From Cyanobium sp. Cruz-8D1 (lineage in GTDB: Bacteria; Cyanobacteriota; Cyanobacteriia; PCC-6307; Cyanobiaceae), in contig NZ_JAGQCD010000005.1 of the NCBI RefSeq assembly GCF_024345975.1, positions 62,001 to 126,000 of the forward strand: 64,000 nt of DNA, given 5' to 3'. The position numbers were made by a program, and so were the translations under genes. This document shows positions 1 through 64,000 of this stretch, piece by piece. The stretch's first letter is position 1. The number at the start of each line of letters is the position of its first letter. The notes beneath the pieces were generated by a model. The model did not search any database, was not told where the DNA came from, and worked only from the letters and a program-made list of their open reading frames with translations.

Positions 1-1
1 C

Positions 2-823
2 GACCACGACTTCGACGAGCAGGGAGCCCTGGTGCTGGTGGGTCGCGGGGCCATGGACAGCCTCCAGGCGGAATTTGAATGGGAGGCCCCGAGGCAGGAT
101 CCCCCCCGTCCGGCGCCAGGTGGCGGGGGCATCGACCTGCCCGGCTTTGTGCGTCGCCGCTCCGACGTCATCAAGCGCAGCCTGCGGTCGCCGTCTCCGG
201 CGCGTTCCGCGTCGTTGCCCATGACCCCCCTGCCCCCCCTTGGCGGCGAGCTGGTGCAACAGGCCCTGGAGGAATCCGGCAACCATTGGCGCGCCCTCTA
301 CGGGTCGCCGGCCAATGAGGCGGTGCTGGAGGCGGCGATGGTGTGGCTGGCCCAGGACATCTGGCCCCAGTCGGATCAGAGCGATGGCCGCACCTTCACC
401 TGGTCGGCCGCCTGCCAGGTGATGCAGCCGTTCGCCCCTGGCTGGAGTGACGGACCACCGACCTTCGAGCGGGTGATGGTCACCGCCGGTGTGCTGGAAG
501 ACCCCTTCAGCGGTCAGACCCTCACCCTGCGAATCCCGACGTTGATCCGTCGCTTCGTGCACCGCTTCCGCCGCCGTCGCCGCGGCACCTCCTTCCAGAC
601 CCTGGAGCACACCATGACCCTTCACGGCGCGCTGCGGCTGCTGCAGCTGCCCACCGACCCCGGCCAGCGGCTCACCCTGGCCCAGATCCGGGAGGCCTAC
701 CGGGACATGGCCCAGAGCCACCATCCCGACGCCGGCGGATCCCTCGAAGCGATGCGTCGGCTCAATGAGGCCTACCAGCTGCTGAAGGAGCTGTACCGCC
801 AGGGAGCGGCAGCGGAGCGCTGA
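2..823 (+). CDS. J-domain protein, 5' end cut by window edge
   Basis: The reading frame is open from the first bases of the window, so the true start lies upstream; a GTG at 32 is only an internal candidate. The last 60 or so residues look like a J domain: a helix (LAQIREAYRDMAQSH), the HPD tripeptide about 30 residues from the C-terminus, then a second helix (MRRLNEAYQLLKELY). J domains stimulate the ATPase of DnaK/Hsp70. Here the domain is C-terminal, unlike classical DnaJ, and no G/F or zinc-finger region is visible. The preceding 190 residues contain a basic stretch (RFRRRRRG) and no domain I recognise. It is probably a cyanobacterial Hsp70 co-chaperone of unknown client. The J-domain call is firm; the full length is unknown. 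Confidence 0.75.
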   Translation, partial: DHDFDEQGALVLVGRGAMDSLQAEFEWEAPRQDPPRPAPGGGGIDLPGFVRRRSDVIKRSLRSPSPARSASLPMTPLPPLGGELVQQALEESGNHWRALYGSPANEAVLEAAMVWLAQDIWPQSDQSDGRTFTWSAACQVMQPFAPGWSDGPPTFERVMVTAGVLEDPFSGQTLTLRIPTLIRRFVHRFRRRRRGTSFQTLEHTMTLHGALRLLQLPTDPGQRLTLAQIREAYRDMAQSHHPDAGGSLEAMRRLNEAYQLLKELYRQGAAAER

Positions 824-1604
824 GGTCCCAGAGCGTGCCGGCGACCCACACGCGTCGGCGTGCCAGCTCTCTCGTTCTGGTCCCGTTATTGGACCTATGT
901 AGAGACCCATGCTGGACCCGCAAGAACGCGAGCCCTGCCGTGTGCAGCCATCCAGTCCCACTGGTCCGACCTGGGTCCACCGATGGGTCCATTTTCAAGA
1001 CACAGTCTCCTATTCAGATACAGCGATTTTTCCTCGATCTGGCTTGTCAAAGGTGATGGGTCCTTCTCCATCCCCTGGGCACCGATTGGTCCTGGCCGGC
1101 TGGGGCTGGCCAGGCCTCCCAGGCCCTGTCCATGGCTTGGACATCGCCTCGCACCCTAGTGGCAGACTGAGATGTAGACCGCCGCGTATCTGTCTTTGAC
1201 ACAGATACGCAGAACGACAACCAGGCCTGAGGCCGTCGATCGCCTCGGAAGCCGCTCGAAGGGCCCCAAGGGGAGAACCATCTCCGGGATGGGTCGCCCG
1301 TCGGAGCGGGCATCCCAAGAAATAGAGGTGTCGACTGTCTCAGCTGGAAGCCGCCGTAGGACCCGGCTCAAGACTCATCCGAGAAGACTGCGGAGGTGCA
1401 GCGGCTCTGTCGCGCTGGGCTGCGACGGGCTCTTCCGCGACCGGGCACCGTTCCCGCCGCTCAGGCCGTCGCGCCTGACCGGTTCTGGTCTCAGCCCAGG
1501 ACCAGAGAGTGGTCCCATCGGAGAGCTCTGCGGCTGCTGCAGCCGCTCCTCAGACGTTGTTGCGCACGCACCCTGCAGGGCCCCGATCGCAAAGCGTCAG
1601 ACGC
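824..1604. other. gene-free convergent gap with several dyads
   Basis: About 780 bases lie between the J-domain gene and the apcD terminator, which point at each other. The open frames here are arginine- and proline-rich with no recognisable domain, so I call no gene. The stretch holds several inverted repeats: a perfect 10-base one at 1184-1210, TCAGGC/GCCTGA at 1461-1478 and TCTGGTC/GACCAGA at 1484-1506. Short TGGGTCC or GGACCC words recur between 890 and 1065. It could hold a structured RNA, decayed sequence or simple spacer. No tRNA or rRNA is seen. Confidence 0.4.
1184..1210. repeat. perfect 10-base inverted repeat
   Basis: GCGTATCTGT at 1184-1193 is exactly complementary to ACAGATACGC at 1201-1210, with a 7-base spacer. 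The T-rich spacer (CTTTGAC) can also form a smaller GTC/GAC stem. No U-tract follows on either strand, so it is more likely an RNA stem or a protein-binding dyad than an intrinsic terminator. Confidence 0.6.
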
Positions 1605-1635
1605 CAAAAAAATCCCCGTCACGGCTGTGACGGGG
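1605..1635 (-). terminator. intrinsic terminator of apcD
   Basis: Read on the minus strand, CCCCGTCAC and GTGACGGGG form a perfect 9-base stem around a 4-base loop, followed immediately by A and a run of seven T. It lies about 100 bases past the apcD stop codon in apcD orientation. This is a textbook rho-independent terminator. Confidence 0.88.
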
Positions 1636-1731
1636 CAGGAGGCCAGGCCGTATCCGAAAGCTTGATCGTGCGTCTCAGGCTGGACCCACTAGCAGACCAG
1701 GGGCAAGACCAGGTTGAGACGCTCGGTCGGC

Positions 1732-2226
1732 TCAGGTGGACGTCTGCAGCCCCTGGATCAGATAGTCGAAATAAGGGCCGGCCAGGGTGGCCTCCTCGCC
1801 GCCCAGCAGCACCAGGGCTGCCTCTTTGAGGGTGCGCATCGCTTCGACCATGCCGGGCAGGGGCACGCCCAGGCTGTTGTACATCTCCCGGGCTCCCACA
1901 ACGCCGATCTGCTGGATCAGCTCGGTGCTGCCGGCCAGGATTCCGTAGGTGACCAGCCGCAGATACCAGCTGTAGTCACGCAGGCACTGGGCCCGCTGCT
2001 TCTGCCCGAAGGCGTTGCCGCCGGGGGCCACGTAGTCCGGCTTGCGCAGAAACAGTTGCTTGGAGGCCTCGGCGACGATCTTCTTCTCGTTGTCGGTCAG
2101 CACACGGACAACGCTCAGCCGGCGGGCTCCCCCACTGAGGAACTCCACCATCGCGCGCAGCTCGCCGCCCGTTGGATAGCGGAGCTGATCATCGGCCTGG
2201 AGGATCAGATCGCGAACGACGCTCAT
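1732..2226 (-). CDS. apcD: allophycocyanin-B alpha subunit (ApcD)
   Basis: The protein (164 aa) is a phycobiliprotein of the allophycocyanin alpha family and a low-energy terminal emitter of the phycobilisome core, passing excitation to the photosystems. The N-terminus (ILQADDQLRYPTGGEL) and the central stretch (RDYSWYLRLVTYG) match ApcD rather than ApcA. The bilin-attachment Cys is at residue 81 in QCLRD, at the family position. The ATG at 2226 gives the usual start (MSVVRDLI); the frame remains open upstream to 2310, but that extension is not phycobiliprotein-like. The gene stands alone, divergent from rlmD, with its own terminator, which fits its low stoichiometry relative to the main apc operon. 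Confidence 0.95.
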   Translation of the reverse strand: MSVVRDLILQADDQLRYPTGGELRAMVEFLSGGARRLSVVRVLTDNEKKIVAEASKQLFLRKPDYVAPGGNAFGQKQRAQCLRDYSWYLRLVTYGILAGSTELIQQIGVVGAREMYNSLGVPLPGMVEAMRTLKEAALVLLGGEEATLAGPYFDYLIQGLQTST

Positions 2227-2309
2227 AGCAGCGACCACAGTCCGGCGAATCCTATCGAGAGCAGAGCCCCAGCCCGGGCTTCGGCTGCAAGGTGTAACGC
2301 CCCTTTGCA

Positions 2310-2327
2310 CGACCCCCGATAGGGTCG
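2310..2327. promoter_or_regulatory. dyad in apcD/rlmD divergent spacer
   Basis: CGACCC at 2310-2315 and GGGTCG at 2322-2327 form a perfect 6-base dyad with a 6-base spacer. It sits 21 bases before the rlmD start and about 85 bases before the apcD start, in the only spacer between the two divergent genes. It is a possible operator or leader stem; no clear -10/-35 pair could be assigned. Confidence 0.25.
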
Positions 2328-2348
2328 CAGCAGTGGTGCGGATCGCAC

Positions 2349-3719
2349 ATGGCCTCGGTGGGCGAAAAGCTGCAGATGGAGATCACCGATCTGGGCCACG
2401 ACGGCCAGGGGGTGGGACGCCACGACGGCCAGGTGGTGTTCGTCAGCGGCGCCCTGCCCGGTGACACGGTGGAGGTGCGCCTGCAGGTGGTGGCCCGCCG
2501 CCATCTGGTGGGCCAGCTGCAACGCGTGCTCACGCCCTCCCCCGAGCGCCGGCGTGCCCCCTGCATCCTTGCCGACAACTGCGGCGGCTGCAGCTTGCAG
2601 CCCCTCAACGACGCCGCCGAAGCCGCGTGGAAGCAGCGCAGCCTGGAGCAGACCCTGCAACGCATCGGCGGCCTGAACGCGCCGGTACGGCCCTTGCTGG
2701 CGGCCGAGCCCACCCTGGGGTATCGCAACCGCGCGTTGATTCCCCTGGAGCGCAGTGCCGACGGCACCCTGCGGGCCGGCTATTACCGGCGGGGCTCGCA
2801 TCGGATCGTCAACATGGCCCGCTGTCCGGTGCTCGACCCCCGCATCGACGCCATGATCGCCCCGCTCAAGGTCGATCTGGAAGCCAGCGATTGGCCGATC
2901 GATCGCCATGGCGGAGACCCCGAGGCCGAGGACGGCCCTGGTCTGCGCCATCTGGGCCTGCGGGTGGGGGCGGCCACCGGCGAACGGCTGCTCACCCTGA
3001 TCAGCAGCCATGACGATCTGCCCGGCCTCGAGGCCCTGGCCGACGCCTGGCGGCAACGCTGGCCCGAGCTGGTGGGCGTTTGCCTCAACCTCCAACCCCG
3101 GCCGACCAATCGCCTGATGGGGGACGAGACGCGGGTGATCCGGGGCAGGGACTGGCTGAATGAAACGTTCTACGGTCTGCGCTTCCGCATCGCCGCCGAC
3201 ACCTTTTTCCAGGTCAACACCCGCCAGGCCGAGCGGCTGGTGCCCCATCTGATCGAGGCCCTCGGCCCCGGCCCCGGCGAGGCCTCCCTGCTGGATGCCT
3301 ACTGCGGCATCGGCACCTACAGCCTGCCCCTGGCTGCCGCCGGCTGGCATGTCACCGGCCTGGAGCTGCACCCCGGCGCCGTGGCCATGGCCCGGCTCAA
3401 CGCCGCCGCCAATGACCTGGAAGCTCGGGCGCAGTTTGAGCAGGCCGACGTGCCCCTGGTGCTGGAGGAGCGCCTGCAGGGCATGCAGGCCCTGGTGCTG
3501 GATCCACCCCGCAAGGGGCTGAGCCCGGCCGCCACGGCGGCGATCCTGGCGGCGCCACCCAGCCGCATCGCCTACGTGAGCTGTGATCCCGCCGCGCTGG
3601 CCCGCGACCTGGCCCAGCTGTGTGCCTCCGGTGTCTACCGGCTGAACTGGGTGCAGCCCATCGACTTCTTCCCCAACACCAGCCATGTGGAAGCCCTGGC
3701 GGCCCTGGAACGCCGCTAG
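2349..3719 (+). CDS. rlmD: 23S rRNA (uracil-5-)-methyltransferase RlmD/TrmA family
   Basis: A 456-aa SAM-dependent 5-methyluridine methyltransferase of the RumA/TrmA class. An N-terminal TRAM-like domain (residues 1-60) precedes a 4Fe-4S cysteine set, C72, C78 and C81 in CILADNCGGC plus C159 in MARCPVL. The C-terminal Rossmann methyltransferase has DAYCGIGTYSLPL (SAM binding), DPPRKGL, and the nucleophile C412 in YVSCDP. The cluster points to RlmD/RumA-type enzymes, although RlmCD-type target choice cannot be decided from sequence alone. The ATG at 2349 opens directly into the TRAM strand. Its TAG stop overlaps the pheT stop inside a palindrome. Confidence 0.92.
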   Translation: MASVGEKLQMEITDLGHDGQGVGRHDGQVVFVSGALPGDTVEVRLQVVARRHLVGQLQRVLTPSPERRRAPCILADNCGGCSLQPLNDAAEAAWKQRSLEQTLQRIGGLNAPVRPLLAAEPTLGYRNRALIPLERSADGTLRAGYYRRGSHRIVNMARCPVLDPRIDAMIAPLKVDLEASDWPIDRHGGDPEAEDGPGLRHLGLRVGAATGERLLTLISSHDDLPGLEALADAWRQRWPELVGVCLNLQPRPTNRLMGDETRVIRGRDWLNETFYGLRFRIAADTFFQVNTRQAERLVPHLIEALGPGPGEASLLDAYCGIGTYSLPLAAAGWHVTGLELHPGAVAMARLNAAANDLEARAQFEQADVPLVLEERLQGMQALVLDPPRKGLSPAATAAILAAPPSRIAYVSCDPAALARDLAQLCASGVYRLNWVQPIDFFPNTSHVEALAALERR

Positions 3720-6172
3720 CGGCGCTGCTGGGCGCCGAACTGGCGCTCGAGGGCTTCGCGCACCCGGCCATGGGCCGCCTCCACCTCCTCGTCGGTGAGG
3801 GTGCGGGCGCTGTCGCGGTAGCGCAACCGAAAGGCCTGGCTGCAGCGGCCGGCCTCCAGCTGGGCGCCTTCGTAGCGATCAACGAGTTCGGCCTGCTCCA
3901 GTAACGGTTTGCCCGCCTTGCGGATCGCCGCCAGCAGGGCGGCGGCACTGGTGTCGGTGGGAACCACCAGGGCCAGATCGCGCTCGGAGGCCGGCACGGT
4001 GGCGAAGGGGCGGAAGGCCGGCTGCCAGCGGTTGCGGCGGGTGCCGGCGCTGAGCAGCGGCTCCAGCTCCAGCTGGAACACGTAGGTGGCCGAAGGCAGG
4101 TCGAGGGCTTCGGCCTCGGCTGGGTGGAGCTGGCCGAACCAGCCCGCGGACCTGCCTTCCACCACCAGCTGGGCCGCCCGCCCCGGGTGCAGCAGAGGCG
4201 CGTCGCTCAGGGGGCGATCCTCCACAGGCAGCCGCAGGGGCTCAAGACCGGCCTGCAGCACCCCACGGGCCTGGAAGTAGTCGGGGGGGGTGGGCTTGCC
4301 GGAGCTGCGCCAGCGTTCGCTGCGCCGTTCCCCGGCGATCACGCCCACCAGCAGGGTGCGTTCAGCGTGGCACTCCTCACCACGGGCCGCTCCGCCAGGA
4401 AACACCCGGCCGATCTCGAAGCCCCAGAACCCTGGCAGGGAAGCCTGAAGGTTGCGCCGGGCGGCCTGGAGCAACTCCTGATGCAGGTTGTCGCGCAGGT
4501 GGCCGTAGTCGGCCAGGAGCGGGTTGGCCAGGGGAACCCGATCAGTGGCTGCTGAAACCAGAGACAGCGAAACGACCTCCTGCAGGCCGGCTGCGCAGAG
4601 GGCCCGCCGCAGGCGCCGCTCCAGCTGCTGGGCCGGTTCAAGGCCGCCGGGGAGGAGAGGATCAGGCAGGTGGGCGGCGAAGTGGTCGTAGCCCACCAAC
4701 CGGGCCACCTCCTCGATCAGGTCCACCTCGCGCTTGAGGTCCATGGCCCGCTCCGGAGGCACCCGCACCTGCCAGCCCTCCTCGTCCTCCTCCAGCACGC
4801 AGCCGAGAGCTTCCAGGGTGACGCTGATGCGCCCGTCGTCGAGATCGCGCTCCTCGCCCTCCTCCACGATTGGCCCCAGCAGGTTGTGGAGGGCGTCGCG
4901 GCGCAGCCCCAGGGGCCTCTGGGCTATCGCTTGCTTCTGATGCAGCCAGCGGCCCTCCAGCTGGGCTCCGGTCAGCTGCAGCAGCAGGACCACGGCCCGG
5001 TCGGCGGCGGCCAGGGTGATCTCCCGCGGCACCCCCTTCTCAAATCGGCTACTGGCTTCGGTGCGCAACCCAACGCTGCGGGCCGAGCGCCGCACGGCCT
5101 GGGGGGCGAACACCGCGGCCTCCAGCCAGATGGCGGTGGTGGCTTCGGTGACGGCCTCACCCAGCCCCCCCATCACCCCGGCCAGGGCGATGGGATGGTC
5201 GGCACAGGTGACCACCAGGGCCTCTTCGCTCAAGGTGCGCTCCTGGCCATCGAGGGCCACGAAGGCTTCTCCAGGGCGGCCCTGGCGCAGGCCGATGCTG
5301 GCCGGCTCGGGCGTGCCGCCCGTGGGCGACCCCAGGCGATCCCGGTCGAAGGCGTGCAGAGGCTGGCCCGTTTCCAGCATCACCAGGTTGGTGATGTCCA
5401 CGACGTTGTTGATGGGGCGTACACCGGCCCGCTCCAGCCGCTGGCGCAGCCAATCGGGGGAGGGGCCCACCCGCAGGCCGCTGAGGGCCGTGAGGCTGAA
5501 CAGCCCGCCCGCCTCGATGGCCTGGCGGTCGGCCGCCGCTGCGGACAGGGTCTCGGCTGCCACCACGGGCGCCGCCGCGGGGAAGCTGGTGCTGCCGCCG
5601 CTGAGGGCCGCCACTTCCCGGGCGATCCCCCGCATCGACAAGCCATCGGGCCGGTTGGCGGTGATCGCCAGTTCCAGCACCTGGTCATCCAGGCCCAGCA
5701 GGGGGCCCACGGCCGTCCCCAGGGGGGGCACGGCAGCCAGCAACTGGTCGAGTTCGGCGATGCCGTCACTGCCGTCGTCGAGGCCCAGCTCCCGCAGGGA
5801 GCAGATCATGCCGCTGCTGGCCACCCCGCGCAGTTCGGCCGGTTTGATCGTCAGCCCCACGGCCGGCAGGGTGCTGCCGACCAGGGCCACCGGCACGTGC
5901 AGACCCTGACGCACATTCGGGGCGCCGCAGACAATCTGCAGCGGCTCGCCATTCCCCACATCCACTGTGCAGACGCTGAGTTTGTCGGCATTCGGGTGGG
6001 GGTCCCGCTGCACCACGTGACCCACCACCACACCGGCCGCCCGTGCCGCCAGATCCTCGATGCCTTCCACTTCGAAGCCGGCAATCGAGAGGCGTTCCGC
6101 CAGATGCCCAGGCTCAAGACAGGCCGGTTCAACGCTGACCAGCTCCCGGAGCCATTGGAGCGAAACCAGCAT
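3716..6172 (-). CDS. pheT: phenylalanyl-tRNA synthetase beta subunit
   Basis: An 818-aa protein with the bacterial PheT architecture: the N-terminal B1 region, an EMAP-like tRNA-binding domain (DPHPNADKLSVCTVDVG, residues about 58-74), the B3/B4 editing domain, a B5 domain, the catalytic-like core and a C-terminal ferredoxin-fold anticodon-binding domain (FRPFATVPASERDLALVV). It pairs with PheS, not in this window, to charge tRNA-Phe. Length and domain order are normal. The ATG at 6172 gives the family N-terminus MLVSLQWLREL. The gene converges on rlmD with a 4-base stop overlap. Confidence 0.96.
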   Translation of the reverse strand: MLVSLQWLRELVSVEPACLEPGHLAERLSIAGFEVEGIEDLAARAAGVVVGHVVQRDPHPNADKLSVCTVDVGNGEPLQIVCGAPNVRQGLHVPVALVGSTLPAVGLTIKPAELRGVASSGMICSLRELGLDDGSDGIAELDQLLAAVPPLGTAVGPLLGLDDQVLELAITANRPDGLSMRGIAREVAALSGGSTSFPAAAPVVAAETLSAAAADRQAIEAGGLFSLTALSGLRVGPSPDWLRQRLERAGVRPINNVVDITNLVMLETGQPLHAFDRDRLGSPTGGTPEPASIGLRQGRPGEAFVALDGQERTLSEEALVVTCADHPIALAGVMGGLGEAVTEATTAIWLEAAVFAPQAVRRSARSVGLRTEASSRFEKGVPREITLAAADRAVVLLLQLTGAQLEGRWLHQKQAIAQRPLGLRRDALHNLLGPIVEEGEERDLDDGRISVTLEALGCVLEEDEEGWQVRVPPERAMDLKREVDLIEEVARLVGYDHFAAHLPDPLLPGGLEPAQQLERRLRRALCAAGLQEVVSLSLVSAATDRVPLANPLLADYGHLRDNLHQELLQAARRNLQASLPGFWGFEIGRVFPGGAARGEECHAERTLLVGVIAGERRSERWRSSGKPTPPDYFQARGVLQAGLEPLRLPVEDRPLSDAPLLHPGRAAQLVVEGRSAGWFGQLHPAEAEALDLPSATYVFQLELEPLLSAGTRRNRWQPAFRPFATVPASERDLALVVPTDTSAAALLAAIRKAGKPLLEQAELVDRYEGAQLEAGRCSQAFRLRYRDSARTLTDEEVEAAHGRVREALERQFGAQQRR

Positions 6173-6284
6173 GGGCCCATTGCACAGCAGCCATCCACCT
6201 TAGGAAGCGATCAAGGCCTGTCCCACCGGGAGGTATGGTGCTGAATCGTCTCCCTGCAACGCATACGCGGCGCAACGTCCTTCC

Positions 6285-6479
6285 ATGGCTAAAAACAAGG
6301 GCGTCCGGCTGGTGATCACCCTCGAGTGCACCGAATGCCGGTCCAACCCCGCCAAGCGGTCCCCTGGCGTGTCCCGTTACACGACCCAGAAGAACCGCCG
6401 CAACACCACCGAACGGATCGAACTCAAGAAGTTCTGCCCCCACTGCAACGCCTCCACCGTCCACAAGGAGATCAAGTGA
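6285..6479 (+). CDS. rpmG: 50S ribosomal protein L33
   Basis: A 64-aa protein matching L33: [18 protein letters not shown] at the N-terminus, then [23 protein letters not shown], with two Cys pairs (CTEC and CPHC) of the zinc-binding C+ form. It belongs to the large ribosomal subunit near the E site. It is followed 89 bases later by rpsR and then an RNase II gene, a usual cyanobacterial order suggesting co-transcription. Upstream it diverges from pheT with a spacer of about 110 bases. Confidence 0.97.
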
Positions 6480-6568
6480 GATTGCTTTCCTCACGGAAAC
6501 CACTCACCTGACCATCCTCCAGACCCTGCAGCGGCAGTTCCCCCTCTTCGTTCCCTCACTCCGTTTCC

Positions 6569-6790
6569 ATGTCCAGTTCCTTCTTCAAAAAGCGCCTTTC
6601 GCCGATCAAGCCCGGTGATCCGATCGACTACAAAGACGTCGATCTGCTCAAGAAGTTCATCACCGAACGCGGCAAGATCCTTCCCCGTCGGCTCACAGGC
6701 CTGACGGCCAAGCAGCAGCGTGATCTCACCAATGCCGTCAAGCGGGCGCGCATCGTGGCCCTGCTGCCCTTCGTGAATCCCGAAGGCTGA
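6569..6790 (+). CDS. rpsR: 30S ribosomal protein S18
   Basis: A 73-aa protein with the S18 core: [19 protein letters not shown] followed by [20 protein letters not shown]18 binds the platform of the small subunit together with S6. Length is normal for the family. It stands between rpmG and the RNase II gene, whose TTG start begins one base after the rpsR stop, implying translational coupling. Confidence 0.97.
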
Positions 6791-6791
6791 G

Positions 6792-8831
6792 TTGCCCCCC
6801 GCCTCGCGTCGGTTCACGGCGGGCGACCTGGTCGGCCTCCAGGATGAGAGCCGTTGTCTGCTGGCCGTTGTGGCAGCCGAAAAGGGCACGCGAATCGACC
6901 TGAGGGTCGGTTTCGAGGCCAAGGCCGTCCAGCGGGGTGTGCGTCAGCTTGATCTGCTGGCCTCCCTGCCTGGTGATCAGCCGCCCCCGTCCCGGCTGTC
7001 CCAACCCCCTTGGGGCCTGAGCCAGGAGAGGTTGCAGCAAGCGTCCCCCAAGCCGAAGGAGCTGGCGGCCGCCTGGCTGCTGCTGCTGGCAGATCCGGTG
7101 CCTATGGCGCTGGAAGACTTCGTCGACCTGATCGGTGACGGCGGCGACCCCATTCAGAGGGCTGCCTGCTGGCTCTGGTTGCAAAGTCCCCAGACGCTGT
7201 TCCGCTGGCGCCAGCAGCAGGTGGAAGCCCGCCCCTTGGTGGATGTCAGGCGGCTGCGTCGGGATGCCCGCCGCCAGCAACTGGCGGAGCAGCGCCGTCG
7301 CCGCTGGCAGGACGTCCTGCGTCAGCGTCAGCCGATCGACCCGCAGCAGCTCGAGCCTGATCAGCGCCAGCAGTTGGCCCTGTTGCGGGAGTGGGCCGGC
7401 GGGGACACCAGCCGGCCTCTGCCGGACGATCTGCAGCGAAGCCTGCAGGCGGCCCACTGCCCGATGGAAGGCTCGCCGATCCGGCACCTGCTGGTGGACC
7501 TGGGCCAGTGGGAGCGGCACCACCTCCCTTCGCTGGAGAACACCACCTGGCAAGCGGGCTTCTCCGAAGAACTTGAGGGTGAGGCCCGGCGGCTAGCGGA
7601 GCTGGCCACAGCGGAGCTGCCCGGCGACGAGCGCCGCCGCGACCTCACCGGCCTGCACACCGTCACGATCGATGACGAGGACACCCGCGATATCGATGAC
7701 GGCCTCTCCCTGGAGCACGGGGCTGATGGCACACCGCGGCTGTGGATCCACATCGCCGACCCGGGCCGCCTGGTGGCGGCGGACAGCCCCCTCGACGCAG
7801 AAGCCCGGCGCCGGGGCAGCAGCCTGTACCTGGCCCGGGGCCCCCTGCCGATGTTCCCCCAAGTGCTCAGCACCGGCCCGATGAGCCTGCGCATGGGCCA
7901 GCGCAGCGCGGCCCTGAGCCTTTGGGTGGACCTGACGGGCGACGGCGCGGTGGCCGGATACGGGCTCGAGCCCAGCTGGGTGCAACCCGCCTATCGGCTC
8001 AGTTATGACGATGCCGATGAGCTGATCGAGCTGGCTCCGCCCCAGGAGCGCTCCATCGAGGAGATGCACGGCCTGATGGAGCAGCGGCGCCGCTGGCGTC
8101 TGGCCCGGGGGGCGCTCAACCTGGATCAGCCCGAGGGGCGAATCCGCTGTGACGACCAGGGGGCCCAGCTGGAGATCACCGAACCCTCGCCCTCACGGAC
8201 GATGGTGGCTGAGGCCATGATCCTGGCCGGGGCGGTGATCGCCCACCTCGGGCAGGACCAGAGCCTGGCCCTGCCCTACCGCAGCCAGCTGGCGGCGGAG
8301 CTGCCGCCTGAGGGGGAGCTGCAGGGCCTGCCGGCCGGCCCGGTGCGCCACGCGGCCATCAAGCGCTGCCTCAGCCGGGGCCTTCTCGGCACCAGTCCGG
8401 CCCCCCACTTCTCCCTGGGCCTGCCCTGCTACGTGCAGGCCACCTCACCGATCCGCCGCTACAACGACCTGCTGGTGCAGCGCCAGTTGCTGGCCCACCA
8501 GCAGGGGCAGCCGGTGCTGGACGAGGCGGAGTTGGGGGCGCTGCTGGCTGAGCTGGAGGGGGCGATCCGTCAGGGCCTGCAGATCGCCCGGGAGGACCAG
8601 CGCCATTGGCAGCAGGTGTGGTTCGAGGCTCAGGACCAGCACCAGTGGCCGGGGCTGTTTCTGCGCTGGCTCCGGCCCCAGGACCGGCTCGGCCTGGTGC
8701 ACCTCCCCGATCTGGCCATGGACCTGGCCGCCGAGTGCCATGGCGACCCCGGCCCCGGCGAGGCCCTGCTGGTGCGGCTGCAGCAGGTGGACTCCCTGCG
8801 GGACCTGCTGCGCTTCACGGCTGCCCCCTAG
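6792..8831 (+). CDS. rnb: RNase II/R family 3'-5' exoribonuclease
   Basis: A 679-aa protein with the RNB catalytic domain. The metal-binding aspartates are in TIDDEDTRDIDDG (D294, D300, D302, D303), and the conserved TSPIRRYNDLL lies near residue 554. It degrades single-stranded RNA processively from the 3' end. The N-terminal region is short and divergent, as in cyanobacterial RNase II (Zam-type) proteins, and no obvious C-terminal S1 extension of the RNase R kind is seen. The TTG start at 6792 lies one base after the rpsR stop, which argues for coupled translation; no ATG occurs near the N-terminus. Confidence 0.9.
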   Translation: MPPASRRFTAGDLVGLQDESRCLLAVVAAEKGTRIDLRVGFEAKAVQRGVRQLDLLASLPGDQPPPSRLSQPPWGLSQERLQQASPKPKELAAAWLLLLADPVPMALEDFVDLIGDGGDPIQRAACWLWLQSPQTLFRWRQQQVEARPLVDVRRLRRDARRQQLAEQRRRRWQDVLRQRQPIDPQQLEPDQRQQLALLREWAGGDTSRPLPDDLQRSLQAAHCPMEGSPIRHLLVDLGQWERHHLPSLENTTWQAGFSEELEGEARRLAELATAELPGDERRRDLTGLHTVTIDDEDTRDIDDGLSLEHGADGTPRLWIHIADPGRLVAADSPLDAEARRRGSSLYLARGPLPMFPQVLSTGPMSLRMGQRSAALSLWVDLTGDGAVAGYGLEPSWVQPAYRLSYDDADELIELAPPQERSIEEMHGLMEQRRRWRLARGALNLDQPEGRIRCDDQGAQLEITEPSPSRTMVAEAMILAGAVIAHLGQDQSLALPYRSQLAAELPPEGELQGLPAGPVRHAAIKRCLSRGLLGTSPAPHFSLGLPCYVQATSPIRRYNDLLVQRQLLAHQQGQPVLDEAELGALLAELEGAIRQGLQIAREDQRHWQQVWFEAQDQHQWPGLFLRWLRPQDRLGLVHLPDLAMDLAAECHGDPGPGEALLVRLQQVDSLRDLLRFTAAP

Positions 8832-8842
8832 GCCATCCCAAC

Positions 8843-9157
8843 TCAGGGACTGAGGTTGTACCGGCTCATCGCCTGCTGCTTGCAGATGGTTTCGGCCTGG
8901 GCAATGGAGGCGCGGGCATTCACCTGCTGGGCCACGCACGTGCAGGTGTCCCTCGCCAGGCCCGCCGGCACAGGCTTGCCCGCCTTGGCGAAGTCGGCGT
9001 TCACCGCCTGCGTGCAGTAGTGGATGATCAGCTGGTCACGCATGTTGTTGAGGCCCTGGGCCCGGGCAGGGAGGCAGGCCAGCAGCAGGGCCGAACCCGC
9101 CAGGGAGAGCAGCGCGGGCAGGGGCCGACCGGCGAATCCGGTGGTGGTGACGACCAT
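8843..9157 (-). CDS. small exported protein, unknown function
   Basis: A 104-aa protein with an N-terminal signal peptide: a hydrophobic run (LPALLSLAGSALLLACL) ending at a likely ARA-Q signal peptidase site near residue 33. The mature part of about 70 residues holds four cysteines (HYCTQA, TCTC and ICKQ), which suggests disulfides in the periplasm or lumen. I recognise no family. It converges on the RNase II gene with an 11-base gap. The ATG at 9157 is the natural start because it directly precedes the signal peptide. Confidence 0.7.
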   Translation of the reverse strand: MVVTTTGFAGRPLPALLSLAGSALLLACLPARAQGLNNMRDQLIIHYCTQAVNADFAKAGKPVPAGLARDTCTCVAQQVNARASIAQAETICKQQAMSRYNLSP

Positions 9158-9194
9158 GGGGTGACGACACGGAGTTGGAGCATTTTCGCCGACC

Positions 9195-9770
9195 TCAGGT
9201 CAGCAGGCAGCGCCGCCGCCAGAGCAGCAGCAGCACCAGCCCCACGCAGGCCAGACCCACCGCCGCCGGGAACAACGCCGTGGTGAGCGTCAGGCGCTCC
9301 AGGGACAGGAGCACCAGCAGATTGCGCAGCACGAACAGGCCGTAGAAGCCAGCCCGTTCCTGCTCCGGGTGTGAATAGGCCCGCCGCAGGGTGGGGCCGA
9401 AGCCCAGCAGATCCACCAGGGTGAGGATCACCACGGCCCAAAGAGGATCGGCGGTGAGGACCCAGAAGGGCAGGGCCGAGCTGGCCCCCACCAGGAACAG
9501 CCAGTCACTCGCGGTGATCTCCCGGTCGGCGCCATGGGCGTGGGCCAGCCAGGCGATGAAGAAGGTGATCAGGGCCGACACGCCGGTGGGCCAGGCGCCC
9601 ACGCCGGCTCCGCCGGCGCGTTGGGCCAGGAACACCAGCAGGGTGGTGACGCCCCAGATCAGCCAGGAGAAGACATGGGGGCGGGTGCGACCCGATCGGA
9701 TCGAGACGATGTAGGGGAGGAAGGCCGCGAAGGTCAGCGCGATGGCCGCCGCGCTGAACAGCGCCTTCAC
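9195..9770 (-). CDS. multi-spanning membrane protein, PQ-loop-like
   Basis: A 191-aa, mostly hydrophobic protein with about six predicted membrane segments. The first part (FLPYIVSIRSGRTRPHVFSW) resembles the PQ-loop/SemiSWEET-like hypothetical membrane proteins found in many bacteria, with a recurring Tyr-Ile-x-x-Ile and Arg-Pro-His-x-Phe-Ser-Trp pattern. Substrate is unknown. Its GTG start overlaps the stop of the upstream FAD oxidoreductase by four bases (GTGA), so the two are probably translated together. The C-terminus is short and basic (WRRRCLLT). Confidence 0.72.
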   Translation of the reverse strand: MKALFSAAAIALTFAAFLPYIVSIRSGRTRPHVFSWLIWGVTTLLVFLAQRAGGAGVGAWPTGVSALITFFIAWLAHAHGADREITASDWLFLVGASSALPFWVLTADPLWAVVILTLVDLLGFGPTLRRAYSHPEQERAGFYGLFVLRNLLVLLSLERLTLTTALFPAAVGLACVGLVLLLLWRRRCLLT

Positions 9771-11620
9771 GGCACGGTCCGCGAGACCCGCAGCCAGGGC
9801 CCCCAGGGGTTGAGGCAGCCGATCAGGGCCACAGAGGTGGGGCCTTCGAGGCCCAGCAGCCAGTGATGCAGCGCTGGCTCCAGGGTGATCAGCGGCCAGG
9901 CCCCCGCCTCACCATGGAGCACGTAGCCGCCTTGGCCATCCGGCACCAGTTCGCCGCGCCACAGCCGCTCGCCAGGCTCCGGGGGAGGCGCCAGCCCTGC
10001 CAGCTCCGCGCTCGCCCCAAGCTGCCCGCGCCGATCCAGTCGCTCGGGCGCCTCCAGCGCCCGAAGCTGCCGCTCGCGCCAGAGGGGGTGATGCCAGGGG
10101 GTGTCCCATAACGGCAACACCCCGGCAGGGGCGAAGGGATCACTGATGAGGGCCTCCTGCAGGCGGCGCACGGGTAGAAAGGCCGGCTCCAGCCCGTGGC
10201 GCACGCAAAGCGCCGCCGCCAGCCCGGCGGCCTGGCCGATGTTGAGCACCAGGGGCTGCAGCCGGGTAGCCCCATTCGCCATGTGGCTGACCCCGAAGCA
10301 CTTGTCGGCGGCCAGCAGGTTGGACACCCCCTCACTCACCAGGGCGCCGTAGGGAATGGTGAACGGGGTGCCGCTCCAGCGCCCGCCCCAGCGGCAGCTC
10401 TTGGGGGCCAGGGGCCAGTCGCCGCCAGGGTAGTGGTGGTCGTTGGCGTAGTTACCCACGGCGATGCTGCTCAAGGCCCCATCGGCATCGCAGCGGAGCG
10501 GGGCGATGCAGGCTCCGCTGGCCTGGGGCAGCAAGTGTTGCTCCAGCACCAGCTCCTGGGCCACCAGTCGGCGGCCCTCACGCCAGTAGGGCATCAGCGC
10601 CAGGGACTCACCACCGTCCAACCGGCCGGCCATGGCCTCTTCCTGGCTCGGGAAGACGGCGGCCGGCCCCAGCCAGCCGCCGCTGGCCTGGCGCAGGGTG
10701 GCGGCGAAGGCTTCGCTGTGGTCGCGCATCGCGTCGTTCAGATCCCGCTCGGCCGCCTCGGCTTCGGCGGCGCCACAGGCAACCTGCTCGGTGAAGGCCC
10801 GCTCCAGGCCGTGGTGCCAGTCGTTGCCGTGCAGGGGCCAATTCAGCATCACCAGGCCTCCGGGCAGGCGGCCGTAGGTGAGGGTGCGCTCCAGGCCGAA
10901 GGCTTCGGTGGCTCTGGCAAACGGGGCGTCAAGGGACGGGGGGGAGTGCTGCCAGGCCTCCCGATCGGAGGCGGCCGTTTCTCCCCGTTCGTCCAGCTGG
11001 CCCAGGCACACCCAGGTGGGCGACTGGACCGGCTGCTGCTGGAAGAAGGGATCACGCGCGAGGCGCTGGGCTGTGGGGGCGCTGGGCTCCTGCCACAACT
11101 CTCTGGCTTCCCAGCCGAAGCGGTAGGGGGCACCGGCCAGGGGAAACAGGTCGCCGCGGTCACTGCCGTCGATGACGATCGTGGGCAGCAGGCGCCGCTG
11201 GAGGCCGCCGTGCCCCACGCTCACGGCGCTGATGCGATCGCCGTCCCGCTCGATCGGCCCCAGCCGGGCCCCAGCCCACCATTCGAGCCGGGCTTCAGCG
11301 GCCACCCAGCGGCGCAGGATCCGCTCGGCGCTGGCGGGGCGGTAGCCGAAACAGCTCACCCAGTTCTGATCCAGACCCTCCGGCTCGCTTCTCTGCAAGG
11401 CCCGCAGCAGCGCCCCCCACAGGCCGCTCTGCCAGGGGCTCAGCTCATTGCCATCGGGGGCGCAGACGCCAGCGGCGCTCACCATCCCCCCCAGCCAGGG
11501 CCCGGGGGTGAGCAGCAGGGTGTGGCCCCCGGAGCGGGCGGCCTGCAGGGCGGCGGCGACACCACCGCTGCCACCGCCCCAGACGAGAACCTCTGCCCGG
11601 CGATCAAAGCCCGTACGCAT
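9767..11620 (-). CDS. FAD-dependent oxidoreductase, unknown substrate
   Basis: A 617-aa flavoprotein. The N-terminal Rossmann motif VWGGGSGGVAAALQAARSG (residues about 10-28) is followed by a GGM-containing segment, the pattern of the large FAD-dependent oxidoreductase family (FAD_oxidored type). A central DGSDRGD and a later ANGATRLQPLVLNIGQAAG fit the family's FAD-contacting C-terminal part. I chose the ATG at 11620 because the frame upstream to 12052 runs antisense through metG and is low-complexity. It is divergent from metG and translationally coupled to the membrane protein gene that follows. No partner gene reveals the reaction. Confidence 0.82.
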   Translation of the reverse strand: MRTGFDRRAEVLVWGGGSGGVAAALQAARSGGHTLLLTPGPWLGGMVSAAGVCAPDGNELSPWQSGLWGALLRALQRSEPEGLDQNWVSCFGYRPASAERILRRWVAAEARLEWWAGARLGPIERDGDRISAVSVGHGGLQRRLLPTIVIDGSDRGDLFPLAGAPYRFGWEARELWQEPSAPTAQRLARDPFFQQQPVQSPTWVCLGQLDERGETAASDREAWQHSPPSLDAPFARATEAFGLERTLTYGRLPGGLVMLNWPLHGNDWHHGLERAFTEQVACGAAEAEAAERDLNDAMRDHSEAFAATLRQASGGWLGPAAVFPSQEEAMAGRLDGGESLALMPYWREGRRLVAQELVLEQHLLPQASGACIAPLRCDADGALSSIAVGNYANDHHYPGGDWPLAPKSCRWGGRWSGTPFTIPYGALVSEGVSNLLAADKCFGVSHMANGATRLQPLVLNIGQAAGLAAALCVRHGLEPAFLPVRRLQEALISDPFAPAGVLPLWDTPWHHPLWRERQLRALEAPERLDRRGQLGASAELAGLAPPPEPGERLWRGELVPDGQGGYVLHGEAGAWPLITLEPALHHWLLGLEGPTSVALIGCLNPWGPWLRVSRTVP

Positions 11621-11758
11621 CTGTGACGAGGGGGCCGGGATCAGGACGTCAGCATCCCATCCCAGGGCCACAGTTAAGATCCGAACCCCGGGCCAGGTCC
11701 CAGCGGCGTCACGGGGACCCTTCCTGCCGCCGGCGGATCCGGCCGACGTCGCCTGCCG

Positions 11759-13309
11759 ATGACCTATACCCTCACCACCCCCCTCTACTACGTCAACGAC
11801 CGTGCCCACCTGGGCAGCACCTACACCACCCTGGCCTGCGACAGCATCGCCCGCTTCCGGCGGCTGCAAGGGGAACGGGTCACGTTCATCACCGGTTGCG
11901 ACGAGCACGGCCTCAAGATCCAGCGTTCGGCGGAAGCCTCCGGTCTCACCCCCCAGGCCCACTGCGATGCCATCAGCGGCGAGTACCGCGACCTGTGGCG
12001 GCGCTGGGGCATCAGCAACGACCGTTTCATCCGCACCACCGATCCGCGCCACCGGGCGATCGTGCAGCAGTTCTTCGCCCGGGTGGAAGCCAGCGGCGAT
12101 GTGATCGAAGGCCGCCAGCAGGGCTGGTATTGCGTCGCCTGTGAGGAGTTCAAGGAGGAATCACCGGCGGCCCAGGAGCCCCATTGCTCCATTCATCTGC
12201 GTCCCCTGGAATGGCGCGACGAGCTCAATCTGTTCTTCCGACTGTCCCGCTACCAGGAGCAGATTGAGCAGCTGGTGGCCAGTGACAGCTTCATCACACC
12301 GCGCTCCCGCCGCCGGGAGGTGGAAAACTTTGTTGCCGGAGGCCTGCGCGACTTCTCCATCTCCCGGCTCGACCTGCCCTGGGGCATCCCCGTGCCCGGC
12401 TACGAGGGCCATACCTTCTATGTGTGGTTCGACGCCCTGCTGGGCTATCTCTCGGCCCTGCTGGAGCCCGACGATCCCGCCGACCTGACCCTGCTGGCCG
12501 AGCGGGGCTGGCCCGCCCAGCTGCATGTGATCGGCAAGGACATCCTGCGCTTCCACGCCGTCTACTGGCCGGCGATGCTGCTGTCGGCCGGGCTGCCCCT
12601 GCCGGAGAAGGTGTTCGGCCACGGCTTCCTCACCCGGGAGGGCCAGAAGATGGGCAAGTCGCTGGGCAACGTGCTCGACCCGGACGTCCTGCTCGAGCGC
12701 TGCGGCGCCGATGCGGTGCGCTGGTACCTGCTGCGGGACATCCCCTTCGGCGATGACGGCGATTTCCAGCAGCAGCGCTTCACCGACCTGGTCAACAACG
12801 ACCTGGCCAACACCATCGGCAACCTGCTCAACCGCACCTCTTCGATGGCGCGGCGCTGGTTTGATGGGGCTGTGCCGCCGGCCGCTGACGCCGCTGGCGC
12901 CGACCATCCCCTGGCCCTGCGTGCGACGGCCTGCGGCGTTGCCGTTGACGCTGCCCTCGAGGCGCTGGATTTCCGCTCGGCGGCCGTGGCGATCCTGGAG
13001 CTGGCGGAGGCGGCCAACGGCTTTCTCAATGACCGGGCCCCCTGGAAGGCGATCAAGAGCGAGGACGGCCGTGCCGGCGTGGCCGCCGATCTCTACGCCG
13101 TGCTGGAGACCAGCCGCTGGGTGGCCCTGCTGCTGGCCCCCCTGTTGCCCGATCTCTCGGGGCGCATGCTGGGCCAGCTGGGTCAACCGGAGCTGGCAGG
13201 CGACACCGGCTGGACGGCGGCCCGACACTGGGGGAAGCTGGCCTGCGGCCATCCCCTGCCCGAGCCGACGCCGGTGTTGGCCCGTCTGGAACTGGATTCC
13301 CCCCTTTGA
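11759..13309 (+). CDS. metG: methionyl-tRNA synthetase
   Basis: A 516-aa class I synthetase. The HIGH-type motif is HLGS at residues 17-20 and the KMSKS-type loop is KMGKS at 297-301. The zinc-knuckle region is reduced to a CVACEEF pair, and no C-terminal EMAP domain is fused, as in the short bacterial MetRS form. It charges both initiator and elongator tRNA-Met; one tRNA-Met gene lies in this window. The start ATG at 11759 gives MTYTLTTPLYYVND, the usual N-terminus. The stop overlaps the TTG start of the next gene (TTGA). Confidence 0.96.
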   Translation: MTYTLTTPLYYVNDRAHLGSTYTTLACDSIARFRRLQGERVTFITGCDEHGLKIQRSAEASGLTPQAHCDAISGEYRDLWRRWGISNDRFIRTTDPRHRAIVQQFFARVEASGDVIEGRQQGWYCVACEEFKEESPAAQEPHCSIHLRPLEWRDELNLFFRLSRYQEQIEQLVASDSFITPRSRRREVENFVAGGLRDFSISRLDLPWGIPVPGYEGHTFYVWFDALLGYLSALLEPDDPADLTLLAERGWPAQLHVIGKDILRFHAVYWPAMLLSAGLPLPEKVFGHGFLTREGQKMGKSLGNVLDPDVLLERCGADAVRWYLLRDIPFGDDGDFQQQRFTDLVNNDLANTIGNLLNRTSSMARRWFDGAVPPAADAAGADHPLALRATACGVAVDAALEALDFRSAAVAILELAEAANGFLNDRAPWKAIKSEDGRAGVAADLYAVLETSRWVALLLAPLLPDLSGRMLGQLGQPELAGDTGWTAARHWGKLACGHPLPEPTPVLARLELDSPL

Positions 13310-14436
13310 CCCCTCCCCTCCTGGCCCGACCCTGGCACCTGGCGGCTGCGCTGCTGCTGCTCCCGGGCTGCGGTGGCGGCGAGGTCACCCGCGAGACGCC
13401 CCCCACCCCCTTCGTGTTCCGCTCCTTGAACCTGCGCCAGCAGGACGTGCTGGGGCGGCCGAACTGGGAACTCACCAGTCCGGAGGCCCGCTACGACCTG
13501 CGGCGGCGGGTCGCCCGGGCCCTGCTGCCCCGGGGCGTGATTTACAGCGACGGCAAGCCCGCCTATCGGGTGGAAGCCTCCACCGGAACGGTGATCAACG
13601 ACGGGGCCGTGATCCTGCTGGAGGGACGGATCCGCCTGCAGCGCCTGGGCAGCGCACCGGTGATGATCCAGGGTTCCCGGGTGCGCTGGCTCCCCAGCCG
13701 CAACCTGATGGAGATCGACCGGCACCCGGAGGGCTTCGATCCCCACACCCGGCTCTCTGCTGAGCGGGCCACCTTCCGCCTCGACAAGGACACCCTGGAG
13801 CTGCAAGGGAAGCCGCAGCTCAAGCGCTGGGCCCAGGCCTTCGATCCCTTCCAGGCCAATCCCGTTGGCCCCCCCCAGATCGCGGTGACCGTAGCGTCGG
13901 TGCTGTGGCAACCCGGCAGCGGTGCCCTCACCGCCGGGGGGCCGGTGCTGGGGGAACGGCGGCCACCGGGTTCGGCCACTGGCGCTCCTCCCCAGACCCT
14001 CACGGCCACCTCGCTGAAGGGAAACACCCAGACGCAGCAGTTCTATCTGGGACCGCCGGTGCTGTTCAAGGATCCGGCGGTGGCGGGCGGCGTCAGGGCC
14101 CGGGGCCAGGCCATGCAGGTGGATGCGGCCCAGCAGCTGGTGCGGATTCCGATGGGTTGTCTGATCGAGCAGGCCGGTGCCAGCCTCCAGGCCCAGAGTT
14201 GTGCCTGGAACTGGCGGACCCAGGCGATCGCGGCTGATGGCTCGGTGTTGCTGCAACGGCCCGCCAGTCGCCAGCTCACCCGGGGCAGCTTGCTGCGGGG
14301 CCAGCTGGGCGCGAAGGGTTCCGTTGTCGTGACCGCCCCGGGCGGGCGGGTGTTCAGCCAATTCCAGGTGCCGACGACGAAGGCACCTCCTCGGCCGGCT
14401 CCTCCCCGCCCGAAACCCGAGCCAATTCGCCTGTAA
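13306..14436 (+). CDS. lptC: LptC-like LPS-export lipoprotein
   Basis: A 376-aa protein starting with TTG that overlaps the metG stop as TTGA. A hydrophobic N-terminal stretch ends in LLPGC, a lipobox-like site with C24 as the likely lipidated residue. The following region (RQQDVLGRPNWELTSPEARYDL, and later DGAVILLEGRIRLQRL) has the repeated beta-strand pattern of LptC/YrbK, the periplasmic bridge that passes LPS from LptBFG to LptA. It is longer than E. coli LptC (about 190 aa), as is common in cyanobacteria. The C-terminus is proline-rich (PPRPAPPRPKPEP) and its coding sequence overlaps the convergent CCB-type gene by 83 bases. Confidence 0.75.
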   Translation: MTPPLLARPWHLAAALLLLPGCGGGEVTRETPPTPFVFRSLNLRQQDVLGRPNWELTSPEARYDLRRRVARALLPRGVIYSDGKPAYRVEASTGTVINDGAVILLEGRIRLQRLGSAPVMIQGSRVRWLPSRNLMEIDRHPEGFDPHTRLSAERATFRLDKDTLELQGKPQLKRWAQAFDPFQANPVGPPQIAVTVASVLWQPGSGALTAGGPVLGERRPPGSATGAPPQTLTATSLKGNTQTQQFYLGPPVLFKDPAVAGGVRARGQAMQVDAAQQLVRIPMGCLIEQAGASLQAQSCAWNWRTQAIAADGSVLLQRPASRQLTRGSLLRGQLGAKGSVVVTAPGGRVFSQFQVPTTKAPPRPAPPRPKPEPIRL

Positions 14437-15037
14437 GGCGCCGGCCCCAGCCCTCCACCCAGACGAGATCACTGCGGCTGAAACAGCGGGGCGACCAGCC
14501 GCCCAGGACCAGGACCCCCTCCTCACCCAGGGGCTGGACCAGGACGGCCGGCAGGCCTGTGGGCAGGGCGGCGAATTCATCCCGACCCGGATAGAGCTTC
14601 AGATCCACCAGGGAGATCGCCTTGCCTGTGGCCATCGAACGCCTGCAGATCGCGCCCGGACGGAACCCACCGCTGCCAAGCAGACCCCGTTCCAGCAGGA
14701 CGCGGCCGCGCCAGTGGAGCAGCAACACCGCCGCCGGCGTCGCCGTCAGGAGCATGGTGCTGCCCCAGCCCAACTCTTCGGCCAGCGGGCCCTCCAGATC
14801 CGGAGCCAGGTGCAGTCCCTCACGGCCCTCCAGCGGCACCCGTTCCGGCGCCAAGGGCTCCACCCGCTGCCACAGCAGGGCCACCAGTAACAACAGCACC
14901 GACAAGATGCTGCCCAGCACCGAGGCGCGCTCCAACGAAGGGTCGAGGCTGGGAGCGGTCATCTGGTTGACCACGACCAGAACCAGTCCCGTCAGACCAC
15001 AGGCCAGAACGACGCGGGCGGCGGCGGGCATCGCCAT
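14354..15037 (-). CDS. cofactor assembly of complex C, CCB2/CCB4-like
   Basis: A 227-aa protein with two N-terminal membrane helices (VVLACGLTGLVLVVVNQM and ASVLGSILSVLLLLVALL) and a soluble domain. This layout, and segments such as GWGSTMLLTATPAAVLL and ALPTGLPAVLVQPLG, fit the CCB2/CCB4 family that helps attach haem ci to cytochrome b6 in thylakoids. The last 20 or so residues are acidic and serine/proline-rich, and they are encoded in the 83-base overlap with lptC, so the true C-terminus may be dispensable. The ATG at 15037 precedes the first helix. Confidence 0.75.
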   Translation of the reverse strand: MAMPAAARVVLACGLTGLVLVVVNQMTAPSLDPSLERASVLGSILSVLLLLVALLWQRVEPLAPERVPLEGREGLHLAPDLEGPLAEELGWGSTMLLTATPAAVLLLHWRGRVLLERGLLGSGGFRPGAICRRSMATGKAISLVDLKLYPGRDEFAALPTGLPAVLVQPLGEEGVLVLGGWSPRCFSRSDLVWVEGWGRRLTGELARVSGGEEPAEEVPSSSAPGIG

Positions 15038-15115
15038 CGTGGAGTTCCATGGTCCGAAGGTGACTTCAGGATGCCGGAACGCTGCGGCAACGGCAGACTG
15101 GTGGCGTCTTGCACG

Positions 15116-15817
15116 ATGGCCTTGGCTTCAGTGAGCCCTTTGCGGCGGTCCCTGCTTTCCCTGGTGCTGGCCCTGGTCCTGGTGCTGGCCGCTCCGGTCG
15201 CGGCCGCCCTGGCCCTGTCCGCCGCCGACCTGCCAACCCGCCCACCGGTCGAGCATGTGCTCGATGGCGCCAAGGTGCTCAGCCGGGCCGGCAAAGCCGA
15301 AATTGAGCACCAACTGGAGGACTTCTCCGCCGAACGGGTCGACGCCCGCCTGATTACGCTCAGCCGTCTGGATTACGGCCTTGACCTCAACAGCCTGGCC
15401 GAGCAGTTGCTGGAGCGTTGGTCGGCCGATCCCCCGGCTGGCAGCAGCCCGGATCCGCTGCTGTTGCTGTTGATCGATACCCAGACCCGCGCCACGGCCA
15501 TTGCCGCCCAGGCCCCCCTCGACCGGCAGCTGCCCACCGAACTGCTGCAGAGCACGGCGGCCACCACCATGGCCCAACCGCTGCGCAGCGGTGATCGCTA
15601 CCGCCAGGCGGCTGTCGATGCCCTGCAACGGCTTGCCACCGTTCTCCAGGGCGGTGAAGATCCGGGGGAACCCGTCGTCGAGGAGAGCGCCGCCGTCGTC
15701 AGCAACATTCCCAGCCGCGAAGAGACCTCCAGCAGCAACGCCTTCACCTGGGTGATCGTCCTGCTGGTGGTGGGGACCGTGGTGCCGATGCTGACCTGGT
15801 GGGTCTTCTCCCGTTGA
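15116..15817 (+). CDS. TPM-domain protein, Psb32-like
   Basis: A 233-aa protein with a signal sequence (residues about 8-35), a TPM domain (VLDGAKVLSRAGKAEIEHQL through LLLLIDTQTRATAIAAQ) and a C-terminal membrane helix (WVIVLLVVGTVVPMLTWWVF). TPM proteins of this form in cyanobacteria and chloroplasts (Psb32/TLP18.3) support photosystem II repair in the lumen. The ATG at 15116 is preferred over an upstream ATG at 15071, whose extension is not signal-peptide-like. It is followed 22 bases later by pxcA, probably in one transcript. The PSII-repair role is inferred from the family. Confidence 0.82.
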   Translation: MALASVSPLRRSLLSLVLALVLVLAAPVAAALALSAADLPTRPPVEHVLDGAKVLSRAGKAEIEHQLEDFSAERVDARLITLSRLDYGLDLNSLAEQLLERWSADPPAGSSPDPLLLLLIDTQTRATAIAAQAPLDRQLPTELLQSTAATTMAQPLRSGDRYRQAAVDALQRLATVLQGGEDPGEPVVEESAAVVSNIPSREETSSSNAFTWVIVLLVVGTVVPMLTWWVFSR

Positions 15818-15839
15818 TCCCTCCGCGCCGTGCCTCCCC

Positions 15840-16985
15840 ATGGGACTGACTGACTGGATGGGCACCTTCGGGCGGGCCCAGTCCCTCGACCTGAGCTCTG
15901 ACCTCGAGCGCGGCTATGAAGCCGCCCTGCTCATCCAGAGCATCGAGATGGAGCACTACAACGACCGCCCGGTGCGTCCCGAGCTGGAGCTGAGGATTCC
16001 GCGGGCGATGCAGGCCCAGGTGCTGCGCCGCTTCCGTGCCGCCCTGCAGGTCTGCCGGCAGGCCAGGACCGTGCTGACCCCCTACCGGCAGGAACTCTCG
16101 GGCCAGGAACTGCGCCAGTTCCAGCTGATCGACATGGTCACGGGCCGTTACGCCGTTGAACGGGAGGAGTTGCCGGCTCTCAGCCGCTCGCCGGAGATGC
16201 TGCCCCGCAGCCTGGTGAGCGTGGTCGACACGGTGCGTCGCCAGCTGGATCCGGAAGCGGAGGCGAGCGTGCTGGCCGGCTTCCGCCGCCGCCGCGACTC
16301 CACCCTGGTGTCCCTGCGCATCCTGCTGCTGTTGATTCTGGTGCCGGTGCTGGTGCAACAGGTGAGCCGCACCTACGTGGTCTCGCCCCTGGTGGATCGC
16401 TTCGCCCCCGACAACGCCTTCCTCACCTACCCCAAGCCCCACCTGGAAGAACGGGCGGTCGAGAAGCTGCGCGTCTACCAGGCCGAGATCGAGTTCGATG
16501 CCCTGCTGGAGGGCAAGCCGCTGCCGAGCCGCGAGGAGCTCCAGGTGGAGCTGGCCAAGCGGGCCCATGTGCTCAAGGAGGAGGCCGATCAGGAGAGCAC
16601 CCATGCCATCAAGAACGTCCTGGCGGACATCTCCGGCTTCATCGGTTTTGTGGTGATCGCCATCGCCGGCCGGCGCGATCTCCAGGTGCTGCGGGGCTTC
16701 ATCGATGAACTGGTCTATGGCTTGAGCGACAGTGCCAAGGCCTTCGCCATCATCCTGTTCACCGACATCTTCGTGGGATTCCACAGTCCGGAAGGCTGGA
16801 CCGTGCTGCTCAATGGCGTCGCCCACCATCTCGGATTGCCGGCCCGGGAGAACTTCGTGATGCTCTTCATCGCCACCTTCCCGGTGGTCCTGGCCACGAT
16901 CTTCAAGTACTGGATCTTCCGCTACCTCAACCGCGTTTCGCCCTCCTCGGTGGCCACGCTGCGCAACATGAACGGTGGCGGCTGA
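15840..16985 (+). CDS. pxcA: proton extrusion protein PxcA (CemA/CotA)
   Basis: A 381-aa membrane protein matching PxcA/CemA. A soluble N-terminal region is followed by helix one (RILLLLILVPVLVQQVSR), a charged loop, and a C-terminal set of helices (DISGFIGFVVIAIAGRRDL, AKAFAIILFTDIFVGFHSPEGW, FVMLFIATFPVVLATIFKYWIF). FHSPEGW and the conserved Lys-Tyr-Trp-Ile-Phe-Arg-Tyr-Leu-Asn-Arg C-terminus are family hallmarks. It is needed for light-induced proton extrusion and inorganic-carbon handling in cyanobacteria. It overlaps the start of cobU by 11 bases. Confidence 0.95.
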   Translation: MGLTDWMGTFGRAQSLDLSSDLERGYEAALLIQSIEMEHYNDRPVRPELELRIPRAMQAQVLRRFRAALQVCRQARTVLTPYRQELSGQELRQFQLIDMVTGRYAVEREELPALSRSPEMLPRSLVSVVDTVRRQLDPEAEASVLAGFRRRRDSTLVSLRILLLLILVPVLVQQVSRTYVVSPLVDRFAPDNAFLTYPKPHLEERAVEKLRVYQAEIEFDALLEGKPLPSREELQVELAKRAHVLKEEADQESTHAIKNVLADISGFIGFVVIAIAGRRDLQVLRGFIDELVYGLSDSAKAFAIILFTDIFVGFHSPEGWTVLLNGVAHHLGLPARENFVMLFIATFPVVLATIFKYWIFRYLNRVSPSSVATLRNMNGGG

Positions 16986-17553
16986 TTCTCCGGCCGGGGG
17001 CCAGCGACAGCCACGGCTCACCCTGGTCAGCGGGCCCTCGCGGGGGGGCAAGAGCCGCTGGGCCGAGCATCTGGCCGCCCAGAGCGGCCAGGCGGTTGTG
17101 TACCTGGCCACCGGGCCGTCGCTTCCCGATGACCCGTCCTGGCAGGAGCGGCTGCAGCGCCATCGCCAGCGGCGCCCGCCCCAGTGGGGCTGCCGCGAGG
17201 TGGGCGGCGAACTCGCCGCCCACCTCGCCGGCCTGGAGCCCGGACAGCTGGGCCTGGTGGATTCGCTCGGTACCTGGGTGGCCGCCCACCTGGACCTGGA
17301 GCCGGGGGCCTGGACGAGACGCTGCGACGAGCTGATCGCGGCTGTTCACCGCTGCCAAGCGCCCCTGGTGGTCGTCTGCGAGGAAACGGGTTGGGGGGTG
17401 GTCCCGGCCACGGCGGCGGGATCCCGCTTCCGCGACCGGCTGGGGTCGATGCAGCAGGAGCTTCAAGGCCACAGCGAGGCGGCCTGGCTTGTCCTGCAGG
17501 GTCGTGCCATCGACCTGCTGGCCCTCAGCCAGCCCGTCCCCCCCTGCGGCTGA
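16975..17553 (+). CDS. cobU: adenosylcobinamide kinase/guanylyltransferase (CobU/CobP)
   Basis: A 192-aa P-loop protein. GPSRGGKSRWAEHLA at residues about 20-34 is the Walker A loop of CobU, and RLQRHRQRRPPQW contains the histidine that carries GMP in the family. It phosphorylates adenosylcobinamide and transfers GMP in the nucleotide-loop steps of cobalamin synthesis. The GTG start at 16975 lies inside the end of pxcA, giving an 11-base overlap. No other cob gene except the unlinked cobW-type gene is near, as is usual for the scattered cobalamin genes of picocyanobacteria. Confidence 0.88.
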   Translation: MAADSPAGGQRQPRLTLVSGPSRGGKSRWAEHLAAQSGQAVVYLATGPSLPDDPSWQERLQRHRQRRPPQWGCREVGGELAAHLAGLEPGQLGLVDSLGTWVAAHLDLEPGAWTRRCDELIAAVHRCQAPLVVVCEETGWGVVPATAAGSRFRDRLGSMQQELQGHSEAAWLVLQGRAIDLLALSQPVPPCG

Positions 17554-17565
17554 GGCCCGCTCCCC

Positions 17566-18057
17566 ATGCCCCGCGTCGTTCTGTACCAACCCCAGATTCC
17601 CCCGAACACGGGCAATGTGGCGCGCACCTGCGCCGCCACCGGCTCGGAGCTCCATCTGATCGAGCCCCTCGGCTTCACGATCAGCGACCGCCACCTGCGC
17701 CGGGCCGGCCTGGATTACTGGCCCTGGGTGTCGCTGCAGTGCCATGCCGACCTGGGGTGCTTCCAGGCGGAACGGCAGCGGCGGGGGGGGCGGCTGGTGG
17801 CCCTCAGCAGCCAGGTGGACACGGCCTACACGGAGTTCCGCTTCCGTTCCGACGACTGGCTGCTGTTCGGCCGCGAGACGGACGGATTACCGAATGCCCT
17901 GCAGGCGTCGGCCGAGGCGCGTCTCACCATCCCCATGGCCCGCGCTGCCCGCCACGGCGAGGGGGGCGTCCGCAGCCTGAATCTCTCGGTGTCCGTTGGC
18001 ATCGTGCTGTTCGAGGCCCTGCGCCAGCTGGGACCCGAGGGTCGAACCGACGGCTGA
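17566..18057 (+). CDS. trmL: tRNA (cytidine(34)-2'-O)-methyltransferase
   Basis: A 163-aa SPOUT-fold methyltransferase. The N-terminus PRVVLYQPQIPPNTGNVAR and the knot motifs LLFGRETDGLP and SLNLSVSVGIVLFEALR are diagnostic of TrmL/YibK, which methylates the 2'-hydroxyl of the wobble base of tRNA-Leu. It is a minimal SPOUT protein with no accessory domain, of normal length. It follows cobU by 12 bases, so these genes probably share a transcript from pxcA. Confidence 0.94.
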   Translation: MPRVVLYQPQIPPNTGNVARTCAATGSELHLIEPLGFTISDRHLRRAGLDYWPWVSLQCHADLGCFQAERQRRGGRLVALSSQVDTAYTEFRFRSDDWLLFGRETDGLPNALQASAEARLTIPMARAARHGEGGVRSLNLSVSVGIVLFEALRQLGPEGRTDG

Positions 18058-18196
18058 GATCCCAGCAGCTCTGTCCTGCCGACCCGTCCGAGTTGTGCCT
18101 GAGGAAACTTGCCGCAGGAGGTTCATGGCGCTACTCTCTGCCGGACCCGCAGATGTTGGCTTCTCTGCTGGGTTTTGTCCGATGGATGTGAAATGC

Positions 18197-19219
18197 ATGA
18201 AGCCTTTCCGCTTGATTCTTCCCTTTCTTCTCTCCACACCGGCCGTCGTGCCGCTCGTGGCTGTCCTTGCAAACGACGCCGCCAACACCGCGTCCACTGA
18301 AACCCTCCTGGCCTCCCTGCCCACGTCCGCTGACCGGGTCTGGGTCAAGGTGCGCCGCCCCGTCTCCATTGAGGAGCTCTCGACGGCCCTCAACCTCGAT
18401 GAAAGCCGCCTGGCCCGTCTGAACGACGTCGACGAGGACCATCGCTTCAGCAACGGCGACTGGCTCGTGCTGCCGTCCCGCGGCAAGGAACGCCTCGGGC
18501 GCATCGCCTCGCTGGACACGTCCGTCCAGCGTCAGTCCGCGCCTGTCTCCACCCCTCCGCCGCTGGAGGCCGACGGGATCGTCCGCCTCGGCGACACGCT
18601 GCTCAAACTGGCTCAGCGCTACGGCCTCAGCGTGGCCGAGCTGGTCCGGCTGAATCCAGGCCTGGAAACCGCCCGCCTCGTGGTGGGCAGTCAGGTGCGC
18701 CTGGTCCAGTCGGCCCCCGGCCGTTCCCGCAGGCTGCTGGGCCTGAAGCCGGCGGCGAGCGGCGGCCTCAGCTGGCCCGATATCCCGGATTTCGGCGACC
18801 CCCAGCCTCCGTTCAATGGCGGCAGCAACGCACCTTCCACCACCTGGATCTGGCCCACCCAAGGGGTCTTCACCTCCGGCTTCGGCTGGCGTTGGGGCCG
18901 GATGCACAAAGGCATCGACGTGGCCAACAACGTTGGAACTCCGATCATGGCCGCCAAGGAAGGGCAGGTCTCCTTCGCCGGCTGGCATGCGGGCGGCTAC
19001 GGCTACCTCGTGGAGATCCACCACCCCGACGGCAGCCGCAGCTTGTATGCCCACAACAGCCGCCTGCTGGTGGCCAAAGGTGAAATGGTGTCCCAGGGGC
19101 AAGTGATCAGCCAGATGGGCAGCACCGGCCGGAGCACCGGTCCCCACCTGCACTTTGAGATCCACCCTCCCAGCCGTGGAGCCGTCAACCCCCTGCAGAT
19201 GCTCCCTCCCCGGGCCTGA
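18197..19219 (+). CDS. LysM-LysM-M23 cell-wall peptidase
   Basis: A 340-aa exported protein. A signal peptide (LILPFLLSTPAVVPLVAVLA) precedes two LysM modules (VSIEELSTALNLDESRLARLN and GDTLLKLAQRYGLSVAELVRLN) and a C-terminal M23/LytM domain. That domain has HKGID and HLHFE, the zinc ligands of an active endopeptidase. It probably cleaves peptide crosslinks in peptidoglycan or activates amidases during division. The start is uncertain: in-frame ATGs lie at 18125 (after an AGGAGG only three bases away), 18182 and 18197. I chose 18197 because it gives a compact signal peptide. It lies between trmL and the tRNA-Met gene. Confidence 0.88.
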   Translation: MKPFRLILPFLLSTPAVVPLVAVLANDAANTASTETLLASLPTSADRVWVKVRRPVSIEELSTALNLDESRLARLNDVDEDHRFSNGDWLVLPSRGKERLGRIASLDTSVQRQSAPVSTPPPLEADGIVRLGDTLLKLAQRYGLSVAELVRLNPGLETARLVVGSQVRLVQSAPGRSRRLLGLKPAASGGLSWPDIPDFGDPQPPFNGGSNAPSTTWIWPTQGVFTSGFGWRWGRMHKGIDVANNVGTPIMAAKEGQVSFAGWHAGGYGYLVEIHHPDGSRSLYAHNSRLLVAKGEMVSQGQVISQMGSTGRSTGPHLHFEIHPPSRGAVNPLQMLPPRA

Positions 19220-19236
19220 TCCGCCCCGGGGGCGGA
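19220..19236 (+). terminator. GC-rich hairpin after the M23 gene
   Basis: TCCGCCC at 19220-19226 pairs with GGGCGGA at 19230-19236 around a 3-base loop, beginning one base past the M23 stop codon. No T-run follows, so it may be a weak terminator or a 3'-protecting stem separating the peptidase mRNA from the tRNA gene. Confidence 0.4.
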
Positions 19237-19265
19237 GAAGGTGATCGTCTAGGATCACTTCGATT

Positions 19266-19339
19266 GGCTCGGTAGCTCAGCTGGTTAGAGCGTGGGATTC
19301 ATAACCCCAAGGTCGGGAGTTCAAGTCTCCCCCGAGCCA
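19266..19339 (+). tRNA. tRNA-Met (anticodon CAT)
   Basis: A 74-base cloverleaf without encoded CCA. Acceptor arms are GGCTCGG (19266-19272) and CCGAGCC (19332-19338) with discriminator A. The D arm has GCTCAGCTGGTTAGAGC, the anticodon loop is TTCATAA, and the T arm has GGGAGTTCAAGTCTCCC. The elongator form is likely; CAT could also mark a lysidine-modified tRNA-Ile, but the loop and acceptor stem look Met-like. The base pair closing the anticodon loop appears to be an A-C mismatch. A perfect dyad, GTGATC/GATCAC at 19241-19258, lies eight bases upstream and contains a TAGGAT -10-like hexamer. Confidence 0.93.
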
Positions 19340-19424
19340 TTGTGGAGACGTCATTCGACGTGATGGAAACATTGGAGGGCTGCAATCCATGGGGATGCGG
19401 ACTCAAGAGTTTCTTCCGTCTGAG

Positions 19425-19450
19425 CCTTTGATGATTCAGCCCATCAAAGG
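19425..19450. repeat. 9-base stem downstream of gene at 19464-19811
   Basis: CCTTTGATG at 19425-19433 is perfectly complementary to CATCAAAGG at 19442-19450 with an 8-base loop. It lies 13 bases beyond the stop codon of the minus-strand gene 19464-19811 and about 85 bases after the tRNA. It may end either transcript, but no T-tract follows on either strand. The rest of the 19340-19463 spacer shows nothing else clear. Confidence 0.45.
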
Positions 19451-19463
19451 TCCTTTATCGGCT

Positions 19464-19811
19464 TCAGCGCATCTCAATGGCGTTGAGCCGTTCGCGGAAG
19501 CTGCGGGCATTGGCGGCCTCCTGACTTTCTGCCGTTTCGATGGGAACCTGCACCGGAGCGATCACGGGCAAAGGGGCAGGGGCGGCGGCCTGGGGGGTCT
19601 GAATCGGACGACGGCTGCGCCCGTAACCCCCTGACTGGGAGCGGTTCTCGAGGGCGCGGGTGAGACTCTTGCTGCGGTTGGCGGCGCCTACGGTCTCGCC
19701 ATCCTTGGGACGGATCAGGGGGTTGCCTTTGAGTTCGGAGCGCAGCTGATTGATCAGGCGGAAATGGCCGGTGGTGTTGTACTTACGCAGAACGGTTGGA
19801 TCCCAACCCAT
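19464..19811 (-). CDS. conserved cyanobacterial-type small protein, unknown
   Basis: A 115-aa protein with no signal peptide or membrane helix. The N-terminal 45 residues (WDPTVLRKYNTTGHFRLIN, then QLRSELKGNPL) look folded and constrained. The C-terminal half is low complexity: basic and serine-rich (GGYGRSRRPIQ), then Ala/Pro/Val-rich, and likely disordered. I do not recognise a function. The ATG at 19811 is preferred to the longer frame up to 19883, which would run into the peroxiredoxin promoter region. It is divergent from the peroxiredoxin gene with a 90-base spacer. Confidence 0.7.
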   Translation of the reverse strand: MGWDPTVLRKYNTTGHFRLINQLRSELKGNPLIRPKDGETVGAANRSKSLTRALENRSQSGGYGRSRRPIQTPQAAAPAPLPVIAPVQVPIETAESQEAANARSFRERLNAIEMR

Positions 19812-19901
19812 GGCGTTTAGATTTCTAGCTTGACAACCATCGTAGGGCCAGGCTCGCTGGGGGCAGCATGGGGGTTGGATCACTCCCCAACACGACCCAC
19901 C

Positions 19902-20501
19902 ATGACCAGCACCGGCAGGCTCGTTGGCCTCCAGGCCCCCGACTTTCGCGCCACCGCCGTGGTGGATCAGGAGTTCCGCGAACTGTCACTGCGCGATTAC
20001 CGCGGCAGGCATGTGGTGCTGTTTTTCTATCCCCTCAATTTCACCTTCGTCTGTCCCACGGAGATCACCGCCTTCAGCGATCGCCACGCCGATTTCGCCC
20101 GCCTCGCCACCGACATCCTGGCCGTCTCCGTCGACAGCCCCTTCAGCCACCTGGCCTGGGTGCAGACCGAGCGCAAGAACGGTGGCCTGGGGGATGTGGC
20201 CTACCCCCTGGTCTCGGACCTCAACAAGGAGATTTCGAGGGCGTACCAGGTGCTGGATGAGGCGGCCGGAACGGCCCTGAGGGGGCTGTTCCTGATCGAT
20301 CCCGATGGCGTGATCCGGCACAGCACCATCAACGACCTGGCCGTCGGCCGCAGTGTCGATGAAACCCTGAGGGTGCTGCAGGCCTTCCAGCTCGTGCGCA
20401 ACGACCCGGGCCAGGTCTGCCCGGCCGACTGGACCCCGGGAGCGCACACCCTGGCTCCGGACCCCAAGGGCAGCCGGAACTTTTTCGCCGCGCTGGAGTG
20501 A
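19902..20501 (+). CDS. 2-Cys peroxiredoxin
   Basis: A 199-aa typical 2-Cys peroxiredoxin (AhpC/Prx1 group). The peroxidatic cysteine sits in [14 protein letters not shown] and the resolving cysteine in [11 protein letters not shown] near the C-terminus. It reduces hydrogen peroxide and alkyl hydroperoxides using thioredoxin or NTRC, protecting against photosynthetic oxidants. The ATG at 19902 gives a normal N-terminus; the frame open to 19830 has no homologous features. It converges on purQ with a 4-base gap and no visible terminator. Confidence 0.95.
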
Positions 20502-20505
20502 CGCC

Positions 20506-21159
<654 letters not shown>

Positions 21160-21172
21160 CGGTTTGCTCCCC

Positions 21173-21439
21173 TCAGCCCGCTTCCGCCAGATCCAGCGAC
21201 CAGTCCTCGATCACCGGATTGGCCAGCAGACGGTCACTGAGCAGTTCAAGACGGGCCTGGGCGGTGGCCCGATCCGGCGCCTCCAGATCCAGTTCGATCG
21301 CCTTGCCGATCCGCAGCCGCTTCACGCCCTCCACGCCGAGCCGGGCGGCGGCGGCGCGGGTGGCCTCCCCGGCGGGATCCAGCACGGAGGGTCGCAGGGA
21401 GACCTGAACGCGGGCGTTGAAGAGCGGCACCGGAGGCAC
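21173..21439 (-). CDS. purS: phosphoribosylformylglycinamidine synthase subunit PurS
   Basis: An 88-aa protein matching PurS: a ferredoxin-like fold with [36 protein letters not shown] and [14 protein letters not shown]. It bridges PurQ and PurL in the FGAM synthase complex. The start is GTG at 21439. It is the first gene of the purS-purQ pair and is divergent from the gene at 21524 with an 84-base spacer that must contain both promoters. Confidence 0.93.
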
Positions 21440-21523
21440 GGACGTTTGTTAAATCTTGGCAGCACGCCCCACCACCCTCCCGGCGACTGACCAGCCTGGG
21501 GTTGGTCCCATGTTCCGCTGGCC

Positions 21524-21886
21524 GTGGTGCCTTCCCTGCGGAGGTTTCTGCTGGATCCGCTGGGCCACCATCTGCTGGCCTGGCTCATGGGTCTCTCCCT
21601 GGCTTGCGCCGCCTTGCAAGCCCATTCCCTGCCGGGCCTGGTCGCGTTGCAGTGCCGCCTGGCGAATGGTCCCTGGCAGGACTGCCACATGCAGGTGGAG
21701 GAGCTGGGCCTGCACTGGTTCCTGCTGGTGGGGGGGGAGCGGATCGAATTCCGCCACGATGGCCGCGGCAAGGTGACGATGCTGAAGCCCTCTGGCGGCT
21801 GGCAGTCGGTGCACAGCCGCTGGGTGGAAACCACGGATCTCTGCTGGGATGGGGTCTGCGCCAGGGGGGACATCCCCCTCGACTGA
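21524..21886 (+). CDS. small membrane-anchored or exported protein, unknown
   Basis: A 120-aa protein, starting with GTG at 21524 or 21527. An N-terminal hydrophobic helix (LLAWLMGLSLACAALQA) looks like a signal anchor. The remainder holds short conserved-looking blocks (RLANGPWQDCHMQVEELG, RIEFRHDGRGKVTM, LCWDGVCARGDIPLD) with four Cys, two of them in the C-terminal block. No family name is known to me. It converges on the cobW-type gene with a 16-base gap. Confidence 0.65.
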   Translation: MVPSLRRFLLDPLGHHLLAWLMGLSLACAALQAHSLPGLVALQCRLANGPWQDCHMQVEELGLHWFLLVGGERIEFRHDGRGKVTMLKPSGGWQSVHSRWVETTDLCWDGVCARGDIPLD

Positions 21887-21902
21887 GCTGGCCTGTCGCT
21901 GT

Positions 21903-23003
21903 TCAGAGCTGATCGAGGGCCAGGCGCAGGGGGCCGGCGGCTCCGGCGGTGGCCAGGACCACCAGCTCCAGTCCATCGGCGTTCTGCTCGCCGGGTTCAG
22001 CGGCGGCCTCATCGTTGGGGGGGGAAGCCGCGCGCTCCTCGTACCAGCACTCGAGGCGGCGGCCGACCCCCTGGATCTGCAGCGGCAGCCGCTTGCCGCC
22101 CTGGCGCAGCCGGCCCTTGAGCCGCACCACCGGATGCTCGATCAGCAGCCGTTGCAGCTTCGCCTCCAGGGCAGCCCGCTCCCAGCGGCCGGAACGGCGC
22201 AGCAGCAGCGATTCCATCGCCACGTGGGCATGGTCGTGGTGGTCATGGTCATGGTCATGGTCATGGTCATGGTCGTGAGCGTCCTGGAGGTGTTCGCCCT
22301 CCTCCCGCCCAGGCCCATCCAGCACCAGGGAGGGATCGAGCTGGCCCCGGGCCATCGGCAGCACCACGGTGCCGGGGCGCAGGCCCGCCGCCAGGCTGGC
22401 CTTCACCCGCTCGAAGGCCTCAGGCTGCAGCCGGTCGGCACGGCTGACCAGCACGAGATCGGCGGCGCCGAGCTGGTCGGCGAACAGATCCTCGATGGCA
22501 CTGATGTGGTCGAGGCTGGGATCGGCCAGGCGCTGGGCCTCCACCGCGGCGGCATCGCCGACCACATGGCCGGCAGCCAGGGCTTCGCCGTCCACCACCG
22601 TCACCACCCCATGCACGCGCGTGCGGCTGCGGATCTCCGGCCAGCCGAAGGCGGCCACCAGGGGTTCGGGCAGGGCCAGGCCACTGGTTTCCACCACGAT
22701 GCCGTCGAGGCGATCGGCGCGCTCCAACAGGCGGGTCATGGTGGGCAGGAACTCGTCCTGCACCGTGCAGCAGAGACAGCCGTTGGCAAGTTCCACCAGG
22801 CGGCCCTCGAGCTCGTCGTCCGGGCAGAAGCCGCAGGCGGCGAGCAGGTCGCCGTCGATGCCTACCTCGCCGAACTCATTGACCAGCACGGCCAGGCGCA
22901 GACCGCTCTCCAGCAACAGGTGGCGCAGCAGGGTGGTCTTACCGGCCCCCAGAAAACCGGTCACCACCGTGACCGGCAGACGTCTGGAGAGGGTGGCCGT
23001 CAT
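21903..23003 (-). CDS. cobW: CobW/COG0523-family GTPase, metal chaperone
   Basis: A 366-aa G3E GTPase. Walker A is GFLGAGKTT, the metal-binding CxCC motif is NGCLCCTV, and a CobW C-terminal domain follows. Between them, around residues 240-260, lies a run of alternating His and Asp (HDHDHDHDHDH, then DHAH), a probable zinc or cobalt reservoir. COG0523 proteins insert metals into target enzymes; the His tract is compatible with either a cobalt (cobaltochelatase-related) or a zinc (ZNG-like) role. No Zur box was found upstream. The tract is encoded by a perfect 6-base tandem repeat. Confidence 0.9.
   Translation of the reverse strand: MTATLSRRLPVTVVTGFLGAGKTTLLRHLLLESGLRLAVLVNEFGEVGIDGDLLAACGFCPDDELEGRLVELANGCLCCTVQDEFLPTMTRLLERADRLDGIVVETSGLALPEPLVAAFGWPEIRSRTRVHGVVTVVDGEALAAGHVVGDAAAVEAQRLADPSLDHISAIEDLFADQLGAADLVLVSRADRLQPEAFERVKASLAAGLRPGTVVLPMARGQLDPSLVLDGPGREEGEHLQDAHDHDHDHDHDHDHHDHAHVAMESLLLRRSGRWERAALEAKLQRLLIEHPVVRLKGRLRQGGKRLPLQIQGVGRRLECWYEERAASPPNDEAAAEPGEQNADGLELVVLATAGAAGPLRLALDQL
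22242..22277. repeat. 6-base tandem repeat coding the His-Asp tract
   Basis: Five exact copies of GTCATG occupy 22242-22271 and are followed by the variant GTCGTG; variant copies also precede the array. On the coding strand each unit encodes one His-Asp pair of the CobW-type protein. Because the unit is 6 bases, gain or loss of copies changes tract length without shifting frame. Confidence 0.9.
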
Positions 23004-23075
23004 CAGAGCAGACGCGAAGGCAAGAACCGAAACCTAAGGGAGTTGCGGCCAACTCCATGCAGGGCCAGCGGGACG

Positions 23076-23627
23076 TCAGCGGCAGCCGAGGCTTTCGCTG
23101 GTGGCCACACCGGTGACGGGGTGGCGGCCGGAGGCGCGGGCGCAGAGGGCTTTTTGCTCGGGCATATCGAGCACCGCGTCGCTGAAATCAGCCCCTTCGA
23201 TCTGGGCATCCCGGAAGCGGCTCTGCATCAGCATGGCGTTGCGGAACTGGGTCCCGCGCAGGTCAGCACCGTCGAAGCGGGTGGCGTAAGCCACGACGTC
23301 CTCAAGATCGGCGCCGCGCAGATCCGCCTGGCGCAGATTGGTGGAATTGAACACGGCCCCACGCAGATCGGCGTCGCGCAGGTCAAAGCCCTCCATGGAG
23401 GCCTTGAGGAATTCCTGTTGCTGCAGATTGCGCCCCCGCAGATCCGGATCGAGATCCTGGAAGGAACGCTGGGCGCGCAGTTCCGGGGCGGTGATCGCCA
23501 GCACCGGTCCCACCGGCAGCGCGGCCCAGAGCATCACCAGCACCAGCACGGCACCCCGCAGGGCCCAGGCCCTGCGGGCAATCACGGCAAAAGCGATCGC
23601 GGCAAAGGACTGAAAGCTTGGGGCCAT
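23076..23627 (-). CDS. pentapeptide-repeat protein, likely lumenal
   Basis: A 183-aa protein with an N-terminal hydrophobic signal (LRGAVLVLVMLWAALPVGPVLA) and then about 12 pentapeptide repeats of the A(D/N)LxX type (LRDADLRGAVFNSTNLRQ, ADLRGADLEDVVAYATRFDG), which should form a right-handed beta-helix. The C-terminal part (ALCARASGRHPVTGVATSESLGC) holds two Cys that could be disulfide-bonded. This arrangement is like thylakoid-lumen pentapeptide proteins of cyanobacteria and plants. No function is assigned. It diverges from the upp-like gene with a 48-base spacer. Confidence 0.85.
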   Translation of the reverse strand: MAPSFQSFAAIAFAVIARRAWALRGAVLVLVMLWAALPVGPVLAITAPELRAQRSFQDLDPDLRGRNLQQQEFLKASMEGFDLRDADLRGAVFNSTNLRQADLRGADLEDVVAYATRFDGADLRGTQFRNAMLMQSRFRDAQIEGADFSDAVLDMPEQKALCARASGRHPVTGVATSESLGCR

Positions 23628-23675
23628 GCCACACCGGTACGCTGCCGGTTCAAGCTATGGCAGACGCAGCCCGTC

Positions 23676-24341
23676 ATGAGCATGTCCCTGCGGGTGGTGG
23701 TCCCCCCCCATCCCCTGATCGGCCACTGGCTCACCCTGCTGCGCGATGGCGCCACCCCCTCGCCCCTGTTTGCCACGGCGATGGCGGAACTGGGCCGCTG
23801 GCTCACCTATGAATCCCTGCGCGACTGGCTGCCCCATCGCCAGGTGACGGTCGAAACGCCCTTGGGCCGCAGCGAAGGACAGGTGGTGGATCCGCAGGTC
23901 CCCCTGCTGGTGATTCCGGTGCTGCGGGGAGGATTGGGTCTGTGGCAGGGGGGCCAGACGGTGCTGCCTTCAGCCCAGCTGGCCCATGTGGGCCTGGAGC
24001 CCTGCGGTCCGGAGCACAGGCCCCACTGGTTCCTGGATGATTTGCCGGCCAGCATCGATCCCCGCAGCGGCGTGCTGGTGTTCCTGCCCTGCCTGGCCAG
24101 CGGCTCCATCCTGTTGGCGCTGCTGGACCGGCTCCAGGGTCTTGGTGTGGAAGGCCAGCGGCTGCGGGTGATCACTCCCCTGGCGGCCAACCCTGGACTC
24201 CAGGTGGTGGGGGAGCGCCACGGCCAGCTCACCATTTACTGCGCCGGCATTGACCCGGAGGTGGACGATCGGCACCGCATCGTGCCCGGTTTCGGGGAGG
24301 TGAGTGAGCGGTTGTATGGGATCGCCTCCGCCACTGCCTAG
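23676..24341 (+). CDS. upp: uracil phosphoribosyltransferase-like protein
   Basis: A 221-aa UPRT homologue. PHPLIGHWLTLLRD (N-terminus), VIPVLRGGLGL (equivalent of the PxLRAGLG motif) and the uracil-site region RHRIVPGFGEVSERLYG are clear. The PRPP loop is not canonical: where typical Upp has VDPMLATGGS, this protein has FLPCLASGSI, lacking the acidic residue and the double Gly. It may still salvage uracil to UMP or may have lost or changed activity. I start at the ATG at 23676; the frame open to 21849 is an artefact running antisense through two genes. Confidence 0.8.
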   Translation: MSMSLRVVVPPHPLIGHWLTLLRDGATPSPLFATAMAELGRWLTYESLRDWLPHRQVTVETPLGRSEGQVVDPQVPLLVIPVLRGGLGLWQGGQTVLPSAQLAHVGLEPCGPEHRPHWFLDDLPASIDPRSGVLVFLPCLASGSILLALLDRLQGLGVEGQRLRVITPLAANPGLQVVGERHGQLTIYCAGIDPEVDDRHRIVPGFGEVSERLYGIASATA

Positions 24342-24381
24342 GCTGAGCCTCCCTTACGAGCTCACTGACGGGTGCAGGTTC

Positions 24382-24666
24382 ATGGCTGATTCCAGGGAGC
24401 AATCGTCCGCCGGTGGGCTCGTGCTGCTGGCGGGGGCCGCCGGTGCGGTGGTGGGAGCTGCAGGCCTGGCGGTCTGGCTGCTGCGCCGCGCCGAACGGCG
24501 GCACCTCGTGCAGCGCCAGCTGCGGATGCTGCGCCTCTCCCGGCTGGCGGAGGCCAGCGGCGAGCCGCCGGTGGGCCGTGACCAGCTGCACGACCGCGTC
24601 CAGAAGCTCAACCAGGCGATTGACGAGGTGCGCCGTCAGCTGGAGCAGCTGCAGCCCCAGCCCTGA
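24382..24666 (+). CDS. small single-helix membrane protein, unknown
   Basis: A 94-aa protein: a short polar N-terminus, one Gly/Ala-rich transmembrane helix (GLVLLAGAAGAVVGAAGLAVWLL), a basic cytoplasmic anchor (RRAERRHLVQRQLRM) and a C-terminal amphipathic, coiled-coil-prone helix (LHDRVQKLNQAIDEVRRQLEQL). It lies between the upp-like gene (40-base gap) and ilvD (48-base gap), all on the same strand. No family recognised. Confidence 0.65.
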   Translation: MADSREQSSAGGLVLLAGAAGAVVGAAGLAVWLLRRAERRHLVQRQLRMLRLSRLAEASGEPPVGRDQLHDRVQKLNQAIDEVRRQLEQLQPQP

Positions 24667-24714
24667 GGGCGCAGGCCCCTCGGTAAGTTGCTGCAGAACT
24701 GATCCTCCCCGGCC

Positions 24715-26391
24715 ATGCTGCGCTCCGATGCCATCACCAAGGGCCTCCAACGCTCCCCCAACCGGGCCATGCTCCGGGCCGTGGGGTTCGGGGATGATGA
24801 CTTCGGTAAGCCGATCGTGGCGATCGCCAACGCCTACAGCACGATCACGCCCTGCAACATCGGCCTCAACGACCTGGCCCGGCGGGCTGAGCAGTCCTTC
24901 CGTGGCGCTGGAGCGATGCCCCAGATGTTCGGCACCATCACCGTCAGCGACGGCATCTCGATGGGGACGGAGGGTATGAAGTATTCACTCGTGTCGCGCG
25001 AGGTGATTGCCGACTCGATCGAGACCGCCTGCAACGCCCAGAGCATGGATGGCCTGCTGGCCATCGGCGGCTGCGACAAGAACATGCCCGGCGCCATGCT
25101 TGCCATGGCCCGCATGAACATCCCGGCCATCTTCGTGTACGGGGGCACGATCAAACCGGGGAAATTGGGGCCCTGCGATCTCACGGTGGTGAGCGCCTTT
25201 GAGGCGGTGGGGCAGTATTCCGGTGGGCGGATTGGTGAGGCGGAGCTGCTGGCGATCGAAAAGAACGCCTGTCCGGGCGCCGGCAGTTGCGGCGGCATGT
25301 TCACCGCCAACACGATGAGCTCGGCCTTCGAAGCCTTCGGCCTCAGCCTGCCTTACAGCTCCACGATGGCCGCGGAGGATCCGGAGAAGGCGGACAGCGC
25401 CGCCCGTTCTGCCGAGGTGCTGGTACAGGCGATCGCGGCCGACATCCGGCCGCGGGATCTGCTCACCCGGGAGGCCTTCGAGAACGCCATCAGCGTCATC
25501 ATGGCGGTGGGCGGCTCCACCAATTCGGTGCTGCATCTGCTGGCCATCGCCCGTACGGCCGGCGTGTCCCTCTGCATCGACGATTTCGAGACAATCCGCC
25601 AGCGGGTTCCGGTGATCTGCGATCTCAAGCCCAGCGGACGCTTCGTGACCGTGGATCTGCACCGGGCCGGTGGCATTCCCCAGGTGATGAAGCTGCTACT
25701 GGATGCCGGCCTCCTCCACGGGGACTGCCGCACGATCGAAGGGCGCAGCCTGCACGAGGTGCTGGCCGACGTGCCTTCTGAGCCTCCTGCCGACCAGGAG
25801 GTGATCCGGCCCCTCTCCAATCCCCTTTACGCCCAGGGCCACCTGGCGATTCTGCGGGGAAACCTGGCGCAAGAGGGCTGCGTGGCCAAGATCAGCGGCG
25901 TTAAGAATCCGGTGATGACCGGTCCAGCCCGGGTGTTTGAGAGCGAAGAGTCCGCCTTGGCGGCCATCCTCGAGAAACGCATCAGCCCCGGCGATGTGGT
26001 GGTGATCCGCTACGAGGGGCCTGTGGGCGGTCCCGGCATGCGTGAAATGCTGGCCCCCACCGCTGCGATCATTGGCGAGGGGCTGGGCGATTCGGTGGCT
26101 CTGATCACCGACGGACGCTTCTCGGGTGGCACCTACGGCATGGTTGTGGGACACGTGGCGCCGGAGGCTGCCGTGGGCGGCACCATCGCCCTGGTTCAGG
26201 AAGGTGACAGCATCACGGTGGACGCCAAGCAACGCCTGATCCAGCTCAACGTGGCCGAGGACGAGCTGGCGCAGCGCCGCAGCGCCTGGATAAAGCCGGA
26301 ACCCCGCTACCGGACCGGGGTGCTCGGCAAGTACGCCCGCCAGGTCAGCAGCAGTAGCCTCGGTGCGGTGACCGACCAACCCAGCGACTGA
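24715..26391 (+). CDS. ilvD: dihydroxy-acid dehydratase
   Basis: A 558-aa IlvD/Edd-family enzyme. The cluster cysteines are C47 ([10 protein letters not shown]), C120 (GGCDKNMPG) and C192 (AGSCGGMF), a pattern matching the 2Fe-2S DHAD type. It dehydrates dihydroxy-isovalerate and dihydroxy-methylvalerate in valine, leucine and isoleucine synthesis. Length and start (ATG at 24715, [20 protein letters not shown]) are normal. A 7-base stem without T-tract at 26416-26437 follows the stop. The next gene begins 240 bases later. Confidence 0.97.
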
Positions 26392-26577
26392 TCGACGGAC
26401 TGATCGGCAGCCATCAAGCCGGTGTTCAGCCCGGTTTCAGAATCGTGCAACTCGCGCAACCTGATGCAGACCTGCACTGCCGCTGCCGTAGCCGCGCTGT
26501 TGATCACAGCAGGGTGAATCGCTGTGCCGCCCTCGCTTTTCCCTCATATGTGAGCAAGTGCTGACATGAATGGCACC

Positions 26578-26605
26578 TTGTGTTTTTCTGAATTTGGCTT
26601 ATATC
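26578..26605 (+). promoter_or_regulatory. candidate promoter of the RHH gene
   Basis: TTGTGT at 26578-26583 and TATATC at 26600-26605 are separated by 16 bases in a locally AT-rich patch, rare in this GC-rich window. Transcription would start near 26612, just before the ATG at 26629. This supports the shorter start for the following gene. The remaining spacer back to ilvD (26392-26577) shows only a weak stem. Confidence 0.4.
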
Positions 26606-26628
26606 TGTTGGGTAGCAGCAATGAACCC

Positions 26629-26853
26629 ATGCTCAGCCAATCGACACCTGGTCCCTTTCTACGCCCTGTGCGCGTCACGATCACCATTCCTTACAACGCC
26701 TACCAGGCCCTGATCGAGCGCAGCAACCATCAGGGACGTTCGCTCTCCAATCTTGCCGCCTACCTGCTCGAAACGTCGCTGCAAGCTCTCCATCCCGTGG
26801 AGCAGGGCCAGAACCGTTCTGATGTCATGGACGGCTTCCAGCGTCGCGCCTGA
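26629..26853 (+). CDS. small ribbon-helix-helix (CopG-like) protein
   Basis: A 74-aa protein with a ribbon-helix-helix pattern: a beta strand (PVRVTITIPYNAYQALIERS) then two short helices (QGRSLSNLAAYLLETSL). RHH proteins bind DNA as dimers through the strand. The ATG at 26629 fits a candidate promoter at 26578-26605; an upstream ATG at 26566 would place that promoter inside the gene. No toxin partner lies on the same strand, so a toxin-antitoxin role is not supported. It converges on the AraC-type regulator gene with an 18-base gap. Confidence 0.72.
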   Translation: MLSQSTPGPFLRPVRVTITIPYNAYQALIERSNHQGRSLSNLAAYLLETSLQALHPVEQGQNRSDVMDGFQRRA

Positions 26854-26871
26854 GAGCGGCAGTCCTGGCGT

Positions 26872-27918
26872 CTAGTCCGGCCGGGATTCCCGTAGCAGTT
26901 GGGACGGTTTGACGTGAAAGCGTTGCTGGAAATCCACACTGAATAATCCCAGGGAGCGGTAGCCACATTCCGTGGCAATGCTCCCCACCGAATCGCTCGG
27001 ATGTGGATTCTCCAGCCGTCTTCTGGCCAGGTCGAGGCGCTGATTCTTGATCCACTGGGTGGCACTGCAGCCCATCCGTTCAGCGAAGGCATACTGCAAA
27101 GCCCGACGTGAATAATGACTCCTTGACTCCAGGACGGTCAATGTCAAGGGACTACCGAGGTTCTGCTTGATGTAGTCGATCAACTCATCAAAGGCGTCAC
27201 GGCCCTGCCGCTGGCGATGTCTGAGGCGATCCAGGGAGTTCTCTTCGCGCAGATCCGGCAGCAGCATCGCCGCCATCAGCCGGTGAATCTGGTCGTCAAG
27301 CTGCAGGGAGTCGAGCAGACCCCGTCCATAGCTGGAAAGCTGCCCGGCCATATCGATCGTTTGCCGCAGGGCCGCCAGAAGCGACGGGGCGGATGGATTC
27401 TCCGGGGGGCTCCAGCCATGGGCCTGGTCCAGGATGTCCTGCCAGCCCGATGGTTGCTGGTGGTAGCCCCCCATGCTCAACGCCGTCTGCAGGAGTTGCT
27501 CATCGCACAGGGCGAAGGCCACGGCCGAGGAGAGCGAACTCTCCATGCTGCAAGGTCCCTTGGCCATCAATAGACAGCAACCGATGCCGCAGCGCCAGGT
27601 GCGGGAGGCCTGCCGCAGGCGCTGCTCGCCGCCGTAGCCCAGCACGGCGATGCGGTCGCGGCGATCGCTGAAGGAGGCGCGCATGGCCTTGGCCGTCCAG
27701 GCGGTGGCCACCGTGGAGCCGAGACGAACATTGGCGCCGTAGAACCACCAGGTGGCGGCAGGTTCGAGCGGTTGCAACTCCATCAGAGGCAAGGCCTCCT
27801 GCAACAACGACGCACAGGCTCGTGGATCCTCACTGAGGTGCCACTGGCGAAGCAGAGGATTCGAGAAGCGAGCAGCCTGTTGATGCCATAGATCCGGAAC
27901 ACTGGCCTCGCTGCACAT
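26872..27918 (-). CDS. AraC-family transcriptional regulator
   Basis: A 348-aa regulator. The C-terminal 100 residues form two helix-turn-helix units: SHYSRRALQYAFAERMG, then SVGSIATECGYRSLGLFSVDF, ending in the usual QRFHVKPSQLLR. The N-terminal 230 residues are a sensor-like region I cannot assign. The start is ATG at 27918 or GTG at 27930 (MGRL extension). It is divergent from the CheB-CheR-PAS gene, which it may control; a 6-base dyad, CTTTTA/TAAAAG at 27943-27966, lies in its AT-rich upstream region and could be an operator. Confidence 0.88.
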   Translation of the reverse strand: MCSEASVPDLWHQQAARFSNPLLRQWHLSEDPRACASLLQEALPLMELQPLEPAATWWFYGANVRLGSTVATAWTAKAMRASFSDRRDRIAVLGYGGEQRLRQASRTWRCGIGCCLLMAKGPCSMESSLSSAVAFALCDEQLLQTALSMGGYHQQPSGWQDILDQAHGWSPPENPSAPSLLAALRQTIDMAGQLSSYGRGLLDSLQLDDQIHRLMAAMLLPDLREENSLDRLRHRQRQGRDAFDELIDYIKQNLGSPLTLTVLESRSHYSRRALQYAFAERMGCSATQWIKNQRLDLARRRLENPHPSDSVGSIATECGYRSLGLFSVDFQQRFHVKPSQLLRESRPD

Positions 27919-27930
27919 CAGCCGACCCAC

Positions 27931-28159
27931 CTCGCTTCTCGCCTTTTAATAATGCTATCATAAAAGCCTAAGATTCGGAAGGGAGGTTTGGTGGGCGCGT
28001 GATCAGGACAGTCGCAAGGATTAATTCCATCTGAGCGATGTTGGTTGGGGCAGGCAGGCATCAGTTTCATTGCCAGATAAGAGGCCAGGCCGAACGTTCT
28101 GCAAAGGCCCGTTCACTCAGTCCTGAGGGCATCGGGGCCGAATCGGGGCCAATGCAAAA
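27931..28159. other. divergent spacer between AraC-type and CheB-CheR genes
   Basis: With the hairpin that follows, this is a 350-base non-coding spacer. It holds an AT-rich patch (27943-27966, dyad CTTTTA/TAAAAG), a GGGAGG stretch and a 9-base direct repeat ATCGGGGCC at 28131-28139 and 28142-28150. No convincing ORF or RNA gene was found. Promoters for both flanking genes must lie here, but I could not define a good -35/-10 pair. Confidence 0.35.
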
Positions 28160-28185
28160 GGCACCCATCGCATGGGATGGGTGCC
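28160..28185 (-). terminator. terminator-like hairpin facing the AraC gene
   Basis: GGCACCCATC (28160-28169) and GATGGGTGCC (28176-28185) form a perfect 10-base stem with a 6-base loop. On the minus strand it is followed at once by TTTTGCATT, so it should stop or attenuate RNA moving leftward toward the AraC-family gene. On the plus strand no T-tract follows. It lies about 240 bases ahead of the regulator start. Confidence 0.65.
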
Positions 28186-28278
28186 AGCTTGATAACGGAT
28201 GCTGGAGCAACCTCGTCTCGGAGAGCCAAAGTGATCAGCGTCTAAAGTGGATAACCTCTCTTCATCGCCTCTCTTCAG

Positions 28279-31200
28279 ATGGAAGAATCCAGTGATGCAG
28301 AGTCCTTGCCCGCACCATTCCCTGCGTCGTCTGCCGATGTCTTTCCATCTTCGGGCTCGAAGGGGGAAAATGAAGCCAATGTCACAGAGTCGTTGATGCA
28401 TTTGATCGGCATCGGCGCTTCCGCAGGTGGGCTTGAGGCCCTGCAGTCGCTTCTGGGCAGCCTCGGCTGCGGCGGCAATGTGGCTTATGTGGTGGCCCAG
28501 CACCTGGCCCCCGATCACAGCAGCTTGATGGTCGATCTGCTCGCCCGTGTCACGCCGCTGCAGGTGCTCAAGGCGGTGGATGGGGCCGAGTTACTCCCCG
28601 ACACGATCACCGTGTGTCCACCCAATCACGACATTCGGGTGCAGGGAAACCAGCTGGCCTTGGTGGACCCCGAACCGCGCCTCGGCCCCAGCCCCAGCAT
28701 TGATCGCCTGTTCGAGTCGATTGCCGAGCACTGGGCCGAGCGCGGCGCGGCCGTGGTCCTCTCCGGCACAGGTTCCGATGGGGCCCGCGGTCTGAGGGCC
28801 GTTCGGGCTGCCGGTGGCCTCACCATCGCCCAGGCCCCCGAGAGCGCCCGCTTTGATGGCATGCCCAGGGCCGCCATCGCCATGGGAGGGGCCGACCTCA
28901 TTCTCGATCCGGCCGCCATCGGTCAGCACCTCGGCGATCTGATGCATTCGGGCGATGACTGGGTGGAACACAAACTGCCGGAGCCGGAAGCCTTGAGCCT
29001 CAGCAGTGCCCTGGAGCTGCTGAAGCACAACAGCGGCATCGACTTCAGCCAGTACAAGGACTCCACCCTGCAGCGGCAGCTGTCGCGGCGGATGGCTCTG
29101 CGCCAGATGGACACGATGGAGGAGTACCTGCGGCTGCTGTCGGCCGACCGCAATGAGTCGTCCGCCCTGGTCCAGAACCTGCTGGTCACGGTGACGTCCT
29201 TCTTCCGCGATCCCGAATCCTTCGCAGCCCTGGGGGAGCTGCTTCGTACCTATGTATCCCAGCGCACGCGCCGGGATCGCCTGCGGGTGTGGGTGCCGGG
29301 CTGTGCCACCGGCGAAGAGGTGTATTCCATCGGCATGCTGATCAGCGAGGTGCTCGACCATCCCAAAGATCTGATCCATCAGCTCAAGATCTTCGGCACC
29401 GATCTCGATGAGGGAAGCCTGGCGCTGGCGCGCCGGGCCACCTACCCGGCGGAGACCGTCATGGCGATCCCTGAAGCCCTGCGGGAGCGCTTTGTTATCC
29501 CTCACAACGGTGAGATGCAGATCAGCGAAGCCCTGCGCAACTGCGTCGTGTTCGCCCGACACAACGTGGGGGTGGATCCCCCCTTCCCGCGCCTGGACCT
29601 GATCTGCAGCCGCAATACGCTCATCTACTTCACCCAACCGCTACAGGATCGGGTGCTGGGGCTGTTCCGCTTCGGCCTGCAGCCCTCCGGGCTGCTCTTC
29701 CTGGGACGAACCGAGTCGCTCGGTAGAAAGACCCAGGGGTTCGGGGTGGCCAGTGCCGAGCACCGCATCTTCTATCGCACCACGGAGAACCAGCCCAGTC
29801 GCTTTTCCACGTTCCCCCAGCCCGCCCTGCGCCCCCCCCAATTGTTCAGTCCGGTCGGCCGCATCTCGGTCCTGAATGAATCCGTGGTCGAGGAGCACGT
29901 CGCCACCCTCGAAGCCTTGGTGCGCAGCACCTGTCCCGCCGGTGTGGTCCTCGATGAAGCCCACGAACTGGTGGAGGTGATCGGCGATGTCAGCCCCTAT
30001 TGCCGGCTCCCGGAAGGCCGGATCTCCAGTGCTGCCACCACCTTCCTGCTGCCGGATCTGCAGGCCGAAGCCCGCGCCCTGCTGCTGATCGTCCGCTCCG
30101 ATGGCCAAGCGGTGCGCAGTCAGGTGCTGCACCTGCCCGCCTTCAACCTGCGCCTGGAGGCACGGCCCCTGCCAGTGAACGAGCGGCTGCTCACGCTGCT
30201 GAGCTTTCTGCCTGAGCCGGCCGAAGGTCCGGAGCCCGCCACCACTGGCGCGCCGGTCACCCGGGCAGCGGACTTCGACCAGCAGATCGCCCGACTGGAA
30301 CAGGAGCTGCTCACCAGCCATGACACCCTGCGGCGCTCCATGGCCGACCTGGAGGGGGCCAACGAAGAACTGGAAGCCTCCGCCGAGGAGCTGCAGGCCT
30401 CCTCCGAGGAACTGCAGTCGTCCAATGAGGAGTTGGAATCCTCCAACGAGGAACTGCAGGCCACCAACCAGGAACTGGCCGTCCTCAACCAGCAGCTGCT
30501 GGCCAGGACGGAGGATCTCCAGCTGCTCAGCTCCGACCTGGAGAACATCCAGCGCTCCTTGAACCAGGGGATGGTGATCGTCGACAGGGACCTGCGGATC
30601 ACCCGCTACACCCCGCTGGCGGTACGCGTCTTCGCCCTGGTGGATGGGGACATCGGCCAGCCCCTGCTCGGCATCCCCACCACGGTGGCCCTGCCCGGTC
30701 TGCGCGCGGCCCTGGGGGAGGTGCTGGCCGGCGCCTCCCGGCGCAGCATCGAGGCGGTGAACGAGGAGGTCGCCTACCTGGCCCAGGTGTTGCCCTACCA
30801 GGAACAGGAAGGCCAGCGCCGCGGGGCCATCATCACCCTCACCGACGTGTCGGAGCTGCTGGCCCTGCGCATGGCCGCCGAGGCCTCCCTGGATTCCTTC
30901 TCCAGCCTCACCGATGCCCTTGACGAGGCGGTCTGGAAGCGGGACGACACCCTGCATCGCCTTCTTTACGCCAGCAAGCGCATCCTGCCCCTGACGGGCT
31001 GGACCCCGACCGAGCTGTTCGCCCATTCGGAACTGCTCGATGACGCCATCGATCCGGCCGATCGCGAACGGGTCTGGGCCAGCCGCAACCTGAAGCAGGG
31101 GGGCTGGTCGGTGGAGTACCGGATCCTTCGCCGCGATGGCCAGCGCCGCTGGGTGAAGGAGAACGCCCGGGTGCTCACCGAAGCCACCGATCGCTACGTG

Positions 31201-31605
31201 GTCGGCACCCTGGCCGATGTGACGGAGCAGCGCCAGGTGGACAAGCATGGCCAGGACCTCAGCGCTCTCTTCGAGACCCTGATCCACAGCCCCAGCTTCG
31301 CCCTGGCGGTGATCGACGCCGACCAGCGGGTGGTGATGGTCAACGGCAGCCTCTGCGAACGCGTCGGCTTCGACCAGGCCAGCCTGGTGGGTTCGCCGGC
31401 GTCGCTCTTCTGCAAGCTGCCGGAGGCGGTGTGGGCGTCCCAGGGCAGCGACACCTCGGCCGCTGAGCCGTTGTTGCGCAGCGAAACCCTCACCCTGCGG
31501 CACCGGGATGGACGCGCGCTGGAGGCAGTGGCCGAACTCTGGCGTCTGCCGGCCTCGGTGGGGATCGGGGTCTTGCTGGTGGTGCTGCCGTCGCCTCAGT
31601 CCTGA
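28279..31605 (+). CDS. CheB-CheR-PAS fusion protein without kinase domain
   Basis: A 1108-aa signalling protein. Residues 40-215 are a CheB methylesterase with triad candidates S48 (GASAGG), H75 (AQHLAP) and D167 (GTGSDGARG). Residues 240-500 are a CheR methyltransferase with SAM motif WVPGCATGEEVYS and CSRNTLIYF. A long Glu-rich coiled coil (repeats such as ELQASSEEL and ELESSNEEL, about residues 675-755) leads into three PAS-like domains, one ending in RRDGQRRWVKENARVL. The protein ends after the last PAS with no histidine kinase, receiver or GGDEF. No MCP or CheA gene is in the window. Partners are unknown. The stop overlaps the next gene's stop by 10 bases. Confidence 0.9.
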   Translation: MEESSDAESLPAPFPASSADVFPSSGSKGENEANVTESLMHLIGIGASAGGLEALQSLLGSLGCGGNVAYVVAQHLAPDHSSLMVDLLARVTPLQVLKAVDGAELLPDTITVCPPNHDIRVQGNQLALVDPEPRLGPSPSIDRLFESIAEHWAERGAAVVLSGTGSDGARGLRAVRAAGGLTIAQAPESARFDGMPRAAIAMGGADLILDPAAIGQHLGDLMHSGDDWVEHKLPEPEALSLSSALELLKHNSGIDFSQYKDSTLQRQLSRRMALRQMDTMEEYLRLLSADRNESSALVQNLLVTVTSFFRDPESFAALGELLRTYVSQRTRRDRLRVWVPGCATGEEVYSIGMLISEVLDHPKDLIHQLKIFGTDLDEGSLALARRATYPAETVMAIPEALRERFVIPHNGEMQISEALRNCVVFARHNVGVDPPFPRLDLICSRNTLIYFTQPLQDRVLGLFRFGLQPSGLLFLGRTESLGRKTQGFGVASAEHRIFYRTTENQPSRFSTFPQPALRPPQLFSPVGRISVLNESVVEEHVATLEALVRSTCPAGVVLDEAHELVEVIGDVSPYCRLPEGRISSAATTFLLPDLQAEARALLLIVRSDGQAVRSQVLHLPAFNLRLEARPLPVNERLLTLLSFLPEPAEGPEPATTGAPVTRAADFDQQIARLEQELLTSHDTLRRSMADLEGANEELEASAEELQASSEELQSSNEELESSNEELQATNQELAVLNQQLLARTEDLQLLSSDLENIQRSLNQGMVIVDRDLRITRYTPLAVRVFALVDGDIGQPLLGIPTTVALPGLRAALGEVLAGASRRSIEAVNEEVAYLAQVLPYQEQEGQRRGAIITLTDVSELLALRMAAEASLDSFSSLTDALDEAVWKRDDTLHRLLYASKRILPLTGWTPTELFAHSELLDDAIDPADRERVWASRNLKQGGWSVEYRILRRDGQRRWVKENARVLTEATDRYVVGTLADVTEQRQVDKHGQDLSALFETLIHSPSFALAVIDADQRVVMVNGSLCERVGFDQASLVGSPASLFCKLPEAVWASQGSDTSAAEPLLRSETLTLRHRDGRALEAVAELWRLPASVGIGVLLVVLPSPQS

Positions 31606-32027
31606 TCGGGCCGCAGCAGGACCCTGAGGCGGCGTGCCAGGGCCTCCAGCGGCTCGCCCTGGGGCGGGCAGCTGCTGCGCAGGCCGGTGGCCCCGTCCAT
31701 CCAGACCGGATGGCTTCCCTGCCACAGCAGCGGTTGGTCGTCCCTGTGGCACCAGGCGAGGGTGAGGTTGAGCGCGTCGCCGCTGCGGTAAATCTCCAGC
31801 TCCAGATCCTCCGCCGGGACCCGCTCCCCCTCGGCTGTGCGGGCCTCCAGGCGCAGGCAGAGATCCAGGCTTTGCGTCGGTCGCTCCTCCGCCCCGGATG
31901 GGGTGTTGTCCTGGGCTGCCGGCACGACAGCATGGTGCAGGGGCTTGCGGCAGAGATCGGCAGCGGCCGCCACCAACCGGCTCAGGTCGGTGTTGTCGCT
32001 GCCGATCGAGGTCTCAGGGGATGGCAT
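31596..32027 (-). CDS. conserved soluble protein, unknown function
   Basis: A 143-aa protein with no signal or membrane helix. It has a Leu-rich N-terminus (DLSRLVAAAADLCRKPLHH), a beta-rich middle (LDLCLRLEARTAEGER, LELEIYRSGDALNLTLAW) and a C-terminal helix (LEALARRLRVLLRPDQD). No known family was recognised. I use the ATG at 32027 rather than the TTG at 32030. It overlaps the CIA30-type gene by 14 bases upstream and the CheB-CheR gene by 10 bases at its 3' end. Confidence 0.65.
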   Translation of the reverse strand: MPSPETSIGSDNTDLSRLVAAAADLCRKPLHHAVVPAAQDNTPSGAEERPTQSLDLCLRLEARTAEGERVPAEDLELEIYRSGDALNLTLAWCHRDDQPLLWQGSHPVWMDGATGLRSSCPPQGEPLEALARRLRVLLRPDQD

Positions 32028-32568
32028 CAATCGCCATCAGCTCCAGGAGGAGAGGGCCGGCCCGGAAGCCTGGATTGTCGGAACCATCGTCGCCGAACTT
32101 CGAGTGCAGGATCTGCAGCCGGGTGATGCGCCCTGAGTCGAAACGCAGTGGCAGGCCCAGGGGCAGGGCCTCGATCGGCTTGGCCCGGATGGAGGGGCGC
32201 AACTGATCGAACGGAATCCGCAGTCGGCTGGGGCCAGAGGCGTCGGTGGCGAAGTTGGCCACCCAGCGCACACCACCGGGAATCATTTCGGTGAGGCCCG
32301 CCACCCCATCGGCGCAGGCGACGGCCAGTTTGTAGTGGCGGCCATCCCCCTGCAACTCCAGCTCGAAGGCGGCCTGGCCAGAGAGATCCAGGGGCGGGGA
32401 AAACACCGGTGAGCGGCAGCTGACAAAACCACCGCCCCGCTCCACCACCTCCGCCTCCAGGCGCAGCCCGCGGCTGCTGACCGTGCAGCGGCCCGTGCTG
32501 CGGCCCCCCATCACGGTGTCGTTGAGGGCATGCCAGCCGCTGAAACCATCGCCACTGACCACCTGCAT
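32014..32568 (-). CDS. CIA30/NDUFAF1-like protein
   Basis: A 184-aa protein with the CIA30 beta-sandwich signature: WHALNDTVMGGRSTG near the N-terminus, GGGFVSCRSP, and a C-terminal LRFDSGRITRLQILHSKFGDD, LLLELMAIDAI. Eukaryotic relatives assist assembly of respiratory complex I; a role with the cyanobacterial NDH-1 complex or other thylakoid complexes is only a suggestion. The ATG at 32568 sits seven bases past the pgl stop; a longer start at 32616 would overlap pgl and add a proline-rich tail, so I reject it. Confidence 0.8.
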   Translation of the reverse strand: MQVVSGDGFSGWHALNDTVMGGRSTGRCTVSSRGLRLEAEVVERGGGFVSCRSPVFSPPLDLSGQAAFELELQGDGRHYKLAVACADGVAGLTEMIPGGVRWVANFATDASGPSRLRIPFDQLRPSIRAKPIEALPLGLPLRFDSGRITRLQILHSKFGDDGSDNPGFRAGPLLLELMAIDAIP

Positions 32569-32575
32569 GGTTGCC

Positions 32576-33316
32576 TCAGTGGGGGGGGAGGTCGGCGGCG
32601 GCGGCGGCGTCGGCAAGGATCACCACCTCAGAGGCCGGCCGCACCAACCGGGCGGGGGTACGGCCGGCCGGCTCGCTGGGATCGAGCAGGCGGGCGAGCG
32701 CCTGGCGTTTGCCGGCGCCACTGACCAGAAAGATCACCCGGCGGGCGGCCGAAAGCACCGGGGCGGTGAGGGTGATGCGGGGCAGGCCCTTGCCTTCACC
32801 GATGGTGACAGTGCGGTCGAGCACCCCGGGGGCCGCCGTGCCCGGGAACAGCGAAGCGGTGTGCCCGTCGTCGCCAAGACCCAGCAGCATCACATCGAAG
32901 CGCGGCACAAGGCCGGGACACAGCACCGCCAGCTCTGCCGCATAGGCCTCGGCGCTGGCCTCGGCGCTGGGGCGGTTGGTGGGGACCGGATGGAAGCGGG
33001 CCTCACTGGCGGGAGGCTGGGCGAGCAGCGTCTCCCGCAGCAGGCGGGCATTGCTGGAGGGGTCGTCGGCGCTCACCCAGCGCTCATCGCCCAGGAGCAC
33101 ATCAACCCGCTCCCAGGGCAGGTGCTCGCCGGCCAGACGGCTGTAGGTCGCCCGGGGGGTTTCGCCCCCCGCCAGGGCGATCTGGGCCCGGTCTCGCTCG
33201 GCCAGGGCCAGATCGATGCCGGAGGCGATCTGTTCGGCCGCCTGGCGGGCCAGCTCCTCGGGACCGGCGGCGACGATCAGGTGATAGCGGGTGCTGGGTT
33301 CGGTCAATCGAGCCAT
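32576..33316 (-). CDS. pgl: 6-phosphogluconolactonase
   Basis: A 246-aa protein of the SOL/DevB type. Conserved blocks are LALAGGETPRATYSRL, LLGDERWVSADDPSSN and MLLGLGDDGHTASLFPG. It hydrolyses 6-phosphogluconolactone in the oxidative pentose phosphate pathway, the main route of NADPH production in the dark. It overlaps gnd by 13 bases, putting two successive pathway steps in one transcript. The start is ATG at 33316. Confidence 0.95.
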   Translation of the reverse strand: MARLTEPSTRYHLIVAAGPEELARQAAEQIASGIDLALAERDRAQIALAGGETPRATYSRLAGEHLPWERVDVLLGDERWVSADDPSSNARLLRETLLAQPPASEARFHPVPTNRPSAEASAEAYAAELAVLCPGLVPRFDVMLLGLGDDGHTASLFPGTAAPGVLDRTVTIGEGKGLPRITLTAPVLSAARRVIFLVSGAGKRQALARLLDPSEPAGRTPARLVRPASEVVILADAAAAADLPPH

Positions 33317-34722
33317 TCGGTATGGAACGCGCCGGGGCGATCCGTGCGTTCATAAGTATGGGAGCCGAAGCAGTCCCGCATCGCCTGCACCAGGTTCTGG
33401 GGCAGACGGCCGCTGCGGTAGCTGTCGATGTAATCCAGGGTGCTGCTCAGGCAAGGCACGGGAATGCCGGCCAGCGCCGCCCCCGCCACCACCTGACGCA
33501 GGCCGCCCAGGCGCTGGTTGACCTGGGCAGCAAACCAGGGATCCAGCATCAGGTTGGGCAGGGAGGGGTTGGCGCCATAGGCGTCCTGGATACGTTGCAG
33601 CAGTCGGGCCCGGATGATGCAGCCGCCCTTCCAGATCTGGCCGATGGCCGAAAAATCGAGGTTGTAGTCGTGAAGTTTGGAGGCCTCCTGCAGCAGGGCC
33701 ATGCCCTGGCCGTAGCTGGCGATGCAGGCCAGGATGCAGGCGTCCCGCAGCGGTGCCATGCCGGTGGCCGGTTCGCCCAGGGGGAAGCTGTGGGGGGCGG
33801 GGCCGAGCAGCACCGATTCAGCCGCCAGCCGCTCGCTGCGCAGGGAGCTCAGCACCCGGGCATTGAGGGCGGCATAGATGGTGGGCACGGGCACCCCCAT
33901 CTCCAGGGCGCTGACCACGGTCCAGAGGCCGGTGCCCTTCTGGCCGGCGGCATCGACGATCAGCTCCACCAGATCGCCACCGCTTTCGGGATCCTTGGTG
34001 CGCAGGCACACCTCGGTGATCTCCACCAGGAAGGAGGCGAGCTCTTCGGTCTGGTTCCAGCCCCCCAGCACGTCGGCCATGGCGTCGCCATCGAGGCCGC
34101 CGATGCGCTTCATCAGGTCGTAGGCCTCGGCCAGGATCTGCTCGATGCCGTACTCAATGCCGTTGTGGACGGTCTTGACGAAGTGTCCGGCGCCGCCGGG
34201 GCCGATGTAGGTGACGCAGGGGCCGTCCTCCACCTGGGCGGCCATCTTGGTCACCAGGCTCTCAATGGCGTCGTAGGCGGCCTTGGTGCCGCCGGGCATC
34301 ATGCTTGGCCCCTCCAGGGCCCCCTTGGCGCCGCCGGAGACCCCCATGCCGATGTAGCCGAAGCTCTTGCTCTCCAGCTCCTTGACGCGCCGCTCGGTAT
34401 CGGTGAAGAGGGAGTTGCCGCCATCGATCAGCAGATCGCCTTCTTCGAGCAAAGGGGAAATGCTGGCGATGGTGGCATCCACCGGAGCACCCGCCTTGAC
34501 CATCATCAGGATGCGGCGGGGCCGCTCCAGCGCCCCCACGAACTCCTCCAGGGTGGCTGCCCCCACGATGTCCTTGCCGGCACCGCGTCCGGCCAGGAAG
34601 TCCTCGGTCTTGGCGTAGGTCCGGTTGTAGACGACGCTCGAGAACCCGTTTCTCTCGGCGTTGAGGACCAGATTCTCACCCATCACGCCAAGGCCGATGA
34701 GTCCGAAATGCGCCTTGCCCAT
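33304..34722 (-). CDS. gnd: 6-phosphogluconate dehydrogenase (decarboxylating)
   Basis: A 472-aa enzyme. The NADP-binding motif is GLIGLGVMGENLVLNAERNG at residues 6-25; the catalytic Lys region is YIGPGGAGHFVKTVHNGIEY and the C-terminus includes RAGWK-equivalent KGGCIIRARLL. It produces ribulose 5-phosphate, CO2 and NADPH. The ATG at 34722 fits the family; the longer frame to 34827 is Arg/Pro-rich and unrelated. It lies 113 bases downstream of glgC in the same direction and overlaps pgl. Confidence 0.97.
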   Translation of the reverse strand: MGKAHFGLIGLGVMGENLVLNAERNGFSSVVYNRTYAKTEDFLAGRGAGKDIVGAATLEEFVGALERPRRILMMVKAGAPVDATIASISPLLEEGDLLIDGGNSLFTDTERRVKELESKSFGYIGMGVSGGAKGALEGPSMMPGGTKAAYDAIESLVTKMAAQVEDGPCVTYIGPGGAGHFVKTVHNGIEYGIEQILAEAYDLMKRIGGLDGDAMADVLGGWNQTEELASFLVEITEVCLRTKDPESGGDLVELIVDAAGQKGTGLWTVVSALEMGVPVPTIYAALNARVLSSLRSERLAAESVLLGPAPHSFPLGEPATGMAPLRDACILACIASYGQGMALLQEASKLHDYNLDFSAIGQIWKGGCIIRARLLQRIQDAYGANPSLPNLMLDPWFAAQVNQRLGGLRQVVAGAALAGIPVPCLSSTLDYIDSYRSGRLPQNLVQAMRDCFGSHTYERTDRPGAFHTEWLD

Positions 34723-34835
34723 AGGACCGAGGTCTCCTTGATTCGTTGGCAGTGTGGCCAGCGGTCGGCGCCTCGTCGGTGTCCTGGGGAGGGATGTCAG
34801 CAACTGCTGGCCCAAGCCTCCCCCCAAAGCGCGGT

Positions 34836-36131
34836 CTAGATGACCGTGCCGTCGGCGATGGTGCCGTTTTTGACCACCACCACGATGCCGTTGCGGATGT
34901 AGAAGTTGAGCTCCGGACGGTCGGCCTCCTCCACCCGGTCCTTGTTGACGATGGTGACGTCGCGACCGATGCGCACGTTCTTGTCAAGGATGGCCCCCTT
35001 GACCGTGGTGCCCCGGCCCACGCCGATCGGTGTGCCGCCCCGCTCGTGCAGCACCAGCCGCTCCTCCGACGACTCAAAGAAGTCGGCGCCCATCACCAGG
35101 GTGTCCTGGAGCACCACCTCATCTTCGACGCGGGAGCGAACCCCCAGGACGCAGTGGTGGATGCTGCAGGCCTTGAGCAGGGAGCCTTCACCGATGATCG
35201 ACTGGGTGACCTGGGCGTCCTGCAGCTTGCTGGGGGGGAGGTAGCGGGGCCGGGTGTAAATCGGGAACTTCTCGTCGTAGAAGGAGAAAGCCGGGTTGGG
35301 CTGATCGGTGAGGGCCAGGTTGGCCTCGTAGAACGCCCCGATCGTGCCGATGTCTTCCCAGTAGTCGTCGAAGAGGAAGGTCTGGAGATGGTCCCCTTCC
35401 CGCAGGGAGGTGGGGATGATCTCCTTGCCGAAATCCGTGGACTCCGGATTGCTGGCCAGCAGGTTGAACAGGGTGTTGCGGTTGAAGACGTAGATCCCCA
35501 TCGACGCCAGGAAGGGCCGCTTCACCGCTTCTTCGGCGGACAGGCCCAGGCTCTCGGTGTTGACCCGCATCGCCTCAAGAGCGGCGCCCTTGGGCTTCTC
35601 GCTGAACTCCAGGATGCGGCCGTCGGAGGAGGTGCGCATCAGGCCGAAGCCCTCGGCCTGGGCCCCATCCACCGGCAGGGCACCCACGGTGAGGTCAGCG
35701 CCGCAATCAATGTGGTGCTGCACGAACTTGCTGTAGTCCATCCGGTAGAGCTGGTCACCGGAGAGGATCAGGTAGTGGTCGACGTCCCACTCCTGGAACA
35801 GCCACTGGTACTTGCGCACCGCATCAGCGGTGCCCTCGAACCAGCTGGGGCTGTCGGGGGTCTGCTGGGCGGCGAGCACCTCCACGAACCCCTGGCCGAA
35901 ACCGGCGGAGAGGTTGTAGCTCATCGTCAGGTGACGGTTGAGCGAGGCGCTGTTGAACTGGGTCAACACGTAGATCTTGTTGATCTCCGAGTTGATGCAG
36001 TTGCTGATGGGAATATCGATCAGGCGGTACTTGCCTGCGAGGGGCACGGCGGGCTTGGCCCGCATCTTGGTGAGGGGGTAGAGGCGCGTTCCCGCCCCGC
36101 CTCCCAGAATGATGGCCAGAACGCGTTTCAT
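34836..36131 (-). CDS. glgC: glucose-1-phosphate adenylyltransferase
   Basis: A 431-aa ADP-glucose pyrophosphorylase. The N-terminal nucleotidyltransferase has [20 protein letters not shown], then [20 protein letters not shown]. The C-terminal left-handed beta-helix carries the cyanobacterial/plant regulatory lysine region ([20 protein letters not shown]). It commits glucose 1-phosphate to glycogen and is normally activated by 3-phosphoglycerate. Length is that of the cyanobacterial enzyme. It stands between hemA and gnd, all on the minus strand. Confidence 0.97.
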
Positions 36132-36268
36132 GAGCCCAGTCCTCGGTCCTTGGCTGGCCAGACCGTACTGGAGCGTGGTGACGCGGAGCGCGGCGCGGCG
36201 GCAACTCGGTTCATGTTCCGTTGCAGTGGTGGATGGGGCTGGGGCCGGGTGATCCCGGGGACGGGGGC

Positions 36269-37579
36269 TCAGGCCTCCGTTGGGTCGTCGTGAAGCTCGA
36301 AGAGGTCGCGCAGGACCCCCATGGAGGCCAGTCGCTGCTGGCGGGGCTGGGGGGACCGCAGCTTGGTGACCGGGGTGTGCAGGATCTTGTTGATGATCCC
36401 CTTGCTCAGGGCTTCAACCACCTTCCGCTCCCGGGCGGAGAGGTCGGGGCCCATGCGACTCAGGGCCTTCTGGAGCTCCTGCTCCCGGATGTCCTCCAGC
36501 TGCAGGCGCAACCGGTTGACCAGGGGCACCGCCTCGAGGCCGTCCCACCATTCCAGGAACAGGCGCGATTCCTCGGCCAGCAGCCCCTCGGCCTCGGCGG
36601 CCATCTCCCGGCGGGCCTCCTGGTTGCGGGCCACCACCTCCTGGAGATCGTCGACATCGAAACTGTCGACACCCGGCAGCTCGGCCGCATCCGCACTGAT
36701 GTTGCGGGGCACACCGATATCGATGAGCATCAGGCTGGAACGGCGGTTCAGCCCCTCCAGCCGGCGGGCCGTGATGATCGGCTCCTCGGCGCCGGTGCTG
36801 GTGAACACCAGCGAGCAGGTGCTCAGGCAGTGGTCGAGGTCGTCCAGGGGTCGGCACTGGACGGGGAGGGTGGGGAAGTCGGCCGCGAGGGCTTCGGCAC
36901 GGGCGACGGTGCGGTTGAGCACCACCACGCCCCGGCAGCCCTTGGCCTGGAGGTGCTGCAGCAGCAGACGGGCCATGCGGCCCGCCCCCACCACCGCCAC
37001 CTGTTCCTGGTCGAGGGGCACCAGTTCGTCGCGCCCGCGGGCCTGGCCCACCTTGAGCTGGGCCAGCTCCACGGCCGCTGAGCTGATCGAGACCGCCCCG
37101 GTGCCCAGGTTGGTCTCGGTGCGCACCCGCTTACCGGTGCTCACCGCCTGGTTGAGCAGGCGGTTGAGAATCGGCCCCACGGAGCGGTGCTCCTGGCCCA
37201 GGCGCACCATCTTCTTCACCTGGGAAAGGATCTGACCCTCCCCGAGCACCAGGCTGTCGAGGCCGGCGGCCACCCGTAGCAGGTGGCCCACCGCCGCCTC
37301 GTGGTGGTACGTGAACAGATGGGGACGCAGCTCCTCCACCGCCAGCCCGGACTGCTGGCTGAGGAAGTCGCCGACGGCGCTGATGCCCCGTTCGGGATGG
37401 CGCAGGAGGGTGTAGATCTCCAGCCGGTTGCAGGTGCTCAGGATCGAGGCCTCGATCACCTGCTCATCCGACCGCAGCCGCTGGAGGGAATCCTCCATGG
37501 TCTGCTCGGGGATGCTCAGGCGCTCGCGGATTTCCACTGGAGCCGTGCGATGGCTCAGACCGACGACGGCGATGTGCAT
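36269..37579 (-). CDS. hemA: glutamyl-tRNA reductase
   Basis: A 436-aa enzyme. The catalytic nucleophile is C50 in [10 protein letters not shown], exactly at the family position. The NADPH domain has [18 protein letters not shown], and the dimerisation helix region lies at the C-terminus. It reduces glutamyl-tRNA to glutamate semialdehyde, the first committed step of haem, chlorophyll and bilin synthesis. In many cyanobacteria it neighbours glgC, as here (137-base gap). The start is ATG at 37579. Confidence 0.97.
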
Positions 37580-37613
37580 GCAGGCGGGCTCCGAGGTCCG
37601 GGCTCTGGGGGAT

Positions 37614-38618
37614 TCAGCGCAGGGCGATGCTCTTGGCGCCCTCCTTGATGTGCACCGTATCGGTGAAGCGGGCGCTGCGGTCGAGGGAGCTGATGATCAG
37701 GCTGCTGGTGCGGGTGCAGTCAGGCTCGAACTCGACACCTTTGAACAGCAGGCCGGGGGTGATGCCACTGCCGGCGAAGACGACGTTCTCGCCGGAAGCC
37801 AGCTCCTCGGCCTCATAGACCTTGTCGACGTCGGTGATGCCCATCTCATTGAGGCGGGCGATGTTGCCCTCCTTGGTGTAGTCGGCCCACTCGCTGGTCT
37901 GGGCGACGGCGGGGTCATACACCAGCTGGCCCTGGAAGTGGCCGCCAAGGCAACGCAGGGCGGCGGCGGAGATCACACCCTCGGGGGCGGCGCCGATGCC
38001 CATCAGGCAATGGGTGCCGGTGCCGGCGAAGCCGCAGGCGATCGCGGCCTGCACGTCACCGTCACTGATCGGCTTGACCCGGGCGCCGGTGGCGCGGATT
38101 TCGGCGATCAGGCCCTTGTGGCGGGCGCGGTCCATGACCACGATCACCAGGTCGCTGGCGGGCATGCCCAGGCACTCGCTCAGGATGGCGATGTTCTCGG
38201 TGGCACTTTTGCGGATGTCCACCTTGCCCTTGGCGGCCGGCGGCGCCGCCAGCTTCTTCATGTAGAAGTCGGGCGCATAGAAAAGTCCACCGCGGTCGCT
38301 GGCGGCCAGCACGGCCATCGAGCCGTCCTGGGCGTTGGCGCAGAGGTTGGTGCCTTCGCAGGGATCCACGGCGAAATCGACGCCGGGACCGGTGCCGCTG
38401 CCCACTTCCTCGCCGATGTAGAGCATCGGGGCTTCATCCCGCTCGCCCTCACCGATGACGATGCGGCCCTGCATGGCGATGCTGCCCATGCGGGTGCGCA
38501 TCGCCTCAACGGCAGCGGCATCGGCTTCGTCCTTCTTGCCGAGCCCTGTCAGGCGGGCAGAGGCGATGGCGGCCTGCTCGACGACTTCGAGCAGTTCCTG
38601 GATGAGAGTGCGATCCAC
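37614..38618 (-). CDS. glpX: fructose-1,6-/sedoheptulose-1,7-bisphosphatase, class II
   Basis: A 334-aa GlpX-type phosphatase. Metal and substrate motifs include [19 protein letters not shown] and [13 protein letters not shown]. In cyanobacteria the bifunctional enzyme dephosphorylates both fructose and sedoheptulose bisphosphates in the Calvin cycle. The start is GTG at 38618 ([20 protein letters not shown]), the typical N-terminus. It is divergent from rpe, another Calvin-cycle gene, with a 203-base spacer that should hold both promoters. Confidence 0.96.
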
Positions 38619-38821
38619 AACGGTCCGGCGGGGGGGAGGGCCTCAACGAGGGGCCGGTACGCCGGAGGCGGACCGCAGGCAAAGCGGGGGAAGATCCAGC
38701 CGCTGCAAGGCCTCTCGGAGTCGAAGCGGGGCCATCGTATCAGCGCGCCCGGGAGCCCCTCGGAAGCCCCAGGTGGGCCGCTCCTTACAATCCCTCCATT
38801 CTTCCGCTGCGGTGGCCGTCC

Positions 38822-39505
38822 ATGAGCACCAAGCCCCTGGTGATCTCCCCGTCGATCCTCTCCGCCGACTTCTCCCGCCTCGGTGACGACGTCCGCGCCG
38901 TGGACGCCGCCGGTGCCGACTGGATCCATGTGGACGTGATGGACGGCCGCTTCGTGCCGAACATCACCATCGGCCCACTGATTGTCGAGGCGCTGCGGCC
39001 CGTCACCACCAAGCCCCTGGACGTTCATCTGATGATCGTCGAGCCCGAACGCTATGTGGCTGATTTCGCCACGGCCGGCGCCGACATCATCAGTGTCCAG
39101 GTGGAGGCCTGCCCCCACCTGCATCGCAACCTGAGCCAGATCAAGGACCTCGGCAAGATGGCCGGTGCCGTGCTCAACCCCAGCACCCCCCTCGACACCC
39201 TCGAGTACTGCCTGGAGCTCTGTGATCTGGTGCTGATCATGAGCGTCAACCCCGGTTTCGGTGGCCAGAGCTTCATTCCCTCCCAGGTGGAGAAGATCCG
39301 CCAGCTGCGTCGCCTCTGCGACGAGCGCGGCCTCGATCCCTGGATCGAAGTGGACGGCGGAGTCAAGGGCAGCAACGCCTGGCAGGTGATCGAGGCCGGC
39401 GCCAACGCGATCGTCAGCGGCTCGGGGGTTTTCGGCCACGCCGACTACGCCGAGGCCATCACCGGCATCCGCAACAGCCGCCGTCCCGAACCTGCCCTGG
39501 TCTGA
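38822..39505 (+). CDS. rpe: ribulose-phosphate 3-epimerase
   Basis: A 227-aa TIM-barrel enzyme. The signature blocks are [44 protein letters not shown] and [11 protein letters not shown]. It interconverts ribulose 5-phosphate and xylulose 5-phosphate in the Calvin and pentose phosphate cycles. The ATG at 38822 is normal. A TACAAT hexamer at 38786-38791 is a possible -10 element, although no matching -35 was seen. It converges on the GT39-like gene. Confidence 0.97.
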
Positions 39506-39535
39506 AGTCGCCAGCTTGGCAACGGGGCCCATGCC

Positions 39536-41101
39536 TCAGGGCGAGGGCCTCACCAAGGCGCTCGGTCCATAAAAGCGAGGCAACGGGTAGGGAAGGGGTC
39601 CGAAGCGGGAGAAGGCCAGCCGCAGCGCCGGTCGTCCGGCGCGATGGATTTCAACGATGCCCAGGGACTTGACGGGCCCCATCCAGGGCCCCCAGGAGGT
39701 TGGAACCACAGGCTGACCTGGCTCCTCAATCCCGAAGACCACGCCGCTGGTTCCCTGGAAGCCGTTGGCAGGCTGCCACCAGGCAAACCCTCGGGCATCG
39801 GGGTTGAAGGTGGTGAACGCCACCCTGTGCCCGCGGCCCAAGGCCAGGGACAGGAAGCCCGGCAGGTCGTAGCGGTTGGCGGCAATCAGCGGGGCCTCCT
39901 GGAGCGCCTTCCATAGGGCGGGGTGGCGTTTCAGACCCTGCCGCAGGCTGTCAGGCGGCATCAGCTGCGTCGACGTGTCCAGCCCGGCAGGCAGCCAGTG
40001 GTCGAACACCCCCCAGCGCACCTGGGTCGCCAGGGTGAGCAGCAACGGCGGCAGGACCAGGGCCGTGCCCCAGGCCCCCGCCATGAGCCAAGGCCGCAGC
40101 CTGGGCCGTTTCAGCCCAGCGAGCCAGTCAGCGGCGAGGGGCAGCAGCAGCCACCAGGCGGGCACCAGCCAGCTCGCGAGCACATGCATCCGCCCGGTCA
40201 GGGCCACGAACACCACCAATTGGGGCAGCACCAGCCAGCGCAGCAGCTGCCTGGAACCGGCGGCATCGTCCCGGCCCGATCGGGGCAGCAGGGCCAGCAA
40301 CAGGACGACGCCGAGTGTGGGGAAGAGCAGCACCAACTGGGACAGAAGGAACAGGGGGGGAGAGGCCAGCGAATAACCGACCCCGGCATCGATCCGGCCG
40401 CCCTGGAAGAGAAAGGAAACCCAGCCTTGATTCACGTTCCAGAGCCACAGAGGCGCCGACACGATCAGCCAGACCAGCCATCCCAGTGCTGGCCAGGGAC
40501 TTCGGTAGAAGCTGCGCCGATGGGGAGAGCCCAGACACCAGCCCAGCAGCGACAGAAGCACCAGAAAGGAGTGGTACTTCCCCAGGGTGACGAGGCCCAG
40601 AAGGATCCCAAGCCCCACGGCTTCGCCCGCTGTGCCCGGAATCACCTTCGGGTGTCGGGACAGCCACCAGAGGAGTGCGGCCAGGGCCAGCAGCAAGGGG
40701 CTGTCCGGCAGCAGCAGGACGCCTCCACACAGCAGAAGCACCGGACAGAGACTGCCCAGGAGGGCACTCAGCAGAGCCGCGCGCTGGCCGAACCAGCGTT
40801 GTGTCGCCCCGGCCAGCAAGGCGAGCGCGACGGTATAGCTCAGCAGGGATGGCACCCTCAGGGCGAGGATCGATCCCCCCAGCCGCTGGCCGGCCCAGGC
40901 CCAGAGCCCCACAGCGGCGGGATGGTCGAAGTAGCTCAGGGCAGGATGCTGCCCATAAAAGCTGTAGTAGGCCTCGTCGTAGCCCGGCGGCAGGATGGCG
41001 GAGAGTGCCAGCCTGAACACCAGCCCTGCCAGGAGAACCAGGGGCATGCGCAACCGTGGTGCAAGGAGCCCTCGACACCAGGCAGGCAGCGTCCTAGTCA
41101 C
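39536..41101 (-). CDS. GT39-family (ArnT-like) glycosyltransferase
   Basis: A 521-aa polytopic membrane protein with about 11 predicted helices. The first periplasmic loop carries [20 protein letters not shown] then FDHP, the DE and DHP pattern of the ArnT/PMT superfamily that transfers sugars from polyprenyl phosphate to lipid A or proteins. The acceptor is unknown. The start is GTG at 41101, overlapping ccsA by 8 bases; an ATG at 41047 is an alternative. It is the last gene of the typA-lpt-ccsA run, where a cell-envelope role fits the lpt genes. Confidence 0.85.
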
Positions 41102-42005
41102 CGAGGAACCAGCCGTAACTGTGCAGGCCGATGCCGAGCAAGTTGACTCCGATGTAGCAGACGGCGATCACCACCAGGCCTGCGGAGGCCACGATCGCTG
41201 GCCGCCGGCCCTGCCAGCCGCGGATCAGCCGGGTGTGCAGGTAGGCCGCATAGACCAGCCAGCAGATCAGGGCCCAGGTCTCCTTGGGATCCCAGCTCCA
41301 CCAGCTGCCCCAGGCCTCGTTCGCCCAGACCGCACCGCTGACCAGACCCACCGACAACAGCAGGAAGCCCACCGTGATCGTGCGGTAGCTGAGGCTGTCG
41401 AGCTGTTCGCTGATGCGGAAGCTGCTGCTGCTCAGGGCCATCGCGCCAGGTCCGTCGCTGGCCAGCTGGGCCTGGCGGAAACCGCCGCTGCCGATCGAGC
41501 TGCCGCGCAACTCCAGATCCTGGTTGCGGTCAACGAACAACACAGCCACCGACAACAGGGAACCCACCAGCAGGGCGGCATAGCTGACCATGATCACGCT
41601 GACGTGCATCACCAGCCAGCTGGAGCGCAACGCCGGCACCAGGGGAGAGGCCTCCTGGAGGCGATCGGGGAGGGCGAAGCTGGCGAAGGCCACGCAACCC
41701 AGTCCCATGGGGGTCGCCGCCGCCGCCACCAGGGGGTTGGGCCAGCTGCGTTCCACCAACAGCTGGGTGAGGGTGCAGGCCCAGGCCAGGAAACAGAGCG
41801 ACTCGTAGAGGTTGCTGATCGGGAAGTGGCCTGACTCCCACCAGCGCAGCACCAACTGGGCCGTCAGGCAGAGGTTGGCAGAGGCCACCAGCATCCTCAC
41901 CACCGGGTTGCTGCGGCCGCCGCTGACGGACCAGAAGGCGATGGGCAACACCAGCAGCAGCAGGGCGAAGGCCGCCAGACCAAGACCGATGACCGGATCG
42001 TTCAC
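41094..42005 (-). CDS. ccsA: cytochrome c biogenesis protein CcsA
   Basis: A 303-aa membrane protein with the tryptophan-rich haem-handling motif [16 protein letters not shown] and periplasmic histidines ([18 protein letters not shown]) near the C-terminus. CcsA acts with CcsB in system II to export and attach haem to c-type cytochromes such as cytochromes f and c6 in the thylakoid lumen. The start is GTG at 42005. It follows lptF by 54 bases and overlaps the GT39-like gene; ccsB is not in the window. Confidence 0.95.
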
Positions 42006-42059
42006 CAGGGTGCTGTTCGAAACCGATCCACTCTGCCGTGTCGTCCGGCGGGTGGGGCC

Positions 42060-43280
42060 TCAGCGGCTGGCCTGGCGCAGCAACCAGAGACCGCCGCCCA
42101 GCCCGATGAACACCGGCAGCCAGGCCGCCATGAAGGGCATCAAGGTGCCTGTGACCCCCAGGGAGCTGAAGATGAAGGACATCAGGTAGTAACCGAAGAT
42201 CAGCAGCACGCTGATGCCGAAACCCTGGCTGCGGCTCGTGCGGGAGTTGGGCCGGACCCCCAGGCTGCTGCCGATCAAGCCGAACACAAGACAGATGGCC
42301 GGGAACGCGAACTTCTCCTGGATGCGCACGCGCAAGCGTCGCGCCTCCTTGGTGTTATTGGCCTCCAACAGGAGCCGTTCCGCCGTGAGCGCCTGGCCGA
42401 CGGTCATGGTGCTGGCATCGGTGGGCAGCTGGGCCACCTCAATCGGATCCCGGGTGAAGGGATAGAGGTAGCGGTCGAAGCTGGCGGAGGTGGTGGTGCC
42501 AGTGGCGACATCGATGTTGGTGATCCGGCCGTTGGTGAACTCCCACATCCCCTTGTCTTCATTCCATTTGCCAATCAGTGCCGTCAGCATCTGGCGATAC
42601 CCTTCACGACTGAAGTCCAGCAACGTCACATCAAACATCACACCCTTGATGAATTTCCGGGCGAAAAAGATGTGGCTCAGAACTTTGACCGAGTCGCCAT
42701 TCGGCAACTTGGCATCGCTGAAGCGGGAGTAGAGGGCGTTGTCGCTCTGCTCGGTGGCGATGGCCTTGCCAAGGGCCCGCTCCAGGCTGTTGGTGGCCTC
42801 AAGATTGGCCCGCGGCACAACCGCGTCGTTGAAGACGAACGTGAGCAGGGACATCACCAGGGCCAGGGCCATGGCCGGCAGCACCATGCGCCGGGTGCTC
42901 ACCCCCACACTGCGCAGGGCGGTCAGTTCGCTGCTGCCTGACAGGCGGCTGTAGGCCAGCAGGGTGGCCATCAGGGTGGCCATCGGGAAGGACAGCACCA
43001 GAAAGGAGGGCAGCCGCAGCAGCAGCACCTTGACGGCCGCCAGCACCGGCAGGCCGGACTCAGCGACCCGTCGCACCAGCTCGAACACGGCCCCCACCGA
43101 AAGGGACACAGCCGTGAAGGCGGCGATGCCGAACAGCAGGGGGCCCAATTGCTCCTGCAGCAGCCAGCGATCCAGCAGGGGAAGATCGCGCCAGCGCGGG
43201 GTTCGCTTCCAGTCCCGCAGCCGTTCACGGCTAGGTAACTGCAGCCAGGTGGGGCGCTTCTCCAGCAGGGCTGGCTTCAA
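42060..43280 (-). CDS. lptF: LptF/LptG-family LPS-export permease
   Basis: A 406-aa permease of the YjgP/YjgQ family: three N-terminal helices, a large periplasmic beta-jellyroll-type region (residues about 150-300), then three C-terminal helices ending in LPVFIGLGGGLWLL. The coupling region SGSSELTALRSVGVSTRRMV is conserved. With LptB it extracts LPS from the inner membrane. The TTG start at 43280 overlaps the lptB stop (TTGA), so it is likely translationally coupled. Only one permease gene is present here, so LptB may work with a homodimer or with a second copy elsewhere. Confidence 0.9.
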   Translation of the reverse strand: MKPALLEKRPTWLQLPSRERLRDWKRTPRWRDLPLLDRWLLQEQLGPLLFGIAAFTAVSLSVGAVFELVRRVAESGLPVLAAVKVLLLRLPSFLVLSFPMATLMATLLAYSRLSGSSELTALRSVGVSTRRMVLPAMALALVMSLLTFVFNDAVVPRANLEATNSLERALGKAIATEQSDNALYSRFSDAKLPNGDSVKVLSHIFFARKFIKGVMFDVTLLDFSREGYRQMLTALIGKWNEDKGMWEFTNGRITNIDVATGTTTSASFDRYLYPFTRDPIEVAQLPTDASTMTVGQALTAERLLLEANNTKEARRLRVRIQEKFAFPAICLVFGLIGSSLGVRPNSRTSRSQGFGISVLLIFGYYLMSFIFSSLGVTGTLMPFMAAWLPVFIGLGGGLWLLRQASR

Positions 43281-44005
43281 AGCTGAAAGCCCTCACCGAG
43301 GTAGTGACGCCGCACCAGGGGATCGTTGGCCACCGAGAGGGAAGAACCAGAAGCGAGGATCCTGCCATCGGCCAAGATGTAGGCCCGGTCGGTGATCGCC
43401 AGGGTCTCCCGCACGTTGTGGTCAGTGATCAGCACTCCCATCTGACGGTGGCGCAGGCTGTCGATCAGGGTCTGGAGGTCGGCCACAGCCATGGGATCCA
43501 CTCCGGCGAAGGGTTCATCAAGCAGCAGGTAGCGGGGACCGTGGTTTCCGACCGCCAGGGCCCTGGCCACTTCGCAACGGCGCCGTTCCCCGCCGGAGAG
43601 CTGGTAGCCGCGGCGGTGCTGAAAGCTGACCAGATGGAAGTCGTTGATCAGCTGCTCGAGGCGTTGGCGACGTCCAGCCGGGTCCGAGCCGCTCTCCTGC
43701 AGGGCCAACAGCAGGTTGTCTCGCACACTCAGCTGGCGGAACACGCTCGCCTCCTGGGGGAGGTAGCCGATGCCCAGCCTGGCGCGGCTGGGCATCGGCA
43801 GATGGGCGACGGAGTCCCCATCCAGCAGCACCTCGCCGCAGTCGGGCCTGAGCAGCCCGGTGATCAGGTTGAAGGTGGTCGTCTTGCCGGCCCCGTTCGG
43901 CCCCAGGAGCCCCACCACTTCTCCCGGGTGAAGATCCAGGCTCACATCGGTGACCAGGGGTCGGCCTGCGAGGGTGATCGCCACCCTCTCCAATACCAGG
44001 CTCAC
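43277..44005 (-). CDS. lptB: LPS-export ABC transporter ATPase LptB
   Basis: A 242-aa ABC ATPase. Walker A is GPNGAGKTT (residues 35-43), the signature is LSGGERRR, Walker B is LLLDEPFAGVDP and the H-loop is ITDHNVRETL. Sequence and length match LptB, which powers LPS extraction by LptFG. The GTG start at 44005 overlaps the lptA stop (GTGA), and its own stop overlaps the lptF start. Confidence 0.95.
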   Translation of the reverse strand: MSLVLERVAITLAGRPLVTDVSLDLHPGEVVGLLGPNGAGKTTTFNLITGLLRPDCGEVLLDGDSVAHLPMPSRARLGIGYLPQEASVFRQLSVRDNLLLALQESGSDPAGRRQRLEQLINDFHLVSFQHRRGYQLSGGERRRCEVARALAVGNHGPRYLLLDEPFAGVDPMAVADLQTLIDSLRHRQMGVLITDHNVRETLAITDRAYILADGRILASGSSLSVANDPLVRRHYLGEGFQL

Positions 44006-44502
44006 GGCTTGATGGTCGCAGGCTTGGCGGTGGACGGCTTGGGGCTGCCCTGCTGCTGCAGGCGGAACTTGCTGAACACCTGCTTGCCGGCCGGTGGCTC
44101 CGCCACCATGCGCTCACTGTCCAACAGGTAAACCAGGCGCTCCGCCCGCAGGCGTTGGCCATCCGTGTCGATCACATCGACGTCGCCGGTGAGCACCAGA
44201 CGCCCTTCGTTGCTGAAGTACTGGGCCTGGCGCGACGTCGCCGTCATGCCGCGATCGGCGTAGACAATGCGCACATTCCCCGTGGCGGTGACGATGCCGT
44301 TCTGATTGTCGGCCTGCTGACGATCGGACTCGATCGTGACCATGCCCGTGACGGGAGCTTTCGCCCTGGGGGCCTGGGCAGCGACGGGACGGGACGGCAG
44401 CAGCAGCAAGGCGGCGGCAGCGAGCCCGGCGGCAAGCACGAACAACAGCGGGCGTTGGGGCAGGGCCAAGGTGGAAATCGTTGAGGCCTTGAGTGTGCTC
44501 AA
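44002..44502 (-). CDS. lptA: LptA/OstA-like periplasmic LPS carrier
   Basis: A 166-aa exported protein: a signal peptide (PLLFVLAAGLAAAALLLLPS to AAQA), then an OstA/LptA beta-jellyroll (VTIESDRQQADNQNGIVTAT, GNVRIVYADRGMTATSRQAQ, GRLVLTGDVDVIDTDGQ). The C-terminus is Lys/Pro-rich. It would carry LPS across the periplasm between LptC and LptD. The TTG start at 44502 overlaps the stop of the DUF309 gene (TTGA). Placement directly before lptB and lptF supports the assignment. Confidence 0.88.
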   Translation of the reverse strand: MSTLKASTISTLALPQRPLLFVLAAGLAAAALLLLPSRPVAAQAPRAKAPVTGMVTIESDRQQADNQNGIVTATGNVRIVYADRGMTATSRQAQYFSNEGRLVLTGDVDVIDTDGQRLRAERLVYLLDSERMVAEPPAGKQVFSKFRLQQQGSPKPSTAKPATIKP

Positions 44503-44915
44503 TGTACCGGCGACGTGCCCGAAGCTCGCGCCAGTTCCAGGTACGGCAGGGGCAGGGAGTCGAGATCACCCAGTTGCTGCAGGGCGTTGAGGCGCTCGGC
44601 GGCCAGCAGACGCAGGGGGGCCAGCGCCAGGCCAAGGGCTTCATCGTCGCAACGGCGCAGCCGCCCCAGGCCCTCGCCCATCAGCACCGTGGCGCCGTGA
44701 CGGTTGTCCCGCTCCAGATGAAGTTCCGCCACGGCGATCTGCAGCAGGCCCTGCAGGACAGGACGCATGGGTCCCTGGGTCTCCTGCCACAGCGCCTCAA
44801 AGCCGTCGTGGCAGGCATACCAGTCGGCGTTGTTGAAATCCGCCACCGCCTGCCGCAGGCGTGGGTCAGCCTGCAGCAGGGTTTCCTCATCGGCGAGCGG
44901 GGAGCCGTCGCTCAA
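44499..44915 (-). CDS. DUF309-domain protein
   Basis: A 138-aa helical protein with the DUF309 core NNADWYACHDGFEALWQETQ and LQGLLQIAVAELHLERDN. The invariant Trp-Tyr-x-Cys-His-Asp cluster and the glutamates suggest a small buried polar site, but no activity is known to me. The TTG start at 44915 overlaps the typA stop, and its own stop overlaps the lptA start, both as TTGA. It therefore sits inside the envelope operon, though a functional link to LPS export is unproven. Confidence 0.85.
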   Translation of the reverse strand: MSDGSPLADEETLLQADPRLRQAVADFNNADWYACHDGFEALWQETQGPMRPVLQGLLQIAVAELHLERDNRHGATVLMGEGLGRLRRCDDEALGLALAPLRLLAAERLNALQQLGDLDSLPLPYLELARASGTSPVH

Positions 44916-46720
44916 CGCTTGGCGGGCTTTTTCACCGGCATCTTGCGCAGCCGGATCGACTCGGGCGTGACCTCCAGCATCTCGTCGGGGCCGATGTACT
45001 CCAGGGCCCGCTCCAGGGTCATCTGCACGGGGGACTGAAGGGTATCGAGCACCTCAGCGCCGGCGGAACGGATGTTGGTGACCTGTTTGGCCTTGCAGAC
45101 ATTGAGTTCGAGATCAGGCGGGCGGTTGTGCTCCCCCACAATCATCCCCTTGTACACCTTGGTACCGGGGGTGATGAAGAACTGGCCGCGATCTTCGGCA
45201 CCCTTGAGGGCATAGAAGGTGGCGGTGCCTTCCTCAAAGGCAATCAGCACGCCGTTGCGGCGGGCGTCGAAGTCCCCCTGCATCGGCCGGTAGTCGAGGA
45301 AGGAGTGGCTCATGATGCCTTCACCGCGGCTGGCGCGGATGAACTCACCACGGAAGCCGATCAGGCCCCGGGAGGGCACCACAAACTCCAGCTGGGTGCG
45401 CCCATCACTGGTGGCCTCCATGTTCTGCATTTCGCCTTTGCGCATGCCCAGCTTCTCGATGCAGCTGCCCACCGCTTCCTCGGGCACATCCATCACCAGG
45501 GTTTCGAAGGGCTCGTGGGGCGTGCCATCGATGGTGCGGAAGATCACCTGGGGCTGGGAGACCTGAAACTCGAAGCCTTCGCGGCGCATCGTCTCGATCA
45601 GGATGCCCAGGTGAAGCTCGCCCCGTCCGCAGACGGAGAAACGGTCGGGGGAGTCCGTGTCCTCCACCCGCAGCGCCACGTTGGTAAGCAGCTCACGCTG
45701 CAGGCGATCCCGCAACTGACGGCTGGTGACGAACTTGCCCTCCTTGCCGGCGAACGGCGAGTCGTTGACCACGAAGGTCATCTGCAGGGTGGGTTCATCC
45801 ACCTTGATCAACGGCAGGGCCTCGGGATGGTCGGGACAAGCGATGGTTTCGCCGATGTTGACCTCATCGAAACCGGCCACGGCCACCAGATCTCCGGCTC
45901 GGGCCTCAGGAATCTCGACCCGCTGCAGACCCTGGAAGCCGAGCAGCTTGCTGATCCGTCCCCGCTTGATGCTGCCGTCGTCGCGGATCAGGGCGACACT
46001 CTGGCCGCCGACAATGGTGCCGTTGTGCACCCGACCGATCATGATCCGGCCCAGGAAATCGGAATAATCGAGGGTGGTGACCTGCAGCTGCAGGGGCTTG
46101 GCGGGATCACCAACCGGCGGCGGAACATGCCGCAGAATGGCATCGAACAGCGGTTTCATATTGTCGCTTTCGGTCGCCATGTCGGGCTTGGCATACCCGG
46201 CCATGCCGCTGCCGAAGAGGTAGGTGAAATCGCACTGGTCGTCGTCAGCGCCGAGTTCCAGGAACAGATCCAGCACCTTGTCGACGGCCTGCTCGGGATC
46301 AACGCGGGCCCGGTCAATCTTGTTGACGAAGACAATCGGCCGCAACCCCTTCTCCAGGGCCTTCTTGAGCACGAAGCGGGTCTGGGGCATGGGGCCTTCG
46401 TTGGCGTCCACGATCAACAGACAGCCATCGACCATGCCAAGCACCCGCTCCACTTCACCACCGAAATCAGAGTGACCGGGGGTGTCAACAATATTGATGC
46501 GAATGCCGTTGTAATCCACGGCCGTGTTCTTGGAGAGAATCGTGATCCCCCTCTCCCGCTCCAGATCGTTGGAATCCATCACGCACGTGGGCACCGCTTC
46601 GCCCTCGCGGAAGATGCCGGATTGCTCGAGCAGGGCATCCACCAAGGTGGTCTTGCCGTGGTCGACGTGGGCAATGATCGCGATATTGCGTATCGGGGCG
46701 CCTTTGATCTCGCCGCTCAT
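44912..46720 (-). CDS. typA: translational GTPase TypA/BipA
   Basis: A 602-aa ribosome-associated GTPase. G1 is AHVDHGKTT (residues 17-25), the G3 region is [12 protein letters not shown]4 is NKIDR, and the C-terminal BipA-specific domain follows ([16 protein letters not shown] at the end). It helps 50S assembly and stress adaptation, especially in the cold. The ATG at 46720 ([15 protein letters not shown]) is the family start; the open frame to 47002 is not conserved-looking. It is the first gene of the DUF309-lptABF-ccsA-GT39 run. Confidence 0.96.
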
Positions 46721-47029
46721 GGGGATGTCGTCCTGAAAAGTAAGGGGAAAGGATTCAACGGAATCGAATCGACGCTGGTCGTTTCCAGGGAAACGAGACG
46801 TTGATGGCGAGACGAAGAAGGCATGTCGCTGCCAACGAGCCTGAAAGAGGGGCCGCTGAAAACGGGCCGCTGATGATGGGGCCAACCGGCGCTCTGACGC
46901 TTCGTCAGGGTTTTCGATGAAACCCTGCCGCGCCGGCCCGAATGGACAAGTGGCGAACGTTGAAGCGAATCTTGATCCTACTCCCACCCCCTCCAGGAAC
47001 ACAGGCGGCGGGTCTCCGCACCCACCGGA
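46721..47029 (-). promoter_or_regulatory. typA upstream region with three hairpins
   Basis: This 309-base gap between typA and the VanY-type gene contains no convincing ORF. It holds three stems: TCGTTTC/GAAACGA at 46779-46796 (4-base loop), CTGACG/CGTCAG at 46894-46908 (3-base loop) and CAGGGTTT/AAACCCTG at 46906-46927 (6-base loop). The last two share three bases and cannot both form. A direct repeat, GGGCCGCTGA, occurs at 46850 and 46864. It may be a structured typA leader; no T-tract is present. Confidence 0.4.
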
Positions 47030-47752
47030 TCATCGGCCCAGGCGCTGGGCCGGCTCGAACATCTCCAGGGCGTCGGTGGATCCCTCGAAGCGCCAGTGCC
47101 AGGGTTCGTAGATCACCCCCTGGCGGTTGCCCTTCGGGAAAGAGCGCACGAAGTGAAAGCGGGCGGCGTGGCGATCCAACCAGCGGTAGGCGTCGGTGTT
47201 TTCGAAGCTCTCCATCAGATTGGTGGCGGGCAAGCGGCCATCGCCCAAGTCGACCGCGTAGCCGGTGCTGTGCTCGGAGAAGCCGGGTGGGGCGCTGACC
47301 CGGGCCCGGTCGGCGGAGGTCTGGTTGCGCTCGGCCTTGACATCAAAGAACAACTGCTTCTGCAAACCATGGCTGCGGTAGGCACTCAGAACGGTCAAAA
47401 CAATGCCGTCAGCCTCAGCGGCGGCCCGCATCGCCTCCAACGCCCCGGCGGCCTGTGGCTGCAACAGCAGGCCCGGGGCAATCGCCACCAGCTCCTCCGG
47501 GTTGGCCTCGGGGTAGGGGAAATGACCCAGCAACCGCCCATCCGGCCCGAGACGGGCCGCCAGTCCCGGCACCGGCGTGGGGGTGATCAGGCTGCGAAAT
47601 GGGCCGATCAGCAGCAGCACCGCACCACCGGCCAGCAGGGCACTGGTGAGCAGGACCTGAATCAGGCGCCTGGGAAGGGAAGCCTGGCGTCGGGGACGGG
47701 GCGTGCTGCGCCTGGCCAGCGGAATGTCGTCACCGAACCCTGGGGCGGACAC
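47030..47752 (-). CDS. M15 D-alanyl-D-alanine carboxypeptidase (VanY-like)
   Basis: A 240-aa protein with a basic N-terminus, one signal-anchor helix (LIQVLLTSALLAGGAVLLLI) and a periplasmic M15 peptidase domain. Zinc and catalytic motifs are SEHSTGYAVDLG and YEPWHWRF, preceded by LSAYRSHGLQ. VanY-type enzymes trim the terminal D-Ala from peptidoglycan stems. The start is GTG at 47752. It is divergent from chlP. No vancomycin-resistance partners are nearby, so it is a housekeeping wall enzyme. Confidence 0.88.
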   Translation of the reverse strand: MSAPGFGDDIPLARRSTPRPRRQASLPRRLIQVLLTSALLAGGAVLLLIGPFRSLITPTPVPGLAARLGPDGRLLGHFPYPEANPEELVAIAPGLLLQPQAAGALEAMRAAAEADGIVLTVLSAYRSHGLQKQLFFDVKAERNQTSADRARVSAPPGFSEHSTGYAVDLGDGRLPATNLMESFENTDAYRWLDRHAARFHFVRSFPKGNRQGVIYEPWHWRFEGSTDALEMFEPAQRLGR

Positions 47753-47877
47753 TCCCTCAACGGCAAGCCAACGCTGATCTTAGGTGGGGGCTCATTTCAG
47801 TGGTTTTTCTACAGGACGGATGCCTGCCCGGCGGTGTTAGCTTCACGCCACATCCCAATGGCGGAGCAGGTTTCAAG

Positions 47878-49269
47878 ATGTTGCGAGTGGCAGTCGTGGG
47901 CGGCGGCCCCAGCGGTTCCTGTGCTGCAGAAGTTCTCGCCAAGGCAGGCCTCCAGACCTGGCTGTTCGAGCGCAAGCTGGACAACGCCAAGCCCTGTGGC
48001 GGCGCGATCCCCCTCTGCATGGTGGAAGAGTTCGACCTGCCGGACTCCATCATCGACCGCAAAGTGCGGAACATGCGGATGATCTCCCCCTCCAACAGGG
48101 AAGTGGACATCCACCTGGAGAACAGCAACGAATACATCGGCATGTGCCGTCGGGAAGTTCTCGACGGTTTCCTGCGCAACCGGGCCGCCGAGCTGGGGGC
48201 CCAGCTGGTCAACGGGCTGGTGCAGAGCATCGACACCGGCAACCAGCGTCAGGGCCCGTACACCCTCCACTACGCCGACTACTCGTCCGGCGGCCCCACC
48301 GGCGAGCTGAAAACCCTCGAGGTGGACCTGATCGTCGGGGCCGACGGCGCCAACAGCCGCGTGGCCAAGGCCATGGATGCGGGCGACTACAACGTGGCGA
48401 TCGCCTTCCAGGAGCGGATTCGCCTGCCCGCCGAGGAGATGGCCTACTACGAGGATCTGGCGGAGATGTACGTCGGCACCGATGTGTCGCCTGATTTCTA
48501 CGCCTGGGTCTTCCCCAAGTACGACCATGTGGCGGTGGGCACGGGCACGATGCAGGCCAACCAGTCGCTGATCAAGGGGCTCCAGAAAGGCATCCGCGCC
48601 CGGGCCAGCCGGCGCCTGCTGCGCGGCGAGGTGATCAAGGTGGAAGCCCACCCGATTCCCGAGCATCCCCGCCCCCGGCGGGTGGTGGGCCGCATGGCCC
48701 TGGTGGGGGACGCGGCCGGTTACGTCACCAAGAGCTCCGGTGAAGGCATCTACTTCGCCGCCAAGAGTGGCCGCATGTGTGCCGAGGAGATTGTGGCTTC
48801 CAGCGCCTCCGGCAGCCGCATTCCCACCGACAAAGACCTCAAGGTCTACATCCGCAAGTGGGACCGCAAGTACGGCGCCACCTACAAGGTGCTGGAGCTC
48901 CTGCAGAACATCTTCTACAGCAACGATCCCGCCCGTGAGGCGTTTGTGGAGATGTGCGATGACAAGGACGTGCAGCGCCTCACCTTCGACAGCTACCTCT
49001 ACAAGCGGGTGGTTGCGATGAACCCCTGGCAGCAGATCAAGCTGACCGTGCTCACCCTGGCTGCGGTTTTGCGGGGTCAGGCCCTGGCCCCGGCTGGCTA
49101 CAAGCCGGTACCCAGTGCCGTGCGCTCGGCCGAGGAGGCGGAAGCGATCTTCCTGGCCGCCGAGCCCCGCTCCTCGATGAAGCCTGCGGGCGTTCACGCC
49201 GCCACCCCGCCCGTGGATCCCCAGGCCGGAACCGATTCCACCAAGGAAGCGGAGCTGGTGGCCAAGTGA
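47878..49269 (+). CDS. chlP: geranylgeranyl reductase ChlP
   Basis: A 463-aa flavoprotein. The FAD motif VAVVGGGPSGSCAAEVLAKA is at the N-terminus, KPCGGAIPLCM follows, and VGDAAGYVTKSSGEGIYFA lies near residue 285. It reduces geranylgeranyl groups to phytyl for chlorophyll a and tocopherol. The ATG at 47878 is the family start. The C-terminal 30 residues are low complexity (PPVDPQAGTDSTKEAEL). It converges on the CNNM/CBS gene with an 8-base gap. Confidence 0.96.
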   Translation: MLRVAVVGGGPSGSCAAEVLAKAGLQTWLFERKLDNAKPCGGAIPLCMVEEFDLPDSIIDRKVRNMRMISPSNREVDIHLENSNEYIGMCRREVLDGFLRNRAAELGAQLVNGLVQSIDTGNQRQGPYTLHYADYSSGGPTGELKTLEVDLIVGADGANSRVAKAMDAGDYNVAIAFQERIRLPAEEMAYYEDLAEMYVGTDVSPDFYAWVFPKYDHVAVGTGTMQANQSLIKGLQKGIRARASRRLLRGEVIKVEAHPIPEHPRPRRVVGRMALVGDAAGYVTKSSGEGIYFAAKSGRMCAEEIVASSASGSRIPTDKDLKVYIRKWDRKYGATYKVLELLQNIFYSNDPAREAFVEMCDDKDVQRLTFDSYLYKRVVAMNPWQQIKLTVLTLAAVLRGQALAPAGYKPVPSAVRSAEEAEAIFLAAEPRSSMKPAGVHAATPPVDPQAGTDSTKEAELVAK

Positions 49270-49277
49270 GAAAGCCT

Positions 49278-50597
49278 TCAGACCGGCCCCTCGGCCTCGT
49301 CTGAGGTCTTAGCGGAGCGGCTCACCAGGAGTTTGTCGACCCTATTGCCATCCATGTCCACCACCTCGATGCGAAGGTCTTCCCATTCGAAGGCTTCGCC
49401 GGCGCTGGGAATGTGCTCGAGATGGTGCATCACGAATCCACCCAGGGTCTGGTAACCCCCACGGACTTCTTCCGGCAGGTTTTCCTTCTGGACCAGGTCC
49501 TTGAAGTCAGCAATGTCGAGGATGCCATCGAGCAGCCAGGATCCATCCTGGCGAACGATGATCATCGGATCCTCCTTGTCTCTGGCGGAGGAAAGATCAC
49601 CCACGATCGCCTCCATCACGTCGTTGAGGGTCACCAGTCCTTCGATACCGCCGAATTCATCGGTGACCAGGGCAATGTGAACCCCGCTGGTTCTGAATTG
49701 TTCGATCAGCTTCAGGGCCCTGGTGCTCTCGCCCACGTACAGCGGCGGTTGCAGCAACGCCTCGATCTCCCGGGGGCCATCGGAGAGCTGGGCTGCCAGG
49801 ATGGCGCGGCCGCGGACCACGCCGACACAGGCGTCGAGGCTGTCGCGTGCCACCGGAAACAGGGAATGATTCACCCGCATCACCCGCTCGAGGTGGGACT
49901 GGGGGGATTCGGAGAGATCCAGCCAGCAGATTTCGGTGCGGGGCGTCATGATCGCCTTGACAGGTCGATCGGCCAGGCGAAACACCCGCTCCACCATGGC
50001 GTGTTCCGCCACTTCAAACAAGCCTGATTCCGTGCCCCTACGCAGCAGAGTCCTGATCTCGTCTTCGGTGATCTCAGGCTCACCACTCTCGCCAATGCCC
50101 ATCAGGCTGAGCAGCCGATCGGTGGAGGAGCCGAGCAGATGGGCCACGGGGGCCATCCAGCGCGACAGGGCCCGCATCGGGGGCGCCACGAGGCAGGCGA
50201 AGCGCTCCGGATCACTGAGGGCGATGCGCTTCGGCACCAGTTCGCCCAGCACCAGGGAGAGAAAGGTGATGAGCGTCACCACGATGCCCAGGGCGAGGGG
50301 TTCGGACCAGGGGCGCAATGGGGGCACCGTCTGCAGCAGCAGCCGCAACGACTCGGCCGCCCGCGAGCCGCCCAGAGCGCCACTGAGGATGCCGATCAAA
50401 GTGATGCCGATCTGCACCGTCGAGAGGAAATCGTTGGGGGAACGGATTAGTTTCAGAGCCACTTCCGCCTTCGGGTCCCCAGCCTCCGCCTGGTGTTCGA
50501 GGCGCAGTCTCCGAGCCGACATCATGGCCAACTCCGAACCCGAAAAGATGCCGTTGATCAGTATCAACACGACAATCAGTAAACCGTCGAAAAGCAT
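49278..50597 (-). CDS. CNNM-CBS-CorC_HlyC membrane protein
   Basis: A 439-aa protein of the hemolysin C/CorC group. It has an N-terminal DUF21/CNNM membrane domain (LLIVVLILINGIFSGSELAM, SFLSLVLGELVPKRIAL), paired CBS domains (TEICWLDLSESPQSHLERVM, VALVTDEFGGIEGLVTLNDV) and the small CorC_HlyC domain (GGFVMHHLEHIPSAGEAFEW). Such proteins are linked to magnesium or other divalent-cation efflux. I use the ATG at 50597 (MLFDGLLIVVL); the frame continues to 50645 without homology. It is divergent from the methyltransferase of the PKS operon. Confidence 0.9.
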   Translation of the reverse strand: MLFDGLLIVVLILINGIFSGSELAMMSARRLRLEHQAEAGDPKAEVALKLIRSPNDFLSTVQIGITLIGILSGALGGSRAAESLRLLLQTVPPLRPWSEPLALGIVVTLITFLSLVLGELVPKRIALSDPERFACLVAPPMRALSRWMAPVAHLLGSSTDRLLSLMGIGESGEPEITEDEIRTLLRRGTESGLFEVAEHAMVERVFRLADRPVKAIMTPRTEICWLDLSESPQSHLERVMRVNHSLFPVARDSLDACVGVVRGRAILAAQLSDGPREIEALLQPPLYVGESTRALKLIEQFRTSGVHIALVTDEFGGIEGLVTLNDVMEAIVGDLSSARDKEDPMIIVRQDGSWLLDGILDIADFKDLVQKENLPEEVRGGYQTLGGFVMHHLEHIPSAGEAFEWEDLRIEVVDMDGNRVDKLLVSRSAKTSDEAEGPV

Positions 50598-50804
50598 CGG
50601 CAAATCCAGTGATGGCCCATCCGCCTGCGAACGGATGGCAAGCACAAGTTAATTGACGATGACGTAGCTCCAGGCCATGAACCCCATGTCTGGAGGCTGC
50701 CACGCCGTTGCCTGGAACGGATTAGCGTCCCATAGCTATCACGTCAGCCTGCGCGCAGAGCACTCCCGTCTGACCAGCCGCCCCACCCCCAGCCACCTTC
50801 CCCG

Positions 50805-51542
50805 ATGCATTGGCAGCCACTGGCCGAGCGGAACCGGCAACCAGAGTGGATGGATCAGGTCGGCATCGATGCCGCCGCGCACGACCAAGCCTTGCAAGGC
50901 CTGCGCCGGATCAATGCCTTGAGCGGTGCTGTGGGGTCCCTGTTCACTGAGATCAAGGCCCTGACCGCTGAACAGGCGCACAACCGCCCCCTGCGAATTC
51001 TGGATGTGGCCTGCGGCGGCGGTGATAACAGCATCGCCCTGGCGGAACGCTGCCGAAGCCATGGTCTGGCCGTGCAGGTCGACGGCTGCGATCTGAGCCA
51101 GCAGGCGGTGGCCATCGCCTGCCGTCATGCCGCTGATAAGGATGTGCAGGCCACGTTCTTCCAGGCCGACGCCTTGAGGGATCCCCTGCCGCTGGATTAC
51201 GACGTCGTGGTCTGCAGTCTGTTTCTGCATCATCTCGATGAGACCAGCGCCGTCGAACTGCTGCGCCGCATGGGCCAGTGCTGCCGCCAGCTGCTACTGG
51301 TGAACGACCTGATCCGCAGTCCCCTCGGGTATGGGCTGGCGTGGGTGGGCTGTCGCCTGCTGAGTCGCTCCCCGATTGTGCATTTTGATGGTCCCGTTTC
51401 GGTGCAAGGGGCTTTCCGGATGGACGAGGCCCTGGATCTGACGGTCCAGGCTGGCCTTGGGGGGGCCCGCGTCCGGCGCAGCTGGCCCGAGCGCTTCCTG
51501 CTCAGCTGGCGACGACCCGCCCTGGTCCTTCAGGCCCCATGA
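50805..51542 (+). CDS. SAM methyltransferase of the type III PKS operon
   Basis: A 245-aa class I methyltransferase. SAM motif I is ILDVACGGGDNSIALAER (residues about 64-81), followed by VDGCDLSQQAVAIA and VVVCSLFLHHLDETSAVELL. The pattern fits small-molecule O- or C-methyltransferases. It is the first gene of a coupled trio; its TGA overlaps the ATG of the flavoprotein gene (ATGA). By analogy with Streptomyces srsABC and cyanobacterial alkylresorcinol clusters it probably methylates the phenolic lipid ring. Substrate and position are inferred. The upstream 207-base spacer shows no clear promoter. Confidence 0.85.
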   Translation: MHWQPLAERNRQPEWMDQVGIDAAAHDQALQGLRRINALSGAVGSLFTEIKALTAEQAHNRPLRILDVACGGGDNSIALAERCRSHGLAVQVDGCDLSQQAVAIACRHAADKDVQATFFQADALRDPLPLDYDVVVCSLFLHHLDETSAVELLRRMGQCCRQLLLVNDLIRSPLGYGLAWVGCRLLSRSPIVHFDGPVSVQGAFRMDEALDLTVQAGLGGARVRRSWPERFLLSWRRPALVLQAP

Positions 51543-52693
51543 GCGCTCCGGAGTGGGATGTGATCGTGCTCGGGGCAGGGCCCGCTGGCGCCCTGGCGGC
51601 CCACCAGCTCTCCAGGCAGCGGCTGCGGGTGCTGCTGGTGGAGAAGCGGGCCTTTCCCCGCTGGAAGGTCTGCGGCACCTGCCTCAACGGGGTGGCCCTC
51701 GGGGCGCTGGCCCAGGCCGGCCTCCCGGGCCTGGTGGAACAGCTCGGCGGTGTGCCCCTCGTGCGGCTACGCCTCGGCCTGCAGGAGCATCAGGCGGATC
51801 TGGCGCTTCCCCTGGGCCGATCCCTCTCCCGGGGCAGCCTCGACCTGGCCCTCTGCGATGCCGCGGTGGCCGAAGGAACGGTGTTGCGGATGAACACCGA
51901 GGCCACGGTGGCGGGCCCCTGCCCAGGCGGCCGGCAGGTGCGGCTGAACAGCGGAGCCACGCCTGAAACCACCAGCGCCCGTGTGGTGCTGCTGGCGACC
52001 GGGCTGGGCAGCTCAGGGCTGAACCCTGCCAGCCCGATCCGGACTCGGGTCCAGGTCCACTCCAGAGTGGGTGCCGGCTGCCGGGTGGACGCCAGCGCCA
52101 GCAGGTATGGCCGGGGCACGATCCATATGGCGATCGGACGGCACGGCTACGTCGGGCTGGTGCGCACCGAAGCCGGTGATCTCAACCTGGCGGCGGCCTT
52201 CGACCGTGCCCATCTGATCCAGGCGGGCGGAGCGGCGCTCGCCGCCGCCGGCGTGCTGGCGGAGGCCGGATTCGATCCCGTCCCCCAAGCGTCCGCCGCC
52301 AGCTGGCTGGCCACCCCGGCCCTGACCGTTCGCCGTTGGCCGTTGGCGTCCGAGCGGCTGCTGTTGCTGGGGGACGCTGCCGGGTACGTCGAACCCTTCA
52401 CGGGAGAGGGCATGGGCTGGGCCCTGGTGGGGGCTCTGGCGGCGGTGCCGCTGGTGCTGCAGGGCCAACACCAATGGAGCAGGGAGCTCGAACGGCAATG
52501 GGGCCACCGCCACCGGCAGCTGATCGGATCTCGCCAACGCCACTGCCGTGGACTGGCCTTCGCCCTGCGGCGTCCTGGCCTCAGCCGCGCTCTCCTGGCA
52601 GCGGTGGAGCGCTGGCCGATCCTGGCTGCCCCCTTCCTGCATTCCATCGATGGCGCCAGCTTGACCCCGCTTGCCTCCAGGCCATGTCCCTGA
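51539..52693 (+). CDS. FAD-dependent hydroxylase/reductase-like flavoprotein
   Basis: A 384-aa flavoprotein of the geranylgeranyl-reductase/PHBH superfamily. The N-terminal GxGxxG is VIVLGAGPAGALAAHQLS, a KVCGTCLN segment follows, and the second FAD motif is LLLLGDAAGYVEPFTGEG (residues about 277-294). It differs from chlP in this window in length and in lacking its C-terminal part. Between a methyltransferase (ATGA overlap) and a type III PKS (10-base overlap) it most likely oxidises the alkylresorcinol ring to a quinol or phenol, as SrsC does in Streptomyces. A reductase role cannot be excluded. Confidence 0.83.
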   Translation: MSAPEWDVIVLGAGPAGALAAHQLSRQRLRVLLVEKRAFPRWKVCGTCLNGVALGALAQAGLPGLVEQLGGVPLVRLRLGLQEHQADLALPLGRSLSRGSLDLALCDAAVAEGTVLRMNTEATVAGPCPGGRQVRLNSGATPETTSARVVLLATGLGSSGLNPASPIRTRVQVHSRVGAGCRVDASASRYGRGTIHMAIGRHGYVGLVRTEAGDLNLAAAFDRAHLIQAGGAALAAAGVLAEAGFDPVPQASAASWLATPALTVRRWPLASERLLLLGDAAGYVEPFTGEGMGWALVGALAAVPLVLQGQHQWSRELERQWGHRHRQLIGSRQRHCRGLAFALRRPGLSRALLAAVERWPILAAPFLHSIDGASLTPLASRPCP

Positions 52694-53781
52694 CCATTCA
52701 GGGCCTGGGAACGGCCCTGCCACCTCAGCGCATCGCCCAAGGCGATGCCGCCGCCATCGCGGCCCAGGTGGCCCTGCCCAACCAGGTCCCTTCTCCAGGC
52801 CAGCGTCGGCTGCTGGATACCCTGCATCGCCGCTCAGGCGTCGCCACGCGCCACAGCGTGCTGCTCGATCCCCCCGGCAGCGACCCCCGACAAACCTTCT
52901 TTGGAGCCACCAGCCCCGGCACCGGGGAGCGGATGCGCCGCTATGCACGGGAGGCCCCCCCCCTGGCCCTGCGTGCCGTCGAGGCAGCCCTCGCGCAGGC
53001 CCAGCTGTCCCCGGAACGGATCACCCATCTGATCACGGTCTCCTGCAGCGGCTTCGCGGCCCCCGGCGTCGATCTCGCTTTGATGGCCGCCCTGCCGCTG
53101 GACGCTGGTCTGGCGCGCACCCATGTGGGATTCATGGGCTGCCACGGGGCCCTCAATGGTCTGCGGGTGGCCGCCGGATTCACCGGTGTTGAGCCGGAGG
53201 CCTGTGTGCTGCTCTGTGCCGTCGAGCTCTGCAGCCTCCATCTCCAGTACGGCTGGGATGCTGAGCGCATCGTGGCCAATGCCCTGTTCGCCGACGGGGC
53301 CGCCGCCCTGGTGGCCACCGGAAGGACCGGGGCAGAGAGGGCCCCAGCAGCGGCGCGCCTGGCCCAGCTGATCGCCAGCGGCTCCCTGCTGGTGCCAGCC
53401 AGTGCCGACGCCATGTCCTGGGAGATCGGTGACCACGGCTTCGCCATGGGCCTGTCTCCGCAGGTTCCTGACCTGATCAGCGAGCATCTGCGTCCCTGGC
53501 TGGAGCGGTGGCTGGCCGCCCACCAGCTGACGTTCGCCGCCATCGGCTCCTGGGCCGTGCATCCAGGCGGGCCCCGCATCCTCTCGGCTGTCACGAAGGG
53601 CCTGGAGCTCGATCCCCGACTGATCGAACCCTCACGGTCGGTGCTGCGGGATTACGGCAACATGTCGTCCCCGACGCTGCTGTTCATCCTTGAGCGGCTG
53701 CGGCGCAGCGGTGCCCCAGGGCCCTGCCTGGCCATGGCCTTCGGCCCCGGCCTGTGCATCGAAGTGGCCCTGCTGGCGTGA
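52684..53781 (+). CDS. type III polyketide synthase, alkylresorcinol-type
   Basis: A 365-aa chalcone/stilbene synthase-fold protein. The catalytic triad is intact: C153 in GFMGCHGALNG, H293 in WAVHPGGPRIL and N326 in RDYGNMSSPTLLF. Such enzymes extend an acyl starter with malonyl-CoA and cyclise it to resorcinols or pyrones. Given the methyltransferase and flavoprotein upstream, a long-chain starter and a methylated phenolic lipid (hierridin-like, as reported from Cyanobium) are likely. The ATG at 52684 overlaps the flavoprotein gene by 10 bases; the frame open to 52336 is an artefact. Its TGA abuts the convergent glyS stop with no gap. Confidence 0.93.
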   Translation: MSLTIQGLGTALPPQRIAQGDAAAIAAQVALPNQVPSPGQRRLLDTLHRRSGVATRHSVLLDPPGSDPRQTFFGATSPGTGERMRRYAREAPPLALRAVEAALAQAQLSPERITHLITVSCSGFAAPGVDLALMAALPLDAGLARTHVGFMGCHGALNGLRVAAGFTGVEPEACVLLCAVELCSLHLQYGWDAERIVANALFADGAAALVATGRTGAERAPAAARLAQLIASGSLLVPASADAMSWEIGDHGFAMGLSPQVPDLISEHLRPWLERWLAAHQLTFAAIGSWAVHPGGPRILSAVTKGLELDPRLIEPSRSVLRDYGNMSSPTLLFILERLRRSGAPGPCLAMAFGPGLCIEVALLA

Positions 53782-55947
53782 TCACGCCCCCAGGCGGGCG
53801 AAGTCGGCGAGCACGGCGGCCTGGTTGCGCAGCACGGCCAGGAGCCGCAACCGGTTGCGGCGCACCTCCGGTTCCTCACACATCACCATGACGCTGTCGT
53901 CGCCATCGAAGAAGGCGGCCAGGGTGGCGCCGCTCTCCCCCAGCAAACGGGCGAGGGGCTCGTAGCGGGCGGTTCCGGTGGCGGCGGCATGCAGGGCCAA
54001 TCGCTGCAGCACCGCCAGCACGGCCGCCTCACTGGGGGAACCGAAGAGCTTCGGGTCCACCACGCCAGCCGGGCTGAGCACGTCAGCGGCCAGATCGGCG
54101 TGTTCGGCCAGGCGGGAGGCCCGTTGCACCACCGCCTGCACCAGGGGCAAGCGCTCCTCCAGGCGCAGGCGCCGCAACAGGTCCACCCGGGCCCTGGCAT
54201 CGGCCGGATCCCGCAACAGCCGCTCAAGCGAAACGCCCTCACCGGCCACGGCCTGCACCAGATCGGCGCTGAAGCCCTCCTCCTCCAGCAGGCTGGCGAG
54301 GCGCTGACGCAGGAAGTCGAGCAGGTCGGACGCCAAGACCAGTGGCTCGACCGCCAGGGCGGGCAGCAGGCCCTGCCAATGGGCCGTCGCTTCGGCCATC
54401 ACAGCCACCAGATCGAGCGACCAGCACCGTTCCCAGAGGATCTGCAGCACGCCGTTACCGGCACGGCGCAGGGCATAGGGGTCGGAGGAGCCGCTGGGCC
54501 TCTCCCCCCTGGCGAAGATGCTGAGTAGCAGCTCCAGTCGCTCGGCCAGGGCCAGCAGGGCGCCCGCCTCCGAACTCGGCAGAGCATCGCCGGCCCCACG
54601 GGGCTGGTAGTGCTCCAGCACCGCCAGGGCCACGGCGCGAGTTTCCCCCTCCGCCAGCAGGTATTTGGCCCCCATGATCCCCTGCAACTCCGGGAATTCC
54701 CCCACCATCTGGCTGACCAGGTCGTGCTTGCAAAGGGGAGCGGCCCGGCGGGCGGCGCTGGCCGCCTCCTCGCCGATCGGCAGGTGGCGGCCAAGCTGAC
54801 CGGCCAGCCAGGCGAGACGCCGGCTGCGGTCGGCCAGACTTCCCAGCCCTTCGGCAAAGGTGACCCGGTCGAGGGCTTCCACCCGCTCGGCACTGCTCTG
54901 ACGGCGATCCGCCGCCAGGAAGAAAGCCGCGTCCGCCAGCCGCGCCCGCAGCACCCGCTCGTTGCCGCGGCGGATCGTCTCGGCGGCGGCGTCCAGACCA
55001 TTGGAGATGCACAGGAAGCGCGGCAGCAGCACCGACTCCGCCACCAGGGCGAGGGGATCGCCCGTGGCCCCCGAGAACCGCAGGGGCACATAGCGCTGGT
55101 GGGAACGCATCACCGTGCTGAGCACCTCCGGAGGCAGAGCCAGATAGGCGCTGTCGATACGGCCCTCGATCAAGCGGGGGGATTCCACCAGGTCGACCAG
55201 TTCGTCGAACAGCGCCTCGGGCAGATCCAGTTCGGCCCCGACCCGCTCGGCGGCCGCCTCCAGCTCAAGGCGAATCCTCTGTCCCCTGGCCTCCCGGTCG
55301 ACCTGTACGTCGGCGGCCTCCAGGGTGGCGGCGTAGGCCCCGGCGGAGGGGATCGACACGGCTCCTTGATGCAGACGATGGCCACGGCTGAGGCGGCCGC
55401 TGCTCAGGGGCGGATCCACATCAGTGAGCTGCAGCGGAACCACCGCCCCATCCAGCAGCGCCACCAGCCAGCGCAGGGGCCGGCTGAAGCGGCCGTCGCC
55501 ATCGCCCCAGCGCATGAAGCGCCGTCCCTGCAGGGAGCGGATCCAGCCGGGGATGCAGCCGGCCAGCACCGCCTCGGCGGAGCGGCCGGCCTCAGTGGTA
55601 CGGGCGAACACGAAGGGACCCTTGTCGGTGTCGCGGATCTCCAGCTGCTCCGGCCCGCAGCCGCAACGGCGGGCGAAGCCCAGAGCGGCCTGGGTGGGCT
55701 GGCCATCACGGAACGCCTGCTGGGCCGGCGGACCCTTACGGTCCTCGACCAGATCCTGCTGGCGGTCGGGCAAACCGGCGATGGTCACCGCCAACCGACG
55801 GGGGGTGCCGCTGGCTCTGAGGCTGTCCCAGGACAGGCGGGCCTCCTGCAGATCCCTGGCCACGATCGCCTCCAGCTGGGGCTGGGCCAGGCGAACGAAA
55901 TCGGCCGGTAGTTCCTCGGTTCCGATCTCCAGAAGAAAGGTGGCCAT
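53782..55947 (-). CDS. glyS: glycyl-tRNA synthetase beta subunit
   Basis: A 721-aa protein with the GlyS beta signature: MATFLLEIGTEELPADFVRL at the N-terminus, SGTPRRLAVTIAGL, EDRKGPPAQQAF, RRGNERVLRARLADAAFFLA, and a C-terminal anticodon-binding region of the ArgRS type. It forms the alpha2beta2 glycyl-tRNA synthetase with GlyQ, which is not in the window. The ATG at 55947 is the family start. Stop codons of glyS and the PKS gene are back to back (TGATCA). Confidence 0.96.
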   Translation of the reverse strand: MATFLLEIGTEELPADFVRLAQPQLEAIVARDLQEARLSWDSLRASGTPRRLAVTIAGLPDRQQDLVEDRKGPPAQQAFRDGQPTQAALGFARRCGCGPEQLEIRDTDKGPFVFARTTEAGRSAEAVLAGCIPGWIRSLQGRRFMRWGDGDGRFSRPLRWLVALLDGAVVPLQLTDVDPPLSSGRLSRGHRLHQGAVSIPSAGAYAATLEAADVQVDREARGQRIRLELEAAAERVGAELDLPEALFDELVDLVESPRLIEGRIDSAYLALPPEVLSTVMRSHQRYVPLRFSGATGDPLALVAESVLLPRFLCISNGLDAAAETIRRGNERVLRARLADAAFFLAADRRQSSAERVEALDRVTFAEGLGSLADRSRRLAWLAGQLGRHLPIGEEAASAARRAAPLCKHDLVSQMVGEFPELQGIMGAKYLLAEGETRAVALAVLEHYQPRGAGDALPSSEAGALLALAERLELLLSIFARGERPSGSSDPYALRRAGNGVLQILWERCWSLDLVAVMAEATAHWQGLLPALAVEPLVLASDLLDFLRQRLASLLEEEGFSADLVQAVAGEGVSLERLLRDPADARARVDLLRRLRLEERLPLVQAVVQRASRLAEHADLAADVLSPAGVVDPKLFGSPSEAAVLAVLQRLALHAAATGTARYEPLARLLGESGATLAAFFDGDDSVMVMCEEPEVRRNRLRLLAVLRNQAAVLADFARLGA

Positions 55948-56054
55948 GCGGGGGGGCGGGCAGGACGCGACTGTATGCAAAGGAGGGAGATGGCGATCAG
56001 CGCCAGCGAACCGATCCATCCCGTTCGCTAGTTTCGTTCGACCAACCCTTCTGC

Positions 56055-57830
56055 ATGCCGATGTCCTCGACGACGGTCGCCGACAGCACGTCGCTCCCAT
56101 CGGCCTCCCCCGCTACCCCCCCCACCAAACAGGAGGCGCTCAAAGCCGGCAGTGGCCATCTGCATGATCCCCTGGCCGCCGAGCTTGGCAATGCGCTGCC
56201 CAGCTTCACCGATCCCGCCGTCCAGATCCTCAAGTTCCACGGCAGTTACCAGCAGGACGACCGGGACAACCGTCGCAAGGGGGTCGAGAAGGACTGGCAG
56301 ATGATGCTGCGGCTTCGGAATCCCGGCGGGCGCATTCCCACCTCTCTGTATCTGGCCCTTGATTGCCTCGCCGATCGGCTGGGCAACGGCACCCTGCGCA
56401 TCACCACCCGCCAGGCCTTCCAGATGCACGGCGTTCAGAAGACCGACCTCAAGGAAGTGATCGGCGGCATCGTGCGGGCCCTTGGCTCGACGCTTTCGGC
56501 CTGTGGAGATATCAATCGCAACGTGATGGCCCCGGCCGCTCCCTTCGAGCGGGATGGCTACCCGGAGGCCCGTCTGCTGGCGGATCAGATCGCCGACCTG
56601 CTGGCGCCCCAGGCGGCCGAGGGGTCCTATCTGGACCTCTGGGTGGACGGTGACCTGAGCTACCGCATCAAGCCCAAAGGGCCCGTGAAGAAGGCGCGAC
56701 GCCTGCAGGAGAGCGGTGCTGTGTTCAGTGGCGATGCGGCCGAACCGCTCTACGGCGCCACCTACCTGCCCCGCAAGTTCAAGGTCGCCGTCACCGTTCC
56801 CGGTGACAACTCCGTCGATCTGCTGACCCAGGACATCGGCCTGGTGCTGTTCAGTGATCCCTCCGGCCGGCCGCTGGGTTGCAACGTCTACGTCGGTGGG
56901 GGCATGGGGCGGACCCACAACAAGGAGGAAACCTTCGCCCGCACGGCCGATCCCCTCGGTTATGTGGCCGCCGGCCATGCACTGGAACTGGTGCAGGCGA
57001 TCGTGGCCCTGCAGCGCGACCACGGCGACCGCGAACAGCGCCGCCATGCCCGGATGAAGTATCTGATCCACGACCGTGGTGTGGACTGGTTCAAAACCGA
57101 ACTGGGTCGTTACTTTCCCCATCCGATCAAGGGGATGCGCCGCGAACCGACCGCCGTCCTCACCGACTACCTGGGTTGGCACCGCCAGTCCCCGGGCCTG
57201 TGGTTCGTGGGTCTGCCCGTGCTCTGCGGACGCCTGCAGGGGGACCTCAAGACCGGCCTGCGCCGGTTGATCGAGACCTACCAGCTGGAGGTGCGGCTCA
57301 CCCCCAACCAGGACCTGCTGCTCTGCAACATCGGCAGCGCCCAGCGGGTGTCGGTGCGGCAGGCCCTGGCGGAGCTTGGCCTCACCAGCCCTGAGGCCCC
57401 GCCCCCCCTGGCGCGTCACGCCCTGGCCTGCCCGGCCCTGCCCCTCTGCGGCCTGGCCGTCACCGAGGCCGAGCGGGTCCTCCCCGATGTGCTCGCCCGC
57501 CTCGACGCCCTGCTGGAGCGCCTGGCGATCAGCAAGCCGCTCCTGGTGCGCATGACGGGCTGTCCCAACGGCTGCGCCCGCCCCTACATGGCCGAGATCG
57601 GCTTGGTCGGGAGCGCTGTGGACACCTACCAGCTATGGCTCGGTGGTAGCCATGGCCTCACGCGTCTGGCCAGGCCCTACCTGGAGAAAATGCCCCTGGA
57701 GAAGCTGGAAGCGACCCTGGAGCCCCTGCTGACGGCCTGGCGCGACGAGGGCGGCCCCCGTAGTCGCTTCGGCGACTTCACTGACCGGCTCGGTGACCAA
57801 CGGGTCAGCGAGCTGCTCTCCCCTGCCTGA
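56055..57830 (+). CDS. sir: ferredoxin-sulfite reductase
   Basis: A 591-aa assimilatory sulfite reductase. The four ligands of the 4Fe-4S/sirohaem centre are C459 and C465 (CPALPLC) and C503 and C507 (TGCPNGC). N-terminal motifs include ILKFHGSYQQDDRDNR and LRITTRQAFQMHGV. It reduces sulfite to sulfide with ferredoxin electrons. The first 30 residues are Ser/Thr/Pro-rich and may be dispensable. It diverges from glyS with a 107-base spacer and is followed by a nested hairpin. Confidence 0.95.
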   Translation: MPMSSTTVADSTSLPSASPATPPTKQEALKAGSGHLHDPLAAELGNALPSFTDPAVQILKFHGSYQQDDRDNRRKGVEKDWQMMLRLRNPGGRIPTSLYLALDCLADRLGNGTLRITTRQAFQMHGVQKTDLKEVIGGIVRALGSTLSACGDINRNVMAPAAPFERDGYPEARLLADQIADLLAPQAAEGSYLDLWVDGDLSYRIKPKGPVKKARRLQESGAVFSGDAAEPLYGATYLPRKFKVAVTVPGDNSVDLLTQDIGLVLFSDPSGRPLGCNVYVGGGMGRTHNKEETFARTADPLGYVAAGHALELVQAIVALQRDHGDREQRRHARMKYLIHDRGVDWFKTELGRYFPHPIKGMRREPTAVLTDYLGWHRQSPGLWFVGLPVLCGRLQGDLKTGLRRLIETYQLEVRLTPNQDLLLCNIGSAQRVSVRQALAELGLTSPEAPPPLARHALACPALPLCGLAVTEAERVLPDVLARLDALLERLAISKPLLVRMTGCPNGCARPYMAEIGLVGSAVDTYQLWLGGSHGLTRLARPYLEKMPLEKLEATLEPLLTAWRDEGGPRSRFGDFTDRLGDQRVSELLSPA

Positions 57831-57864
57831 TCCCGGCCGATCGGTTCTTCGGACCGACCCGGGA
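57831..57864 (+). terminator. nested GC hairpin after sir
   Basis: An outer stem, TCCCGG (57831-57836) with CCGGGA (57859-57864), encloses an inner stem, TCGGT/ACCGA (57841-57857). It begins directly after the sir stop codon. No T-tract follows, so it is a possible weak terminator or 3' stabiliser. Confidence 0.4.
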
Positions 57865-57899
57865 GACCGCTTACGGTGAGGTCTTTCAGAATTGCGCGC

Positions 57900-58331
57900 A
57901 TGCGGAGCTCTGTGGCCGCTGCCCTTCAGCCCCTGCTCCGCCCCCTCCTCTGCGGGGTGTTGCTTGGTCTGCTGCCTGGGGCTGGCGGGGCCAACGAGGC
58001 GGCAGAGCGACCCAACCCACCGCAGTCGCCTGTCAGGTACTTCGATTCAGACCCCCAGGCCTGCAATCCGGAGGCGATCAGCGCCTCCTACAAGAGCCAG
58101 CTGCTGCCCTTCGCCGACCAGAGCCCCGAAGTGCTGGCCAAATTGCGCCGGGTGCAGGACGACATGACCCTGGCCAGCCTCAAACGCTGCGTTCAGAAAG
58201 GTCTGCTGACCCGTCCCCAGGCCAGCGTTCTGTTCCGGGAACTGGGCCTGACCCTGCCTGGCACGGTCATCCCCGTGGCCGGCGGCGCTGCACCCCCCAC
58301 CCGTCAACCCTCCCCGGCGACGGCGCCGTAA
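57900..58331 (+). CDS. exported protein, unknown function
   Basis: A 143-aa protein with a signal peptide (LLRPLLCGVLLGLLPGAGGA), a core with two Cys (DPQACNPEAISASYK and SLKRCVQKGLL) and several short helices, then a Pro/Ala-rich tail. The family is not known to me. The start is the ATG at 57900; a GTG at 57876 is also in frame. The 3' end overlaps the convergent VanX-type gene by 28 bases. Confidence 0.68.
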   Translation: MRSSVAAALQPLLRPLLCGVLLGLLPGAGGANEAAERPNPPQSPVRYFDSDPQACNPEAISASYKSQLLPFADQSPEVLAKLRRVQDDMTLASLKRCVQKGLLTRPQASVLFRELGLTLPGTVIPVAGGAAPPTRQPSPATAP

Positions 58332-59011
58332 AGAGCCAGCGGCTCCTGGCTTCGCCAGGCCCAGAGCTGGTCGCCGTGGCTGAAATGCCACCATTCATTC
58401 GGGTGCTGGGCAAAGCCCGCCGCTCCCATCACCGCCGCCAAAAGGCGCCGGCGAGCGTGCCAGTCGGCGGCCTCGCTGCCCGGCGAGGCCGCGGCGTAGT
58501 GGTCGGGATGGGAGATCATCCCGATCGCGTCAATCTCCCCGCCCATCGCCAAGGGCCGGCCGTCGGCCTCGGCCAGGGTGAGATCCACCGCAGCACCGGT
58601 GCTGTGGGGTGGAGGAGTGGCCGGATCGCTGCTCGGCGGTGCCCAGAAACGATCCACTTCTGCCGCTACGGCCGCCTGGGCGTCCCCGCCGGCATCGGGA
58701 TCGAGGCCCCGCTCCCGGCAGGCCGCACGGAACGCGTGGCGGACCATGAACGCCTGGACCGCGATGGGGCGCCAGGCATCAAAGATGGCCAGCCGCCATT
58801 GGGGTTGTTGCTGCTGGAGCAGGGCCTGGGCCGTCTCCAGCCGGGTGATCACCGCGCGGCGCAGCCGGAACGGACTGGCGCCAGCGCCATAGGGCGCCCC
58901 CAGCACCTGATAGGGATGGGGTTCCAGGCGCCACAGCGCCGCCGGCAGGTCGCCCAGGGGCTCGCCAGCGTCGTCGATGGGGATCGGACTCCAGGGGCGC
59001 AGGGGGGGCAT
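58304..59011 (-). CDS. D-alanyl-D-alanine dipeptidase (VanX-like, M15D)
   Basis: A 235-aa cytoplasmic-type peptidase without a signal peptide. Zinc and catalytic motifs are PHSTGAAVDLTL and NEWWHFSHG, with IFDAWRPIAVQ upstream, the VanX/DdpX pattern. It cleaves D-Ala-D-Ala, probably for peptidoglycan turnover or D-Ala reuse; no van operon is present. It follows recG in the same direction by 34 bases. Confidence 0.88.
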   Translation of the reverse strand: MPPLRPWSPIPIDDAGEPLGDLPAALWRLEPHPYQVLGAPYGAGASPFRLRRAVITRLETAQALLQQQQPQWRLAIFDAWRPIAVQAFMVRHAFRAACRERGLDPDAGGDAQAAVAAEVDRFWAPPSSDPATPPPHSTGAAVDLTLAEADGRPLAMGGEIDAIGMISHPDHYAAASPGSEAADWHARRRLLAAVMGAAGFAQHPNEWWHFSHGDQLWAWRSQEPLALYGAVAGEG

Positions 59012-59045
59012 GGCTGGGGAGACCGCCTCGGTTCGCTGTCCTGGC

Positions 59046-61529
59046 TCAATTCAACTGGGCCGCCTCCACTGAACGGCGGCGCTGGGCTTCCAGGGCCTCG
59101 CGCAGCTGGGGGTGGCGTTCCAGGGCCGGATCCACCGCCAGGAACCGCTGCGCCGCCGACCGGGCCTCCTCCAGCACGGCACCGTCGTCACTGAGGCTGG
59201 CCAGGGCCAGGTCCGGCAATCCCGACTGGCGGGTGCCGAGCACCTGGCCGGGACCACGCAGCCGCAGGTCCATCTCGGCGATCTCGAAGCCGTCGCCACT
59301 GCGGGCCAGCAACTCCAGCCGTTGGCGGGCCATGGCGTTGTCGCCTTCGTGCAGCAGCAGGCAATGGGAGGCGGCGGCGCCCCGGCCGACCCGGCCGCGC
59401 AGCTGGTGCAGCTGGGCCAGACCGAAGCGCTCAGCATGCTCGATCACCATCACACTCGCCTCCGGCACGTCCACCCCCACTTCCACCACCGTGGTGGACA
59501 CCAGCACCTGGGAGCGCCCCTCCTGGAAGGCGCTGATGGCCCGCTGCTTCTCCTCGCCGGTCATGCGTCCGTGCAGCAGGCCCACCGTGAGCATGGGAAA
59601 CACCTCCTCGTCGAGGTGGCGGTGCACCTCCACGGCGGAGCGCAGGTCGAGCTTCTCGGATTCCTCCACCAGGGGCAGCACCACGTAGGCCCGCTGGCCC
59701 TTGGCCACCTCCTGGCGCACGAGCTCCCAGGCGCCGGGGCGCTCCGAACCCCGCAGCAGGCGGGTGCGGATCGGGGTGCGACCCGGCGGCAGTTCATCGA
59801 TCTGGCTGATGTCCAGATCGCCGTGGATCGAGAGGGCCAGGGTGCGGGGGATCGGGGTGGCGGTCATGGTGAGCAGGTGGGGCTGCAGCCCCTTGGCCAG
59901 GAGCCGATTGCGCTGACGCACACCGAAGCGGTGCTGCTCGTCCACCACCACCAGGCCGAGGCGATCGAACTGGACCGGATCCTCGAGCAGGGCGTGGGTG
60001 CCCACCAGCAGGTTCACCTGCCCGTTGGCCAGGTCCTGCAGCAGCTGGCGGCGACGGCGGGCTGGGGTGGAGCCGGTGAGCAGCTCAAGGCTGACGTTGA
60101 GCTGGGGCAGCCAGCCGGCCAGCTTGTGAAAGTGCTGAGCCGCGAGCACCTCGGTGGGCGCCATCAGGACCCCCTGGCAACCCGCCTGGATGGCACCCAG
60201 CAGGGCCGCCAGGGCCACCACCGTCTTGCCACTGCCCACGTCCCCCTGGACCAGCCGGGCCATGGGCTGGGGCCGCTCCATGTCGGCGCGGATCTCGGCC
60301 AGCACCCGGTTCTGGGCCCCGGTGAGCGGAAAGGGCAGCAGGGCGAGGAACCGGCTCACCAGGTCCTCGCCGCCACTGGGCAGCAGCAGCGGCAAGGCCG
60401 GTGAGCGACACAGGCGCTCACGCCGCTGGCCCAGGGCCAGCTGCAGCAGCAGGAACTCGTCGAACACCAGGCGGCGGCGACAGCGCTGCAGCTCCTCGCG
60501 GTCGGCGGGGCGATGCAGGCCCAGCAGGGCTTCGCCACGGCGCACCAGGCCCAGCTCCTGGCGCAGGGGCTCCGGCAGGGGATCGGGCCAGCGGCTCGCC
60601 GCCGGCAGCACCGCCGCGATGGCCCGGGCGAGGCGCTCGCCGCTGAGGCCCTCGGTGAGGGCATAGACGGGTACGAAGCGGCCGATCTGCTCCGATCGCA
60701 GCGGCGCCCCGGGGGTCTCCAGCACCTCCAGCAGGGGATCGGCAAAGCTGGGGCCGTAGGGACTCTCCTTCACCAGGCCGCTTACGGCCACCGTGGCCCC
60801 CAATGGGTAGAGCCGCTGCTGGGCTTTCAACCAGCCGGGGCTGCTGAAGCGGCGACCCGCAAAGAAGCGTGTCACCTTGAGGCGACCCGTGACGTCCTGG
60901 AGGTGCAGCTCCAGGATCGCCAGATTGGGGTTGCGGGGGCTGCCGAAGGCATGGCAGCGGCGCACCGTGGCCACGATGGTGGCGGTCCGCCCCGGCTCGA
61001 GGTCGGTGATCCGCACGAGATGGGCGTAATCGAGATAGTCGCGGGGGTAGTGGTGCACCAGGTCGCGCACCACCAGCAGGCCCAGGGCGGCGAGCCGGGT
61101 GGCGGTCTTCGGCCCGATGCCGGCCACCTCCGAAAGGGGGGTCTGGGCTGTGAGCCGGACGGCTCTACCCGTGCCTGCCCGCTCCGCCGCGGTGGGCGGC
61201 ACCAACCGCAAGCGGGGGGGTGCCACCGGCAACACCTCCCGGCGGCGGCAACGCAGCTCGTGCAGGGCCTGCCGCAGCCGTCGCACCAGTGACTGGCGGG
61301 CCACCAGGCCAAGCTCTCCATAGGCGCCGAAGTCGCGGGCCAAGGCGGCCAGCCGCTGGCGCTCAGCGGCCTCCAGCCCCGCCACCGGAGCGGCGAGGCT
61401 GGCGACGACAAAGCCGCTGAAGCGGTCCCGCCGTCCCTGGAGATCGCCAAAGCCGGTATCGGCCTCGAGGCGACAGGCGAGCTGCAAGGGCGTGCACCAG
61501 GCGTCGACCGCCGAAGGGGAGGACGCCAT
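59046..61529 (-). CDS. recG: ATP-dependent DNA helicase RecG
   Basis: An 827-aa SF2 helicase. It has a wedge/OB domain (residues about 210-310), Walker A GDVGSGKT, the DEQH box in VVDEQHRFGVRQRN, motif III MTATPIPRTLAL and motif VI QLRGRVGRG. It remodels stalled forks and branched DNA. Compared with E. coli RecG (693 aa) it has about 110 extra N-terminal residues, as in cyanobacterial and plant RecG. The ATG at 61529 lies 26 bases past the preceding gene; the frame open to 62021 runs through that gene and is not coding. Confidence 0.95.
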   Translation of the reverse strand: MASSPSAVDAWCTPLQLACRLEADTGFGDLQGRRDRFSGFVVASLAAPVAGLEAAERQRLAALARDFGAYGELGLVARQSLVRRLRQALHELRCRRREVLPVAPPRLRLVPPTAAERAGTGRAVRLTAQTPLSEVAGIGPKTATRLAALGLLVVRDLVHHYPRDYLDYAHLVRITDLEPGRTATIVATVRRCHAFGSPRNPNLAILELHLQDVTGRLKVTRFFAGRRFSSPGWLKAQQRLYPLGATVAVSGLVKESPYGPSFADPLLEVLETPGAPLRSEQIGRFVPVYALTEGLSGERLARAIAAVLPAASRWPDPLPEPLRQELGLVRRGEALLGLHRPADREELQRCRRRLVFDEFLLLQLALGQRRERLCRSPALPLLLPSGGEDLVSRFLALLPFPLTGAQNRVLAEIRADMERPQPMARLVQGDVGSGKTVVALAALLGAIQAGCQGVLMAPTEVLAAQHFHKLAGWLPQLNVSLELLTGSTPARRRRQLLQDLANGQVNLLVGTHALLEDPVQFDRLGLVVVDEQHRFGVRQRNRLLAKGLQPHLLTMTATPIPRTLALSIHGDLDISQIDELPPGRTPIRTRLLRGSERPGAWELVRQEVAKGQRAYVVLPLVEESEKLDLRSAVEVHRHLDEEVFPMLTVGLLHGRMTGEEKQRAISAFQEGRSQVLVSTTVVEVGVDVPEASVMVIEHAERFGLAQLHQLRGRVGRGAAASHCLLLHEGDNAMARQRLELLARSGDGFEIAEMDLRLRGPGQVLGTRQSGLPDLALASLSDDGAVLEEARSAAQRFLAVDPALERHPQLREALEAQRRRSVEAAQLN

Positions 61530-61555
61530 CCCCCCCTGGCCGGCAGAGGGCCCGG

Positions 61556-62644
61556 TCAGTCGCTCGGGATCGATGGGGGGCGGATGTCCTGCAGCCAAAG
61601 CTGTTCGGCCTGATGGATCCGCGACCTCCGTTGAAGGCGGCGGAACTGCTGGGCCATTCTGCGAACCTCCTGGCGATGCTGCTGCAGACGCCGCCGGCAC
61701 GTCCGCAGGCGGGGTTCCTCCAGTTCCAGCTCCACAGCCCGCAGCAACACCGCCATGGTCTGGGTCTGGGAGGAGCGGCTGGGGCCGAATGGCAGGGGCA
61801 GCCGCATCAGGTTGGCGGGGGCGGCCATGGTCTCCAGCTGGCCGTCCAGGAACGCATCCAGCAGGCTCACCGGCAGCAGGCTGCTGCTGACACCGCACCG
61901 CAGCAACTCCACATTGATGGCATGGGACAGGTTGCGGAGCCGCCGGCCCAGGGCCAGTTCCATGCCGTCCATCCAGCGGAGCACCTGCTCGGGATCCTCC
62001 GGCAGCCGGCCGGCCTGCCACAGGGAGCGATCGTCTGTCGACGCAGGCTCGTCATCGTCATCGTCGTCCTCGTCCTGCTCCAGCGCCTGGTCCTCGGGCT
62101 GTGCGTCCCCATCGGCGTCCTCGTCGGCCGCATCCTCGTCTTCGGAAGAGGTGTCAGCCCCACGGCCCAACGCCCCCAACAGAAAGGAGGCTCCGGTCAG
62201 GGGTGGCGCCATGGCGATCTGAACCGACCCTGGCGGCAGAGAGCCTGGGTCCGGGGAGCGATCGCTGGTCTCTCCATTCCAGGACAGCTCCTCCAGGAGC
62301 TGCTGCCGGTCGTGACGCTCGCGTCGCTCCTGCTCACGGGAGATCTGGGCGGCGAGGATCACCAGCTGCTCCACCGTCAGCAAACTGGAGCAGCGACTCA
62401 CAAGCTCCCCGATCTGGTCAAGCAGCAGGCGACGGCGTTCGACAGGCAGCGCGACGTAGCGCTGGGGGTGAACCTGGGTGGCGAGATGGAAGCAGGCCTG
62501 CTGCACCCGCTGGGGCAGCACCTGACGCAGCACCTGGAGGTACAGGGCCACATGGCGATAGAGCTCCGGGTTCGACTGCGTCAGCTGCCGGATCAGCTGA
62601 CGCAGCTGACCCGGCAGATCGATGGCGTCGGACGGTTCGCTCAA
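61556..62644 (-). CDS. conserved protein with acidic central tract, unknown
   Basis: A 362-aa protein between tsf and recG. The N-terminal 120 residues are helical (LRQLIRQLTQSNPELYRHVA, RRRLLLDQIGELVSRCSSLL); an Asp/Glu-rich tract (about 40 residues, including DEDDDDDDEP) follows around residues 165-205, and the C-terminal half is again helical and basic (LRTCRRRLQQHRQEVRRMAQ). No domain is recognised. The only reasonable start is TTG at 62644, ten bases after the tsf stop; no ATG occurs in the N-terminal third. The longer frame to 62797 would overlap tsf in another frame. Confidence 0.7.
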   Translation of the reverse strand: MSEPSDAIDLPGQLRQLIRQLTQSNPELYRHVALYLQVLRQVLPQRVQQACFHLATQVHPQRYVALPVERRRLLLDQIGELVSRCSSLLTVEQLVILAAQISREQERRERHDRQQLLEELSWNGETSDRSPDPGSLPPGSVQIAMAPPLTGASFLLGALGRGADTSSEDEDAADEDADGDAQPEDQALEQDEDDDDDDEPASTDDRSLWQAGRLPEDPEQVLRWMDGMELALGRRLRNLSHAINVELLRCGVSSSLLPVSLLDAFLDGQLETMAAPANLMRLPLPFGPSRSSQTQTMAVLLRAVELELEEPRLRTCRRRLQQHRQEVRRMAQQFRRLQRRSRIHQAEQLWLQDIRPPSIPSD

Positions 62645-62654
62645 CGACTCAGGA

Positions 62655-63314
62655 TCAGGCGGCCGAGCCCATCGCCGCCACTTCCGCGGCGAAGTCGGAC
62701 TGCTCGACCTCGATGCCCTCGCCGAGGGTGTAACGGGTGAAGCGGCGCACGCGGATGTTTTCGCCGGTCTTGCCGGCGGCCGACTTGACCATCTCACCCA
62801 CCGTCTGGGTGTTGTCGCGGATGAAAGGCTGGTCCATCAGGGCCAGTTCCTTGAGGCGCTTGCCGATGCGCCCGGCCACGATCTTGACCTTCATCTCCTC
62901 CTTCTTGCCGGCGAGGTCGTCGCGTCCCATCTCGATGGACTTCTCGCGCTCCGCCACTTCGGGAGGGATATCGTCGGTGGAGACGTACTCCACGTTGGGG
63001 CAGGCGGCGATCTGCATGGCCACGTTACGCACCAGCTCCTGGAAGAGCTCACCGCGGGCGACGAAATCGGTCTCGCAGTTCACCTCCACCAGCACCCCGA
63101 CACGGGCACCGGTGTGGATGTAGCTGCCGACGGCCCCTTCGGCCGCCGTGCGGCCGGCCTTCTTCTCGGCGGTGGCGATGCCCTTCTGGCGCAGCCATTC
63201 GGCGGCCTTGGTGGCATCCCCACCGGACTCGGTGAGGGCCTTCTTGCAGTCCATCATGCCCGCGCCGGTCTTGTCGCGCAGTTCCTTGACGAGCTTCGCT
63301 GTGATCTCAGCCAT
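62655..63314 (-). CDS. tsf: translation elongation factor Ts
   Basis: A 219-aa EF-Ts of the short cyanobacterial form: [20 protein letters not shown], then [38 protein letters not shown]-like [16 protein letters not shown], and LMDQPFIRD. It recycles EF-Tu-GDP. The ATG at 63314 is standard. rpsB lies 39 bases upstream on the same strand, the classical rpsB-tsf operon. Confidence 0.97.
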
Positions 63315-63353
63315 GGGTTGGGGAGGGAGGGAGGTCGGGAGGGAGAGAAGGGC

Positions 63354-64000
63354 TCAGGCGTCGTCGTCGCCGCTGCGCTGATCCTGGGCTCCATGGCGGC
63401 CTTCATTGATGGCATCCGCGAGGCGGCCCAGCACCAGTTGCACGGAACGCACGGCGTCGTCATTGCAGGGAATGGGGACGTCGCAGAGATCCGGATCGCA
63501 GTTGGTGTCGAGCATCGACACGAGCGGGATGTCGAGTTTGCGGCACTCGAGCACGGCGTTGGTCTCGCGACGCTGATCCACCAGCACCACCACATCGGGC
63601 AGACGGCGCATGTTCTTCAGACCGCCGAGATACTTCTGCAGACGGTCGAGTTCGCGACGCAGAACGGCCGCTTCCTTCTTGGGCCGCATGGCGATGGCAC
63701 CGGAGGACTCCATCCGCTCGAGGTCCTTGAGGCGGTCGATGCGGGCGCGCATCGTGCTCCAGTTGGTGAGCATGCCGCCCAGCCAGCGCTGGTTGACGTA
63801 AGAAGCTCCACAGCGGGCGGCTTCCAGGGCGATCACTTCGGAGGCCTGCTTCTTGGTGCCGACGAACAGAAAGCGCTTGCCGCTGCGGGCGGCACTGCGG
63901 GTCCATTTGTAGGCGTTGTTCATGCAGACGGCGGTCTGCACGAGATCGATGATGTGGACTCCGTTGCGCGCGCAATAGATGTAGCGCGACATCTTGGGAT
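63354..64000 (-). CDS. rpsB: 30S ribosomal protein S2, 5' end outside window
   Basis: About 215 residues of S2 are visible. The sequence enters at the [19 protein letters not shown] segment, so about the first 25 residues lie beyond the window. Family blocks [34 protein letters not shown] and [20 protein letters not shown] are present. The acidic C-terminal tail is short (RSGDDDA). It is followed by tsf. Confidence 0.96.

Follow-up and report, generated by a model that had tools for sequence, protein, structure and literature searches.

Here we describe a three-gene locus of Cyanobium sp. Cruz-8D1 that is very probably a hidABC operon directing the synthesis of a phenolic lipid of the hierridin type. 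In the 64,000-nucleotide stretch of DNA that we analysed (hereafter the window), the three genes are adjacent and co-directional and run from a methyltransferase through an oxidoreductase to a type III polyketide synthase (PKS). The name hidABC belongs to the hierridin operon of Cyanobium sp. LEGE 06113 (Costa et al., 2019, as cited), in which the order is hidA>hidB>hidC (PMC8086630). The operon is real, a preliminary description of the locus was correct in outline, and the kind is already known and ordinary for the genus. Judged from sequence, anatomy, phylogeny and residues all agree, and no departure from the hidABC kind was found. We computed the gene set, its order and relatedness, the intact catalytic residues, a Trp/Met pair and purifying selection; chain length, hydroxylation and the number and site of methylations would follow, by analogy, the published hidABC pathway.

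By that pathway, HidC would extend a long fatty acyl thioester with three malonyl units and close the ring by a C2-C7 aldol reaction to a 5-alkylresorcinol, HidB would carry out an FAD-dependent hydroxylation of the ring, and HidA would methylate ring hydroxyls to yield a methoxylated alkylphenol, for example hierridin B.

The trio and its gene products

The three open reading frames and their -4 (ATGA) and -10 junctions agree to the base, in coordinates and overlaps, with the preliminary description. The features of the locus are as follows:

47800-49269: ChlP, geranylgeranyl reductase, two genes away from the trio
49278..50645, minus strand: CNNM/CBS/CorC_HlyC membrane transporter-like gene, divergent flank and one border of the fixed site
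50805..51542, plus strand: hidA-like class I SAM-dependent methyltransferase, 245 aa (ATG start, Pfam, NCBIfam)
51539..51542, plus strand: hidA/hidB stop/start overlap ATGA (-4)
51539..52693, plus strand: hidB-like FAD flavoprotein, GGR/PHBH fold, 384 aa (ATG start, Pfam, AlphaFold2 model)
52684..52693, plus strand: hidB/hidC overlap of 10 bases, ATGTCCCTGA
52684..53781, plus strand: hidC-like type III polyketide synthase, 365 aa (ATG start, Pfam, triad C153-H293-N326, W246, M255)
53782..56100, minus strand: glyS, glycine-tRNA ligase beta subunit, convergent flank, its stop abutting the hidC stop

All three products match Pfam families over the cut-off, namely Methyltransf_25 for HidA (5.8e-17), FAD_binding_3 for HidB (3.5e-10), and Chal_sti_synt_C (1e-22) and Chal_sti_synt_N (4.7e-18) for HidC. 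The genes are under purifying selection, with dN/dS values of 0.14-0.31 against three congeners. A scan for promoter-like sites gave 0 against an expectation of 0.2, and one for terminator-like sites gave 1 against 1.1, so that neither is informative. A secondary-metabolite search of the whole 3.97 Mb genome, which covered type III PKSs and NRPS condensation domains, found HidC of the window as the sole type III PKS and no NRPS condensation domain; an earlier remark that there are otherwise only core genes concerned the window, not the whole genome.

The nearest NCBIfam model to HidA is NF004851, a hypothetical protein, at 240 bits and thus 3 bits short of its cut-off of 243; UbiG and UbiE are among the weaker matches. 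In a family search up to E = 1, HidA matched class I SAM methyltransferase families only, and no match to an isoprenylcysteine family was found. The AlphaFold2 model of HidB (pLDDT 88.1) adopts a PHBH/flavin halogenase fold, and among the 50 matches listed in a fold search halogenases lead with 14-19% identity, alongside aromatic hydroxylases at 14-18%. By analogy we infer O-methylation for HidA and ring hydroxylation for HidB.

Two other assignments for HidB were considered and rejected. Membership in the geranylgeranyl reductase family (TIGR02032, GG-red-SF) fails at the curated cut-off of 158.8 bits, since HidB scores 94.1 bits; ChlP of the window scores 191.8. Flavin-dependent halogenases carry a WxWxIP motif, and HidB might have been the missing chlorinase for hierridin C; halogenases lead its fold search, yet by eye it contains no WxW. 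A paper on CylC-type halogenases mentions neither hierridin nor Cyanobium. The GxGxAG and PRxKxCGxC motifs of HidB and its C336 are invariant in 28/28 aligned rows, which come from several phyla, so that C45 and C48 of the CGxC element and C336 are kept throughout; C48 is absent from the ChlP of the window. By TIGR02032, with HidB below the cut-off, ChlP is of the same superfamily as HidB, and it stays near the trio in congeners that have the trio at this site.

Distribution, descent and losses

HidC matches (E <= 1e-10) occur in 85 of 251 genomes of the family, its own included. We examined 60 places in 59 of the 84 other matching genomes, which together with the window make 61 loci, and the trio, for which the preliminary description had suggested a search of picocyanobacterial genomes, stands in the order A>B>C in 52 of them, window included. 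The other nine comprise three C>A>B loci, two deletion remnants, one locus with hidA beyond the contig end and three lone distant PKSs. C>A>B is the second arrangement named in PMC8086630, and these loci carry a far PKS (40-45% identity) with HidA at 32-33% and HidB at 27-29%. The 10-base hidB-hidC overlap recurs in 39 of the 52 A>B>C loci and the ATGA overlap in 19. At order level, HidB (E <= 1e-40) was found in 53 of 150 genomes; the four congeners in this sample whose sites are scarred or empty gave no match at the same threshold.

In addition, a genome_contigs scan yielded at least 565 confirmed relatives, the best 80 of which were analysed: 45 from Cyanobacteriota, 23 from Planctomycetota, 4 each from Hydrogenedentota and Gemmatimonadota, 1 each from Acidobacteriota and Elusimicrobiota, and 2 without a phylum. 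None of these 80 carries the strain name LEGE 06113. HidA, HidB and HidC stand in order at 71 of these 80 loci; six of the other nine begin at a contig end or close to it (L101, L129, L141, L153, L154, L155), and at the remaining three (L119, L139, L157) a partner is weak or missing. Because it recurs at 52 of 61 family loci and at 71 of the best 80 of 565 genome_contigs loci, the ordered trio is not a chance arrangement.

The trio in Planctomycetota is already published (PMC10896814). The same order was also seen on contigs labelled Gemmatimonadota (L142, L145, L170, L171), Hydrogenedentota (L133, L137, L149, L152), Acidobacteriota (L161) and Elusimicrobiota (L165). L170 (Gemmatimonadales) lies in a metagenome-assembled chromosome record of 4.1 Mb, which speaks against a stray contig there. 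In a literature search for the trio outside cyanobacteria and planctomycetes, none of the matches listed (10 of 125) pairs hierridin with Gemmatimonadota or Hydrogenedentota, and we do not claim that such a pairing is absent from print. Two further observations concern individual relatives. One congener (G090) has two type III PKS matches, the second of which (L090 6548-7795) is closest, among solved structures, to Azotobacter ArsC (3vs8/3vs9) and by eye has a Trp and a Met nine residues apart, like ArsB. In another genus, G108:C7:5220-7410 may be a decaying hid operon, with an internal TAA in hidC and hidB in two pieces in different frames.

A HidC tree was built from 95 rows, 92 of them different. 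Its 56 cyanobacterial A>B>C-type rows, window included, make up a single clade (100/98) that was recovered in 100% of 200 bootstrap trees; for four of the 56 (L101, L129, L141, L153) an upstream gene lies beyond the contig. Outside this clade are the 35 rows from other phyla, among which several long branches meet, so that their branching order and the direction of any transfer can be read only tentatively. A first tree that included ArsC and PKS11 placed both inside the clade on branches of length 10, which we regard as an artefact, and the tree was rebuilt without them. Pairwise distances of the three proteins are correlated (A-B r 0.94, A-C 0.89, B-C 0.93; 0/500 permutations as high) across 112 of 135 loci, namely those with all three genes within length limits and C>A>B left out. 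These values suggest that the hid genes tend to move together, as their linkage would lead one to expect.

Within the genus, 17 genomes were sampled, 14 with and 3 without a HidC match, and the trio is intact in 12, scarred by deletion in 2 and absent from 3. Nine of the 12 intact trios are flanked by the CNNM gene and glyS, and chlP lies outside this pair. In G148 and G062 none of the four neighbours turned up near the trio, and the trio of G175 is diverged and sits on a different contig; hidB of G113 stays open for 113 codons beyond its normal end. A second genus (g51) has the trio between chlP and glyS in two genomes. Of the scarred loci, that of G163 (L047 6932-7798) joins the hidA start in frame to HidC, with no hidB, in an open frame of 288 codons that keeps triad motifs; the two tblastn alignments, HidA 1-39 and HidC 101-365, overlap at their ends, and inspection by eye puts the junction at about codon 29 of hidA and residue 107 of HidC. 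That of G198 (L071 6895-7165) runs in hidA to about codon 38 and continues, frameshifted, from about residue 284-287 of HidC. Each retains sequence missing from the other, which marks them as separate deletions. G226 (L172 4044-4171) and G235 (L173 4009-4133) have 126 and 123 unaligned bases in place of the trio, and G243 gave no HidC match (E <= 1e-10).

Sequence comparison thus suggests that the trio is an optional trait that was lost at least twice. Being scarred or absent in 5/17 congeners, it is not essential, and its uneven spread within one genus speaks for a conditional trait. The two different deletion remnants and two empty sites at the same chromosomal site form a natural series in one genus. 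Such pairs with and without the trio make the unsettled role of hierridin testable by strain comparison, and the operon itself ties a short, testable set of genes to a defined lipid of small cyanobacteria.

The predicted product and its rivals

The triad C153, H293 and N326, which had been described as intact, is kept together with F202 (CHS F215) in 135/135 aligned sequences, window included. M255 occupies the gatekeeper position of CHS Phe265 (F265), where a conserved Met has been reported for the HidC clade (PMC8086630), and W246 corresponds to ArsB W281. This Trp decides between resorcinol and pyrone: ArsB W281G becomes a pyrone maker, ArsC G284W does the reverse, and Met293 of ArsC moves with residue 284 (PMC6274091). 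Nine residues separate W246 from M255, as they do positions 284 and 293 of ArsC. One search pattern contains that Trp, which makes its presence in the 80 genome_contigs loci circular in part, and we restrict this evidence to the 55 loci picked without a residue pattern (window and three C>A>B loci included), all of which have both W246 and M255. In mechanistic terms, the pair could explain why the methionine is conserved. Given the hidABC kind, the clade membership and a Trp that favours resorcinol over pyrone, the alkylresorcinol core is well predicted, and the phenolic-lipid reading of the preliminary description, with its pointer to hierridin, gains support from the published hidABC order, the HidC clade and the residues.

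If HidC instead lactonised a tri- or tetraketide, no resorcinol ring would form and its partners would modify an alkylpyrone, a pathway that we consider very unlikely. The best-scoring solved sequences and folds are those of the pyrone synthases PKS18 and PKS11: the first five rows of a Foldseek search with the AlphaFold2 model of HidC (pLDDT 88.2) are PKS11, a Mycobacterium marinum type III PKS and PKS18, and ArsC is not among the matches listed (60 of 103) for HidC against solved sequences. The cyanobacterial survey also leaves room for pyrones (PMC8086630). However, HidC shares its W246/M255 pairing with ArsB and with ArsC G284W, whereas PKS18 and the Ectocarpus PKS have Leu/Cys, PKS11 Trp/Leu and wild-type ArsC Gly/Met, and related planctomycete enzymes yielded resorcinols (PMC10896814). 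The Trp taken singly is not exclusive, as the pyrone maker PKS11 also has it. A non-lipid synthase of the tetrahydroxynaphthalene or DpgA type, acting with tailoring enzymes, is scarcely credible. DpgA is the best NCBIfam match of HidC, but at 161.9 bits it lies far below the cut-off of 425. HidC, for which grouping with tetrahydroxynaphthalene synthases had been proposed as a refutation, does not group with them: 1u0m, which we take to be such a synthase, scores 116.6 bits, 44 below the 160.2 of PKS18, and the Foldseek list, led by PKS11 and PKS18, agrees. The published tree likewise separates DpgA (Clade 1) and RppA/THNS (Clade 2.1) from the hierridin-like enzymes (Clade 3.222; PMC8086630).

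A further possibility concerns purpose rather than chemistry and does not exclude a hierridin-type hidABC operon. The lipid could be a methoxy-hydroquinone that cycles to the quinone and serves as an electron carrier or membrane protectant; we hold this to be unlikely here, and equally so the wider proposal that a membrane methoxy-(hydro)quinone is an alternate electron carrier or antioxidant in picocyanobacteria, planctomycetes and other phyla. Actinobacterial operons of a type III PKS, a methyltransferase and an oxidoreductase make electron-carrying polyketide quinones (PMC9927152), hierridin B has been termed a methylated hydroquinone (PMC7181126), and UbiG and UbiE appear among the weaker HidA matches. 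On the other hand, the srs methyltransferase belongs to another family than HidA, the trio is dispensable in the genus as described above, and full O-methylation would presumably block redox cycling. If the proposal held, the hid quinone would be convergent with the actinobacterial polyketide quinones and gained and lost with niche, with hierridin B as its O-methylated final or stored form.

Comparison with known systems

In srsABC of Streptomyces and pkqABC of Mycobacterium, as in hidABC, a PKS, a methyltransferase and an oxidoreductase act on an alkylresorcinol, and PkqA, like HidC, carries a Trp at the position of ArsB 281 (PMC9927152). The preliminary description had called srsABC the same set, which we do not uphold: srsB is an isoprenylcysteine carboxyl methyltransferase (PMC6669644), a type that HidA, of class I, did not match up to E = 1, and the PKS gene comes first in the actinobacterial operon (PMC9927152) and last in the window. 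Moreover, SrsA and PKS11 fall in the published Clade 2.22, apart from the hierridin-like Clade 3.222 (PMC8086630).

Azotobacter ArsB and ArsC use a long-chain acyl starter, and ArsB shares its Trp and Met with HidC. We know of no methyltransferase/flavoprotein pair that accompanies them. They work with the fatty acid synthase ArsA (PMC6274091) and belong to Clade 3.221, which neighbours the hierridin-like clade (PMC8086630).

The planctomycete operon has the same methyltransferase-oxidoreductase-type III PKS order as the window (PMC10896814). Its loci share about 36-58% identity with the window proteins (tblastn, best 80 of 565 relatives), and its HidC rows fall outside the cyanobacterial clade. 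On expression, the PKSs of such operons from Gimesia maris and Rhodopirellula baltica gave alkylresorcinols, and co-expression of the Gimesia methyltransferase and flavoprotein added one methyl, probably on carbon, with the flavoprotein role left unresolved in that report (PMC10896814). This probable C-methylation differs from the O-methylation proposed for HidA, and the tailoring chemistry may therefore differ here. A planctomycete PKS deletion mutant is reported to suggest that the function differs from the one in other producers of alkylresorcinols (PMC10896814).

Finally, the closest likeness is to hidABC itself. A survey, which also reports two clusters in C. gracile PCC 6307, lists 47 hierridin-like cyanobacterial clusters (PMC8086630), so that the specific metabolite predicted in the preliminary description is not surprising. 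Compared by description with LEGE 06113, the trio shows no difference from the published hidABC, with which it shares gene order, the three protein kinds and the gatekeeper Met (PMC8086630).
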